Shown here: one piece after another, positions 1 through 64,000 of the stretch | Numbering within the stretch: the first letter of the stretch is position 1 | How the letters are laid out: every line of letters starts with the position of its first letter | Origin: Botryotinia globosa | Taxonomy: Eukaryota > Ascomycota > Leotiomycetes > Helotiales > Sclerotiniaceae | DNA: 64,000 nucleotides | NCBI GenBank assembly: GCA_014898425.1 | Contig: RCSZ01000014.1 | Coordinates: 1 to 64,000, forward strand | Direction: 5' to 3' | Program-made: the position numbers and the translations under genes | The notes under the pieces: model-generated | Seen by the model: the letters and a program-made list of their open reading frames with translations, nothing else | The model's database searches: none | Told to the model about the DNA's origin: nothing

Positions 1-1
1 G

Positions 2-334
2 AGCGCTACACTTGCGTATGGGGATCGGCCGCTGGTTAGTGGGGAGGGTGATGCAGAGACGGAGACGGAGATGGGCATAGAGAGGCATGATGGAGAGGGA
101 GGGAAAGCTAAAGGAAAGAAAACGAGGGTGCAGATTAGAGTCGACACGAAGGTCAAAAATGTTGAACATGGCGAGACGAAACCGACGGGACAGTTTAATT
201 ATACGTTTGAGGTGGAGGGGGAGGTTCAGGTTTTGCCGGAGAGTTATAGGGAGTTTATGGTTTATTTGGATGCGAGGAGGAGGAGTAGGGGGAGGGTTGG
301 AGAGGGGGAGGGGGGTACATGGTGGGGATGGTAA
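2..334 (+). CDS. C-terminal part of a probable acyl-CoA thioesterase (hotdog fold)
   Basis: The reading frame is open from the left edge of the window to a stop at 332-334, so this is the end of a gene that starts outside. The last ~60 residues contain a conserved-looking block (VDTKVKNVEHGETKPTGQF, then YTF...VLPESYREFM.YLDARRR) that I associate with the C-terminal end of fungal ACOT9-type mitochondrial acyl-CoA thioesterases. These hydrolyse acyl-CoA to fatty acid and CoA using a hotdog fold. The final ~20 residues after DARRR are Arg/Gly-rich and look unconserved. The catalytic N-terminal part is not in the window, so the family call rests on this tail alone and is moderate. A strongly G-rich 3' region follows. 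Confidence 0.45.
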   Translation, partial: SATLAYGDRPLVSGEGDAETETEMGIERHDGEGGKAKGKKTRVQIRVDTKVKNVEHGETKPTGQFNYTFEVEGEVQVLPESYREFMVYLDARRRSRGRVGEGEGGTWWGW

Positions 335-1241
335 TGGGGGACTGGGAAAAGATGTGCTTGGGGCGGGGGGAGATGGGGGCTTGAAGGTTTTGTGAGGGGT
401 GCGAAAGGGGAAAGGTGTTGTTGGTGATGGTGATGATTATTTGTAGGTAGGAACTGATTTCATATATTTTATTTTAGAAATTCAAAGACGATTGTATATG
501 TAAATGTCAATTTCGAAGCAAAAGACAATTTATAGTACCAATCGATAGATGCCTTTAAAGGATTACAGAGAGTCGATTACATATTATATATCACACGGGG
601 ATTTCCGTGAAATTATCCCCTAGACCGCTGGAAATGGGCTCTGTTGTTTAATAGGGTCTTATTGATCAATTAGATTATGAAGATTCTTGAATTTAATTTA
701 ATTTTTATTTTTATTTTTTGATATAAAATTCAATCAATATTTTTTCTATATGAAAACTTTTAATATAATAATATATATTGATTCCTAATTTTTTCTTTTT
801 TTTAAATTATAAAAAATCAAAATTTAGAATCAAATTTAATAATACAAAAAATGTAATTGAAAATTTATTAAAATGGTTATTTTATCCAATAAGACTTTAT
901 TATTCAAGGTATATCACATGGTTTATTTTCGGAGCCCATTTCCAGTGGTTTAGGGGATAATAGTACTCTTGTTAAAATCTCAGAGAGGAATAGAAAGAGA
1001 TTATCTCTTGGTCTCGCCTCAGACGGTCTTACAAAAAGTTTATTAATTTACTGTATAGGAATAAAGATTTATATAAATGAATAGTTTCTTTAATATATAA
1101 AGCTTCATACTTAACTCAAATAGTAATTCTTTTACTTAGTTACAACTGTCCCGATTTCAATCTACTACTCGTCGCTCTTAATATGAATCATTCCACGTGA
1201 CTCCCGAAGGCACGTCATAACACCAATACTGTGATGTGACC
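335..1241. other. Intergenic, convergent 3' ends, AT-rich with a MITE
   Basis: This lies between two convergent genes. The first 90 bases are G-rich 3' UTR; most of the rest is AT-rich and holds the inverted-repeat element at 612-961. The small open frames here are AT-rich chance frames and I see no gene. Confidence 0.6.
612..961. mobile_element. MITE-like element with ~31-bp terminal inverted repeats
   Basis: Positions 612-642 and 931-961 are inverted copies (core ATTATCCCCTARACCRCTGG, followed by AAATGGGCTC). They differ by a few transitions. The similarity continues inward with an indel (AATAGGGTCTTATTGA at about 650 against its complement near 886). The interior is almost pure A+T and partly self-complementary. 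It has no coding capacity. This fits a small non-autonomous DNA transposon that has been RIP-mutated. No clear target duplication was found. Confidence 0.6.
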
Positions 1242-3437
1242 CTAGCCTGATTTTGAAGGTTCCATAAAGCCTTTCACATCCAAAGAATATTTGTTGTTCT
1301 CATCCATTTGCAGCCGCCCAGTCACCTGCAGCGATAATCCCTCTGGATGAGAGACTACTGTCTGATGTAACCGGGTATATGCACTGGCTTCTTCTTTGGT
1401 AAGTGGCTTGGGCACCTTCGCCACATTATCCCATTCGAGCTTGCTGTCTGCCAGAAACTGATTAAGAACCACTTCAGATCGAGTCGATGTACCAGATAAT
1501 GTTAGTTGTCTGCCATTCATCGTAACTATACCCGTGAGCGTCATCTCGATACCGCGCATCGTGTACGTGCCCCCGTCAATCTCGAAGAGCTCCTTCCGCC
1601 ATACGTTGATATCGGGCAGAATGTCATCGTGAAGGTAAACGAACGCAACAGAGATGGTTGCATTTGGTCTTGGAAGCACGGTCTTGATGTCTTTGATGCT
1701 GTTCAGTGCTTCGTATGCTCCACCCCAGCAAGCACCGAGGCCGTAAGGACACGTAGGCGTAAGACCAACAATGACGGGTGGCCCATCCTGTTCTGAGACG
1801 ACCTTCTGATTGCGCATCTCGAGGGATACGCCGATGTTTTTCTCTAGAACAGCATTCTGTGTTGATAACCCATCGGGTAGTTGTGGTTGTACGGGTATCA
1901 CAACGTCAGGTCTGAGCAGCATGATAGGCGCCACTGCTGGTACGCCTTCCTTGCTCACGAGAAAAAGCATGTAATGACCTGGTGGAGCCAAAAAATGATT
2001 CTTTGGTGCCTCTATGGTGAGCTCTGTCCCACTGGTTGTAAATTTCAAGAATTGGAACGATTGGTTCATGTTGTGTGAGTGAGTGACAGATCCAAGCCGT
2101 GTCCAGCTCACCTTGCTAATCACATCATGTTCGCCGACTGTGACTTTGAATTTTTGACCATAGTCGACAACCTCTGGCGGTTCACTGATGGTTGGTCGTT
2201 CGCCTTTGAACAAATAAGGTGGGCTGAATATCTGGGCGGTGGTTAGAGTGTGTTCAGGCTCGTTGGGTCTCTTTTGATTGTCCGGATCGTATTCCCCACC
2301 ACCAGCTGAAAGAACTCTGCCATCGGGTAGTAGTAGTGCTGTGTGGTGGTAGCAACGATCATCATCCTCCGGCGCCATCGTAGACCATTTTGTAGTAGCA
2401 GGATCCCACAGCTCAGGCTCATGGACGGGCTGACCCGGAGACAAGTCATTGAAGCCTAACCCTTTGGTTCCTCCAGTCACAAGTACAGTGCCATCGGGCA
2501 ACGTGGTAGCAAAGGAATGTCGACGCCCATGCTCAATTTCAGTCGTATATTCCCAGTGTGGTTTTGGGTCGTTCAAATCAATGATCTCTGTAGCATTGGT
2601 GGGAGGAACAGCATCGCCACCTCCACCACCAACATAGAGAATCTTACCACTATCATACATAGTTGAAGCGGCGTACTCGCGCTGACCCGCCTTGCGGAAT
2701 GGCGAATCGGCATCGCTCGACCATTCACCATGGCCACCGTGAGCATTCAAATCCAGAAAACGAGAGCTTCGCAATGGGCCCGCCATGAATATTCTCCCGT
2801 CTGGAACGTGGTAAAGCCGCGGGTAAAGAGCGAAAATATCAACGAGAGGCGTTTGGACTATACCCCATGTACTTGAATGTGAGTCCCAGATCTGGGGGAC
2901 CAGGTTGATCACAGGGTTTGTGACATCTTGTGAGCTGCCCGACACAACAAGACCTCTGCCATCAGACAAAGTTATAGCAGAGGGATACCAGCGACCTGCA
3001 GCCATCATAGGCATTACCGTCCATTGATCTTGGAAGGGATCGTAAACACAAGCTTGGTCTTCCCCGAAGCCATCCAGGACATGTCCACCGAAGATAATCA
3101 GGGTACCGTCTGGTTGGAACGTGTGCCCGGAACAGAAGAGATTCACGGAAAGCTCATCTTCGTTCATCGGGTCATGAGCGGTGCGCTTACTCTCTAGGGT
3201 GTCGACATCCAAGATGTAGACGTGGGTTTTGTGCTCATTGAGCGTCCAATAATCCATGCTGTGTACTGCAGAGCGTCGACCCCAGTAAAGGACCTTGCCA
3301 GTCGGTAGTAGGTGAAGATGAATAGCGCAATTTCCAAGTTGGAATTTTGGTGCCCATTCTCCGTGGACGGCCTTGTCGCCCATGTTTGCTTCGAATGTTT
3401 GAGGCCTGGGGTTGTGAGAAGGATGTATTGACGGCAC
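1242..3437 (-). CDS. AA5 copper-radical oxidase (galactose/glyoxal oxidase-like), intracellular form
   Basis: A 731-residue single-exon protein. It has Kelch-type propeller repeats (for example GTLIIFGGHV, GRGLVVSGSS, GKILYVGGGG, GTVLVTGGTK, GRVLSAGGGE) followed by a galactose-oxidase C-terminal Ig-like domain. The AA5 active-site residues can be aligned by eye. C102 (LFCSGHTF) and Y151 (GRWYPS) would form the Cys-Tyr cofactor. Y363-H364 (CYHH) and H453 (SVTHSHN) would be the remaining copper ligands. Such enzymes oxidise primary alcohols or aldehydes to the next oxidation state and release H2O2. Unlike most fungal AA5 enzymes it has no visible signal peptide: the N-terminus is polar (MPSIHPSHNPRPQ). 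It carries an extra ~190-residue C-terminal domain (from about residue 545, with TCPYGLGACWGGAYEAL). A start at M19 is also possible. The substrate cannot be told from sequence. Confidence 0.85.
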   Translation of the reverse strand: MPSIHPSHNPRPQTFEANMGDKAVHGEWAPKFQLGNCAIHLHLLPTGKVLYWGRRSAVHSMDYWTLNEHKTHVYILDVDTLESKRTAHDPMNEDELSVNLFCSGHTFQPDGTLIIFGGHVLDGFGEDQACVYDPFQDQWTVMPMMAAGRWYPSAITLSDGRGLVVSGSSQDVTNPVINLVPQIWDSHSSTWGIVQTPLVDIFALYPRLYHVPDGRIFMAGPLRSSRFLDLNAHGGHGEWSSDADSPFRKAGQREYAASTMYDSGKILYVGGGGGDAVPPTNATEIIDLNDPKPHWEYTTEIEHGRRHSFATTLPDGTVLVTGGTKGLGFNDLSPGQPVHEPELWDPATTKWSTMAPEDDDRCYHHTALLLPDGRVLSAGGGEYDPDNQKRPNEPEHTLTTAQIFSPPYLFKGERPTISEPPEVVDYGQKFKVTVGEHDVISKVSWTRLGSVTHSHNMNQSFQFLKFTTSGTELTIEAPKNHFLAPPGHYMLFLVSKEGVPAVAPIMLLRPDVVIPVQPQLPDGLSTQNAVLEKNIGVSLEMRNQKVVSEQDGPPVIVGLTPTCPYGLGACWGGAYEALNSIKDIKTVLPRPNATISVAFVYLHDDILPDINVWRKELFEIDGGTYTMRGIEMTLTGIVTMNGRQLTLSGTSTRSEVVLNQFLADSKLEWDNVAKVPKPLTKEEASAYTRLHQTVVSHPEGLSLQVTGRLQMDENNKYSLDVKGFMEPSKSG

Positions 3438-5150
3438 TCAAGTAGTGAGTGTGGTAATATGACTAGGAACTTGACTTGGGGAGCTTGTTAGAATCTACGG
3501 CGTAAAGAAGAGGAGATGGTCTGTATGATAAATGAAATTTTATGTCCATTTTCACGACTTCTTCGCTTACATCTCGGCTCTTCTCTTTCAGCTTCTAAAA
3601 CTCTCCTTCCGCAGTAGAGAACGGCTCGTATCGAGTGCGAGAAGCGGATTGGATCAAGTGTGAAGTGAAGATTGGCTTGGATCGAGTGCCCGAATTGCTT
3701 TTGGGATACAGCCGTTGAGACACCCTAGGTTGTCTGACCTGTGAAGCGGGGAAGCGTTGTGATGGCGCTGCAGATTGCATTTTACTATGCACGCTTTTTC
3801 TCGTGAGCGAGCTTCTCATAGACGCTTTGGTTCATTTTCGCTCTAACTGAGTAACGGAAGCGTATATTGCATCGGATGTGCAATGCAAAAGGACTTTCTG
3901 GTATAAACTCATAATTGTGAATATGATCAAAATCATTGCATATGAAAAAGGTGCGATAAGTATAAGCCAATGAGATCATCTATTGTTAGACTAGTTGTTG
4001 CTGACATTTCTTTGCTCCTACATGGCGCGATGGTACTGTAACATTAGGCTCGGCTCCAGGTTATTAGCCAGTACTTCTCTTGTATGTTGTGTTGTTCAGC
4101 TTGTCCCATATGTAGGGCTTGGGTAGGATTGCCACAATTGATTTGACGATAATGTTTGGTGTATTGTACAAACATTAATTCCAAGCTTGTACGCGTATAG
4201 TATAATGATTGATGATTTGGCTTATTACCCCGCAGTTGATAACGATTGAGATACCACAATCATTATTAGTATGAGATCTAGATTCCTAAATCTGAGGCTA
4301 TTCGTCGTTTACTCTGCAAAAGGGTCTGACGACTCCTGGCTTAGATTTAGAGCCCCTTTTACGGAGTTCTACTCTCAATTAATGCCAAGATATTGAGGAT
4401 GGAAACCAGCTGCTTTCCTAAGTTCTTGTTCTTCAGGTAAGTCTAAATCAATACATTTTTAGCTCGTGATCTCACAATTAGTAAAACGATTATTGGTGCA
4501 ACGCTCTAGCATTCTAGAACAAAGGTCAAACACATTATCAGGTAGTATCATGTACGCCACATCTGTAGAGATAAGTAATATCTGATTTATGTTAGCGAGT
4601 TGGGTGAAAGGTAGTGCGGGGTAATCTTTTGAGAGCTGAAAGTCGTGGATAGGAAGTCGGGCGCTCAACTGGTGAGCTGACCAGGCCTTCAGCTTCATGC
4701 ATAAATTTCAATAGCTTCATGTGATGAGACAGATATAATTGATATGATATTAGATGGGAAAAAGAGTTCATGCACGGATCGAAGCTGAGGCATCTGCACG
4801 GCATCTCAGCTTCATGTACGAACAACTAACTCATCAATTCGGAATTTCAAGATTGGATAGTCGAGTCCGTACCTAAGGATAGGCTGCTCACCTACCAACC
4901 GGGTGGATTGGGGCACCCATTTAGTGGTCACGGGCCCTTTTAGGGTATGTGGGGTAGGCTGAAGAGATGTAACTACCCACCCATAGGTACCCGTTGAGCA
5001 GCCGAGTCCCGTTCCGATAGGGGGGGATGGAGTCAATATATATATACTGATACTAAGCTTGCTTATTTGCTCCTTTATGAGATCATTCAAATACCATTCT
5101 GTTCCCTCTTCAACTTTTGTGTCAAATTCTCTACTAGCATAGCACTCAAA
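3438..5150. other. Divergent intergenic region
   Basis: This 1.7-kb region separates the divergently transcribed AA5 oxidase and the heme-binding-like gene, so it should hold both promoters. Short open frames exist but show no coding pattern I trust. A short repeated word (CAGCTTCATG) occurs at about 4687, 4712 and 4805. Confidence 0.55.
5036..5046 (+). promoter_or_regulatory. TATA-like box of the 5151 gene
   Basis: An AT run (AATATATATAT) lies about 110 bases before the ATG at 5151. It is only about 25 bases before the first in-frame ATG at 5067. Transcription would therefore begin near or after 5067, which supports 5151 as the true start. Confidence 0.4.
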
Positions 5151-6449
5151 ATGCACGAGAACACCAATTTTCTCAATGTCCCGATCTCGTTCAAGTTAAC
5201 GGAAGTTGATGGTCTCACCTCGCCAAAACCCAACATCGAACCCGATGTGAACAAAGGCCTTCCATCCTACACACCGATCAGTAAAGGAGCTGGCAAGAAT
5301 AATGATCCAATTCCTGGAGAACTCAATATCCTTGCGAAGCTCACTGGGGATTTTCACGGTGCTGGGTTGAACATGATCTTCCGCCCATCCTGGGGAAACA
5401 ACAGGAGGAATAACGTTCTGGAGTACAACGTGACCGAAGAGGACACACAGTTCTTGAAGGACATTGGCGACATATTCAACCGAGGTCTGGGCAGGCAACG
5501 AGACGTAATTTTGAAGGGCGTTCCATACATGCAGACGATCAAAGATATGCTCAATCCCATAACAGGACAGGCCGATCGGAAGGAAGGGATTCCAATTCAC
5601 TTCGAGTCAGGCATGTTTCTTAGAACTCCACCGACTGAGATCAGGCCTGAGGTCCTTCGAGGTACTATCTCTCGCCTAGCATCTATACCACACGGAACTG
5701 CCATCAACTGCCAAGGCTTCGAACCAGACATGAAGAACCCTATATCTGGTAACCCAGATATCAAACCAATCTCAGTCTTACCATTCCCCATGGGTATGCA
5801 CGGCGATGTCAACACATTTGCAGACTTTTTTCCTCAGCTGAATTTCAAGAGAAAATATGAGCTGCGTATTCCCCAAGAGATCAAGGAGGGCGACGTACTC
5901 AATCCACCTCTCATGCTAGATCCCAACCAGATGCTAAGAGAATTCAATGAAAACAGCACGAAGAAAAAAATCCGAGAACACCTTTTCTTCACAATCCATT
6001 CCGACCCCGTAGTTTCTAAGATTCCCGGCGGTGGCACAGCAAACATTGCTTTCCTGCAAGGCTCAGGTATTCGTGATGGCCGCCAAAACCCAGGCCCTAA
6101 TGCCCATGGCGTCAATGTCGGATGTGATTATTGGATTTCAACTGTTGAATACGATGTTCTGCTACCGGAAGGTGATTTCTCTGGGGATAAGAAAGAGACG
6201 AGAGTTGTTGAGTCTGAAGCACGGAAAGAGGAGAAAGCAGCTGGCAAGATAGTGGTTTCCCCTTCTTTCGAATTGAAGCTGGACAGGGTGATACCACCAA
6301 ACACGACTGTGAAGCTCGATGCTACCCAAATTCAATACTCACAGAATGTCACATTGGACTTTGATGAGATGGGTTGGCCACACATCTCAGTGGCCACGTT
6401 GTCGCCAAAGAACCCAGTGCCAATTAAGGCTTCTCAGATTGTTTTCTGA
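5151..6449 (+). CDS. Conserved heme-binding/peroxidase-like family protein
   Basis: A 432-residue single-exon protein. I chose the ATG at 5151 because of its good context (A at -3) and its position after the TATA-like run. The conserved pattern is recognisable along the whole length: GDFHGAGLNMIFRP, then NRGLGRQRDVILKGVPYMQT, IHFESGMFLRTPP, RLASIPHGTAINCQGF, and near the end GGGTANIAFLQGSG...GPNAHGVNVGCDYWISTVEYDV. Proteins with this pattern occur in fungi and bacteria. I recall them annotated as 'heme-binding' or 'peroxidase-like', but I cannot name a proven activity. There is no signal peptide or membrane segment. The tail after about residue 350 (SFELKLDRVIPPNTTVKLDATQ) looks like an extra beta-rich segment. 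Confidence 0.7.
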   Translation: MHENTNFLNVPISFKLTEVDGLTSPKPNIEPDVNKGLPSYTPISKGAGKNNDPIPGELNILAKLTGDFHGAGLNMIFRPSWGNNRRNNVLEYNVTEEDTQFLKDIGDIFNRGLGRQRDVILKGVPYMQTIKDMLNPITGQADRKEGIPIHFESGMFLRTPPTEIRPEVLRGTISRLASIPHGTAINCQGFEPDMKNPISGNPDIKPISVLPFPMGMHGDVNTFADFFPQLNFKRKYELRIPQEIKEGDVLNPPLMLDPNQMLREFNENSTKKKIREHLFFTIHSDPVVSKIPGGGTANIAFLQGSGIRDGRQNPGPNAHGVNVGCDYWISTVEYDVLLPEGDFSGDKKETRVVESEARKEEKAAGKIVVSPSFELKLDRVIPPNTTVKLDATQIQYSQNVTLDFDEMGWPHISVATLSPKNPVPIKASQIVF

Positions 6450-7310
6450 AGTAGCATATAGTAGAATGAGCTTTGTTGAAGTCCTTTTTCAAATGTGCCT
6501 TATTTTCTTCTCCTCTGCCTGTGAAGAGTGGTAGGCCCGAATAAAGTTACGAGAGAGGATTGAGTTGAAAACTATAAATGAGAAGGTGGTTTTATACACC
6601 CGAAACCGTTATGTGATATTGTAAACGAACTACAGCATATGACTGCCTTCTACCCTTCTAGAAACTCTGGATAGTTTATGGTAATTGAGCTGAGTATAAA
6701 TTAATATTAAATATTCGGTTTCATGCTTCTTGATAATTGCGACGGCGAAGGTGCTTATAAGTTAGCATCATGAAGCTTACATTTAAGCTCGATTTTAACT
6801 TAGCGAGCAACTCCCGAATGGCGCCTCACCAGCTTCTGCCATCCGCTACTCGAACCTTTCTCACAACCCTAGTAGCAAGCAGCAGCTCTCCGCGTTCTTC
6901 CCTTTCGATTAAATCATAAGAGACATGGGAAATGATTACAGTATAAGAGATTCGTGCTAGTATCTTGGAAATGACCGAACGATGCTAAAAGATGATAAAA
7001 TCAGGTGGTGGACCTATTAAGAGCAAATTGTGGTGATATAAATAGAAATTGAAGTTAATAACTCTCCATTGATATTCAAGTGTTCTCGGCTAATTTTCAG
7101 GGTGATGAACCGATTTTGATACCCCTGGTGACTGAACGAAATGATACACGCAGCCAATATTGCACGTAAAGCCATCATAGAGATGATTATTATATCAAGC
7201 AGTAGATTTAACTCAAACAGATTGTTATCGTTTTGTCTATCCTTAAGTCCTCTCTCGAGTTTCTTTCTCTAACTTATATATACACAGAAGAATGAGATAC
7301 ATATTACAAA
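6450..7310. other. Intergenic, convergent 3' ends
   Basis: Mostly AT-rich non-coding sequence between the stop of the heme-binding-like gene and the stop of the lactonase-like gene on the other strand. I see no gene or repeat in it. Confidence 0.5.
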
Positions 7311-8483
7311 TTAGTTACTAGCAGCCATTACAACCTCCGACAACTTGACAGTCCACAATTGACGCATGCCAAGGATGACGAGAATATCGCCCGCCAGAGC
7401 AAATTGTACTATAGCCAAGTTGATTGGGTCTGGGGTGAAGAACTGAGCATTAAAGACACCAAGGAGCTTGCCTTCAAGGCTACGGACCATAAAACCCTCA
7501 CCCTCACCGGTCCACACGCGACCTTTTTCGTCGACGCGGATTCCATCTGGGGCTTGCATGCGGGCTACGTTGAAAATACGGCGGTTAACAGGTAGCATGT
7601 CGGCATCAAGATCGTATTTGTAAACGCCGGGAATTTGAACTTGAGCTGGAAGGCCCCAGACAAGAACATGGGGGGTTCCACCGAAATCAGTGATGTAGAT
7701 GAATTTCTGGTCCACAGAGGGACGGACACCGTTTGCGACGGGAAAATCGGTTCGGCTGATAACCGGCGCAAGAATCTTGGGGATTGGGTCGAATCTCCAG
7801 AGACCTTGGGCAAGCCCGTTGGTCACAGTGCCGGCAGTGGAAGGCAAGACAGTGATGTACATGAATGAGTGGTTGGTCTCTGGTTGTGTGATCCAAGCGA
7901 CATCATCGATAGCGTTTAACTTCAGGCGCATATACGAATTTATAATTACCTCGGCCTCACCCGTGCTATGATTGACGGAGTAAACACCACCACTGAAGTT
8001 GCGGGTGTCGTCGCGGAGAGAGGTGAAGTAGATGAGACCTTGGTGATAACAACCACCATTGGGGTTCTCAATTGGGATGGAGGTGGTCAGGTTGCGGGTG
8101 GTTCTATTGGCCAGATCGAGAATTTCGACATGGGTTGGTCCGTCGTTGATCCAAGTGGTGTACCAGACTTCATTGCGCTCTTTGAGCCAAACGCCGGCTT
8201 CACCAGCGAGGTTCAAGGCTCGCTCCTCGACGAGGCTGGCAGATGGATTCAGGCCGAGCAGGTTAAGAAACTCATCGTCATAGGACACAAATGGGGCAGT
8301 CTTAGCAGACTGAAGGAGAGTGTTGACCTTTTCGTCTGAGGTGGTGGTGCTGTTGAGGAAGCTGAAGGTTTGGTTACTCTCAAACGGCGCCGGGAGTAAG
8401 TAGGCGTACTCTATAGGGACAGAGAAAACTGTGCTACTGTTTTGCGCTGCAGATGGTAAGATGAGGGCTGCGGCAGACGCCAA
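7311..8483 (-). CDS. Secreted SMP-30/lactonase-like six-bladed propeller protein, start codon missing
   Basis: About 390 residues. The N-terminus reads as a signal-peptide core (LASAAALILPSAAQ), with several N-glycosylation sites (NSS, NQT, NST, NRT, NLT, NHS) after it. The body fits the SMP-30/gluconolactonase/LRE family of beta-propellers: ENPNGGCYHQGLIYFTS, NAIDDVAW, FPVANGVRPSVDQKFIYITD, PDGIRVDEKGRVWTGEGEG. Such proteins usually hydrolyse lactones or organophosphates using a bound Ca2+. No in-frame ATG precedes the signal sequence: the frame runs back only nine codons to a TAA. An ATG at 8512 lies one frame off and overlaps the same place. Either a small frameshift has broken the start or an upstream exon that I could not define supplies it. 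Confidence 0.65.
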   Translation of the reverse strand: MASAAALILPSAAQNSSTVFSVPIEYAYLLPAPFESNQTFSFLNSTTTSDEKVNTLLQSAKTAPFVSYDDEFLNLLGLNPSASLVEERALNLAGEAGVWLKERNEVWYTTWINDGPTHVEILDLANRTTRNLTTSIPIENPNGGCYHQGLIYFTSLRDDTRNFSGGVYSVNHSTGEAEVIINSYMRLKLNAIDDVAWITQPETNHSFMYITVLPSTAGTVTNGLAQGLWRFDPIPKILAPVISRTDFPVANGVRPSVDQKFIYITDFGGTPHVLVWGLPAQVQIPGVYKYDLDADMLPVNRRIFNVARMQAPDGIRVDEKGRVWTGEGEGFMVRSLEGKLLGVFNAQFFTPDPINLAIVQFALAGDILVILGMRQLWTVKLSEVVMAASN

Positions 8484-9144
8484 GCCGACAAGAGAGGTCG
8501 AATTAGTGACATATTAGGCGAAGAACAGATGCTCAAAGAATGTGTAAGACGAAGACTACCAAAAGGAATAAGCAGATGAGTACTTAGAAGCAGGATGTAT
8601 CAATGACATTGCTGATACTTATAAACATTTCATTTCTCCCACTGAACCTTACAGAGTCTAGATCAAGAGTTGTCCGTCTCTGCCAGATTGAAACGGTCCG
8701 GAAATCTGGCGTAATTACAGAGATGGGAAGGTATCATGGTTCAATGATGACACTGCTTCCTAATAACCTTAATTATGCCGATACAGAACTGCACATGGCA
8801 GAAGAAGGCGACGATAGGACTTGTCTTTGGTACTTCCGTAACCATCTCTGATATGAGACGTGATATCGGCTTTACAGACTTTAAAATAAATCAAAGTGCC
8901 AAAACCCGAAAGTAAAAACTCAATCAAACCCCCCTACTCGTAAAAAGTATCAAAGATTTCTTTTCTACATACCCATATTATTCGTTCATTTAAGTGCCGA
9001 AGATCACGGTGCCTAGGCACAGGAGAGAAACACGCACCGCCGCGATTGGTGCTAATTAACGATGCCGAGCAAGTAAACTTCTATGTAAGTCGGATACAGT
9101 AGTATTCATATCGAAAACTTTTCGTTTCCTACTACAGCAATCGT
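8484..9144. other. Intergenic, upstream of the lactonase-like gene
   Basis: Ordinary-composition DNA that should contain the promoter of the minus-strand lactonase-like gene. It grades into the AT-rich block after about 8880. No gene was recognised. Confidence 0.45.
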
Positions 9145-9765
9145 GCACTTCTATTTGATCGATCTCAAAAATACACCCAAATACACTATTTTATTACTTT
9201 TTAGAAATTAGACTATTATTCTTTTGATTGGTTTTTTTTAGAATAAATTCAATAATTTAATTATTTATATATAAATAATATTTATAATAAGATTTTCCTT
9301 TTTTTAAAAAAATTAATAATTATAATATATATATTAAAAATTTTCTTATAAAAAAGTTCTTGAAAATTCGCTTATTTTAACTGTAATTTCTAATATTGTC
9401 AAGGTACGGGTAAAGACTTATATTGTACCATAAGGGTTCTAAGTGCTATGAAAGGTTGAGGCCCTATTATAGGAAGTAGGGCACACTAAGGGCACGCTAA
9501 GGGTTCGTGCCTGAGGCACGAAGGCAACGTAGTTGGCAACGTAGTTGGCGCCGTGACAAATATATTAGAATTTTAAAATATTAAATGAATATTTTATAAT
9601 ATATAAAATTTCTAAAAATAAAATAAATAATTTTTATTAAAAAAAATATTAAAATAAATAAATTAATATAATCATTTCAAAAATAAATATATAATTTTGT
9701 TTAAAACTAAATATATTTAAATAATGAGTTTTGATGCAAAATGACTATCGACCAAATAGAAGTGC
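9145..9765. mobile_element. MITE copy 1 (GCACTTCTATTTG family), interrupted
   Basis: The ends are inverted repeats: GCACTTCTATTTGATCGA at 9145 and its near-complement ending at 9765. The interior is A+T only. The same element, inverted, is at 56024-56480, and matching runs can be followed over almost the full length. Removing the 162-bp insertion plus one target copy leaves about 454 bp against 457 bp in the other copy. No protein is encoded, so it is a non-autonomous DNA transposon. Confidence 0.75.
9397..9558 (+). mobile_element. Solo-LTR-like insertion nested in the MITE
   Basis: A 162-bp segment of normal GC content begins TGTCAAGGTACGG and ends GCGCCGTGACA, so it has TG...CA ends as LTRs do. 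It is bordered by a 5-bp duplication, AATAT (9392-9396 and 9559-9563). The uninterrupted MITE copy at 56 kb has a single AATAT at that place. It contains a 12-bp tandem pair (GCAACGTAGTTG twice). A solo LTR is the simplest reading; the orientation is arbitrary. Confidence 0.65.
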
Positions 9766-9962
9766 TCTAATACTATATATCATTAACGAGAGAGCCAATT
9801 TGTCTCATATAAACATCATTAAACTAATAGCTAATATCTAGTAGTTTATTCTCTATTATTTTACAACAATACATATCCTTATATACTTGATTTCATAACA
9901 TATATCCAAAAGAAAAAGCCATTTTTCAATATTACTTAATCGAAATTCTGAAAATCAAAAAC

Positions 9963-10276
9963 TTTAATTCAATTAATATAATTTTAAATTAAAAAAACTC
10001 TATATAAAAATATAAATCTTAATTAATAAAATCAAAAAAATAAAATATGAATAATTTTAATTGAAAATTTATTGAATTAAAAATGATTGAATAAAATTAT
10101 AATTTTTGATATAATTTTAAAACTTTTGAATTTTCGAAAATTGAATTTTCATTCAATTACTTTTAATAATTCATTAAATTTTCAATCGAAATTATTTATA
10201 TTTTATTTCTTGATTTTGTTAATTTATATTTCTATATAAAGTTTTATTAACTTGGAATTATATTAATTGAATTAAA
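9963..10276. repeat. Foldback palindrome, ~137-bp arms
   Basis: Positions 9963-10100 and 10141-10276 are inverted copies separated by about 40 bases. Both arms contain, in mirrored order, TTTAATTCAATTAATAT, TATATTTTTATATAGAG-like and TTTTCAATYRAAATTATT blocks. Differences are mostly transitions. It could be a long-TIR or foldback MITE degraded by RIP. Confidence 0.6.
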
Positions 10277-11052
10277 AAGCGAATAAATTATTTTTATATA
10301 GGATTTAGCAAAAAGTTGATTAGATCAAAAGAAAGTCACATTTTGAATATACATTAGAAATCGGGTATATATTCTCATCGATATAATATGACGTACAACA
10401 AATGTTTAACAAGTTTACCCTTTGACAGTTAAACTTTTTTTATTTCCCTTCAACACTATAACCAAACAATTTCTCTTGCAAATCAAACACTCCAGGTTGA
10501 GAGAGTCTACTTTTCGGCCGAAAACATATGCCAAGCTTTCTGAAGGACGCTAGAAGACTAGCATAGCGAAGATTCATAATGTGAATCGCTATATATCACA
10601 TTGATGACCTGTTAAAGGGCAATTTGCCCTTTATATCTCCTTCTAAGAAGATTTCTATCGATTTTTTAATGAAGCGCGAGAAGAGAGATCAAGGATTACA
10701 AAGACATATAATTTTTGGATGTATTTGATGTTTAACGAACAGCTATATTTTAGTACTATATCTAGACATTCGAGAAGTTTTCCTATCTATAGAATTAAAT
10801 ATAACAGTGTTATGATTATTTATTTATCTATACTATTCATCTAGATGTATATGAGTTTGAAAGTTTAATCATTATTATTATTATTATTAAATCGTATAGT
10901 CATTGGAATATAAGGCTATATATAATCTATCTCAATTTGATGTTGTTGTATCACACCTCTATAGACGGGATCGAATATCAATATGTATTTAGTCACCATT
11001 TGACTATCCAATCTGTACTCGCATGTTAAATGCACGCAATCTACCTTTCCCC
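10277..11052. other. AT-rich intergenic
   Basis: AT-rich non-coding DNA between the foldback repeat and the 3' end of the DUF3433 gene. It includes a short ATT trinucleotide run near 10874. I see no gene. Confidence 0.5.
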
Positions 11053-13806
11053 CTAATAATCCTGCCAATTCCCCCTCCATGGCTCACTCTCCGCCTTCTT
11101 ATTCTGCCCATGCAAATACCTCGCACTCAACTCCTCCTCATCAACTCCGCAATGCATCTCGCCATCCCTTCCCTTAAACCAGCCCAAACCATATTTCTTC
11201 CCGATCCCCACCAATCGTTCTTCCATTTCGCGGTTGTTGAGTTTCTCGGTGCCCACAAAATCATACAACATGTTGGATTGATAGATAAACGCCAGAATCG
11301 ACGCGATGGAACTGGGTTGGCGGGGAAGAAAGGGATGGCGACGACGAGCGTAGGAAAGGATGGAGATGCAGATTAGGAAGACGAGAATAGAGAGCGCGAG
11401 GAAGAAAGAAGCCCAGAAGGAGGCGAAGGTTTCTTCGCCGGCGTCGACACCGCTAGAGGGGGCATTGGGAGAGGAGGAGCGAGATGTGAAATCGTTTCCG
11501 GTGACGGTGCTGAAACTGGTGACGCAGACGGTGAGGATTTCAGCGAGGACGGAGCCGAGTCCTACGACGGCAACGAGATAGTGGCCGTTGAGGAAAGCGC
11601 GGATGGGGAGCCAGCCGAAGGCCATGGCGGTGTAGTCGAGGGTGAGGGCTGTGGGGGAGGCGTGGCGCAGAGAGAGGATGTAAAAGGGTTCGATCATGCG
11701 GATGGCGGTTTCGAGACTGCCCCAGCAGAGTTTGATGGAGACGGCGCCGAGGGTGAGGAGCCAGGGGGCTTTGTCGGTGATGGTGTTGGCGGGGGTGAAG
11801 AGGATGATGGGGATGAGGAGCGTGAAGAGGAACATGGAGATTATGAATGGAATGCCAGCGATGAGACGCAGAAATAGTGGATGTGGATTCTGAGAGGCGT
11901 GGGAGTGGGCATCGTATTTGTCCTTATCTGCTTGAGTGAGAATCTGGTCTGATGGCGCGAGAGAAGAATTGCGTAGGGTGTAGTGATGTGCTTTTAGTTT
12001 CTGATGAATCATATCTGGAGTCGCGGTATCCATGTCTTTGAAATCCATCAGGATATGCGAGCGATTTGCCATGGCGGCGATTCCAGCAACTCCTTTAACA
12101 TCAGCCACGAGACCCGAGGGGCGGCGCTCCAGCTGCCAGAGTAGGATACACCCGAAGATAGCACAGAGCCAAAGCGAGAGACTGAGTAAGCGAGACCAGG
12201 GGCCACTAATCATGATTCCTTTTAGTACCGTTGGATCTGCTCTCCTGATTTCTCGACTGGGGATTAATATCACGCTTGCAGATTGCAGTGTTGGAACTAG
12301 AGACACGGCTAATAAAGTCGCGATGGATGAGACTGCCACAGCGTAATGTTTAAACTGCAACGCGCGAAAAGGACGCAAGACGTTAAAAAAGGTAATGTAA
12401 TCCACATTAATTGATTCCGCGGCCAACGCACCGCCTTCTCTGGAAAGTTGATAATAGGCTTCTAGACGCTTGACTTCGAAATCGGTGATTTGCCATAAAA
12501 CGCCAAAGATAACGGCGACGAGAGTGGGGAGATATTTGAAACAAAAATAATCCCATGTTCTCATCGCAGATGCAGATGTGAAGGAATAGAGGGGGCTTTT
12601 GCGCGATTTCTGATAGAGGTATTCTTCTGCGGCGCCGAGGACCACAGATATAATGATGAGTGCGGTGAGGTAGGGGGCACGCATGGAAAAGGGCTTCCAA
12701 TTTGCTTGGGGGTAGAATACTTCCACGTTGGAACTTTTGAATGTGGCTTTTTTGTTGATGGTCGAGGGAAGAGAATCCATACTCTTGAAATCGAAATTCG
12801 ATTCGTGCATTCCGGTGTGGCCAGCGAAGGAACTTATATCAACAGGTGCATCGATGGGCTCTTGCACGATGACTTCGATTACCTCGCCACGTCTGTTGGC
12901 TTCGTTCTGAGCGAGATCTTTGAGTGTGGGAGCTCGGATGAGACCATTTCGTAGAGTTAGACGACGGGAGAGACGAGAAGCTGCGTTGCTGGATTGAGAA
13001 TTCTCGGCCATTAAATCGTGGCTGGTAATCGTACTATCTGGAGTAAAACCAGCGCCCAGTCCGCCGGTAAGTATCCCCGCTGCTTCTTGTCGATTGATTT
13101 CCTCGCGCATTGCGGGGGTCAATGAGGAGTTGTGGATGGGTTCTTGGAACATGGAGAGATCGAAAGGAATGGCCATGGGAGATACCATGGGTGCATCTTC
13201 ATATTCGGTTTCTGCGCTGGCTGTTTTGTCGATGTTTTTTCCTTGGTATGCCATTGGCATAGCGGCACTAAGGAGATTGAGATCGAATTCTTCTTCTTCT
13301 GGTATAGACGCATCTCGAGAATGATTGAGGAGTGATTTTCTGTGGGAAAATCGTTTTGGCGCGAGTTTTCCCTTCGTGTTGTCTTTGCTGGAATCTGCAT
13401 CTGTTTTTGTGGTTGATGGATTATATGAACTAGCACGTTTCGAGAAAAATTTGAAAGATTTCTGAGTTGGAGATGCAAGTCCTGCTTTGAAAGTTTCTGG
13501 GAAGAATAGTGATCTTCGATTGTGTTTTGATGATGTATCCATTGGACCCGGTGGTGTCAATATATGTGCAGATAAAGGCACATGACTGACATCGATCTCG
13601 TCACTTTCATTAGATAGAAAAGAAGCTTCTGATGTAGGTGAAAGTTTTGATGCTAATGAAAATTGGTTTCCATTATGATGCGGGGTGCGTGTCTTTGGAT
13701 GGCTCTGATTTCCAATTGAGGTTATATGATGTGTTGGGTTCGATTTTGAGGAGGGCAATATAGATTGATTGGATGGACGGGTCTCCCCGGATTCATGTTC
13801 TGCCAT
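11053..13806 (-). CDS. DUF3433 multi-pass membrane protein
   Basis: A 917-residue single-exon protein. Residues 1-370 are polar, Ser/Thr-rich and likely cytosolic. From about 375 on there are around eight to nine hydrophobic segments (approximately 378-395, 423-442, 483-505, 540-558, 645-672, 682-700, 725-760, 795-820). A segment between 450 and 500 (REGGALAAESINVDYITFFNVLRPFRAL) and a repeat-like counterpart at 705-740 (SLRHASPTALTLDYTAMAFGWLPIRAFLNGHY) match the duplicated DUF3433 pattern. In that family I recall the Neurospora 'spray' protein, linked to calcium and hyphal growth. The role here is inferred only from family. The C-terminal ~70 residues are soluble. The upstream region is shared with nothing on the other strand. 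Confidence 0.75.
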   Translation of the reverse strand: MAEHESGETRPSNQSILPSSKSNPTHHITSIGNQSHPKTRTPHHNGNQFSLASKLSPTSEASFLSNESDEIDVSHVPLSAHILTPPGPMDTSSKHNRRSLFFPETFKAGLASPTQKSFKFFSKRASSYNPSTTKTDADSSKDNTKGKLAPKRFSHRKSLLNHSRDASIPEEEEFDLNLLSAAMPMAYQGKNIDKTASAETEYEDAPMVSPMAIPFDLSMFQEPIHNSSLTPAMREEINRQEAAGILTGGLGAGFTPDSTITSHDLMAENSQSSNAASRLSRRLTLRNGLIRAPTLKDLAQNEANRRGEVIEVIVQEPIDAPVDISSFAGHTGMHESNFDFKSMDSLPSTINKKATFKSSNVEVFYPQANWKPFSMRAPYLTALIIISVVLGAAEEYLYQKSRKSPLYSFTSASAMRTWDYFCFKYLPTLVAVIFGVLWQITDFEVKRLEAYYQLSREGGALAAESINVDYITFFNVLRPFRALQFKHYAVAVSSIATLLAVSLVPTLQSASVILIPSREIRRADPTVLKGIMISGPWSRLLSLSLWLCAIFGCILLWQLERRPSGLVADVKGVAGIAAMANRSHILMDFKDMDTATPDMIHQKLKAHHYTLRNSSLAPSDQILTQADKDKYDAHSHASQNPHPLFLRLIAGIPFIISMFLFTLLIPIILFTPANTITDKAPWLLTLGAVSIKLCWGSLETAIRMIEPFYILSLRHASPTALTLDYTAMAFGWLPIRAFLNGHYLVAVVGLGSVLAEILTVCVTSFSTVTGNDFTSRSSSPNAPSSGVDAGEETFASFWASFFLALSILVFLICISILSYARRRHPFLPRQPSSIASILAFIYQSNMLYDFVGTEKLNNREMEERLVGIGKKYGLGWFKGRDGEMHCGVDEEELSARYLHGQNKKAESEPWRGNWQDY

Positions 13807-15849
13807 AATCCAATTCCTGAATTATTTCAAACTTCTATGTATATCGAATATCAAGCTCGAGGGAAAAGGCTGCGAGGAACTTGTTAGAACCAACGTTCTC
13901 TTTCATATATACAGAGTGAATATACCTGGAGGAATATTAAAGCGGGTCTAGAGGCACTCGCCCTCGGTAATTGGATATTTCAACACTTTTGGTGGAAGCC
14001 TAAAAGCTTCAAAACGATCGTGGTAGAGTACCAAACTCTAATTGTACGAATGCGAAAGATGTAACGTTTTTTGAATATATGTTTTGATGGGCTTTCCTGT
14101 GGGCGGCACAGCCTTTTCGTACCTTGCGATAAGCTCCCTAGCTTGTGATATGTATGTGAATGGGCTGTGCTGCATGGGACTTTCGCTGAAGTTTGTAATC
14201 TTACATGTGAATGTAAGATGTGGGATGGTAAGATGTACAAGATATGAAGATAAGATATACAAACCATCCACGACACCAACAGAGAAAACAAAGAAAGTGA
14301 AGTTAGAAGAAGATACCTATTCATAGGTACAAACAAACATTGCTATCGCCAACCCGAGCTAAGAATCCTAGTCGAAAGTCATCACTTCCCTCCCTCCCAA
14401 CGTTGTATCACGACCCGTCCCTTCAGACGAACCGGACCTTTCATCTGAAAGTATCCCAAAAGCTGGGGCTGGATTGCCAAGAGCGCTTTGGAACCTAGAC
14501 GCCCCCAATAAAAGACGTGGAGGATACTACATAGCGCCAATCACCTCTTCTCATTTTCGCCACATCCAATCTCAAAATAGATCGGATTAGGAAAGGTGGA
14601 AGCGAATCGAACGTGTATGCACAGAAATAGCTTCTGGATAAGCGCGTACTGAATCTCTCTCGGATCAAATACTGTACACCCTTGTAGGTTGGTGAGCGTT
14701 TCAGATATCGCGAATAGATTGATGTGGTTGGGGGTTGGAATTGGGACTGGGAAAGAGAAGGTGTGTATTTCTGGTACAGAAGAATGCAATAGAATTTGAG
14801 GCACCCAAGCCATCTTCTTTGAAGCTCAGTTTTGACGTATGTAATGGTTCGTTGGTAGGTACGTAGGGCTGAAATCCACCAAGAAGTGTCGATTCAGTCC
14901 TCGTGGCATGTTTCGCCAATGTACACTGTACAAGAGTGGGTTGAGACATTCATCGTAAACAACACCAATGATATTGAATTGAAAAAAGCGTGATAGACAT
15001 AACCTTGAAACGTGATTGATAGGAAAAACCAAGAGAATCTAAAATCATTCTCAAAGAAAGGAAAAAGGAATCTGTCAAACTTATGTACAGCCATTTCGCA
15101 ATCGTTTCTCTGTTGTTTAGTTGTGCGTTTGAATACTTTCAACATTCCTAATTGTGACGGGGAAAAATCCCAAGTCTCCGCCCGCCTTTAAAATTAATTC
15201 TTCATGACATCCATCCAATTGCGGTAACATGATCAGTTTTCCTTCCTCAAATATGTTTCTGTCTGTCTCTAACAATACACCGCATCATTCCAACTTGCCT
15301 TGATGATAAATACTTCATGAAGCTCCACCTTTGTTGTGCTGATTGATTGTATTAGATGATAGAAATTTCTTTTGTTGTCTAGATTTTGTACTCGGTTGCA
15401 AAACTAACTATCGTCTGAACTATGAATGTACAAAGACTAGTTAGTTATCTAGCCAATGAATGATTTGTACTGATTCAAATGAAGTTAATTGATCTCTTCT
15501 TTTTGTTTCAAATCATTCATTGATTGGTTTCTCTTTCCATTCTCTAGCTTATCAATAACTGCGAGATTGATTACCTTTGAATCCACACCGGCATTGTCAG
15601 ACAATATCGAATATCACAATAGCTCATTCGAAGACATTCACAAAAGAAATCAGGAAGAAAGTTTAATAACCAACGATGATAGTCAATTTATATAGGTATC
15701 TAGGTCTATATATATTCTCAAGCTATGTGGATACAATTTATCAAGTAAAGTTCCCTTGACCCAAACACCAAAGCTAATCAAAAACTAATCCAACCCATCC
15801 AAAGAACCAGTTGAACAATAAAAATCAAAATCAAGGTAACAAATTAGAT
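13807..15849. other. 2-kb intergenic between DUF3433 and wetA
   Basis: The promoter of the minus-strand DUF3433 gene lies at the left end and the 3' side of wetA at the right. Two overlapping minus-strand frames (14541-14813 and 14701-14949) are somewhat protein-like (for example VFDPREIQYALIQKLFLC). They need a frame switch near 14810 and I could not find a convincing intron, so I do not call a gene. The right half is AT-rich and featureless. Confidence 0.4.
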
Positions 15850-17586
15850 TTAAACAAACAATCCCTCTTCGACCAAGCTTCCTACATCTCCTCCTGCTGC
15901 CCTGATAGCTTTCAGCGCCGCCTGCGATAATTTTCTTCTCTTCTCCATGGCTTCTTTCTCTCGTCTCGCTTTTGTCTTACTCGATCCACTGGGTGCTACT
16001 CCAGTCAATATTTTGCGACTATCATCTGGGGTATAATTGACAAAATCCACCATGCCGCGTCCCGAAGTAGGCGTTCGCGGAGATGTATTTCTATTCTTTG
16101 ATTTCCGTTGTTTTCGCACGTGGAACGTAGGTGAGGATTTGGGAGAGGGCGATTCGGAACCGCTGGATCCGGTGCGAGTTTTGCGAGGTCGCGGATTGGG
16201 GTAATGGTGAGAGTGGGAATGCTGATGCGACTTGCGCGATGAAGGGGAGTGATGAGAATAGTGTGAATGCGAGTGTGTTCGAGATGCTCCATTGTGAGTG
16301 TGATATGGCGTATGAGGTTGGGGTCCTCCTCCATTGGCACTAGTGTTGAAGTATCCTTGCTGAAGCATAGGGGAAGATTCTACAACAAATGATTGTTGGG
16401 GCATACTTTCTGGCATGGATATCATTAATCCTTGCGCCATGTTCATTTCATTGCTATTATATGAAAGTTCATTTTGTAAATGGAAAGCAAGGTTTTTGGT
16501 TGCCCTTTGAGAATTTCGGTGAAGTGTATTCGGTGATGGTTGTGCCATTGGTGTTGTTGATGCGTGATTCCACCAGAGAGAATTTCCATCAGCCTCTACT
16601 TCAACGGGGTATCCAGATGAGGCTCCAACTGAGCTGAAATTTGACCCTGGTACATGTGACCATGAGGCTGAGACTTGTTGAGATTTGGGAGTTATAGGAT
16701 ACATTGATCCATTTGACGATGGTTGATGATATCTCATTTCCGGTGTATGTTTATTGTCTAGGTTGGGTGTCGGTAGTGGTGTGTTGTAATCTGTGGGTAT
16801 AGATGGGAATTGTAAGTCTTGTGGCATGCCAGTCCATGAATCTTCAGAAACAACTGTCTTCTGAATTTTCTTCAATGATGAAGTGTGTTCAGACGCATTG
16901 GACATTCTAGCTGATTGTGGAGGTGACATTGGAGATTGATGTTGAGGGTTGAAACCAAATTTGGAAGAATCCAAAGCCAATTTTCGTCTCATCGTTTCCC
17001 GGCTCATTTTTCCAAGACTTGTTGAGCCTCGTGGCATGTTTGTAGACTTGGTATGCGACTTTCGAATGGGACTTCTAAGAGATTTCTCCGATTTTGTGCT
17101 CACTTTTTTCAAAGTGTTGGCAAGTGCTGCAACACGACTCTTCTTTCTTGTTGAAGCAGCGGGTGCTGGTGTTGTTGGAAGAGATGGGTGAGACCATGCT
17201 TCTATTTGAGATGGTTGCAAAGAAATTTCTTCAAGGCTGAGAAGATCGGAGTCAGATATTGCGGCTCTGCCAGATAGTTCTGCATAGAAAAGATTATCTT
17301 GTGTGCCGTCTGGTGAGGCTGAATCTTGGGCGAAAACCCATGGATCGCCTTGCCAATTGGCTTCAATTTCCAGGGCATCAGCATCGTGTAAAGATCCTAG
17401 TAGTGTCTCTGAACCTTGATCTTTGCTATCTGATGAGTCTTCTGAAGATTTAGGCTGGGGAAGGTCATCATCAGCGTCATTGGACGGACTGAATGTAATA
17501 AATTCGTCGAAAAATGCGTTATCTAATTCGTCAAAGTTATTTGTGAATAATTCCGATGACTTTCCAACATTCGTCGGAGGAGACAT
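15850..17586 (-). CDS. wetA: Developmental regulatory protein WetA
   Basis: A 578-residue single-exon protein. The C-terminal ~70 residues (509-578) carry the conserved WetA signature: VDFVNYTPDDSRKILTGVAP, then SGSSKTKARREKEAMEKRRK, ending AAGGDVGSLVEEGLFV. The N-terminus has the family's acidic/aromatic start (FDELDNAFFDEFITFS, about residues 18-33). The middle is Ser/Pro/His-rich and disordered, with a His-Ser repeat near 445-480. In aspergilli WetA acts last in the BrlA-AbaA-WetA cascade, controlling spore wall maturation and dormancy. It has DNA-binding ability in its C-terminal region. Upstream (17587-18100) there are several hexamers matching the AbaA consensus CATTCY. The family call is firm; the role in this species is inferred. 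Confidence 0.88.
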   Translation of the reverse strand: MSPPTNVGKSSELFTNNFDELDNAFFDEFITFSPSNDADDDLPQPKSSEDSSDSKDQGSETLLGSLHDADALEIEANWQGDPWVFAQDSASPDGTQDNLFYAELSGRAAISDSDLLSLEEISLQPSQIEAWSHPSLPTTPAPAASTRKKSRVAALANTLKKVSTKSEKSLRSPIRKSHTKSTNMPRGSTSLGKMSRETMRRKLALDSSKFGFNPQHQSPMSPPQSARMSNASEHTSSLKKIQKTVVSEDSWTGMPQDLQFPSIPTDYNTPLPTPNLDNKHTPEMRYHQPSSNGSMYPITPKSQQVSASWSHVPGSNFSSVGASSGYPVEVEADGNSLWWNHASTTPMAQPSPNTLHRNSQRATKNLAFHLQNELSYNSNEMNMAQGLMISMPESMPQQSFVVESSPMLQQGYFNTSANGGGPQPHTPYHTHNGASRTHSHSHYSHHSPSSRKSHQHSHSHHYPNPRPRKTRTGSSGSESPSPKSSPTFHVRKQRKSKNRNTSPRTPTSGRGMVDFVNYTPDDSRKILTGVAPSGSSKTKARREKEAMEKRRKLSQAALKAIRAAGGDVGSLVEEGLFV

Positions 17587-18790
17587 ATTGGGTTTGTTAT
17601 GAAGAGGCTGAGTAGTAAGGTATGAACGTGCCTGAGTATACAGGTAAAGTTAGAAAAGTGCAAGTTTGATAGGCTGGAGGGAGAAGCAGAATATGCAAGT
17701 CAAATGCCAGATGTACGATGATGTAGGTGATGAAGCAAACAAGACAAGAATGTCCAGGAGGGGATATTTATGAACAGGTCAGGTGTCTACCAGCCTTCTT
17801 CATTATATTATACACTGTGCTCATTGGAATGGAGTATATTTGCGTGACATACACGTGATTGTGCACTCTGCACCGTTCTTAAACCTCGTCTCGAATTCCC
17901 CGGGATGGCAATACGTGCCGATACTAGCCATTTCATACCGTTCTGCGCATGTGTTTGCCGATGCGGAGCTATCTCGTTGGGTGTGGGAATACAGTACATT
18001 CTTGGAGATGGATAGGCGAAAAGTCCTCGCCTCGGTTTTGGATAGAAGTGAAAGTGATGCAAACGTTTAAGAAATTAAATATAGACGAAAAAAAGCTTGC
18101 AAAAGCAATTAGAGAAACTACAGCATAATATAGCTACCCCCCCATAGCTCCTTGGAAAGTTTTTTTCTTTGATGGACTTGAGTTCCTTTGCTAAGATGGA
18201 GCTGTCAAGTTCCTCAAAGAAACCCACATGGCTTGAGGGGATTCCCTCAAAGAATAAAGAAATTTAAACCTGTAAGATACACAATTTTGCATCGGCTACA
18301 AACACATTGTGACCGAGGAATGTATGGCGTCGATCACTTCCTTGGTGATTGGCTGCTGAGCTTTCTGTAAATATTTCTTTGTGGCAGATTTGTGGAGGGG
18401 GGTTCATTTTACATTCCAGAGCACTTTTCGCGAATTCTTCGAGATGGCGCGATGAACCTTTTGTAGGTCTTTTGCATTTTCATTTCCAGCCTTTGGGATT
18501 TTTGTAAGCTTGGTTGCAGAAATTGAGGAAGTTGATGAGATTGAGAGAGGAAAGAGACAGTTATAAGAAGGGTTGATGTAAAAATAGAGAGGAATTTATC
18601 ATGACATCCATCTGCATGATATCTGAGCTCCACTTCCATTTCATTCTTCGGGAGTTTCATATCTAATTGTACCTGCATATGCATATGCAAGTCTGACTTT
18701 CCCCACGTACCCCTCACGACGTACCCCTCAATAAGCCAAATACATACATACATACTTACTTACTTACATACACACTATCCCAATTCCCAC
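17587..18790. other. Divergent intergenic, wetA promoter
   Basis: Separates wetA (minus strand) from the small coiled-coil gene at 18791 (plus strand). It contains possible AbaA-type sites CATTCY at 17747-17752, 17826-17831 and 17997-18002. No gene is recognised; the short frames here lack coding character. Near 18742 there are short CATA/CTTA runs. Confidence 0.45.
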
Positions 18791-19204
18791 ATGAGCGCTC
18801 CCCAAGCCCAAATCGAGCTCTCACACGCCTTCGAAAGACTTCTCGAAGAACGTCTGGAAGCCGAACGTCTCCGTCGCGATCTGATTTTCTACTGGCATAC
18901 TCTCATTCTCGAGTGTAAAAAGCGCGGGAAAGAAATCGAGCGGACTTTTTACCAGGCAGATAATTGTGGTGAGACGCCTTTCTCAAGCGAAGAAACTATT
19001 GTACCGGGAACTGGAACGCCTGAGACGTTGACTGACGTATCGGGATTGGAGAGATTGCCGAGTCCGTTGAGTCCGGTGGTTAGCGCTGGAAAAACGAACT
19101 TGAGGGCGGAATTTGGGACAGAGAGAATTTCGAGGAGACTGGAGAGTTTGTTGAAGAAGTATCAGGGGGTTATTGGTGTGAACTTCTTGAAAGGAAAAGA
19201 ATAA
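18791..19204 (+). CDS. Small hypothetical protein with helical ends
   Basis: A 137-residue frame whose first ATG (in CCCACATGAGC) has an acceptable context. Residues 5-55 are strongly helical and charged (HAFERLLEERLEAERLRRDL) and may form a coiled coil. The middle is Thr/Pro-rich. Residues 108-125 are again helical (ERISRRLESLLKKY). Composition and codon use look like a real gene, but I do not recognise a family. There is no signal peptide or membrane segment. A second small frame just downstream (19239-19427) is Arg/Lys-rich and may be 3' UTR. Confidence 0.45.
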   Translation: MSAPQAQIELSHAFERLLEERLEAERLRRDLIFYWHTLILECKKRGKEIERTFYQADNCGETPFSSEETIVPGTGTPETLTDVSGLERLPSPLSPVVSAGKTNLRAEFGTERISRRLESLLKKYQGVIGVNFLKGKE

Positions 19205-20185
19205 GCATAAGAAAAATAAAAAGAAAAAGATAGAGGGAATGAGTAGAGAAGGTTTTTATTGGCAATCGGTCTCTTCTTGTTATACGTTGGGTGTTGGGAG
19301 AGGGCGAAGCGAAGCGGAATTATTGAGAAGTGAAAAAGAGCTGTTGAGGAAAAGTAAGGAATTTGTTGTGAGAAAGTGGAAGGGCAGGGAGAAAGTTCTA
19401 AAAGTGGTTTTTAGAAGGGGTGCTTGATTCGATTTTGAGAGACGAGGATTTCTCTTTACTTGGAATTTGACTTGCATTCTTTTCGTCGCCCAATTGGCTT
19501 TTCACAAGCGCTCATTATCATACCGGATTACTACACTCGCTACACTATATTCTCACGATTGCCTACTCACAGTTACCTGCATCACCAACAATACACAAAG
19601 ATAAAATCACAATGTCTAATATGCTTTCACTCCCCAGAGAAAGTATTACCCTCATTTTGCACACCATCATTCGTTATCCGGCACAGATACGAACATGGTT
19701 ATTCGTCCAATGTACACTGTTGAGTCTCGGGCTAGGAGATTTTGCTGAAGAACAGGCTGGAGCTGGTATGTGATGATTGTGAAAGTCCAGGCTTAGGTTC
19801 GTGTTTACTACTTGCATTGCCGGTAAGGAAAGAAAATGAGGGTTAGTTCTAGGGGGTGGATTATTTTGCCGAGGCGGGGACTAACTTTTGTGTTGTTGGA
19901 TGAGAGTCGTAATGTGTAATTGAAGGATTCAAGAATGTATCTAGATGGTTTAGACAAAGATTAGATAAGAGTTTAGATATAAGATGAATGTGGTTATTAG
20001 CGGTATGGATAAACATGGTTGGTGGGTTGAGATCAGAATATATGATGAATATGGAATGTGTTAATGATAATTGCCATTGCCGTACAATTTTAACTAACAT
20101 CATACATGAATGGTATCCCTATTTACAGTGAACAGACCAATAGAAAGTCCTCTTCTTACGTGATTACAATCATTTGACCCCCATT
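19205..20185. other. Intergenic after the small coiled-coil gene
   Basis: No convincing gene. A 53-codon frame at 19612-19773 (MSNMLSLPRESITLILHT...) has an ATG in good context and a downstream GTATGT. The only nearby acceptor would give a 31-base intron, too short for this genome, so I leave it uncalled. The right part is the 3' flank of the Sdh5 gene. Confidence 0.4.
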
Positions 20186-21266
20186 TTATGATCGCTTCTG
20201 GTCAGTCTGAAAGATAGGTGGCATAAAAGCCATTCCCTTACCAGATACACTACTAGAACCCAACTCCACATCATGCACGCCTCCCGCCGATCTCGAGATA
20301 ACATGTTTCCTCAACATAGCCAAAATCTCACTATTTTGCCATCTTCTTGGTACTGGTCTATAAGCAGGCTTAAATGTTCCAATCGTTTGTGCCCATTCCC
20401 CACTTCTTGGAGCACCGTTTCTCCATGCATCTGTCTCCAATTCAGGACCGGTTTGTTTGCCAGGATCTGTACCTTGTGCTACCGGTGATTTCTTTTGATC
20501 AGTACCCATAGCATTGGCTGTAGCTCCTTCTGGTCCATGGCCGGCTCCTTCAGCTGTTTCGCGAGATGTTGGGGATGGTTCTTGGGTGACCCAGTAATAG
20601 ATATCCCAATCATTTTCGTCGAGGAATTGATCATATTGTACCATTTGTGCAGCGGTCATGTTAGGAAGATGAGCATCGGCAAAGGTGGACATTAAGAGAT
20701 CGGATTCGAGAGTTCCTCGTTTGCGCGATTGATCTATGGAAGATTATATTAGCAGGGTTATGAAGTTTATGAAAAGATATTATGAAGGTGGACTTCGTGG
20801 CGAAATGTCGAAACATACACAATAATCTCGCTCTCATCTTCTCCTCATGCTCTCCATCCCTTCTTAATGGCTCTACTCGGAACTGTGCCCCCTCCATTTC
20901 TCCAACAGCCATTTCCCTATTAACAGCACTTCCATGTCCATCTTGAGTACCACCAGTCATCCTCTCCGTGTTCTCCGGTACACTATCCTTTGGAGTGAAG
21001 TTGCCATCCACACTCGTTATGAACTCTGGTGGAACCTTTCCCGCACCTGCACTAGGCATTTCGTTTACAATAGTAGAATTGGTGTTTGTCATATGTGGAT
21101 TCAATGGCTTTTCCATTTGATGTTTGCGATACTCTTCAGTACCACCATGCTCTTTTGCATTACCAGAATTGGCATTTGCAAAGCGGAAAGATGTACTGGA
21201 AAATGGTCGAGAAGTATTAAGCATTGAGGTACGGAAAGCCCGACGGGCAATGCGTAAAGATGCCAT
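20186..21266 (-). CDS. SDH5: Mitochondrial succinate dehydrogenase assembly factor 2 (FAD insertion into SdhA)
   Basis: Two exons: 21266-20819 and 20733-20186. The 85-base intron is GTATGT...TAG with phase 1, and the join restores the motif [19 protein letters not shown]. The spliced product is 331 residues. The N-terminus is a mitochondrial presequence ([20 protein letters not shown]). The SDHAF2/Sdh5/Emi5 core follows the junction: [20 protein letters not shown], then [13 protein letters not shown]. Family members bind the flavoprotein subunit of complex II in the matrix and promote covalent FAD attachment. Compared with the ~160-residue yeast protein there are long low-complexity N- and C-terminal extensions, which filamentous fungi often have. 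Confidence in family and splice site is high. Confidence 0.9.
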
Positions 21267-22640
21267 TTTGTTATGAATTGATTCGTAAATATGTTAAAGT
21301 CGAAGCTTGTAAAGCAATTGGAAAAATCTCAAGCTGGGGAGGATATCGTGCACGGCGTGGGGAAGTAAATATGGACGTCATGGACTTTTGACATGCGGCC
21401 GCATCATGTGACATACCGAGGTCAGAGCTTTAGATGCAACTGAGCGACCGACTCTTCCCGACTGGCAATTCCAATTTTGAATTGTGAATTCATAATGAAG
21501 AGAAGAAAGCAAGTGCTACAGTCTCATTATGAAGATCCCCAGTAGCGATGCTCTTACATTAATATTACCAAGTGGAAAATATCGTGGCTGACTCCGTAGT
21601 TTGGACCAGCAAATGTTATCTGAGGTCTTGTCATTTGAAACCAGTTCAATTGTTCGAAATAAATTTAACTTTTCAATTGATTTGAAGGACGTGGAGAAGG
21701 AATTAATCAACACTGCTTTGAGAACGCAAGAGCTAGTTTCGAGCACAAAATCTTGAGCTTTAAAGTTCGAAGCAGGGAGGAATATTAAGTGGTTTCCCGT
21801 GTTTGCCCTCAACGCCCTCGCTCTTACCCTCGCAGTATGAAGGAGCCATGTAGTGGCGTTAAAAAGTAAGAAAAGTCGAAATTTCCCATCAAAGAATGCT
21901 TAACTGCTTACACTATGTTCATTGGTATACAGTTTTACTTTCTCTTGCCTAGATTTTCTTCCCCGATAATGCTTTGGAGCCCAAACCGACCATACAAGCA
22001 GTTTAGAGTCTAGAAACGACGCACTCTAGAATATCGACTATTTGCCCTCAAAAAGGCAGTTCAAACTACAGTATTCATCCCATGAACAAATTTTTAATTT
22101 TTGACTTTATTGAATATAGGCGAGATCAACCCACGAACACCTTTGAACTATGTTTGAGAATTCGTCACTCTCAAGGCATTAAAAGCCTAACATTTGGTCG
22201 AGATACAAGTATTCTTGTTACTTTGTGGGTGTGGACGATTGGAAACTGCAATTTGAGAGTACCGGCTCGCTTATGACTCCGAATTTTTGACCAAAACCCT
22301 CTTGATTCTATTAATCATATATTTACAATGTGCCTTCCGCCTGCATTCACTGCTGTAATTAAAGAAACAGCAGGCGTTCTGCGTCCCGTGGTAATAATGA
22401 TGGCGATGAGAGGAAGCGACGAGTTGTGCTTGATTTTATTACTTCCACTAACAATTGACTGGTGAGGGATTCCATTGATCTTTATTCCCACATCATTCAT
22501 AACTATCATTTATCACTTAAGACCTCGCTGGAACACTCGGTTTCCTTAAACACATCTCATAGATCATCAATATACATGTAAGCTTCACATACGCAACATC
22601 AACATCTCTGATATTGAATACTAAACTTCTAGTCATAATC
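21267..22640. other. Divergent intergenic region
   Basis: Lies between SDH5 (minus) and the first Cys-rich tandem gene (plus). It should hold both promoters. Small frames here have no family signature and I see no repeat. TCTAGA-type words near 22010 are not organised. Confidence 0.45.
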
Positions 22641-23270
22641 ATGTGTCGACTCATCAAACCTATCACATACTACTGTGACGACGACCAAGTATTCCCACCG
22701 CACATCTACCTCGACCCGAATCCGGAGCAATGGGAAGGATGTTTAAATCATCACAATGTAGACCTTCGCGGAGAAGTATTCTCAGCACCAGAGAGAACAT
22801 GTTACGATGTACCCGATCAAGCACCACTTGCGAAATCCATTTGTCCTGATTGCTATTCTGAATGGGGAGCTGAGCGTACCGCCATCATAAATGCGCATGT
22901 GAAGGCTATTCTCCAACGCATGGATGATCTCTGTGGACTGTTCAACAACCCCAGCAAACTCAAGGCGGTGATGCGTTCTTCGTGTCACTTAGTTTTAGAC
23001 TTCGCGATGCATTTAGAGATGCCCACGCCTGATGAAAATTACTCCCAGTATCTTTCGCCTCCAAAAGACACCGGGTATAGGAAGGATCAAACATCCAGTG
23101 GTACTAAGTACTTTGATCAGCTCCTCCATGTGGATATCCCACAGTGGCGGAAATTGGCGGGTATCATAAGAAATGGGAATAGTGAGGTGAAAGATGAATC
23201 GTTGGCGGAGATATTTGGCCAGCTTGCTCGTTGTCAGATTGAGTATTGCGTGCTGGAAATGTTGAGATGA
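22641..23270 (+). CDS. Cys-rich 'MC...CPDC' family protein, copy 1
   Basis: 209 residues. I chose the ATG at 22641 rather than an in-frame one nine codons upstream. All three family copies in this window begin at the same AATCATGTG context with Met-Cys. Conserved features shared with the copies at 24582 and 25912 are C2, C12, a W-x-G-C motif (C34), RG-x-x-F, a further Cys (C54), then ICPDC (C68, C71). The Cys spacing suggests a small metal-binding N-terminal module followed by a helical domain ending QIEYCVLEML. I do not recognise a published family, and function is unknown. There is no signal peptide or membrane segment. It is the first and intact member of a tandem array. Confidence 0.65.
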   Translation: MCRLIKPITYYCDDDQVFPPHIYLDPNPEQWEGCLNHHNVDLRGEVFSAPERTCYDVPDQAPLAKSICPDCYSEWGAERTAIINAHVKAILQRMDDLCGLFNNPSKLKAVMRSSCHLVLDFAMHLEMPTPDENYSQYLSPPKDTGYRKDQTSSGTKYFDQLLHVDIPQWRKLAGIIRNGNSEVKDESLAEIFGQLARCQIEYCVLEMLR

Positions 23271-23745
23271 TGATGCTAATAGGTAGATACATGGTTTCGA
23301 GATAGAGTATGGTTGATGGTGGTGAAACATCGTATGATACTTGAAGTTATTCTTGTTATCCAGCGCTTCGGGTGTTACATTATTCTGGGGGTTTATCACT
23401 TGGTTGATGGCTTGAGCTGTTATTGAATTCAACCTTAGCATTCACACCATGACGTTTGAGATTTCATTTATAATTCCTGTGATTTGATCTTTGTTTTTCA
23501 TTCTACTCTGACTCAATACTAAAAGTCACAGGTAGTACATGTGGTGACAGTTCGGGTGAGTCGAATCTTTTATGAGGCTTGTAGCTTGCTCCTAGAAAGG
23601 ATTCACTGTTATAAATCATATTTCTCCAATGACTGACAAGAATATTGGATTCCATACTCAATACCCAGAAGTTCCACTCAGCTAGATTTTTCTGTTCTTC
23701 GGTAGAACTAAACACTTGCTCGAATATCAACACTAAAATCTTCAA
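23271..23745. other. 3' flank of copy 1, part of the tandem duplication unit
   Basis: Non-coding. Positions about 23590-23710 (AGAAAGGATTCACTGTTATA and on, through CAATACCCAGAAGTTCC) resemble 25595-25700 downstream of copy 2. A weaker match follows copy 3 near 26650. The duplicated unit therefore included the 3' flank. Confidence 0.55.
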
Positions 23746-23747
23746 TA

Positions 23748-24428
23748 AGTCAACCACCTTACTTTCGGGCCACCCCTGTTTTGGGCCAAAAATCACCCTT
23801 TTATACCAAAAATCACCCTTTTATACCAAAAATCACCCTTTTACACCAAAAATCACCTTTTTAATCTATTAATATCTTTATTAATATTGAATACAATTTG
23901 ATGAAAATCTAAATCTATATAATTCAAATCATTTTAAATCTATTCTGAAATTTTTATGGATCGATTTCTGAAGCTTCGAAATATCGATTGTAATTTGTAT
24001 AGAAATTATATATAAAGTTAAAATTTTATAAAATCTATAATAAACTTTTAAAGAAAAATAGCTAAAATAAATTATAAGATTTATTATAAGTTTATAAGAT
24101 ACTCAGTTTGAAAAATCTTTAAAAAATAAAAAATTCCTTATAAATAAATATTTAAAAGAGTACCCTTCAAATTATAGGGATTATTTATACTACTGTATAT
24201 CATATCTCTATATTTATTCATTTTTTCGAATTTTTTTAAATTTCTATATAGATTTACATTTGAAATTTTCAAAAAGATATATAATCTTCTTTTAATAATT
24301 ATTGTTAAAATGTTATTAAAGATTTTTTAAATTTTTATTAAATTATATCTAATATTGATAGAGATATTAATAGATTAAAAAAGTGATTTTTGGTGTAAAA
24401 GGGTGGCCCGAAAGAGGGGTATTCGATT
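23748..24428. mobile_element. Tc1/mariner-like MITE, copy A (uninterrupted)
   Basis: The ends are inverted repeats (left AGTCAACCACC...TTTCGGGCCACCCCTG; right the complement of CTTTCGGGCCACCCTTTT). A TA dinucleotide at 23746-23747 and 24429-24430 is the expected target duplication. The interior is A+T-rich and RIP-like. The same element, filled by a retrotransposon, is at 36505-45131. This copy preserves the empty site TTTTAATAATTATTGTT near 24293. It has no coding capacity. Confidence 0.75.
23786..23865. repeat. Four tandem 20-bp units inside MITE copy A
   Basis: The unit CCAAAAATCACCCTTTTATA is repeated four times with small changes in the last copy. The homologous stretch in copy B has a single unit, so this is a local expansion. 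Confidence 0.8.
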
Positions 24429-24581
24429 TACTTTAACGATCGAAAATCAAACATACAACACTCCAAGTTTATCTCGCTCTCATTGCAACTCATACTCCAT
24501 TTCTCCAATTCAGAAATTATTCTAGTTCTACTTAGGGGCTCATCGCCGACCCTTTTTCAAAAACATCTTCCAAGTACAATC

Positions 24582-25507
24582 ATGTGCATTGCCGCAAACA
24601 CTACAAGATTCGTCTGTGACGACAATTTTGATTCTACTTGGCATAGATACGCCCACATCCAGGAATGAACAGGATGCTTCAATCATCCCAGAAAAAGATT
24701 CCGCGGCAGAAAATTCCAAGAAGATAGTAATCATAAGCCTTGCTCTGATACACCCCAGTTCCATGGCGACAAGCCTTTGTCCCGACTGTCTTGTCTCTCT
24801 CGGCGAATCCTATTCAAATATCATACTCTCCCACGTTTCACGCATAATGTACAGAACTGCAGAAGTCAATCAATGTCCATGCGATTTTGAAGATCTCCAG
24901 AATGAGATCGAGGTAATGTACCGCCTTCTCAAGAAATATGACTTTATACATATTTGGAGCCCGCTAGGCTCCGAGAGCAATACGCCAACGACGCATTGCC
25001 TACGAGAGATCCGAATTATGGATTTTCAGGAAAATTTCCACGGGAGAGCACCCAATACTCAGCTCAGCTGCGCAATTTGTACTTAGCGGAGCTTTTTGCG
25101 AAGCAGAGCGCCAGGGGAACAAGGGTAGTCTTGTTGATCGCACGAAATTGATGAGAAAGTTGTTTTGTCAGATAGTCGGGGTATTAATTGAGATTTCTCG
25201 TTTGCAAGGTGTAGGTATTCGAGCGGGCGATGAGGAGGATCGTCTTGAGAAAGAGGAACTTCGGCGTATGGAGGCAGCAAAAACCCCAGAGCAAAGACGC
25301 GAGGATGATGTGGGCCGGGAATGGCGAGCTAGACAGGCCGAAGAAGCTTCTCGTTCAACGCAAATGGCACAGTATACTACGCAAAATTGTACGCTCCACA
25401 GGCAAGAAGAGCATCGAGGGCTCGTCGATCCCAAACTCCACGTACCCGACGACGTCGGGAAGGTTAGAGTCAACTCAACAGTATTGACTCATTGTGCAAT
25501 AGATTAA
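24582..25507 (+). pseudogene. Cys-rich 'MC...CPDC' family, copy 2, decayed
   Basis: Begins like its relatives (AATCATGTG; MCIAANTTRFVCDDN with C2 and C12 kept). A TGA at 24666-24668 then sits exactly where copies 1 and 3 have the Trp of W-x-G-C, a one-base change. After the stop the same frame still reads TGCFNHPRKRFRGRKF. The family motif SLCPDCLVSLGESY (about 24774) is in another frame. A later block (GFSGKFP...LYLAELFAKQSARGTR) is in a third, and RTKLMRKLFCQIVGVLIEIS, matching the C-terminal helix of the other copies, in a fourth. So there is at least one stop and about three frameshifts. After the helix there is a charged tail absent from the other copies. It is unlikely to make a full protein. 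Confidence 0.7.
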
Positions 25508-25911
25508 GCTAGTAAAACTATGCATGGGTTTGGATGGTAGATGGAAAATAAATTTACTCATCCGCAAAACTCTATTTCAACTTCCCATGCACTGTTCTAA
25601 GAAGGATTCATCGTTATGAATCATATTACTGTAATGACTGGTAAAGATATTGCTCAATACCTAATACCCAAAGAGTTCCCTGTGGAAATATTTTTTATCC
25701 TTCTTCCATACAATCAAATATTTGTTCAGACATCGACACAAACTTTTCAACAATATTAATCAAACGTAATACAACAATCCAAATCAAAGTCTATTTCCTG
25801 TCAGATCTCAAAGATAGTGATAGTTCTTCCAGTACAGGTAATTCTTTTGTTCCATCTAGGAGAACCATGGATAAGTAACCCTCAAGACTTACTTTACTTA
25901 CAGGAACAATC
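25508..25911. other. Spacer between copies 2 and 3 of the tandem family
   Basis: Non-coding. The left part is similar to the 3' flanks of copies 1 and 3 (for example TGCATGGGTTTGGATGG at about 25521 and TACGCATGGTTTTGGATGG at about 26585). It therefore represents the duplicated 3' flank followed by the promoter of copy 3. Confidence 0.55.
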
Positions 25912-26517
25912 ATGTGCGTAACCGTCAACACCATCAAATTTCTATGTGATTTCAAATGCGTCGCTGCTCCCGAGAAAACGCATCTCTATGCCCAGAAACA
26001 TCATCTCCTCCAGAGTTGGAGAGGATGTAGCCAGAATCCCATTCGGGCTCTCCGCGGCAGAACGTTCTATGGGACCGGAACGCACAAGCCTTGTCATAAT
26101 CCGGAAAGGGCTCGGATTTTCGAAATTTGCCCTGAGTGCAGTGACAAGTACGGAACACTCACCAAACGAATAAATTCCCACGCGAGAGTGATTATCGAGC
26201 TGTTGGAACAAGCTGGCGGTAATATCGACACTACTGGGCCCGATCAGAAAAGAGCGAGCGTATGTTCCAACGTCATCGAATGGGGTGTTTACCTGGACGA
26301 TGTCGTCAACTTCGACACATACGAACAGAAACATCCATCCCATCCGCCAAATCCGAAGATGAGTGAGCTTCAAGAAGTACTTGACGATATAGCCAATGAA
26401 ATGAACATTGAGAAGAGCAAGCCCGGTGGCGGTGATAGAGGAATCATCAGCAAACTTTTCTATCAGCGGGTCAGGGCAGAGATTGAATATCATAGAATCT
26501 GGGTACTTGAGGACTAG
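25912..26517 (+). CDS. Cys-rich 'MC...CPEC' family protein, copy 3
   Basis: 201 residues, intact. It starts at the same AATCATGTG context as its relatives. The family pattern is present: C2, C12, SWRGC, LRGRTF, HKPC, then EICPECSDKYG, followed by a helical region ending ISKLFYQRVRAEIEYHRIW. Identity to copy 1 is low outside these positions, so the duplication is old or the proteins evolve fast. The CPxC and the spaced cysteines suggest zinc binding, but this is inference. No published family is recognised. Promoter sequence is not obviously conserved with copy 1. Confidence 0.65.
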   Translation: MCVTVNTIKFLCDFKCVAAPEKTHLYAQKHHLLQSWRGCSQNPIRALRGRTFYGTGTHKPCHNPERARIFEICPECSDKYGTLTKRINSHARVIIELLEQAGGNIDTTGPDQKRASVCSNVIEWGVYLDDVVNFDTYEQKHPSHPPNPKMSELQEVLDDIANEMNIEKSKPGGGDRGIISKLFYQRVRAEIEYHRIWVLED

Positions 26518-26739
26518 AAATACCCATAGCATAGCTTCAAGTCGATGAATGGCTCCTCGGTGTACAATAAATTAAGCTACAACAGCTACGCATGGTTTTG
26601 GATGGCAGGTAGAAAATAAATTCCCTCATTCGCGAACCATAGTTCCACTCGCTATGCACTATTGTGAGAAGGTGAGGAATATCCATCTGTAACTAACATA
26701 ACGTGACCCGACGACGCGAAATTAGAAACGCCTTACTCC

Positions 26740-26988
26740 TCATTCCAAGTTTGAAGATTCCGTAAACTCTACGGGGATTACGACAGGACCAACCCAAGAA
26801 CTCCCCTGCATCTGATTTTTCTCATCGACAAAGAACTCAATTCTTCGATATCTTTCCCGGTTCAGAAATCTTGTAAACGACTCAATATCTCCACGTCTCA
26901 TCTGCATTTCCATTCTCATCCATAAATAGCCCTTCCAAGACTCTACATCCCAATACCTACAGCTCCCCTCCTCCTCCTTCTTCCTCAT
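26740..26988 (-). CDS. Small hypothetical protein
   Basis: An 82-residue frame with coding-like composition: RYWDVESWKGYLWMRMEMQ, RGDIESFTRFLNRERYRR, FFVDEKNQMQGSSWVGPVVI. A TATA-like run (ATATAAAAG on the minus strand, about 27060-27052) lies roughly 65 bases upstream. I recognise no family. It could also be the last exon of a longer gene whose other exons I cannot define. Confidence 0.3.
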   Translation of the reverse strand: MRKKEEEGSCRYWDVESWKGYLWMRMEMQMRRGDIESFTRFLNRERYRRIEFFVDEKNQMQGSSWVGPVVIPVEFTESSNLE

Positions 26989-29900
26989 TCCTCCTACTAA
27001 ACACTCCAAGAAGGAAGATCAAAAACGACTGAGTAGCATCTCATACCCCAACTTTTATATTTCCCATGAAAAAAGTTCCCTCTTCAAACGATTTCCATTC
27101 TCTCCATGACAAAAAAAGAAGGCTCTTCACACCCAACAAACCATTCATCTACCTAGGTATCTTCCTCTCTCATCACTTGAAGAAAAAAGTCAGAGAGAAC
27201 ATGATCTGCACCACTCCCGACCGAACACAAAAAACAGAGCGTATTCAAAATCTAGAAACGTGAAGCGAGAATACGAAGGATGAGAAATTGGGAAATGGAA
27301 TACCTGTTTAATTTTAGGTTCAATACACATCATCCGTTATCTCACACGAACTGAAATATATGAGATAGTGAGAGGAGAAGTAACGTAGGGATTCAAGTCG
27401 AAATGTAGAGGGCGCGGTGTCTTGGGAAATGGTAACAATGCAAGATTTATTACGAGGACGTGTATGGAAGCGTGAAGATGTGATAGAGAGATAAGATTGA
27501 CTGGGAAGTGAGAAAGGAGAGGAGTTACTTTCTCGATTCTTTTCTGACTTGGATGGAATTTGGATTTTGAAAATCCAGGGGATTTTTACGTGTCAAATCT
27601 GCACGCTGTTGATGGCCACTAAATCCTCTCCTTAATTATCCTCGCCGCGACTCCTCCGACCTAGTCTCCCATCCTCCCCTGGAAGTCTAGTCGACTAAAC
27701 GCGACGAGTGTAATTCCTAACCACTGCTCCTTCTCCATTCCCATTTTCAACTCCGACACACCACCTGCTATGAGTCCATCGAATGAATATCAACACCCAA
27801 CGCAGATATGCATGCCCGTTTCTCCATCCCATATAAGATTTCTTAACGTGATTGCAATGCACCATGCACATCAGAGTCAAACCCAATGTTCCATAATCAG
27901 TGTGCAAACGAGCCTCGCTTTCGTTACCAGATTCATCCCTCTGCACACTCAATCACGGGTCGAGACGGAAAATTGGCAAGAGTGTGGAATCCGTTCAGAC
28001 TCGGGTCATCATCACGTATACGATCTCACCGAGCCAAAATGATACCGAGTATTTTGTTGCAGACTACAGAGTGTGGATGTTCGGAAAGTGTTTGATGAGG
28101 GACTTTGGCCTTGGCCGACAGGCGGAGGGAAAAGATGCGAGCAAAGGAAAAATCTTAAGAGGGAGTTTCGATGATCCGTAATATATTGACAAAGTTGATA
28201 TTCTGAGGAAGTGTTGCTGAGTAGAATACTGCAACGAAGATTCGATCAGAATAGCTGAACCTTGGCATGGATCTGACTTGCTGAAAGTATTGCGTGCGAG
28301 TTGCAAAATAAAAACCTGTGAGTAGTTAGCCAGATTCGCAGTTTTCATTAGCCCAGCGAACATACGATCAAGGGAACCTCTCAGTAAAGATGCAAAAAGC
28401 TGGCATCAATGTCCTCCGACCGCTGGTACATTCTGATGTGCTTTTATTGAAAACCGAAGCTATCTGAAATATAGTAATTTGACAATCACCAAAGAATGTC
28501 AAACCAATTCATCCCGCAGCTCCACAACCATGCATACGAGGATAAACCTTTTAACGTCGCTGCTCAGGACTGGCCTCGAATATGTAACTAAAGGATTCAA
28601 GTGAATTTCACAAGAAACTTCATGATAATATTTGAGGCGGACCGTTTGATATCATGTCCAGGATGAGAAAATAATTGGTTACTACGAGCCTCGTCGCCAC
28701 GAGTAAACTTATGACGATAATGGAGAAGGTCCTCCGAGGCCTCCATCCGCCCCAGATGCAATGAAGCCAGTCGAGAGCAGGATTTAGGAAAGAGGTTTAT
28801 CTCGAAAGGTGAGGCATCAAAAGAATTATTCATCAACACCAAACGATAAGATCGAATGCGGTAGATGAGATCAACTTCTGAAGTCGGCATGGATTGTTTG
28901 TAGGTTTCAGTTTCTTGTCTCTTTGCTTTGCCAGAGTTTGTTCTCTGCAGCCGGTTGATCCTAAGAAGAATGTTGAACATTGGGGCCAAATGATACCGGC
29001 CCCGCGCGACGATATAGTATTGTGCGAATCTGCGGAAGGAACGACAAGTTACTGTGAACAATCATGTTAGATTTCATCCATAGACAAAGCTCTAAAGCAC
29101 AAATAGCACAATCCCTTTTAGACATCTCGAGAGCACTCCGATCTTGAGATGGGAAATAATATGAAGACCATGGCTCAATAACTCCCAAAAGATACCGATC
29201 TACATGCTATGAAAAGCACTATAGATATAGATATCTCAATTCTATGTAACGGGGCAAAAAACATGCAATACAGACTGACTAACAAGTAGAAAAGGAGAAT
29301 GGGAAGGGGTTTGGGAATGGAATACTGACACTACCTGCTGGGTCGAAGAAAGAAAGGAATCACGACCACGCTGACCGTCGTGCTTATGAGATGTAGAAAG
29401 AAAGATCGCCAGTATCGAGAAATTTGGTTTCATGCTTTTTTGATATAGCGCTCGTAGCTCAGCAAAGGTGAGCTTCGATGTCAGTCACGTGATACAGAGC
29501 AGAATTTACTCTTTTCACATTTTGAACCTTTTTACAATTGGAAATATGATGCATAGACTATTGGAATAAGACCATGTATTCTTTATTGCTTCCGAGACTT
29601 AAAATCGAGTATGAATGGAGATACTTATTTCCAATTACAATTATCCAAATCACGAGTGTGATTTTGGGTCTTCTTGTGCTTTGAAACAACTTATTGTCCT
29701 CCCACGTAGCACCGAGCGTTACGATTTCCTGTTGATGATATTTGACAGGATCAATCAGTGGTTACAAGGTGAACCAGAATTTCAAGAAATGAGCCATTGG
29801 CCAGATCACTTGCAAGCCAGCACTATCCCATCACACTTTCTCCAACTCATCGGAATGATAAATGTCAACAGTGACAACACTGTCAATAATTTCCTGACGT

Positions 29901-30708
29901 CAATTGCTCTTCCATGTTTTTTTATACCTATATATATGTCAGAGCATCTTTAAGGACAAGGGAACTCAAAGACCCAGGTCTTATAGAAATCTCGTCGTTT
30001 CTCCTCATAAAATTCACCTCGCTCCTTGCTTATACTTTTACCATTTTGGGAAAACAACGGGGAAATCAAATGCAAATTATACACGATTTTCGTCACGGGT
30101 AGGGATGGGATTTGGTTAATTTCCGATTTATTGACGAATCATATTGTGGATTTTCGGATCTTACAATTCATGAAAATCGCTGGAATGGAAGGTCTCAAGG
30201 AAGACATGGAAGACATGGAAGATATGGAAGAAGGTATGGATTGACGAATCAAGTTTCATTTCTAAATGAGATATTTTGAATTGGAATTGAAATGTTGTAA
30301 CTTGTGATTCTGAAGTTGCAAAAAAGAAGAAAAGTTGTGTGTGAATGTTTTTTTAATTTTGGCGAGGGGTCATTCAAGGGGTTAATTAGAGTACGGGGAT
30401 TGTGATGAACCCGTTAAACCTGCAGTTTTGAAGATGCAAGTTTTGTGATACATCATACAGCAAGCACAGTAACGGCGATGATCAAATCCGGAGGAGTTTG
30501 ACCGAATTTGGATTGTGCGAAGATGGATTAGGAAGTAGAGATCCAAGTCATGTTACAAATTACAAATTACAATCCCGGAAAGGGCCTTGGAAGTTGGAAA
30601 GTGGAAGAGAAGGATTGCCCAGGTGAGCGTTGATAGAAACGTCTTGACTCTTGGCTCTTGATACATTCTCTGCCAAAGGATGAATATTATCACTTCCAAG
30701 TTCTGATT
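26989..30708. other. 3.7-kb stretch without a confident gene
   Basis: Several open frames of 60-154 codons occur. The longest, on the minus strand at 28597-29061 (with a plausible inner start at 28890), has mixed composition and no recognised motif. A minus-strand frame at 29242-29433 begins MKPNFSILAIFLS and is followed by a possible donor, but no splice chain could be built. A spliced orphan gene in 28.5-29.5 kb remains possible. Near 30205 a short GACATGGAA repeat is present. Confidence 0.35.
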
Positions 30709-31014
30709 CGTGGGGATATCACGATTGACAATGCAGGTGTCTAGACTCTGGAGAGACAAATCACGATTGACAATGCATGCTTTCAAGTTATAGAGAGACA
30801 AATCACGATTGACAATGCATGCTTTCAAGTTATAGAGAGACAAATCACGATTGGCAATGCATGCTTTCAAGTTATAGAGAGACAAATCACGATGGACAAT
30901 GCATGCTTTCAAGTTATAGAGAGACAAATCACGATGGACAATGCATGCTTTCAAGTTATAGAGAGACAAATCACGATGGACAATGCATGCTTCTTATTAG
31001 AGAGACAAATCATG
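30709..31014. repeat. 42-bp minisatellite, about seven copies
   Basis: The unit begins GAGAGACAAATCACGATTGA and continues CAATGCATGCTTTCAAGTTA plus TA, 42 bases in all. Near-identical copies start at 30751, 30793, 30835, 30877, 30919 and 30961. A diverged first copy begins near 30709 and a partial one follows at about 31000. Because 42 is divisible by three, frames stay open on both strands. The minus strand reads a 14-residue repeat (SLYNLKACIVNRDL). I regard it as a tandem repeat first; coding is uncertain. Confidence 0.85.
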
Positions 31015-33397
31015 TTTGTAATCTTACTTCTGAAAGCTTGCAGGCGATATTATACAACTTATTACAAGAATAGACCCTGAAGTTGGGGAAGTTGAGATGA
31101 TTTTGATAGACGGGAATGTTTGAATGTTTGAATCCTAGCTTGGAGAACTATCGATCATTGATGTTATTAATGATTAGTCTTTTAAGATATTATAGTAGAT
31201 GGTCTGATCGACATTGTATCTCATTTCCATTTCCATGAGAAATATTACCAAGAGAGACATGACATGGCGAACAAGGAAACTAGAAATATACAGAGTATAG
31301 ATAGATAGACTTTTGGGGAAATTATAGACTTGGAGAGTATATTTAGAGTTATTATAGAAATAGTCACGAGTGATGAGAGGATTAGGAAAACATCAACTCA
31401 AATGTCAAGAAATGTTCCGAATTCTGATATGATATGATGATAAGATAGATAGATGGAGATATAGTTTTGCAAAAGGGTATTTACATTGACGACCTAGGTA
31501 GGTGGTAGGTAGGTAGGTAGTGGCAATTTAGAGCAGGAACAAACTTTCAATAATACTCACAGATACCACCAACCATACATTATGAATTTATGATACATAC
31601 CACACAAGCTTCCTCTCTTCCTCTCTTCCTCTCTTCTGATTCCAACCTTGTTCCGAGGTTTATCTCGACCAAACAAATTCATTCATTCATCACGGTGTAT
31701 TTGTTTTGATTGAATCTCACGGGTGACGTTACAGTACGAATAACATCAATTCTTCTCTCCTCATCGAATCCCTCTATGGAAACACAAAACACATTCCTCT
31801 GAAATCAAAAGACGAGGCGACGGCAGCAGTAACAGCAACCAAGACAAACACTAGGACTACTACCACTACTACCTAAACACTTTACTCTTATCGATATAAT
31901 CAATCAATCAAATCAAATCAAATCAAATCAATCAAGCCACGAGCGAGTCCTCAATCTTCCCCCCCAAAGTTCCGATATCACGGTCATAGCCATCCCATCC
32001 CGCTGCCAGCTAAGAAAATCTAATTTCGTAGCACGTTCGCTCGGGCTGCGAAAGATACCTTGAACCCTGGCAAGGAAAAAGTAAAAACCACCGAGAGTTA
32101 CAGAGGACATAGTAGGAGACTGCGTGAGTGGACTGGGTGGACTGAGTGGACTGAGTGAGTGGAGTTTTGAATTTTGAGAGAAGTTAGAAGGAGAAGAAAA
32201 GGGAGAGAGAAGGGAAAAATGTTTGTCTGAGGGTGTCACTTGTTGTCTCACATAACCAAACCGGCACAAAACCTTGGGAATTATACGTCAATACAGTCAA
32301 GTCAGTCAAGTCAGTACCTGATACACATAATACATGATCGAAAATACCCAAGGAGGGACGAGCCGACCGAAAGCAATTTGTTGGATCGAAAACGAAACGA
32401 AACCAAACGAAACGAAACGAAACCATTTACTAATTTACTCTGATTCATTTCTATTCACGATTGTCTCTTTTCCCTCTTCCCACGACGGTCACTCTCACTG
32501 CCACTGCCACTGCCACTCTCACCCTCACTCTCCCGTCACCCTCACTCTCCCGTCACCCTCACTACCACCTGCACTTCCAACCACACATTCATTTTCCGTT
32601 ACCTATCTGGGTATCTAGTATCTAGTATCTGGTATCTGGTATCTCGTATGTCATTCGTCTAACACGATAAAACCACCAAAAAATAACATAATAACCTACT
32701 ACCGACCGATTGCAACCATTCCATTTCCAAATTCCCCCTTCGTTCATTACCTAGGTATTTACAAACCAAAAAAACCAAAAAAAAACCAAAAAAAAAACTC
32801 TTCTTGTCGGTCCAACGTCTTAGATCTTAAGTTTATTAATCGAAATTTGGAAGACGCATTCGATTGCTGTCTTCTCTTATTAACTCTTTCTTCTACTCTA
32901 TCCATCCATACATACATACATACAACTTTTACCAACCATTTATTTCCCAACATCTGCGACGTGTCGAAACCCTTTCACGCCCCCCGGAAGGAAAAACAAT
33001 AATAATCAAAGCGTTCGTAATCATTGTACGAGAACCACTCAAGTACACTACACCAAAACCAATAGCCCGACTGAACCCCCAATTCGATCTTCGTCCGGTC
33101 ATTTCGAAGCACCTCTCGTTTGTGCTCGAATACGTTGAATACCTTCTTCAACCAATTCGAAACTGCATCGCATTGTCATTCTCCACAGCTACAACAACAC
33201 GTACAGTTGGTGGTTATATTGTTCAGGAAAGGGAAAGATTGGCTGAGGGTAAGATACGTCCAAGATCTTATATCAATTACACAATCTCTACATTTTGCCT
33301 AAATGTTCAATGTAGAGTGGCTGAATGCAATTGGAGATTGGTGACTAATATGGCTACATATAGGAAGCCCCGAAAATTTGTCGTCAGACAATTCACA
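31015..33397. other. Long intergenic/5' leader region of the membrane sensor gene
   Basis: No confident gene. A 60-residue minus-strand frame at 31928-32110 (MSSVTLGGFYFFLARVQGIF...) is the only small candidate. Short tandem runs are common (TAGG near 31500, TCCTCTCT near 31615, AATCA near 31910, CACTGC/CACCCT near 32495-32560, GTATCT near 32612). From about 32860 to 33397 the plus frame is open. This is probably the 5' leader of the gene at 33398, with an intron at 33249-33363 (GTAAGA...CTAAT...TAG). Confidence 0.45.
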
Positions 33398-34753
33398 ATG
33401 TCTTCTAACACTACAAGTATGGCAACCAGTGCGCCTGCAGTTGCTTCTCCTGAGGTCCCTTCGGCGACTTCAGTGTCTTTAATATCCACATCATCCACCG
33501 TTGCTCCTTCGTCGAGTGCAATTGCTAACACAACTCCATCGACTACAGTCACCAGTGCTGATACTGCAACGACACCCCCTACAGTATTGCCCACGACACA
33601 ATCATCAACAGAAACAACTCCGACGCCAACAACTCCGACGCCAACCACTCCGACGCCAACCACTCCAACGCCGACAACTCCAGTGACAGTCCCGACAACT
33701 CCAGTGACAGTCGCGACAACTCCTACAACTTCCGCTGTTGTTCCTCAACCTACAACTCAACAAACCACAGAAGCTGCTACAACTCCCGCAACAACTGCCG
33801 ACCCTGCACAATCTTCTTCAGTTGTCGTATCTGTCGTTACTGTAACTCCAACGGATGGCATATCGTCTGGACAAGTCACGACCAAATACATCACATCTAC
33901 TCAAGCCGTTACATCTAGAGCATCTTCTACATCGTCGACTTCATCTTCTGCAACAGCTTCCGGAACAGCCGGCCTTGGCAATGCAGGATCGAGTAATTCG
34001 GGTAGTAAAGGAATCTCAAGTGGAGGAACAATTGCTATCGCAGTCGTTGTACCGATCGTCGCCGTTGCTGCTTTGATTGCTGCTGGATTATTCTTCTGGA
34101 GAAGACGCAAGCAACGTAAGGATGCGGAAGAAATGAGACGAAAGGAAGTTGAGGAATATGGATACAACCCCAACAACGATCCCACTATTCCAGCCGTAGG
34201 ATCAGGAGGAAGTGATGGGCCATTCGAAATGCGCGAAGAGGAAGGGTCGGGATATCGTGGATGGGGAACTACGGCCGTGGCATCATCAGGAAGAAAGGCC
34301 TCGACAACATTATCTGGTGGTCAATCAGCAGGTGGAATTGGTATGGCTTATTCGGATGGATCGCCGACTCATGCACTTTCCGATACTCGATCTGACAATC
34401 CTTTAGTTGATCACCATGAAGATGAAGGTATGGGCGTCATGGGACCAGCTACAGCGGGAAATCGTGACATAAATCGTGGGCCATCAAATGCTTCTTCATC
34501 GTACAGTGCCGCTGGCCGATCAGATGGATCAGGCGAAGCTGGATATAATGGAGGTGGACAATATTATGATCAATACGGAGGCGCCGGTGGAAACCCATAC
34601 ACCGATGCAACACCATATGGAAGTCCACAAAATCGAGCTGAAGCTGCGGGTCAACCAATTATACGTGATGTATCAGCGAGAAGAAACACACGAATCGAAA
34701 ATCCATCGCATTACCCAGGTCAACAAAGCGCGGGTATTTCACAAAACTTTTAA
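33398..34753 (+). CDS. Ser/Thr-rich single-pass membrane protein, Mid2-like cell-surface sensor type
   Basis: 451 residues from the ATG at 33398 (TCACAATGTC). I preferred this start because a likely leader intron (33249-33363, 115 bases) would put upstream ATGs out of frame. Residues 1-200 are Ser/Thr/Pro-rich, including a PTPTT repeat (about 76-95), typical of O-mannosylated fungal surface domains. One strong membrane segment is at about 211-234 (GTIAIAVVVPIVAVAALIAA), followed by RRRKQRK and a 210-residue Gly/Ser/Tyr-rich tail. This is the layout of Mid2/Wsc-type sensors and many fungal orphans. No classical signal peptide is seen, so the membrane segment may act as signal anchor. Function is inferred from layout only. 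Confidence 0.65.
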   Translation: MSSNTTSMATSAPAVASPEVPSATSVSLISTSSTVAPSSSAIANTTPSTTVTSADTATTPPTVLPTTQSSTETTPTPTTPTPTTPTPTTPTPTTPVTVPTTPVTVATTPTTSAVVPQPTTQQTTEAATTPATTADPAQSSSVVVSVVTVTPTDGISSGQVTTKYITSTQAVTSRASSTSSTSSSATASGTAGLGNAGSSNSGSKGISSGGTIAIAVVVPIVAVAALIAAGLFFWRRRKQRKDAEEMRRKEVEEYGYNPNNDPTIPAVGSGGSDGPFEMREEEGSGYRGWGTTAVASSGRKASTTLSGGQSAGGIGMAYSDGSPTHALSDTRSDNPLVDHHEDEGMGVMGPATAGNRDINRGPSNASSSYSAAGRSDGSGEAGYNGGGQYYDQYGGAGGNPYTDATPYGSPQNRAEAAGQPIIRDVSARRNTRIENPSHYPGQQSAGISQNF

Positions 34754-36023
34754 TTCGGATAGCATGCGGTTTAAATTGTGACGATCTCTTTCATCCATCT
34801 ATGCGATGCACACACCCACGTGCTCATCAAAAGTTTCATTTCGGAAGCCGTGCTCCTTTTCTTAATATGTGGTGGGATTGAATGAAAAGGGAATTTTGAG
34901 GGGCACAGCTTTGTAGTCATTATATCACAAATACCATTATGGGGGAGTGGAATGGCGTTTTTTCTTTCTTTTTTGAGTCTTGATGAATGGCTTCTTTTCT
35001 CCTTTTCTTTCTTTCTTTCTTTGGAGGCCAGCTAGCCTACGATAAACTAGTCTGAGGTGTAGTGGCTTTCTTTTGTTTGATATTGTGGTGGATTGATGAA
35101 TGAGTTGGAGGAGGTGAGAGAGCAGTGTTCTATGAGAGTACCTAGCGCGCTGGAGACGAGGGGAAAACTAGAGAGACTGCGGGGTGAAGGATTATGGAGC
35201 GCGCGGAGGGGCTCTTGGCATTAGCGTTGGCGAGGATGATGATGATGGTGTGTCTGTTGTCGTAGGAGATACAAACAGCGAACGATGGGTGGAAGATATC
35301 TACCTAGCGCAAGAATACCTAGTGGAGAGTGGCATATACAAAATGAAATGATACATTTTGAACCAGTGTTGATTGGTTTTTAGGTTTGTGATGTGATGCG
35401 ATATGATCTGTGCACGTATGGGTTGCGTGTATGTGTATATGAGATTTGACTTGTAGTAGAAAGGGTGATGGATGAGATTTTAGACAGGAGAGTGTGAAAT
35501 GCAGATGGATGGATGGGTAATGAGGGTTTATGAGAGCTTTGAGTTTGATGTTGTAAAAAAGAGGGGGAGTAGGTTCCAAGAGAGGAAATTTGGAAAGATG
35601 TTGACGAGAAAGATGCAGATTGAGATTGACATGTGCATTCTATGTAGCTGGTTTTTTGGGAATGGAATACGGGGAGGGCGGTGGGTACTGGTATTGGTAT
35701 GGGGATGAGTATTGGAAGGGGAATTTAGAGGGGGAATTTAGAGGGGGGATGGGTGATTAGGTGAGGTATTAGGGTGTGGGAATGAGGGAGGGGAGGGGAT
35801 GAGGGAGGGGATGTGATAGAGGGGAGGGGATATGATAGAGGGGAGGGGATGTGATAGAGGGGAGGGGATGTGATAGAGGGGAGGGGAAGGATGGATTTGT
35901 AAATGAGTGGAGGAAGGATGTAAGTATGAGTATAGAGTATGAAGTAGGTGTGTAGGTGTATAGGTGTATAGATTTATAGAAATAGAAATATTGAAATATG
36001 TTTTATAGATTTTCTATAAAATA
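34754..36023. other. Intergenic, 3' of the sensor gene
   Basis: 3' UTR and non-coding DNA. It becomes G-rich on the plus strand from about 35660, leading into tandem repeats. No gene is recognised. Confidence 0.5.
35795..35888. repeat. G-rich 19-bp tandem repeat
   Basis: GGGGAGGGGATGTGATAGA-type units are repeated about four to five times with single-base changes (GATATGATAGA in one). Confidence 0.75.
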
Positions 36024-36165
36024 AATGGAGATGGAGATGGAGATGGAGATGGAGATGGAGATGGAGATGGAGATGGAGATGGAGATGGAGATGGAGATGG
36101 AGATGGAGATGGAGATGGAGATGGAGATGGAGATGGAGATGGAGATGGAGATGGAAATGGAGATA
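36024..36165. repeat. (ATGGAG)n hexanucleotide microsatellite
   Basis: About 22 uninterrupted ATGGAG units, then degenerate GGAAATGGAGATAG units. The minus strand reads as an open His-Leu repeat, which is an artefact of the repeat. It marks the border of the 12-kb AT-rich block. Confidence 0.9.
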
Positions 36166-36308
36166 GAAATAGAAAAAGAAAAAGAAAAAAAAAGGAAATG
36201 AAAAAATAAAATAAAATAATAATTGATTCAATCGGTTTAATCTATATAGTTATATTAAGATTATATAATATACGTATATTTAATTTTAACTATTCGTTCG
36301 AAAAGAAT

Positions 36309-36461
36309 ATAAAAGATATAGTATTTATATATTATAAATTCTATATATCTAATTATATTTTATTTTAAGAATTAGCTATATAGGAAAGTAGTAGATTTTA
36401 CATAGATACTATTAAAAGAGCTAATCTCTTTTATATTTGCTTAATCTTTTTAATATAATAG
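36309..36461. repeat. Left arm of a large inverted repeat
   Basis: Matches the complement of 45954-46100 over about 150 bases, for example TAGGAAAGTAGTAG and AAAAGAGCTAATCTCTTT. Differences are mainly transitions, with more T/A in this copy. The arms enclose 9.5 kb that includes the nested elements. Confidence 0.65.
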
Positions 36462-37029
36462 TCATTATATTAAAGTTATTTTTCAAAATGAATATTTTTG
36501 TTTAAGTCGACCACCCTACTTTCGGGCCACCCCTGTTTCGGGCCACCCTTTTACACCAAAAATCACTTTTTAATCTATTAATATCTCTATCAATATTGAA
36601 TATAATTTAATAAAAATTTAAATTTTTATAATTCAAATCACTCTAAATCTATTTTGAAATTTTTAGATTTTTAGGATTTTTCTGAATCGATTTCTAAAGC
36701 TTCGAAATATCGATTTTTAATTACATACAAATTATATACAAATCTAAAATTTTATAAAATCTATAATAACATTTAAGGGAAAATAGCTAAAAATAAATTA
36801 TAAATTTTTATTATAAATTTATAAGATATTTAATTTGGAAGATCTTGAAAAAAAAATTCCTTATAAATAAATATTTAAAAGAATACCCTCAAAATTACAG
36901 GGATTATTTATACTACTCTTAACTCACTATATACTATATCTCTATATTTATTCATTTTTTTGAATTTTTTTTAAATTTCTATATAGATTCAGATTTGAAC
37001 TTTTCAAAAAAATATATAATTTTCTTTTA

Positions 37030-37034
37030 ATAAT
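37030..37034. repeat. Left target-site duplication ATAAT
   Basis: ATAAT directly precedes the 5' LTR. The same five bases follow the 3' LTR at 44847-44851, and the empty site in MITE copy A has ATAAT once. Confidence 0.8.
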
Positions 37035-37309
37035 TGTCAAGGTCACAAGATTATAAGTTATATGAGATCATATAACAGGAAACCCTTGAGCTCCTTTTGT
37101 ATTATAGACTTCTTTGTTTTAGAATATTTCACAAATCTTTTTCTTTTCCGAGATATTCTAAAGATTTAATTTTTAATCTCGAGCTCCTATATCGAAATCA
37201 ATCTACTAAATATAAAATTGTATATTTTCAATAATTTTAGAGAAGTAATAAAAAGTTTTATTCCAAAAATATATCTAAAATTAATTTATTGTTATTTTCT
37301 ATTCTAACA
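37035..37309 (+). repeat. 5' LTR
   Basis: 275 bases, begins TGTCAAGGTCACAAG and ends ATTCTAACA (expected TG...CA type ends). Aligns end to end with 44572-44846; differences are mostly C/T and G/A. Confidence 0.85.
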
Positions 37310-38500
37310 ATTCTTTTTATTCTCTTTTTAAAACAATCTATTAATTTTAAAAACTTTACTTATCAATTAATTATCAATATCATTATAGTTTTTACAAAAA
37401 AAACCTTTAATGATATTATAAATACAAAGTTGTATAATACAACTCTATTTCAATCAAATAGAAATACTAATCAATTCTTATAAGATATTGATATTGATAT
37501 ACAAGCAATTTTATTACAATCAGTTAACGAAGAGAATATAATTCTGATTTAGTAATTTCAAGAAATACAAAAAGATATGGCAATTATAAGAGAAACTTAT
37601 AAAATGGTTATAAATAATATTCTATATATATCAATCCCAATTATCTATAGTAGTCTAATATTTATATCAAATACAATCTATTAAAATTTCATTCTCTTTC
37701 TAAAAAATTTTTCGAAATTATAAAGATTAAAATAATATAAAGAAAAAGATATCAAAAATATAAAAAACTTTTTTTTTTAAATAAAAATTATATTTCAATC
37801 TAATAAAAAATATCATTTTATAATTAATGAAAAGAAAATGTATTATATTATTTAATATTTTGAAAAACAATCTTTAGTAGTATAATATCAATATAAAAAC
37901 AAATCAATTAATAAATAAATGAATTGAAAAGATTTCAAAGAATATATGTATAATACAATTATAAATAAAGAATTCCAATAATAACTATCAATTCAGAAAA
38001 TAATATATATTAAGTAAAAAGAGAATAAAATAATAAATGTTTTTATTATTTATTTAAAAGAATTAAAAGAAGATATTAATTTAAAAATGAATAGTATTTG
38101 AAAGAAAAGGTTTCTATTAAGGTTTTTATCTAAAATAATTTGAAGGATAATCAAATCCTTACAACAATCTAAAACATATAATAATCTTATAAAACAAGTT
38201 TGTAGATTAGAAAATGTAGATAAACTATATCAAAGATTTGAAGTCGAAAAGTTATATTATAATCGAAAATATAATTAATCCCCAATCCAAAATAAAAACT
38301 TTTATAAATACCTCTATTAAAAAGCTAATAAATCTATAAATATAAATAATAAAAATTAAGGATTGAATTAATTCTCAAAATACATTTTGGATAAAACCAA
38401 TAAACCTCCTGCTTATTTGTTATATACAAATCACATACAAATGATCCAATATTATCAATATCAACAAAAAAGATATTACACTATTTATTACTAAAAATCC

Positions 38501-38548
38501 CAAATATATAAATATTATAACAAAAGTTATAGTGAAATTGATTACCCA
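38501..38548 (+). pseudogene. Gag zinc-knuckle relic
   Basis: One frame reads QIYKYYNKSYSEIDYPQ. The Tyr residues and spacing are those of a CCHC knuckle with Cys (and the His) replaced by TAT/TAC codons, as RIP does to TGT/TGC and CAT. Confidence 0.6.
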
Positions 38549-39540
38549 CAAAACAATGAATCTTTTGAATCTATCTGCACAAAAAACATTTAGATCTAAT
38601 AATAATAATAAGTATTCTATTGATATTAGATTTTTAAAAGAAAGAATAAACGATATTTACAATTATAACAACCTTTAATACAAAAAACAAGTTAATAGTA
38701 TTTCAATACTTCATCGATTCAAAAATATAAGTTAATATCATTCAATAAAATAAATATATTAAATAGAATTAAAAACCCTTTCAGAAAAAAACCTTGCTTA
38801 TATCCACAAATAATATTGCAATAGTATTATATAAAGATTATATCTTTTCTATTAAAATAAAAAATATTTGAAGGGAATAAAGGATCTATATTTACGAATT
38901 TATATTAATAGTATTAGATTTATTTCGAATAAATACAATTCTAAATCTTTTTTAATTATAAAGAATTAATTCTAATATCGATTGGAAATCGATATTATTT
39001 TAATATTAATCCCAAATTGATAATCTAAAAATAATTTCAATAAAAAAGTTTTATAAAGAAATAAAGAATAAAATTTAAGTTTTTATAATATTCCTAAAAG
39101 ATAAGGCATTATTTTAGAAAAACAAAGATAATTACTTGATATTTGTATTTTTTTTGTTTACTATTTCTAAAGAATTTGAGGAATATAAGAATATCTTTTT
39201 AAAAAACAAAAATAATCTTTTATCTAATTATTATTTAATAAAATATTATATCGATTTCGAATTCAATTCAATATTTTTTTAGGATTCAATTTATATTTTA
39301 TTAGAATAAGAATTTATAATATTGTAAGAATATTTAAATAAATATTAAAAAAAAGAATAAATAAAATGATTTATTAGTTTTGTAAAGGTATTAATTATAT
39401 TTATTCTCAAAAAAGAGGGAGACTATCGATTATATATCAATTACAAAAGATTAAATTGAATTATAAAAAAGAATAAAACCCTTTTACTCTTTATCAATAA
39501 ATCCTTAAATCACTTTTGACAAAATATTATATTTATCAAG

Positions 39541-39765
39541 TTAGATCTAAGAGATATATATTATTGTATTTATATCTGAGCAAAAGATGAATAGAAAATA
39601 GTATTTTATATACAATATAACTAATATAAATATAAAATAATATTTTTCAATTTAATTAATATTCTAATTATATTTCAGATATATATAAATTAAGTATTAA
39701 TAAATCTAATAAATAATATTTGTATAATATATTTTGATAATATTTTTATCTATTCTAAAAATTGA
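39541..39765 (+). pseudogene. Reverse transcriptase relic
   Basis: LDLRDIYY at 39541, a DE*K block near 39586 matching the Gypsy 'DEWKT' segment, FNLINILIIFQ near 39640 and IYFDNIFIYSKN at 39727. The catalytic YxDD appears as YFDN, one G-to-A change, and stops interrupt the frame. These are the successive landmarks of Ty3/Gypsy reverse transcriptase. Confidence 0.75.
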
Positions 39766-40272
39766 ATTATGTATATAATAGATATTTGAAGAGTTTTTAT
39801 ATAATTTCTTGAATATAAGCTTTACATTAAATTAAAGAAATATATTTTTTATATTAATAAAATTGAATTTTTAGGTTTCATTATTTCAATTACAAATATA
39901 ATTATAAAATCTAGTTAGATTCAGATTATTATCGAATAATTTATATCAAACAGTTTGAAAGATATATAAATGTTTTTTAGCTTTATAAATTTCTATTATT
40001 GATTTATTAGAATTTATTCAACAGTAATCTATAATATAACTATATTGATAAAAAACATATACAAAAAGAAAATAATAATAATATTCAAATAAACAAATAA
40101 AACCCAAAAAGCATTTGAAGTATTGAAAGAAGTTTTCACCTCGATTTCTATTCTTTGATATTTTAACTCATTATTTCATATAATATTTAAAACCAATATA
40201 TTAATATTTATACTAAATTACATATTATCTCAATTATTCTTTAAAAAAACCCCAAAAACATTGATTAAATAA

Positions 40273-40362
40273 TGATATCCCATTATATTTTACTCAAAAA
40301 AACTAATTTCAATAGAATAATAATATTTTATCTATAATTAAGAACTATTAATTATATATATT
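40273..40362 (+). pseudogene. RNase H relic
   Basis: One frame reads YPIIFYSKKLISIE, two stops, YFIYN, stop, ELLIIYI. This corresponds to the conserved 'FYSKKL...E.NY...KELLAI' block of Gypsy RNase H with stop codons in place of Gln/Asn/Lys-type codons. Confidence 0.65.
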
Positions 40363-41253
40363 ACTTTTATAAAATAATATCATTATATAATAGATAATCA
40401 ATATACTATTATAGTTATATTGGATTATAATATATTTCAATATTTTATGATAAAGAAAAGTTTGAATAACTGATAAGCTAGATAAACTGAAATCTTAATA
40501 ATATATAATTTCAAAATAAAATATAGAGTAGAAAAATTAAATTTTATTAATAAATTGTTATATTATTCAAATTATATAATAAATATAAAAGGTATCAATA
40601 ATATACTATTCACATTTCAAAATAAATTGAAAAACAAATCAATAATAACAAAACTATTTCAAAATACTTTTATTGAAAAAACGAAACCTTTATATAATAT
40701 TATAAGTCTTTTATAAAGAGAAAAGTATAATTTGTTATTTTATAAACAATTGTATTTATTGATTAAAATTGATTACAAATAATTGATATTTTATTAAATA
40801 GTTTATATTTTAATAAAAAATGAAATAGTATTTAAATTAGTATTTAAAACAATAAGATTTGTTTTATTATAACTTCAGCAAAATAATAGTTTTATGAAAA
40901 ATAAAGAGTATCTAAATCAAAGATTATATTTTATTGAAATCGTTTTATTTTGATAAATAGATATTAATAAGCTTTTTATATATTATAGAAATATCTATAT
41001 ATTATTAAACTCTATTTTAAAAATAGAAATTCTGAAAACCTATTATAATAATCCTACAAATAAATATTAAGGTATTATAAAAACATTTAAACTTTTAAAA
41101 TCAAAATATTTTTAATCTTTAATAAAAAAAAATATCAAAAACTATATTTAGATATATATAATATATTAATAGATTATTATTAAAAGGTATAAATTATATA
41201 ATAAATTACAAATCTTTTTTATACTTTATAATTCTTGAAAAAAAATAATTATA

Positions 41254-41582
41254 GATTTTATTATAGATTTATTTTTATCAAAATCATATAAGTATATTTA
41301 TAATATGATTTTAATAATTGTAAATAGATTTATAAAACTTATTTGATATATTCTTATAATCAAATCAATTATATTACTAAAACTAGTATAAATATTGATA
41401 TAAAATATATTCAAAGATTTCGAGGTTTTAGAAAGTATTATTTCAAATAAAGGATTACAATTCATAAGCAAATTTTGGGATAGTTTTTTGTTTTATTTGA
41501 GAATACAATATAAGCTTTTAATAATATTTCATTTATAAATCAATGGTTAAATAGAAAGGCAAAATTAGAATCTAATTTATTA
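41254..41582 (+). pseudogene. Integrase core relic
   Basis: DFIIDLFLSKSYKYIYNMIL, then IIVNRFIKLI at 41254 onward holds the first catalytic Asp block. Near 41438 the frame reads IISNKGLQFISKFWDSFLFY and later NG-stop-IERQN, the second Asp/Glu region. The second Asp reads as Asn (AAT). Confidence 0.75.
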
Positions 41583-42150
41583 TATTAATTATTATATTAA
41601 TTATTATTAAAACAATTAGATATTATTATTATCATTTGTAAAATTTATATATAATGTAATATAATATAGTATTATAAATATTACTTTTTTTCAAATAATA
41701 TATAGGTTTCTATTTACTTTTAATTATATTAGTAAGAATATTGATATTATAGGGAAAGCTTTAATTGTATATAAACAAATCGTTTTGTTTAATAAAAAAA
41801 AAAAAGAAATTCAAAGAATTATAATAAGTAGTTATCAATTGTAAAACAAATAAAACAAAAAAAACGATTTTATATCGATATAATATTAGAAATAAAGTAA
41901 TATTGAGTATTTGGAATATTAAATAATTTCAATTGAAAAAAAAGTTTTCGAATAGATTTATAGGTTTTTTTTTAATAATAAATATAAAAACTAATAATCA
42001 AGTGTATAAATTTAAACTATCATCAATCTATAGAATTCATAATATCTTCTATATATTTCTATTAAAACTATAATATAAACAATTGAATATTATAGATTCA
42101 TTGTTATTAAAAGAAATAGATGATTATTTTAAATATAAAGTAGAATGAAT

Positions 42151-42270
42151 TATAATATACAAAAAAAGGGGAAGAGATTTTCAATATTTAATTTGATAAA
42201 AGGATTATTAGTTAATAGAAGATATATAAAAAGTTTTTTATAATTTCAACAATACAAAAAGAGTATTGGA
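42151..42270 (+). pseudogene. Chromodomain relic
   Basis: One frame reads YKKRGRDFQYLI, two stops, KDY, stop, LIEDI, stop, KVFYNFNNTKRVLEKY. This is the conserved 'YLV.WKGY....TWE....' chromodomain pattern with the Trp codons turned into stops. Confidence 0.7.
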
Positions 42271-42289
42271 AAAATATAACAAAAAAAAA

Positions 42290-44550
42290 AAATTATTAAT
42301 ATAGAATTCGAGAAAAAAGAAAACTATAATATAATAGGATTCTATTTAATATTTAATGATAAGTTACCTTTTTTTTCAAAATTGAGCTTGCTTTTCTTTC
42401 CTTTACAATTGTTTATCTTAATAAAAATAGGAATATAATTTCTCAAATATTGATATATTACAAACTAATATTAAATATATTAATTTCTATTATTGTTTTT
42501 TATATATCTCTGAAATTAATTTGTAAATTTCAGAATCAATATTGATAAAATCTTTATTAGAATTAGATTTGTAAAATTGATATTAAACTTTCTATAATAC
42601 TTTATTCTTTATAAAAATTCTTTTTGAATTAATATACAAATAATACTAGAAAATTATTGTTATACTAATATAATTAAAGGATTTTATAATAGAATTAGAT
42701 TTTTAATATTATTATTCTAAAAAATTTAATAAAGAAAAAAAATATTTAAAATCAATAGTATTTATTTTATTGTTATTACACATTTCCTTTATATTTAACA
42801 AAGTAATTTTATTTTCAATTATATCCGTATTATTATTTTCAGAGTTTTGAAAATCTTTTTCTTTAATATTATTATCATATTGATTCGATAGCAATTGAGC
42901 GATTATAGTTTGCAATCTTTTGAATTGATAATTAGGATTTTTATTGATTTGATAAGACTTTTTGGAAGAATTTATTTAATTATTAGATTTTTTTGTATAA
43001 ATCTTTCGATTGGAATGAAGAGTTTTCGAATCAAAAAACGAATCTTTTTTGGGGTTAGGAATATAATAGCTAAATATTAATATATTATTAGAAATAAGTA
43101 ATAGGGTTTTATATTGAATAGTTTAAGGAATTTTACAAATAAAGAAAGGAATAAAAGAAGTTGAATAATAAAGTATAATCAGTAAATCAATAGTAATCTT
43201 GTAGTATATTATATATAATATATTTTGAATATCACTTTTAAATTGAGATATAATAATTATATATAGAAGGATAATAGAAATTTAATAAAGAATCTAAAGA
43301 TTCTTATTGTTTATTTCCTTATCTTTATTTTAGTATTTATTATTACTCAATCTAGAAGGGAAAAGAGATACTTCAAAAGATTTGATTCTATATTTTTTAT
43401 ATGATATATAATAAATACAAGAAAAAGAAATACTTGGTGTTTTATAAGCAGTTTGAGGAGGAATAGGGCTTAGTGTTTTTGTTATTATAAAAAGCATATT
43501 AGATTTTATAAATATAAATATAAGAGATATAGAAATCACAAATACTATAGATATAAAGATTGAGAATAATATAACTGGAATATTTATAAAAATTGTATGA
43601 GGATATATTATAGAAATAAGAAATTCATTTTTATAATTCAAATCTATTAAAGAAATAAGATTAATAATAGATCCTGGTATAATAATATCCAAAAAAAACA
43701 AAACATTCTACATTCCCAAAAACATTAATAAAATATACTTGAAATCTAAACGATGAATAATTTACTATAAAACAATAAGAATTTATAAAATGTTTTATTA
43801 AATTATCAAATCGATCTAATCTATTAATTATTAAAAGATTTAATTCCTTTATCAACTAAGATTTATAAGTATTTTTTTATTTAGTCTTTTTATATAAGAA
43901 AGTTTTTATATTTTTTACATATCATTCCTCTTATCGAATTATAATATTATTGCTTGTTTTCTTTGTAATACTATTCTTAAAAATAATATTATAATATATA
44001 TAGCTTTAATAAATAAGATTAATATTAAGAATATATCGATTTAGTACCAATATATAGGACTTCTTTTAATGATAATAATAACTATAAAAAGCAAAAGAGC
44101 CATTTTCAAAATAACAAAATTTATTAGTTGAAATATTAGTAATATATTTAAAACAATATAAACAAATAGGAATAATTAAATCTAATAAATTAATAATAAA
44201 ATATAATATAATAGATAGAATATTATTAAATAAAAAAATAATTATAATAAATTGAGTATTAATTAAAAGAAATATACTATTAAAATAATTATATTATTTA
44301 GAAAAAAGAGCTAATTTTATAAAGTATTCAATAATCTATCAATAAAGTAGTAAAATATATAAAGAATGTTGTATTTATTATTTTAATTATTTGTAGTATA
44401 AAAGGTATAGAAATTTCTTTTCTTTTATTTTTCATAAAAATATAAAAATGCTTTTAATCTTATTTTCATAATAATTAAAATTCGCAAACAATATAATAAA
44501 GAATCACTTTCTATTCTATAAAATATAAACAAATCATTTCTTAAAATACA
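42290..44550. other. Unexplained 2.3-kb internal tail of the retrotransposon
   Basis: Between the chromodomain and the 3' LTR. Antisense frames at 42712-42915, 43330-43701 and 43661-43855 stay open in sequence that otherwise has stops everywhere; the middle one is rich in Ile/Phe and membrane-like. I recognise no family. Confidence 0.5.
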
Positions 44551-44569
44551 AAGTATAAAAAGAAAAAGT
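44551..44569 (+). promoter_or_regulatory. Possible polypurine tract
   Basis: An A/G-rich run (AAGTATAAAAAGAAAAAG) immediately precedes the 3' LTR, the usual position for plus-strand priming. Confidence 0.4.
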
Positions 44570-44571
44570 TT

Positions 44572-44846
44572 TATCAAAATTATAAGATTATAAATTATAT
44601 AAGATTATATAATAGAAAATCTTTGAATCCTTTTTATATTATAAACTCCTTTATTTTAAAATATTTTATAAACCTTTTTTTTTTTCAAGATATTTCAAAG
44701 ATTTAATTTCTAATTTTAGGTCTCTATATCAAAATCAATCTGCTGGATATAAAATTGTATATTTTTAATAGTTTTAAAGAAGTAATAAAAAATCTTATCC
44801 CAAAAATATATCTAAAGTTGATTTATTACTATTCTCTACTCTAATA
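44572..44846 (+). repeat. 3' LTR
   Basis: 275 bases, the same length as the 5' LTR. Begins TATCAAAATTATAAG (from TGTCAAGG by G-to-A changes) and ends CTCTAATA. Followed by ATAAT, the target duplication. Confidence 0.85.
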
Positions 44847-45136
44847 ATAATTATTGTTAAAATGTTATTAAAGATTTTATAAAATTTTAAATTTGTATGT
44901 GATTTATATATAAATTGAAAATCGATATTTTAAAGCCTTAGAAATCGATCCACAAAAATCCTAAAATTCTAAAAATTCTAGTATAAACTTAAAATAACTT
45001 ATATTATATAAATATAAATTTTTGTTAAATCATATTCAATATTGATAGAGATATTAATAGACCAAAAAAGTGATTTTTGATGTAAAAGGGTGGCCCGAAA
45101 CAGGGGTGGCCTGAAAATAGGATGGTCGACTTATAG

Positions 45137-45258
45137 AAAAGTAATAGATTTTACATAGATACTATTAAAAGAGCTAATCTCTTTTATATTTACTTAATCT
45201 TTTTAATATAGTAGTCATTATATTAAAGTTATTTTTCAAAATGAATGTTTTTGTTTAT
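45137..45258 (+). repeat. Direct copy of the left flank of MITE copy B
   Basis: GAAAAGTAATAGATTTTACA through ATGAATGTTTTTGTTTA repeats 36383-36504 in the same orientation with only a few differences. The MITE plus retrotransposon is therefore bracketed by ~122-bp direct repeats. Confidence 0.75.
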
Positions 45259-45678
45259 ATATCAATTAAATGAAATAAATATAATAATTTATAATTAAAA
45301 GAAATTGAAATATATATAAAATACATTTCATATATTTTATTCTCTAATATTAACGTTTAAATATTTTATAATTCAATAGTTATAATTTCAAATGAATTCA
45401 AATTTGTTATAATCTGATTTAAAAAAGAATTTATTTATATAAGTAAAAGTTTATTATTGGAATTCAATAAATAGAATTTTTATTATATAAAATTGGATTC
45501 GAATTTAAAATCTTTTTTAAAATAGTAAAATCGATTGTTAAATTTTTTGGAATAAATCTAAAAGGGATCTTTAAGTTATTATACTTTTATATAATATATA
45601 TAAAAGAAATTTAAAAAGAAATTAATAAACAATAAATTTGATAAAGATTTAATCTTATAAATAATAATGAAAGTAGTA

Positions 45679-45856
45679 AATTGTCACGGGCCACTTCCGA
45701 GAGTATTCAGAAGCTTTATCGCTACGCTATAAAAGTATAAAAGACTAGGAGGTAGAATTGGAAATTCTATTTTACTCTTATTATGTGAACAAGGGAATTC
45801 ACTACAAGGGAATTCACTTCAAAGGAATGACTCCAATACAAAGACAACTACAGAAG
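45679..45856 (+). mobile_element. LTR fragment, little RIP
   Basis: Begins TGTCACGGGCCACTTCCGAG, typical of Gypsy LTR 5' ends, and contains a TATA-type stretch (CTATAAAAGTATAAAAG) at about 45728. No matching end is present, so it looks truncated. Its normal GC content stands out in the AT-rich block. Confidence 0.5.
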
Positions 45857-45943
45857 AACTTGGTTATACCGGACTGAGATTTTCGACCAATCAAATCCGG
45901 TATATCCAAGATTCCGGTATATCCCAGTCCGATATAGCCAAGT
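45857..45943. repeat. 87-bp hairpin, transposon-end-like
   Basis: AACTTGGTTATACCGGACTG at the left pairs with the complement of CAGTCCGATATAGCCAAGTT at the right. Inner words CCGGTATATCC repeat. It resembles the end of a pogo/mariner element or a very small MITE. Confidence 0.6.
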
Positions 45944-45953
45944 TTTTCTATAT

Positions 45954-46100
45954 ATTGAAAGGATTAAGCGAATGCGAAAGAGATTAGCTCTTTTAGTAAT
46001 GCCTATATAAGGCCTACTACTTTCCTATTTAACTAATTTTTTAAATAGAATATAATTAAATATATAGAATCTATAAATATATGAATACTATATTATAAAA
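45954..46100. repeat. Right arm of the large inverted repeat
   Basis: Inverted match to 36309-36461. This arm keeps GGCCTTATATAGGC and CGCATTCGC where the left arm has T/A, so it is the less mutated copy. Confidence 0.65.
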
Positions 46101-46470
46101 GAGTAGAAGGTGATAGGGTCATAGAGTAGTTCTTTATATATACTATAAGAAAGTCATTATAGTGTATTATCTTAAATAGAGGAGAGGAGGGGGAGGCTCT
46201 ATATAGTGTTTTATAAAACATATTAAAAGTTTGATGAATGAGAACTGATTGTTTTTTCTAAGCTATAAGAAAAAGGGTTATAAATACTAGTTGCAAAAAT
46301 GAACTATGTGATCAGTATAAAGATTCGCTTATAATATCTTTTATATTCTTTTCAAATCAATATTAATTTGTCATATTACAAATTTAAATTAATTATTCAA
46401 AAACTCTTTAAAGATTTTTTATTTATCTTTATACTTTTATTATTAAATATTATATTATCTTAAATAGTTA

Positions 46471-46993
46471 TGTAAGAGTTCTAACCCCTGCTCACCGCAC
46501 CTCTATAACAAATGTAACAAAATCCCTACAAAAATGAGGTTTTTCTATATAAATTATTATATTGAATATTTCAATCAAATCTTTATATTTTCTTTTTTAA
46601 AAAATTGAAAATAATAAATAATTGAATTAAAAATATAAAAAAAAACTTCGAAATATTTTTTATTATTTTTGTTAAATAGTTATATAATATTGAAATCAAA
46701 TTTTTTCAAAAATTCTAATATGTAACATTTTCCCTATATAAAATAAGCGAATTTTCATTAAAATTTAGAATCTTTAATTTTAACCCTTCCAAATCCTATT
46801 TCAAAAATTAGAAAAAAAAATTCTACTTATTTTTTTTTATAAAATTTGATTAATTAAATAACATTTTCTTTTAAAAAAATCTAATTTTATCTCTTATAAT
46901 AAGAAATAAACTAGGGTATAAAAAGTTGAATAATCCTATATTTTAATTAGAAAAGCGTTATATATGCGGTGAGTAGGGGCCAGAACTCTTACA
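46471..46993. mobile_element. 523-bp MITE with 29-bp terminal inverted repeats
   Basis: TGTAAGAGTTCTAACCCCTG plus CTCACCGCA at the left; the right end is its complement with three transition differences. The interior is A+T-rich and non-coding. No clear target duplication. Confidence 0.75.
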
Positions 46994-47856
46994 ATACTAG
47001 TTTTAAGCAAGCTAACAAGCAATTCGAATAATTTATTTTTGATATTATAGGAGTCTATAACAATATTATTAATACTAATCAACTATATGATTTCAAATAC
47101 GATTACAATGATATAATTAATACCCTTTCTTTTATTTCTTTTAATAAAGATATAATTCAAAATAAAGAGAATCTAAGAAATATAAAGTTTAAAAAGAAAC
47201 CTTAGAATTATTATTTTTTTAAAAAACTTTTTTATAATTAAATAGTTTTTTAAAGGATTTGTATTTAGAATTGCAATCGAATTTTATATTGATAACTATT
47301 TTCTTTTCAAAACAGTTATATATTCAAATACAAGAATTACTAATACATCCCTTTAGAAAATAATTGTATACGATTTCGACTTTATTTAGTGGTTTTTATT
47401 TAGAAATACTAATAAACTAACACTATATGACTTTTGTAAGGTTTTATAATATTATGAAATATATATTAATTTTAATATGAGTATCGAGAACACTTTTTAG
47501 AAATACTTTTGTATAAGAAATATTATAATTAAATTATAAAATAATTCATAGAATACTAAATTAATAGAATATAATTATTTATATTTAATAAATAGATTAA
47601 TCTTCCTATTAGACTTAATATAAAATCTCAAATCAATCCTTTCACTAACTCTTCCAATAAGTTTCTAAATAATAATTTAATTAATTACCTAATTTTATCA
47701 AAATCTAACAAAATTACAAATAATCTAATTGTTTTTTTTAGTATATATAGAAAATCATTTTTCTTTTATAATTCTGGATATATACAAATTCTATATAATC
47801 TTATAGAATCATTTAATAATAATAATAATTTGAATAATTCCAATAATAAAAATGTT
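46994..47856. other. AT-rich degenerate DNA
   Basis: Stops in all frames. It looks like RIP-degraded repeat DNA but I could not identify the source. Confidence 0.4.
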
Positions 47857-48895
<1,039 letters not shown>

Positions 48896-49264
48896 CAGCA
48901 AAACCTCTCGATAAGGATCCCCCCTATAAGGATAACCTCTACTATCCTTAATTTTTTTAAATCCCAAATTTTTTTAGGTTTAAAATAATCTATATCCCTA
49001 AAACCCCTTTATTAGAATATCCTTACATTTTTCGATTTTAGGATTATATATATCCTTATTAGATTAATAGAATTACTAGAATTAATTATTTTTTATAAAA
49101 ATAAAAAACTTATAAAATAGTTATAGAACATAACTCAATCAGAACTAATTGGAAGCAAATTACTACTATGTTAGGATTAATTGAATACCTTTATACAAGG
49201 ATATCTCTATATATTCTTAAAAAATGATTATAAAAACCGGTATTCTTATGGAGAGGTTTTGCTG
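48896..49264. mobile_element. Pogo/Fot1-like MITE with TA target duplication
   Basis: CAGCAAAACCTCTC at the left and GAGAGGTTTTGCTG at the right, with TA on both sides (48894-48895 and 49265-49266). 369 bases, AT-rich, non-coding. The terminal sequence resembles Tc1/mariner-pogo ends. Confidence 0.8.
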
Positions 49265-50234
49265 TATTGTGTACTGTATGCTGTATGTGTGTAAATAAGT
49301 TTCGAGCAAATTTCGAGAAGATATACAATGTAGGATTCAGAGTCTACATTTAGTTGTTCTTGATGAATCTCGGTTGGAGCACGAAAAAGTGTTACAGATG
49401 AACCTCCTGGATATAAGGTCCTAAAAATTTCGAGGCCTAAATGCCTATATATAGGGGTTTCCCGTATATACAGTTTCAGCCTCAGCATTTAGCCTCGTTT
49501 TATACCTTCAGCCTTTTAATTTTCATTATATAATAAACTAAAGCTTGGGTTATCATTATCAACTTTTATAAGGGCATTAGGAAAATTAGGATCATATACT
49601 TTTATATAAAGGTATATCTATAAAGGTCAAATTTATCATAATTTTTTTTTAAAGATCTAAAAATATGCCCGTATAGCCAGGTCTGACTGTACTCGATGTG
49701 GATAAAAGATCCCGAGGTGGGGAGAGGAGATGTATCGCTAGGTAGGTATGTAAAGTCTTGTCTACTCCTGGAGAGAGAAAGATTATGCTATCCGATAATT
49801 CATCACACTGTCAACCCAGCACAATCTCGCCGTGTGAGTCAAAATGCCCTCTCTTCCGTAGCTTTTGTATCGTAATACATCATTAGGAAATCTAATGGAA
49901 GAGAATCCTTGATGAAATATTTATAACAGGTGGATATAGTTTTACCTGTTCTGTTAGCAAGTAGCTACCTCCCCGAAAGAAGTCCGACATAGCACACCTG
50001 ACAAACACCTTACAAACAGCTCCATTGAACCTTAAAGCTTAACGAAAGATCATTTACTTAACCTTACCCCTCATTTGTGACCAACGGCTATTTACTTGGT
50101 TTGTCCCCTTCTCGATCAAAACGAAACACAAGAAATACACGACGCATTTTGTACACCTTGAGAGCTTTTGAATACCTTGACAGCTTTAATCGACGCACGA
50201 GAATCGACGAATTAAAAGGATAGAACAAGACAAC
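49265..50234. other. Intergenic, promoter of the formaldehyde dehydrogenase gene
   Basis: No gene. Around 49669-49692 lies GTATAGCCAGGTCTGACTGT followed by A, which reads as one end of another pogo-like element (complement CAGTCAGACCTGGCTATAC) with no partner found. The region from about 49800 has normal composition and should hold the promoter. Confidence 0.45.
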
Positions 50235-52193
<1,959 letters not shown>

Positions 52194-53419
52194 CTCTCAG
52201 GGCCGGAGAAGGAAAACGAAATGGCTAGGTTGTGAGATATGAGAGAAATAAAAATGTATATGAAAGGATCACTGAAGTTCAGGGTACGATTTTGTGACGT
52301 TGATTTGTTCATTTAATCGTGTGGAAATGTTGATTTGCGACTGATTTTTTGTTGCGTTTGGATTGGGTATGCGCGATGTACTTACTTACTTGATGATAGG
52401 ATTATGTGGTGTAGGGTATGCGAAGTTCTGCAAATTTTTCAATTCGGTATGTGATTCTACGAACGTCTATCAGTAGTGCTATCTTGTGTCTCGAAATGAG
52501 ATTCCTTCATATTTGCTTCGTCTATCTGTTCGTCGTTCTGGAATTCTGTGAAGGGCGGTGGGGAGGGGGTGGTGGTGATATGTTCGTAAGGGAAAGGTAA
52601 TGCTCGATATTCACAGCAAGCGCGCAGGCCAGTAGCAGGTGTGTATCGTCAAATGCCCAGGTATGTAGATTGGTTTTCCCAAACTGCCTAGGTAGGCAGA
52701 TAACTCTAGAACTACCGTACCACTGTAATGTTCAAGTGATCTAGATATATGGCACGAAGAGACATACCATACCATATCGTAAGCGACTCGTACTCGGGAA
52801 TCAGATTGGAGAATCGGTTTGTTGGTGCGTGGCGGTTATTCAGTTCACTGTTGACGGTGAGTTTTTTTGCGGTTGGATTTTATGCAAGGAGATGGAGAGG
52901 GCTTTGAGGGGTTGAGGGGAATGGGGAGATGGTTTGATGTTTGGTTGTTGGATCGTGGAGTTTGTTGGAGAGTGGGGATTGCATAGTAGAGTGGTATGCG
53001 AGATTATGTGTGGAAGAGTGCGAGTGCTAGTGGATGATTTGTTTCGAGGGAGTTCTAAGTGATGGATTGATTCACTTTTGGAATATGTGCTATAGGAATA
53101 CGGATATAATTTGTTTGAGTGGAAGAAAAGATGTTTTGTTATTTGACTTATAAATACCTAGGTATTTTACGGAAATTCCCAAAAGGAGAGTGCTGGTTAG
53201 TGAGTGAGTATATTGTTTACCACCCGGGTAAACATAGCCTCGAAAACTGGGTATCGAGTCATATTATATTTTCTGATACATGTACAGAGTAGAAAACTCT
53301 CATATTTCTTCGCTGGTTATTTATCTGTGGGTTTCTGATGTGAGGGGAAGTTAGTAGGGGTTTTGTTTGAGGGAGTTGTGGGCATAGCTTGGTTTGTTTA
53401 CTCACGTTGCTCACTTTCC
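52194..53419. other. Intergenic 3' of the dehydrogenase gene
   Basis: No confident gene. G-rich on the plus strand in parts (52540-52580, 52890-52990). Confidence 0.45.
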
Positions 53420-53737
53420 TTACGCCGACTTTGGTGATGACGCTTCGAGAGGTTGTGAAGTGTATTGTGGCGGAGGTTTGGATGTTGGTTTTCTTTTTGT
53501 ATTTGCGACTTGGGGATCTGGATTTGTGTTCTTCGTCGAGGAAATAGATCGTGCGCTGAGTGGGTGGTGGGGAGGATGGTTCGTTGAGATAGTGGGATGC
53601 TGGTAAGGGGGAGGGTTCGTCGAGCATGGGTCCTTCGAGGAATTTGGTTGTGAGCGGTTTGGGTTTGGGTTTTGAGGGGGTGAGAGATGGGGGGATGCGG
53701 ATGCGGATGCGGATGGGGGTGAGGATGGGGATGACAT
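53420..53737 (-). CDS. Possible low-complexity hypothetical protein
   Basis: A 105-residue Ser/Pro/Asn-rich frame starts at an ATG (53737). The next frame over is also open across the same DNA (53259-53945) and reads a more protein-like stretch (FLEGPMLDEPSPLPASHYLN, then QRTIYFLDEEHKSRSPSRKY). I cannot decide which is translated. A GTGAGT donor at about 53409 and a CTAAC...CAG at about 53350-53333 suggest a short last exon in the second frame (ending KPTDK). No family is recognised. Confidence 0.25.
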   Translation of the reverse strand: MSSPSSPPSASASASPHLSPPQNPNPNRSQPNSSKDPCSTNPPPYQHPTISTNHPPHHPLSARSISSTKNTNPDPQVANTKRKPTSKPPPQYTSQPLEASSPKSA

Positions 53738-54430
53738 AGTGGTTGTGAAGTTGGGGTTGTTTGAGGTGTTGGGTTGGAGTGCTTCTAGTGGTGTGGATCT
53801 TTGAGGTCTGGCGATGATGAGTATCGATGATGTTTTTAAACTTTTTCTTTTGATATCCCGTTTGATGGATTCTTTTGATAATCCGGGAAAGAATAAGTAG
53901 ATGATTATGGATGTATGGAGAGTGGAGGCGGAACCTACTGTGCATCGATTGTGGATATTGAAGTGTTGAACGTTCGTAAGTGGTTTGGGGTGTATAGTTG
54001 TATTAGCAATGATATGATATAATATCATTATATAGATCTTGTAAATTTTGCTCTTGGAGTGAATGAAGACTAGATGGGTAGATAGATAGATAGATATAAT
54101 TGGGAAAATGAATGGTTAAGGATGATTTTATAGGTTTTTATGGGATTTGATTTCTTTTCTTTTTGAAGTAGATGAGATGGGATGGGATGGGATGGAATTG
54201 TATTGAATTGTTATACAATATCAGGGTTTACCTAGTTATATCATTGTCATGTATACTACATGTCAAATTGTGTATAGGAAATCCACTATGGAAAGATGGG
54301 TTCTTAAGATTGTTGAATTACATATGATATGATATGGAATGGTTTAATTTCTTTTATTTTGTATTTTATTATGATTAGGGGGTTGCGAGATATTGATATT
54401 GATATTGATAGATTTGATAATAGAAAGGTT
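53738..54430. other. AT-rich intergenic
   Basis: Simple-sequence-rich, with GATA runs near 54075, GATGG near 54178 and ATTGAT near 54393. No gene. Confidence 0.45.
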
Positions 54431-55765
54431 AGGGCTCGTTTGATTGCAAAATTCATATTGAATTTGTTGAAATAATTTGCTTTTTATATTATTATAGATT
54501 CTATAGTAATAGTAATCCGTTTTAAAAAAAAATGGATTATTGATTTATAGTTTTATAGTTTGTATATCAAATTCATTATAAGATCTGTGAAAATGAAAGG
54601 AAATAGAGTATATATATAATATATACATGAATTAAATAGAATAATTCGAATTTTCAGTTTATTGCTATTATTGGAGGTTTACCTCCTTAATATTCTTGCC
54701 GCCCGCGAGAGCCGAAGGTATATATACACACAAAAAAAGAAAACTCTCGTTTAGTGAGACCCGATTCAAGTAATCTGATTGGCTTGATTCAAGCGATTTG
54801 ATTGGCTCGACTTCCTTAGCATTATAGCCATAGCACAACTCCTTAAGACTTTTTCAACGAAATCATTTAAATCAACTTATTTAAACTAATATGAATTGAA
54901 AGAAAAAGAAAAAAAAGTAGTAACTATATATAAAAGACTAAAAGCTTTCAAATAATATACTTTTTATATTACTAGCTTCAAAACTGAGGTTTTTATAAAA
55001 AATTGAAGTTGAAATAGTATAAATATAACTAGAGCTTATATAATCAATTAAAAGAGGTTTATATTGAATATAGCTGATCTAATATTAATAAAAATTGTTT
55101 TAATACTATAGCTTTCGTAGTTCAGTAGTATAATTGATGATCTGATGTGAAGTGACCCACTAAAATCTAAATAAAGAATAAAATTAAAAAAAAGTAATAT
55201 AATGAGGTAAACCGACTTCGCCTGCAAGCCTCAATAAAATTTCTTTTTTTAGATTTTTATAATTATAAATATAATTATATAATACTTTCTCAAAAAGCAA
55301 GGGGTCCGGGGGCTCGCAGGCCCCTGATTTGAATAATTGAATAAGTAAATATAGGAATAGTTTCATTTAAATTTAAAATTTAATTCAAAATAAACCTATA
55401 ACTTTAGACTTTATTTATTATAACTTTAGACTTTATCTATTAAAACTTTAAGCTTTAAAATTTATAAAAATCTATAAAAAAAACGGATTATTTCAACGGA
55501 TTTAATAAAACCTACTTTTTTTAATCCCTGTTTTCAATCTATGCTTTCATTTTCCTATATAAATTTATTGAAAAACATGGATTATTTAATATCATTTTAA
55601 AATAATCCATTCTCTTTTTACTTTAAAATATATTAAATTCATTGAAATACAGATTATTCAATAGAATCCGCAATTTGATATTCAAATATAAATTCAAAAT
55701 CCATTTTCAAAAAGAGCGGAATATTCAACGAATTTAGCACGGATTTGTATATTCAAACTAGCCCT
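54431..55765. mobile_element. 1.3-kb degenerate transposon relic with imperfect inverted ends
   Basis: The left end AGGGCTCGTTTGATTGCAAA resembles the complement of the right end (AGGGCTAGTTTGAATATACA...). The similarity extends inward over 40-50 bases (GAATTTGTTGAAATA against GAATTCGTTGAATAT-like). Further inverted words such as AACGGATTATTTCAACGGAT lie subterminally. The interior is AT-rich with GC islands at 54700, 55210 and 55305. No protein remains. The class is uncertain (hAT-like ends). Confidence 0.5.
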
Positions 55766-56023
55766 TAGTTGATAGGTGGGTTTTGGAGTGTATAGAAGTT
55801 CTGGATATGATATTGATGGTTTGTAATGTTTTGGATGATGTTTGGATGATATATTTGATGTTTGATGGGTTTGATCAAGAAGGGTTTTGTTTTTTTGTAA
55901 TGTAAAGTTATGTTTGATGAGGAGTTGTTGAGTATATCTAGGTATATATAATAGATTCATATCCAGTGAACGCTTTTTCAAGAGATTCTTATATAATAAC
56001 GCTTTATATAATACAGTACTAGG

Positions 56024-56480
56024 GCACTTCTATTTGGTCGAGAGTTATTTTATACCAAAACTTATCATTTAAATATATTTAGTTTTAAATAAAATTATAT
56101 ATTTATTTTTGAAATAATTATATCAATTTATTTATTTTTATATTTTCTTTGATAAAAACTATTTATTTTATTTTTAGAAATTTTATATATTATAAAATAT
56201 TCATTCAATATTTTAAAATTCTAATATATTAAAAATTACAATCAAAATAAGTGAATTTTTAAAAACTTTTTGATAAATTTTTTTTAAAAATATATATTAT
56301 ATCTATTAATTCTTTAAAAAAGAAGGAAAATCTTATTATAAATATTATTTATATATAAGTAATTAAATTATTGAATTTATTAAAAAAAAACTATTCAAAA
56401 GAATAATAATCTAATTTCTAAAAAGTAATAAAATAGCAGTGTATTTGAATGTATTTTTGAGATCGACCAAATAGAAGTGC
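56024..56480. mobile_element. MITE copy 2 (GCACTTCTATTTG family), intact, inverted
   Basis: 457 bases between GCACTTCTATTTGGTCGA and its complement. Same element as 9145-9765 in the opposite orientation, without the LTR insertion. It lies just downstream of the first CaaX gene. Confidence 0.8.
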
Positions 56481-56605
56481 ATGATTGCTATAATACCATT
56501 TCCAATAACTCCATTTCTAATACTTCTCATCTCTCATAAAATCCCCCACAAAAGTCCCCAAGTATCAATTCAATAAGGTTACATTATATATACCATACGC
56601 ATAAT

Positions 56606-56889
56606 CTACATAATTATACATCCACAACACGAACCTTCTCCTAATTTTACTGGCGCTTTTTGCTAGAGGGAAGGAAGAAAGTTAGTGGATTGGATTGGAT
56701 TGGATATCTATATTTAAATGTGTATATATATGTATGTATGTATTGAGCTGAGTGGGTATGGAGAGAACTTACAGGTGCAGGCGGGCGGTCCAAAAATCTT
56801 GGTGCTGGTATCTCAATGGGTCCATTCATGCTTTCGGTGAACTTGCTGGTATAGGGTGCCTTCTTCTGAGGCCTGTTCTGGGGTGGCAT
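56606..56889 (-). CDS. 57-residue CaaX-box protein (ends CIIM)
   Basis: Two exons: 56889-56773 (39 codons) and 56662-56606. The intron is GTAAGT...CTAAC...CTAG, phase 0. The first exon is Pro/Lys-rich and disordered (MPPQNRPQKKAPYTSKF... RFLDRPPAP). The second encodes QKAPVKLGEGSCCGCIIM and stop. The last four residues CIIM are a CaaX box, with Met favouring farnesyltransferase. Two further cysteines just before could be palmitoylated, so the product should be membrane-anchored. It shares gene structure and promoter elements with the three genes to its right. It is longer than typical a-factor-like pheromone precursors and no homologue is recognised. The splice model is read from sequence only. 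Confidence 0.6.
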
Positions 56890-58142
56890 GTTGTTGTGCA
56901 GTAAAATCCTAGTGGGACGCTGACTGTGTGAGTTGTGAGGGGTGAGTTTGATAATGTGGTTTGATGGGAGTTGGTGAATGATTTTGAGTGCTTGAGTGGG
57001 TTATCTGTGATTGGAAAGTGTAAAATACTTTGATATTTGTCAAGTTTAACGGCTTGAATGTACTGTTTAATCCAGAATGTGGTGCTCTGAGTTGGGGATA
57101 ATTCTCTAAGCTCTTGAGCCGTGGAATTATGTATTCGTTATTACTCATGGAGTTGATATGAGTCTTGGGGTTTGGTGGGTGTAGAGTCATAGTTGGGGGT
57201 GGTAGCTATGAGTGTTGATGGATGATTGATGGGGGTGACTGGGGAAGTGACTGGTCAGATGGACTGGTGAAAACGACTGTCCATGATATGGCTTCACGGG
57301 TTTATATAGAAGAGGATGGAGTTCTAAATGGAAGATATTGTTGTATTGGTGCTATAGAAGTCTATGAAAAGGTAACGAGTCCATCCAACTGTTGATTCTT
57401 AGACCTAGTGGCCCGGTCAATTAATACGAAGCATACTTAGAAGCTATGCTATCGATCTATACTACGGCATATTTGCAGGATTCACTAGATTTTTGTCAAG
57501 AGTTGGCACTATTTTTGGCTTCATTGCACACTCAAAATTGGTAAATATAGTATGCGAAGGGTCAAGTAGGAGAATCTGAAGCGAGTTGCTTCATTCTAGA
57601 AGATGTCATCAATAAACGTTGATGAATTTGTGTGTAAACAGTTTCGCATCTGGCTACAGACTATTACGCTTTGGCTCTTTAAAAGAGATTGAGGATAAAG
57701 GCGGATTGTGAGATCAAGAAGAATTTATTTTGTTTAGAAGTTATGAGCCTTCCTGATCAATCATACTTTTATAAATGAGTTCCCATGTTACAAGCTCTGG
57801 AGTAAAGGAAGAAAATGATTGCGAGACTGACTGTGCGAGACACATTTGAATTTCCTTCCAATCAGATTGAGATCATCACGAAGGGATGCATTGATCGCAT
57901 AGAAATTCATTTAAACAACGATTGCTTATTGTACAGGTCATTCATATCCAAAATATTGACGCTCAAGTCTAGTAACATTGGCAATTCAATATGCAAACAC
58001 TCCTCAAAGTAGAGAAATAGGGAGTCTCAAAAAGATTCCAGTGGTACCTAACCTCACTCAACCCTACCCGCAAGATTACTAATAGGAACGCAATGTTAAG
58101 TAGAGTCGGATAGTTACAAGCAAATGGCTTCCATTATAATAC
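56890..58142. other. Intergenic, promoter of the 56889 gene
   Basis: Contains the conserved promoter elements described separately and, near 57300, GGTTTATATAGAAGAGGATGG. This resembles 60520-60538 (TTTTTTATAGAAGAGGCTCC), another trace of duplication. No other gene is recognised. Confidence 0.45.
57156..57254 (-). promoter_or_regulatory. Shared promoter module, gene 56889
   Basis: GTGACTGGGGAAGTGACTGG at 57235-57254 and, 79 bases closer to the gene, ATATGAGTC at 57156-57164. Both correspond to elements found upstream of the genes at 59901, 61001 and 62188. No clear TATA box here. Confidence 0.45.
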
Positions 58143-59901
58143 CTATCTCTTCCACCAAGGACGTTTCTTCTCCCTATTCTTTCCCTATTTAAAAAGTTAG
58201 CAAGCTTTAAATCTGATGAAAAATTGAGTATGATAATTTACTTACACAAGATCGTACAGGCGGACTCTGCTTAACTTTGTCTGAAAGTGCTTGCGGTGAT
58301 TTCAGAGGAGGCCTTCTTGGTCTCTTGAGGGTGTTTGGAGGAGGTCTTTCTTCAAAGTGGACAGTTCTTTGGGGTGGTTTTAGAGTGAGTGGTGCTGGGG
58401 GTCTGTGAGATCTTGATGATGATGATGATGACGGTTGATGTGATATCGGAAATCGCTCTAGGAATCCTGTTTCTAACCGGACGTTGTTGTCTGACGGCCT
58501 AGGAATATTTTGTGCTCGAGGTCTGGAAGATTTTGCTGATGGCAGGAGATGCTTTTCAATTTGACGATCATGCAAATCTAGTCTGTCATATTGATCTGCA
58601 TAAATCTTGAGGTCCAGGTTCTGGTGTGCTTGGAATCGCTCAAGTGGCGGAAATCTTTTTTCAAACTGACTGATGTGGTTTTCTGATAATTTGGGAGTAA
58701 TTGGGATTTCAGGTTCTTGAGATCTTGCTAATGACGGGCTGTGCCTTTTAATCCGACGATCATGCGCATCTAGTCCGTCATATTGATCTGCATATATTTC
58801 GAAGCATAGATTTTGTTGTGCGTGGGGTCGCTCAACTGGCGAATGTATCCTGCTGCATCCAGGTCTTGAACGGGAAGGTTCCGAAAATTGCATCGAGGAT
58901 CTTCGCGATGGTATATCATGAATTACGCCTGCGATAGAGTTATGTCTTTGAATTCCGCTTGCTGTTACTGTTTGTGGTCGAGCATGCTTGATTTCCTTGA
59001 GAGTTTGTTGTAACTTCTCAAGTTCTTTGCTTGGTCGGAGGTGCTCAAAATCGGAGAATTCCCTCTTTAGCTCTTTCATATTCATTCTTGAAAGGGTTCG
59101 GGGTGGCTCTAATTGGGAACTGTTTTGCGAGGAAGATGATTTTGCTCGCGAATGCGGCCTGTGTGGATTTTCTCGGAGTGAAATATTCGCTGTCTGTGGT
59201 AGGATGAATTTGGGGCTCTTAGAAATTTCCACTTTTGTATTCTCGTCGAGATTGTACTGACGTTTTTGCAATGGCTTTCTTGGTATTTTAAACGTGTTTG
59301 CAACAAGTGGGTATCCGTAAGTCTTGCGCGTTTCTGGGGATATATTATCATAGTAATCTGCTTGCTCTTTTGAAAAAGTCAAGGCTGGTGGTGGCGTTGA
59401 TGGGTCTTGAGAATCTTGTGTCTCTGAGTACGACTGTTGAACTTCTTTTGATAGCCTAATAGGAGGAAGCTCACTACTCCTGGTCGGATCCGCTTGGGGA
59501 GACTCAGAGTAACCACCACTTCCTATATGTGTAAACCCCTCAGGTTTTTTCTCTGATGGCCCAGAAGTCTGGGATCCTTTCGTTTGTGAAGACGTTTTTT
59601 TCGACTCAGCGATGGACTCTGAGTCAGGATCAGTGACATCATATCGCCAACCTTCAATGTGCTCTGCCTGTGGCCTATAGGAGTACTCGGCTCGTGAATG
59701 CTTCTTTCTCTTTGAGTGAGGACCAGTAGATTCACGTTGCCAAGTTTCTGTGGGATTTCTCTGGGGCTTGGAGGACTTTTCCCGATTACCCTCAGGTAGT
59801 AGAAAGTGTAGTTTGGAGTGCAGCCACGATTGTTTGTTCGCCACAACATTTGGAGTTGACTTATTCGCCAGCTTGGACTTTTGAATTGAATTGAGCGGCA
59901 T
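58143..59901 (-). CDS. 565-residue disordered orphan protein with an internal repeat, same gene design as the CaaX genes
   Basis: Exon 1 59901-58246, intron of 61 bases (GTAAGT...GCTAAC...ATAG, phase 0), exon 2 58184-58143. I chose the ATG at 59901 (MPLNSIQKSKLANK); the frame is open 91 codons further upstream but that is probably leader. The protein is Ser/Pro/Arg-rich and mostly disordered. Two copies of a ~60-residue unit are visible near residues 355-395 and 419-460, each with QNL...IYADQYDxLDxHDRxI. The short last exon gives GKNREKKRPWWKR: a polybasic/Trp tail, not a CaaX box. An internal Cys ends exon 1 (PPVRSC). It shares promoter elements with its neighbours. No family is recognised. 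Confidence 0.55.
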
Positions 59902-60717
59902 GGCGTGAAAAAAACAAGTAGTGGGAAGGAAGAGGCGAAAGATCAGGGGTAATGCAAGTATGTGGATCTTGCGAAGTATATCTAGTAAGACAGGTGTATC
60001 TGAAGATACCGATGCTCGTAGAAACTTTGAAATTATTTTTGAACTTGATTGTTGTATGAAATGTGAGAAAGTTCCCCAACCGATGGAGATAGAAGCTATA
60101 AATATATCCATAGGTAAGGACAATGAATGTTTAGCTTTTGTGGTTGTGTAGTCATAATATGCCCTGTAAGGCAAGAAATAATGTCGCTTATGACTCCTGA
60201 GATTATGGCAATGTATAAATTACCCTATGAGTGAGCGGTTGAATAACTGAAGCGTTCTTGACATGATGTGCATATGAATCACGTATCACATGGGACTGAA
60301 AAGTCATAAGTACTATCCTTATGAGTCCTAGAGTAGTCGGAAGAAATGACTGGGAAGAATGACTCGGGCTGCTGGAAATTGAGAAAGAATGAGTTATACA
60401 ATGAAAGGATAGGATAGTTGTGGCTTATAGTTCTCAAGTCTTAAAAATAGTCTCATCAATGCTTGAGAGCGGAACTCACATCCACACTTTAGATTCAAGG
60501 AGATCAGTCTGGGGGGGTTTTTTATAGAAGAGGCTCCTGAAGAGATGCGAACAGCAACGATTGTGTATTTTACAGTCAGTCTATATCCTAAACCCACATG
60601 GCAAAGTACCACAACAATAGGTAAACCTCAAAATTCCCATGAAAAGCCATATCCTCTTAGGAAGACACAACATCGATACGATGCCCAAACAGCCATACGC
60701 AGAACTCCGTCTTCAGC
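59902..60717. other. Intergenic between the 59901 and 61001 genes
   Basis: Holds the promoter of the minus-strand gene at 59901. Open frames are short and not protein-like. Confidence 0.45.
60213..60364 (-). promoter_or_regulatory. Shared promoter module, gene 59901
   Basis: ATGACTGGGAAGAATGACT (60346-60364), then ATATGAATCA (60272-60281), then a TATA-like TATAAATT (about 60213). The order and spacing resemble those at the other three genes. Confidence 0.5.
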
Positions 60718-61001
60718 CTACATTACCGAACAGCATCCACTTTCTTTCTACCAAAAAGTTAGTGTACTTATTCTGTATGGAGGAATAAAATGTTTATTAC
60801 CTTTTCAAAATCTTTTTCAAGAATGCGACCTTTGAAACCTGCTTTTTCCTCCATGTTTTCGAAGGTGGCTTGACTTGGATCGTATTTCTTCTTTTCGACG
60901 GACTGTCCATGTGCTGAAATACGGGGTCGCTGGGCGTTTTTGTGCTTGATATTGGGACCTACATAATTGGAGATGTCGACGACTTGAGGATTCAACGTCA
61001 T
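60718..61001 (-). CDS. 76-residue CaaX-box protein (ends CSVM)
   Basis: Exon 1 61001-60801 (67 codons), a 53-base intron (GTAATA...CACTAAC...GGTAG, phase 0) and exon 2 60747-60718 (nine codons and stop). The last exon reads KESGCCSVM, giving a CSVM CaaX box with one extra Cys before it. Exon 1 is charged and mostly polar (NAQRPRISAHGQSVEKKKYD, ATFENMEEKAGFKGRILEKD). Without the splice the frame runs into a stop shortly after the donor and the CaaX box is lost. The intron end (CACTAA..TTTTTGGTAG then AAA) is almost identical to that of the 62188 gene, so the two are likely paralogues. The product should be farnesylated and membrane-associated. Function unknown. Confidence 0.6.
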
Positions 61002-61261
61002 ACTCGCTCTTAGAGTTGATGTAATTTCTGGATTTTGAGACCTCGGGGACTGGATCGTGGATTGGAAAATAAGAATTGGGCAATGACGATGCGAAATCTT
61101 GTGGTTGATTTGAAGTGCTTCAAGCGAATAAAGTGTTTGAGCCAGATATATGAGAGTACTAATACTGATCAACGTATGCAGGAGTCGACTCAGAAGGGTG
61201 AATGGAATCTGAGTGGATGTTCTGCTTTGGTCTCTTGGACACATCTGCAGCAGAAGTGGGA

Positions 61262-61380
61262 CTATTTATATTGAGATCTATATTGCCATGAGTCGCATTA
61301 GGGCTTCCTGATATGAATCATAGATACGATTACTATTATTTTTATGAGTAACAAGAGAAAATGACTGGAAATAATGACTG
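61262..61380 (-). promoter_or_regulatory. Shared promoter module, gene 61001
   Basis: ATGACTGGAAATAATGACT (61360-61378), ATATGAATCA (61311-61320), TATA-like CTATTTATA (about 61262-61270). Same order as for the neighbours. Confidence 0.5.
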
Positions 61381-61635
61381 TTCAGGATACTGCTTTTGCA
61401 TGAGAGATGAAAGGGTAATAAGAGTCTTGAGGAGGCATGGAAGCTATCGATATCAATCAATAAGCAGTAAAACGATCCATTTGAGCTTCTCGGGTTATTC
61501 TAAAGCAGCGATTACATATTATACAGTACGAAAGCATTCAAAACTCCAGTGATATCAACACCTCGCTACACTTCTGAGCAAGAAGCTGAATGAAAAACAA
61601 CAATGAACTATGCTCATGACACTATTTCCAGCACT

Positions 61636-62188
61636 CTACATCACCACGCAGCAGCCTCCCTCTTCACTACTAGGTTTCTACCAAAACGATTAGTGCTATT
61701 TTTATATATACGAAAAGAATAAATAGATTTTGCTGTACCTTCTGAGGTGTCGGTCTAGAAACAGATGGCTTGGGTTGAGCCCATACTGGCGGTCCCAAAC
61801 CTCTTGCCGCTCTTCGATTGTCTCGAACATAATGATGCGATTTGTTCCGCACATTAGGTATGTCATACACAGGGTTTTGTCCATATGTCGAAATAATGCT
61901 GACTGTTGGAGATGGCGGCGGTGCTGGCTTTGATCCTTGTCGTTGCTGTTCTTGCATTCTTTGTGCGCGGTAATATTCGTCAGCACTGGGAGTTTCATCT
62001 CTGATATACTGATGCCGAAACATAGTTGAGTCGATAGGAGGTGGCTTTGGCACGTAATTCGAGGCCACCCGGTGCGAAGGGAACCAATTTTCCTCGTAGC
62101 ATTGAGGGAAAGAAAAGGCGGGGTCTCGTTCTACTCGCTTCAAGGCACCTTGAGCGTCCCAGCCACTCCTGAGTTTTGAAGATGTCAT
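61636..62188 (-). CDS. 163-residue CaaX-box protein (ends CVVM)
   Basis: Exon 1 62188-61739 (150 codons), a 61-base intron (GTACAG...CACTAAT...GGTAG, phase 0) and exon 2 61677-61636. The last exon reads KPSSEEGGCCVVM and stop. CVVM is a CaaX box of the kind found on fungal a-factor-like pheromone precursors, and the preceding Cys may be palmitoylated. Exon 1 is Pro/Arg/Tyr-rich and disordered, with no membrane segment (FPQCYEENWFPSHRVASNYV, DEYYRAQRMQEQQRQG, AARGLGPPVWAQPKP). At 163 residues it is much longer than known pheromone precursors, and no pheromone-like repeat is visible. It is better described as a prenylated orphan protein. Shares promoter elements and final intron with the neighbours. 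Confidence 0.6.
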
Positions 62189-62401
62189 TTTCTTTAAATT
62201 TGAAACTTCATGGATTGGTTGTCAAGAATCGGAATGAAGACTATGAGGTAAATGGTAACAATTGTGTGAGTTTAGCGCCTAGTTTGAAGTGCTCTGATCA
62301 ACGTAATGTGGAAGTTGGTAAATGTATGTCTGCTTGATGAGTTTGAATGTTTTGCTGTGGAATTTGTGCTTCTTGATTTGTTCCCGAGAAGATTGAAATA
62401 C

Positions 62402-62524
62402 ATTTATATACACTCCTTCATTGCGGGATATGAATCAAATCAGTTACGGCTATGATATCCACAGTCATACAAACAGGTCCTCAAGACATTGTAGTCATGC
62501 AAAAGGACTGGGGGAAATGACCAG
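62402..62524 (-). promoter_or_regulatory. Shared promoter module, gene 62188
   Basis: GGACTGGGGGAAATGACCAG (62505-62524), ATATGAATCA (62428-62437), TATA-like TTTATATA (about 62403-62410). Same order as at the other three genes; the TGAC motif is the most divergent copy. Confidence 0.5.
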
Positions 62525-63758
62525 TTCGTTTGTTCATCCCACTCACAGTTTGGCGCCGTAGCAAACCAGTCAAAATTTGTAATGAACAGTACGAGAATAT
62601 GAGACCATTCATACTATAAAGACCGTTGACTATGCTAAGCTCCCGAGGAGAAGAAGAAACGGTTATTCCCAAGAAATGCAGTAGAACCGGCAACTTCACC
62701 GATATCAATACCGTCGTCTCATGGAGATATATCCTTGGAAAACTGATATATATATCATCAACTTCATGCCCAAAATGCCACATTTACTGATACATGTGTC
62801 GTGCCACTTGAGCCATACCTTTCATCACCACAGAACAACCCTTTCTTTCAAGAAAGAACTAGCTTCTTTTCACACTTATCAAATCAAAAATATAAGGAAA
62901 ATTAATAAAACATTCCCTACGTTTCAACTCAAAAAAACGGTGGCAATTTTTGTCCGTGATGGCCCGTACTTCAGTAAAGACGATCTTTCCTCGATTTAAG
63001 ACTAATCTTTCTTCTTTTTGAGAAATCAGAGATTTTTCGCATGGAATTACCCTGTGAGAGTGGCATGATAAATGATTCTTTGGTTAATCTCTGATGAGAG
63101 AGCAAAGGCGATGAGGTGGATATTAATGCATAAGATTCAGATATCTTTGCTAAGTCCGATTTGACGTGTGCAAAAAGAACCACTGTCAATAAGCATCTGC
63201 AGCCGCAGCAAACCAATATGTTAGTTTGAGATTCAAACAACGCGCTTTGAAATCGTGACTCGCATTCTCGAGTGATTTTAGATACCTACTGATACGAAGA
63301 TATGGATGGTACATGTGGCAATTAAATGAGTCGTATCGATGTTCGTGGAAGAGTTATGAGGAATGAGTGAAGCAATAAGTGAATTTCAAAAATGAGCTGT
63401 CATTAGGAGTCACAATACAGGATAAAAGAATTTGTAGCCTTCAATAGCTAGTTCCTGTTATATTGATAAAAATGTATTAAATCTCCGATTTCTGTGCCAT
63501 GAGAAGAGCGTGCCTTGCGATTTTCTTGAATTCCCCCCCGAATTCCCGCCCTTGAAATACATATTTTACAAAGCGCCTCATAAATTCTCTTCCGTAGTCC
63601 GCGCCGGGTCACTATCGGTATATCTTTGCAGTTCACTTCTACCTGCTGTCCTATGCACCGACCCTGCCCATTAACAGTTTTGCCATTGGGATCATTGCCC
63701 TTTCTCGCAACAACAACCATATTCCAATCTCGTCAACCTCTTTATTGCACAGCTCCAC
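62525..63758. other. Intergenic
   Basis: No gene recognised. Short frames (for example 62971-63240 minus, with VCCGCRCLL) lack support, and no further CaaX-type last exon was found. Confidence 0.4.
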
Positions 63759-63998
63759 CTAGAAATACCAATTTCCTTCCAAATCTGTATTCAACAAACT
63801 GTCAAAAAACATTGTATTATCCACTTGTAAATTCGACCAATCATCAATTTGTTGTTCCGGCTCCAATGGTGGGAACTGACTACTCTTAAAGGAAACAATA
63901 GGTTGGGCAGCAGCCCATGGGCAATTGAGTGAACTGTCGAATTCATTCTGCACTGGTTGCGAGTCTCCAGGGGTCATATCTTGCACAAGAGACGGAGT
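63759..63998 (-). CDS. C-terminus of a probable fungal transcription factor
   Basis: The frame is open from the right edge to a stop at 63759-63761, giving the last ~79 residues of a gene that begins outside. The end (QIDDWSNLQVDNTMFFDSLLNTDLEGNWYF) has the W-x-N/D...FFDSLL..D.EGNW.F look typical of fungal Zn(II)2Cys6 activator C-termini. The DNA-binding domain would be outside the window, so the call is tentative. Confidence 0.4.
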   Translation of the reverse strand, partial: TPSLVQDMTPGDSQPVQNEFDSSLNCPWAAAQPIVSFKSSQFPPLEPEQQIDDWSNLQVDNTMFFDSLLNTDLEGNWYF

Positions 63999-64000
63999 CG

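Follow-up and report, generated by a model that had tools for sequence, protein, structure and literature searches.

Results

In a 64-kb stretch of DNA from Botryotinia (Botrytis) globosa (the window), three genes, here termed A, B and C, are each modelled with a phase-0 intron before a short last exon (Table 1). Their predicted spliced products of 57, 76 and 163 residues end in SCCGCIIM, SGCCSVM and GGCCVVM, respectively, with a cysteine at the CaaX position of each predicted end. The introns all run GT...AG and contain a branch-point-like site, CACTAA(C/T); those of B and C have their ends in common, CACTAA..TTTTGGTAG followed by AAA. The donor of A is the consensus GTAAGT, and those of B (GTAATA) and C (GTACAG) are weak. 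Read without splicing, all three frames end otherwise and the CaaX box is gone. A first-pass annotation had proposed these genes, introns and tails, the loss of the box from the unspliced frames, and the near-identical ends of the 53- and 61-base introns; all of this was reproduced, and the CaaX-tail observation at A, B and C is confirmed as real at the level of sequence. Spliced C is identical in every letter to the deposited B. globosa protein EAF00_009577. Gene D, located between A and B, has a basic tail without a CaaX box. A repeated inverted-repeat element lies just past the stop codon of A.

Table 1. Modelled genes and repeats of the A–C region (positions in the window).
Feature	Position	Strand	Basis or remark
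Gene A, exon 1	56773..56889	-	open frame, phase-0 donor GTAAGT; no outside homologue found
Gene A, intron, 110 bp	56663-56772	-	splice model
Gene A, last exon, QKAPVKLGEGSCCGCIIM + stop	56606..56662	-	splice model; match of CaaX-structure scanner
Gene D, exon 1 as modelled	58246..59901	-	open frame extends back to 60111; start codon chosen by the analyst
Gene D, phase-0 intron, 61 bp	58185-58245	-	gene model
Gene D, last exon as modelled, GKNREKKRPWWKR + stop, no CaaX	58143..58184	-	gene model
Gene B, exon 1	60801..61001	-	splice model; start and tail also in fused B. tulipae model
Gene B, intron, 53 bp	60748-60800	-	splice model
Gene B, last exon, KESGCCSVM + stop	60718..60747	-	ESGCCSVM terminal in B. 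tulipae and B. elliptica models
Gene C, exon 1 (deposited EAF00_009577)	61739..62188	-	splice model and deposited protein
Gene C, intron, 61 bp	61678-61738	-	splice model
Gene C, last exon, KPSSEEGGCCVVM + stop	61636..61677	-	splice model, deposited protein, Botrytis models
Upstream motif before A, 65% to reference copy	57232..57265	.	repeat comparison
Upstream motif before D	60346..60363	.	repeat comparison and genome motif search
Upstream motif before B	61361..61378	.	repeat comparison and genome motif search
Upstream motif before C	62504..62521	.	repeat comparison and genome motif search
3'-flank repeat of D, B and C	57916..57953 (D); 60555-60592 (B); 61506-61543 (C)	.	repeat comparison
E, possible decayed tail-exon copy upstream of C; weak	62823..62858	-	repeat families D5 and D6

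Both strands of the window were scanned for a CaaX box ending in Met with a further Cys within three residues, on a short last exon preceded by a YAG acceptor, a branch-point-like site, a GTA or GTG donor and an open frame of 35 codons or more starting with ATG. With the donor rule loosened after a stricter version, run over 84 kb, had returned A alone, exactly three matches were obtained, namely A, B and C; none arose in any of 60 dinucleotide shuffles. The stricter version had missed B and C because of their weak donors. In the whole genome (45.7 Mb), the pattern CC-x-[VIM]-M-stop, which also accepts TGG in place of the stop, has 20 matches versus 10 in a reversed control. B and C account for two of these matches, 918 bp apart on one strand; a pair this close among 20 random matches is expected in about 1% of cases by a hand calculation. 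The pattern C[VIM][VIM]M-stop, which fits A and C, is not striking genome-wide (45 matches versus 30 in the control; loci examined for 30 of the 45), and another pair of its matches lies 5.4 kb apart.

The three occurrences had been claimed to be independent, which they are not: B and C are tandem duplicates, the flanks of D match those of B, and a 34-base motif is found upstream of A, D, B and C. B and C can be aligned over the promoter, the intron end, the tail exon and the 3' flank, whereas their bodies cannot. The proposed dissimilarity of the proteins therefore holds for the bodies and fails for the tail exons of B and C, which still align, as do their non-coding flanks. Scores of the 3' blocks exceeded the maximum of 200 shuffles for B–C (57 versus 36) and B–D (53 versus 46); for the upstream regions the margin was thin (B–C 51 versus 48, D–B 52 versus 50; 100 shuffles). 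The protein similarity of B and D was equalled in 1 of 200 shuffles. Eleven of the 14 upstream pairs, every pair with A included, fell inside the shuffle range, as did every 3'-block pair that involves A. Homology outside the tail thus joins B to C and B to D, and leaves out A, whose only ties to the array are a tail resembling that of C (equalled in 1 of 200 shuffles) and the 65% copy of the motif. Three of the eight genome matches of the motif, which was derived from these same array copies, precede D, B and C, within 2.2 kb. For the putative relic E, 1 of 200 shuffles reached the alignment score with the 3' block of B, and 51 of 200 that with the 3' block of C.

Judged by these alignments, B and C are tandem duplicates and A is weakly tied to the array; B, C and D form the array, of which A is probably also a member. 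Since D belongs to it by its flanks yet has no CaaX box, membership does not depend on the tail.

A protein search returned eight other relatives of C, the named ones all from Botrytis; no named homologue outside this genus was found across the Leotiomycetes. The CaaX-ended relatives that the first-pass annotation had suggested looking for thus exist within Botrytis, and the wider Leotiomycete spread does not appear among the named ones. A CaaX end is present in five of the eight models, a mixed outcome for the proposed refutation by homologues that do not conserve it: three, B. cinerea among them, carry the CCxVM tail of C, and two (B. tulipae and B. elliptica) continue into B and terminate with the tail of B. 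The other three have none, two stopping at QKVK just beyond the donor and one being truncated. Together with the deposited B. globosa protein, the three C-tailed models lend independent support to the spliced tail of C; A has no such support. C of B. globosa is 53% identical to its B. cinerea relative, at locus BCIN_14g01050; by segment, the identities are 0.53 and 0.49 for the two parts of the body, 0.69 for the tail exon and 0.83 for the last six residues, with the tail CC and V-M kept. When B. byssoidea is compared with B. narcissicola, identity in the tail (0.85) does not exceed that of residues 1-83 (0.92).

Queried with A and B alone, the protein search returned no deposited product of similar length, and no homologue of A; the search requires three 5-residue words in common, and a 57-residue protein that changes fast may lack these. 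The tail of B is backed by the two fused C–B models and is identical in three species. The beginning of B and its tail EKESGCCSVM are kept in B. tulipae, and the middle is altered, with PKQ repeats.

Pfam searches (E up to 1) matched no family, G-gamma and Ras superfamily domains included, in A, B or C, nor any in the D frame. Nothing useful came from NCBIfam for four C relatives, from PDB sequences for the C alignment, or from an Rfam scan of the window. C is predicted to be largely unstructured (pLDDT 57.8, pTM 0.17; seven sequences in the alignment). No signal peptide, membrane span or hydrophobic segment is predicted in spliced A, B or C. A membrane-spanning form arising through intron retention was considered and rejected: the window mean of hydrophobicity with the intron retained is 2.62 for C, 0.04 for A and 0.53 for B, so that, unlike that of C, the A and B frames offer no hydrophobic stretch, and two related C models that read past the donor stop two residues later.

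Discussion

We consider it reasonably probable, as the best overall explanation, that all three of A, B and C are real genes, restricted to Botrytis and of the CC-type CaaX class, arranged in a tandem array and encoding lipid-tethered proteins. In line with the first-pass suggestion, they are most naturally read as an orphan family with lipid-anchored products. The splicing, lipidation, location and role that we infer for the three genes would be as follows. A unit, its promoter, last intron and 3' flank included, was probably duplicated into the array of B, C, D and perhaps also A; the bodies would then have diverged past recognition, with a CaaX exon in A, B and C and none in D. The CaaX cysteine of the spliced tail is probably farnesylated, X being Met, and would then be trimmed and methylated; the neighbouring cysteine is probably palmitoylated, by analogy with G-gamma or Ras proteins. 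The two lipids would hold a disordered, basic and otherwise soluble protein at the cytoplasmic side of the plasma membrane, and its variable body might serve there as bait or scaffold. A further reading, that the array is built for variation, with a fixed promoter and membrane-address exon being copied while the cargo is free to change, is distinctly doubtful. If true, Botrytis would possess a quickly renewed set of disordered proteins tethered to the plasma membrane, perhaps acting in hyphal recognition or in conflict with viruses or competitors, and a member could swap its lipid tail for a basic one, as in D.

No earlier description of these genes was found in the literature searches, which covered titles and the beginnings of abstracts; PMC10569646 lists small CaaX proteins of B. 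cinerea in its supplement. Small CaaX proteins readily escape notice when their signal is encoded by an exon of 9 to 18 residues; for A and B, the search gave no deposited protein of like length. This calls for caution in pheromone hunts that seek CaaX ends among annotated proteins. The genes also add candidates for lipid anchoring in an important genus of plant pathogens and, should the genus-restricted tandem set with its fixed flanks and tail and shifting bodies hold, would give a clear example of young genes whose address label persists as their content is replaced.

It is unlikely that only B and C are true CaaX genes and that A is a chance structure. A has no homologue found, its flanks match no other unit and the inverted-repeat element follows right after its stop; on the other hand, not one such structure arose in the 60 shuffles, A combines a consensus donor with a C-like tail and a copy of the upstream motif, and the word requirement of the search may explain the missing homologue. 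Quite unlikely, too, is a reading of the genes as duplicates that are decaying or without function and whose tails are unlipidated leftovers. D without a box, the possible relic E adjoining, the unalignable bodies and the three tailless models all suit such decay, but C keeps a full-length open frame and the CC and V-M of its tail at 53% identity to B. cinerea, and the B tail is unchanged in three species.

The two models that run C into B with the tail of B at the end, from B. tulipae and B. elliptica, raise the possibility of a single gene in which C exon 1 either joins its own CaaX exon or skips to B and the CaaX exon of B. The contig that carries the B. elliptica model, at 715 kb, is larger than the largest B. 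elliptica scaffold of the 2019 project (230 kb); the fusions were thus probably annotated in separate projects, which favours this possibility. However, their joints differ, C stands alone in the globosa, byssoidea, narcissicola and cinerea models, and B has its own upstream region, motif included, homologous to those of C and D. Moreover, the 2019 models, tulipae included, were made with ab initio predictors and protein evidence, and the available passages of PMC6417074 mention no RNA-seq; we regard a single gene as rather improbable. That A, B and C give rise to secreted lipopeptide signals, namely as precursors of a-factor-like or hybrid-type pheromones, is highly improbable, and we rejected it. 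A and B are indeed small, lack a signal peptide and have a CaaX box ending in Met, like a-factors. But Leotiomycete a-factors (BCIN_13g03330 type) are characterized by an S/T-rich start, a GY motif and mostly a CTVM end in PMC10569646, and a gene fitting these features (L075) sits on contig C11 of this genome. By reading the sequences, neither an S/T-rich start nor GY before the tail is present in A, B or C, in agreement with the proposed difference from ordinary a-factors; C is also 163 residues long, and an additional Cys adjoins the box. Three (LI)GC(TS)VM copies, as in hybrid-type precursors, were likewise not seen in these proteins.

Compared with known systems, A, B and C resemble the Leotiomycete a-factor as small proteins with a Met-ended CaaX box, and differ from it in the start, GY motif, CTVM end and contig described above. 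HPP1 of Trichoderma, a hybrid-type precursor, is also a short CaaX protein, and GCCSVM in B recalls its (LI)GC(TS)VM; according to PMC3068285, HPP1 contains three copies of this motif, whereas A, B and C have a single tail each. The G-gamma gene of this genome (L020) ends in a CC-type CaaX box, GGCCLVM, close to the GGCCVVM of C, but no Pfam family is matched by A, B or C. Capture of the tail from the G-gamma last exon was rejected, as that exon, unlike the array tails, is longer and carries conserved core sequence. CDC42 has alternative last exons that give one gene two tails, with the lipidation signal on its own last exon. A, B and C likewise place the predicted signal on a separate last exon; in CDC42 two tails belong to one gene, whereas here each neighbouring duplicated gene has one.

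Results

Gene structures and setting

Contig C14 spans 1,945,743 bases in a genome of 45.7 Mb and 27 contigs, and the window is its first 64 kb. Splicing of the predicted introns, all in phase 0, places CaaX ends on genes A, B and C as the first-pass annotation had read them, and the translation of C is identical to the deposited B. globosa protein EAF00_009577. Left unspliced, the three frames read into different ends, and the box is lost, as had also been claimed. Gene D, which lies between A and B, has flanks like those of B and lacks a CaaX box, is likewise modelled with a last intron in phase 0.

Features in the window, with predicted introns and C-termini after splicing
Feature	Coordinates	Intron	Size	C-terminus or description
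Gene A (minus strand)	start 56889	56663-56772	57 aa	SCCGCIIM
Gene B (minus strand)	start 61001	60748-60800	76 aa	SGCCSVM
Gene C (minus strand)	start 62188	61678-61738	163 aa	GGCCVVM
Gene D			565 aa (modelled)	GKNREKKRPWWKR
D, in-frame repeats	58480-58649, 58672-58841		170 bases each	71% identical
E	62823-62858			possible, weakly supported relic of another tail exon, upstream of C
AT-rich element	56025-56479		~455 bp	perfect 17-bp inverted ends
Further frame	1242-3383			presumably galactose-oxidase-like (translation)
Further frame	5151-6449			presumably catalase-like (translation)
Further frame	51356-52063			presumably alcohol dehydrogenase-like (translation)

The AT-rich element lies ~130 bp past the stop of A. 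Its end sequence, CACTTCTATTTGGTCGA, has 63 copies in the genome versus none in the reversed control, many of them forming facing pairs ~435 bp apart; elements with these ends constitute a MITE-like family.

Chance expectation of the gene structure

A scanner for the whole structure matched exactly A, B and C on both strands of the 64 kb and had no match in any of 60 dinucleotide shuffles, bearing out the view that three such structures are hard to obtain by chance; under a tighter donor rule, a scan of 84 kb returned A alone. Between 64 and 84 kb, searching more loosely, for CC-type ends irrespective of gene structure, gave one match. Genome-wide, the pattern CC-x-[VIM]-M had 20 matches versus 10 in the reversed control. 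B and C, spaced 918 bp, are both among the 20; some of the others terminate long open frames or, in one case, a gene already known (the G-gamma gene L020; L012, L013, L017 and L025), and others sit in stop-interrupted frames. The open frames L013, L017 and L012 (contigs C3, C7 and C2) carry the boxes ACCAVM, GCGCCVIM and GCCIIM, preceded by low-complexity Q-, P- or R-rich stretches.

Kinship of the units

When the 3' blocks were aligned in 10 pairs, each against 200 shuffles, B-C scored 57 versus a shuffle maximum of 36 and B-D 53 versus 46; the B-E score of 39 was reached in 1 of 200 shuffles, and the remaining seven pairs, including all those with A, were within chance. Among 14 upstream pairs (100 shuffles each), D-B scored 52 versus a maximum of 50 (44 when the longer frame of D is used) and B-C 51 versus 48; the others fell inside the shuffle range, A-B coming nearest to exceeding it (49 versus 50). 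Each of A, D, B and C has a 34-base motif upstream, 65-100% identical to the reference copy, and a 38-base repeat lies downstream of D, B and C. Genome-wide, the pattern TGACTGGNNNNNATGACT has two matches, one ahead of D and one ahead of B (reversed control, one). A looser form has eight (control, none), of which three precede D, B and C; both patterns were derived from these copies themselves, and their informative part is the scarcity elsewhere in the genome.

The proteins had been described as dissimilar. This holds for the bodies, which aligned no better than shuffles (A-B 398/500, A-C 449/500, B-C 270/500), but not for the tails (A-C 1/200, B-C 2/200) or for the common flanks. Whole-protein alignment to D was equalled in 1/200 shuffles for B, 39/200 for A and 92/200 for C. 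Taken together, the flank, motif, protein and tail alignments indicate that B, C and D descend from a single duplicated unit, of which A is probably, though not surely, a further member. The three genes had been counted as independent occurrences; the alignments instead point to a small tandem family.

Relatives and properties of the proteins

A protein search with C returned nine proteins including C itself; the eight bearing species names are all Botrytis/Botryotinia (P0005 is the ninth), so that on this one search the tandem family appears confined to Botrytis so far. Conservation of the CaaX end, proposed earlier as a check, was found in part. Three of the eight other models have C's tail as their C-terminus (byssoidea GGCCVVM, narcissicola RGCCVVM, cinerea BCIN_14g01050 VGCCLVM) and two, from tulipae and elliptica, continue into B and end in ESGCCSVM; the other three lack it, P0005 and aclada stopping at QKVK, directly beyond the donor, and the hyacinthi model being truncated. 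The C-B fusions (P0002 and P0009, from B. tulipae and B. elliptica) use differing joints. The Botrytis gene models of 2019, including those of tulipae, hyacinthi and narcissicola, were built with AUGUSTUS, SNAP and GeneMark-ES, and curated models from B. cinerea served as evidence; the narcissicola tail is thus not independent of that of cinerea.

Between globosa and cinerea, identity in C is 0.53 over residues 1-83, 0.49 over 84-150, 0.69 in the tail exon and 0.83 in the last six residues; for byssoidea and narcissicola, by contrast, the tail, at 0.85, is no better conserved than the start, at 0.92. In the B. tulipae counterpart of B, much of the stretch formed by the first 24 residues is retained, as is the tail EKESGCCSVM; the middle is changed and holds PKQ repeats. 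Neither A nor B alone as protein-search query found relatives. Within the same genome, A matched nothing beyond its two exons and B nothing beyond itself, and C gave one extra match at chance level (E-value 1.66).

No Pfam match was found for the A, B, C or D frame, no NCBIfam match among four C relatives and no match to the C alignment among PDB sequences. The predicted structure of C, from seven sequences, had a pLDDT of 57.8, a pTM of 0.17 and a single helix (69-83); such low confidence, with few sequences behind the model, is compatible with disorder and no proof of it. Peak 17-residue hydropathy means were 0.78 for A, where the peak lies at the tail, 0.09 for B and 0.13 for C, values so low that nothing in these proteins resembles a signal or membrane span.

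Discussion

The original observation is sound and is reinterpreted in part, as a small tandem family with common flanks and tail and changing bodies. In CaaX boxes with Met as X, the Cys is modified by farnesyltransferase, the last three residues are cut off and the end is methylated; a neighbouring Cys can be palmitoylated, which anchors the protein to the plasma membrane. Farnesylation with neighbouring palmitoylation fits the CC arrangement. We infer splicing, lipidation and function for the family as follows: the CaaX Cys of the spliced tail would be farnesylated, trimmed and methylated, the neighbouring Cys would be palmitoylated, and the tail alone would provide the membrane address. The variable, seemingly unstructured body suggests a binding or scaffolding role and not catalysis. 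For D, we would guess that its basic, Trp-bearing tail makes an alternative membrane contact.

Known CaaX products include the Leotiomycete a-factor, BCIN_13g03330, described in 2023 as 45-64 aa long with an S/T-rich start; in that study, a GY motif is present in 87 of the putative a-factors, CTVM is the commonest end, and the screen covered annotated proteins of <=100 aa in seven genomes (PMC10569646). C, at 163 aa, lies outside that limit. We rejected A, B and C as the a-factor; a gene fitting the published description, L075, lies on contig C11 (G000:C11:1136803). This apparent B. globosa a-factor gene is intronless and S/T-rich; it has a DGY motif and three Cys ahead of the box, and ends in CTVM.
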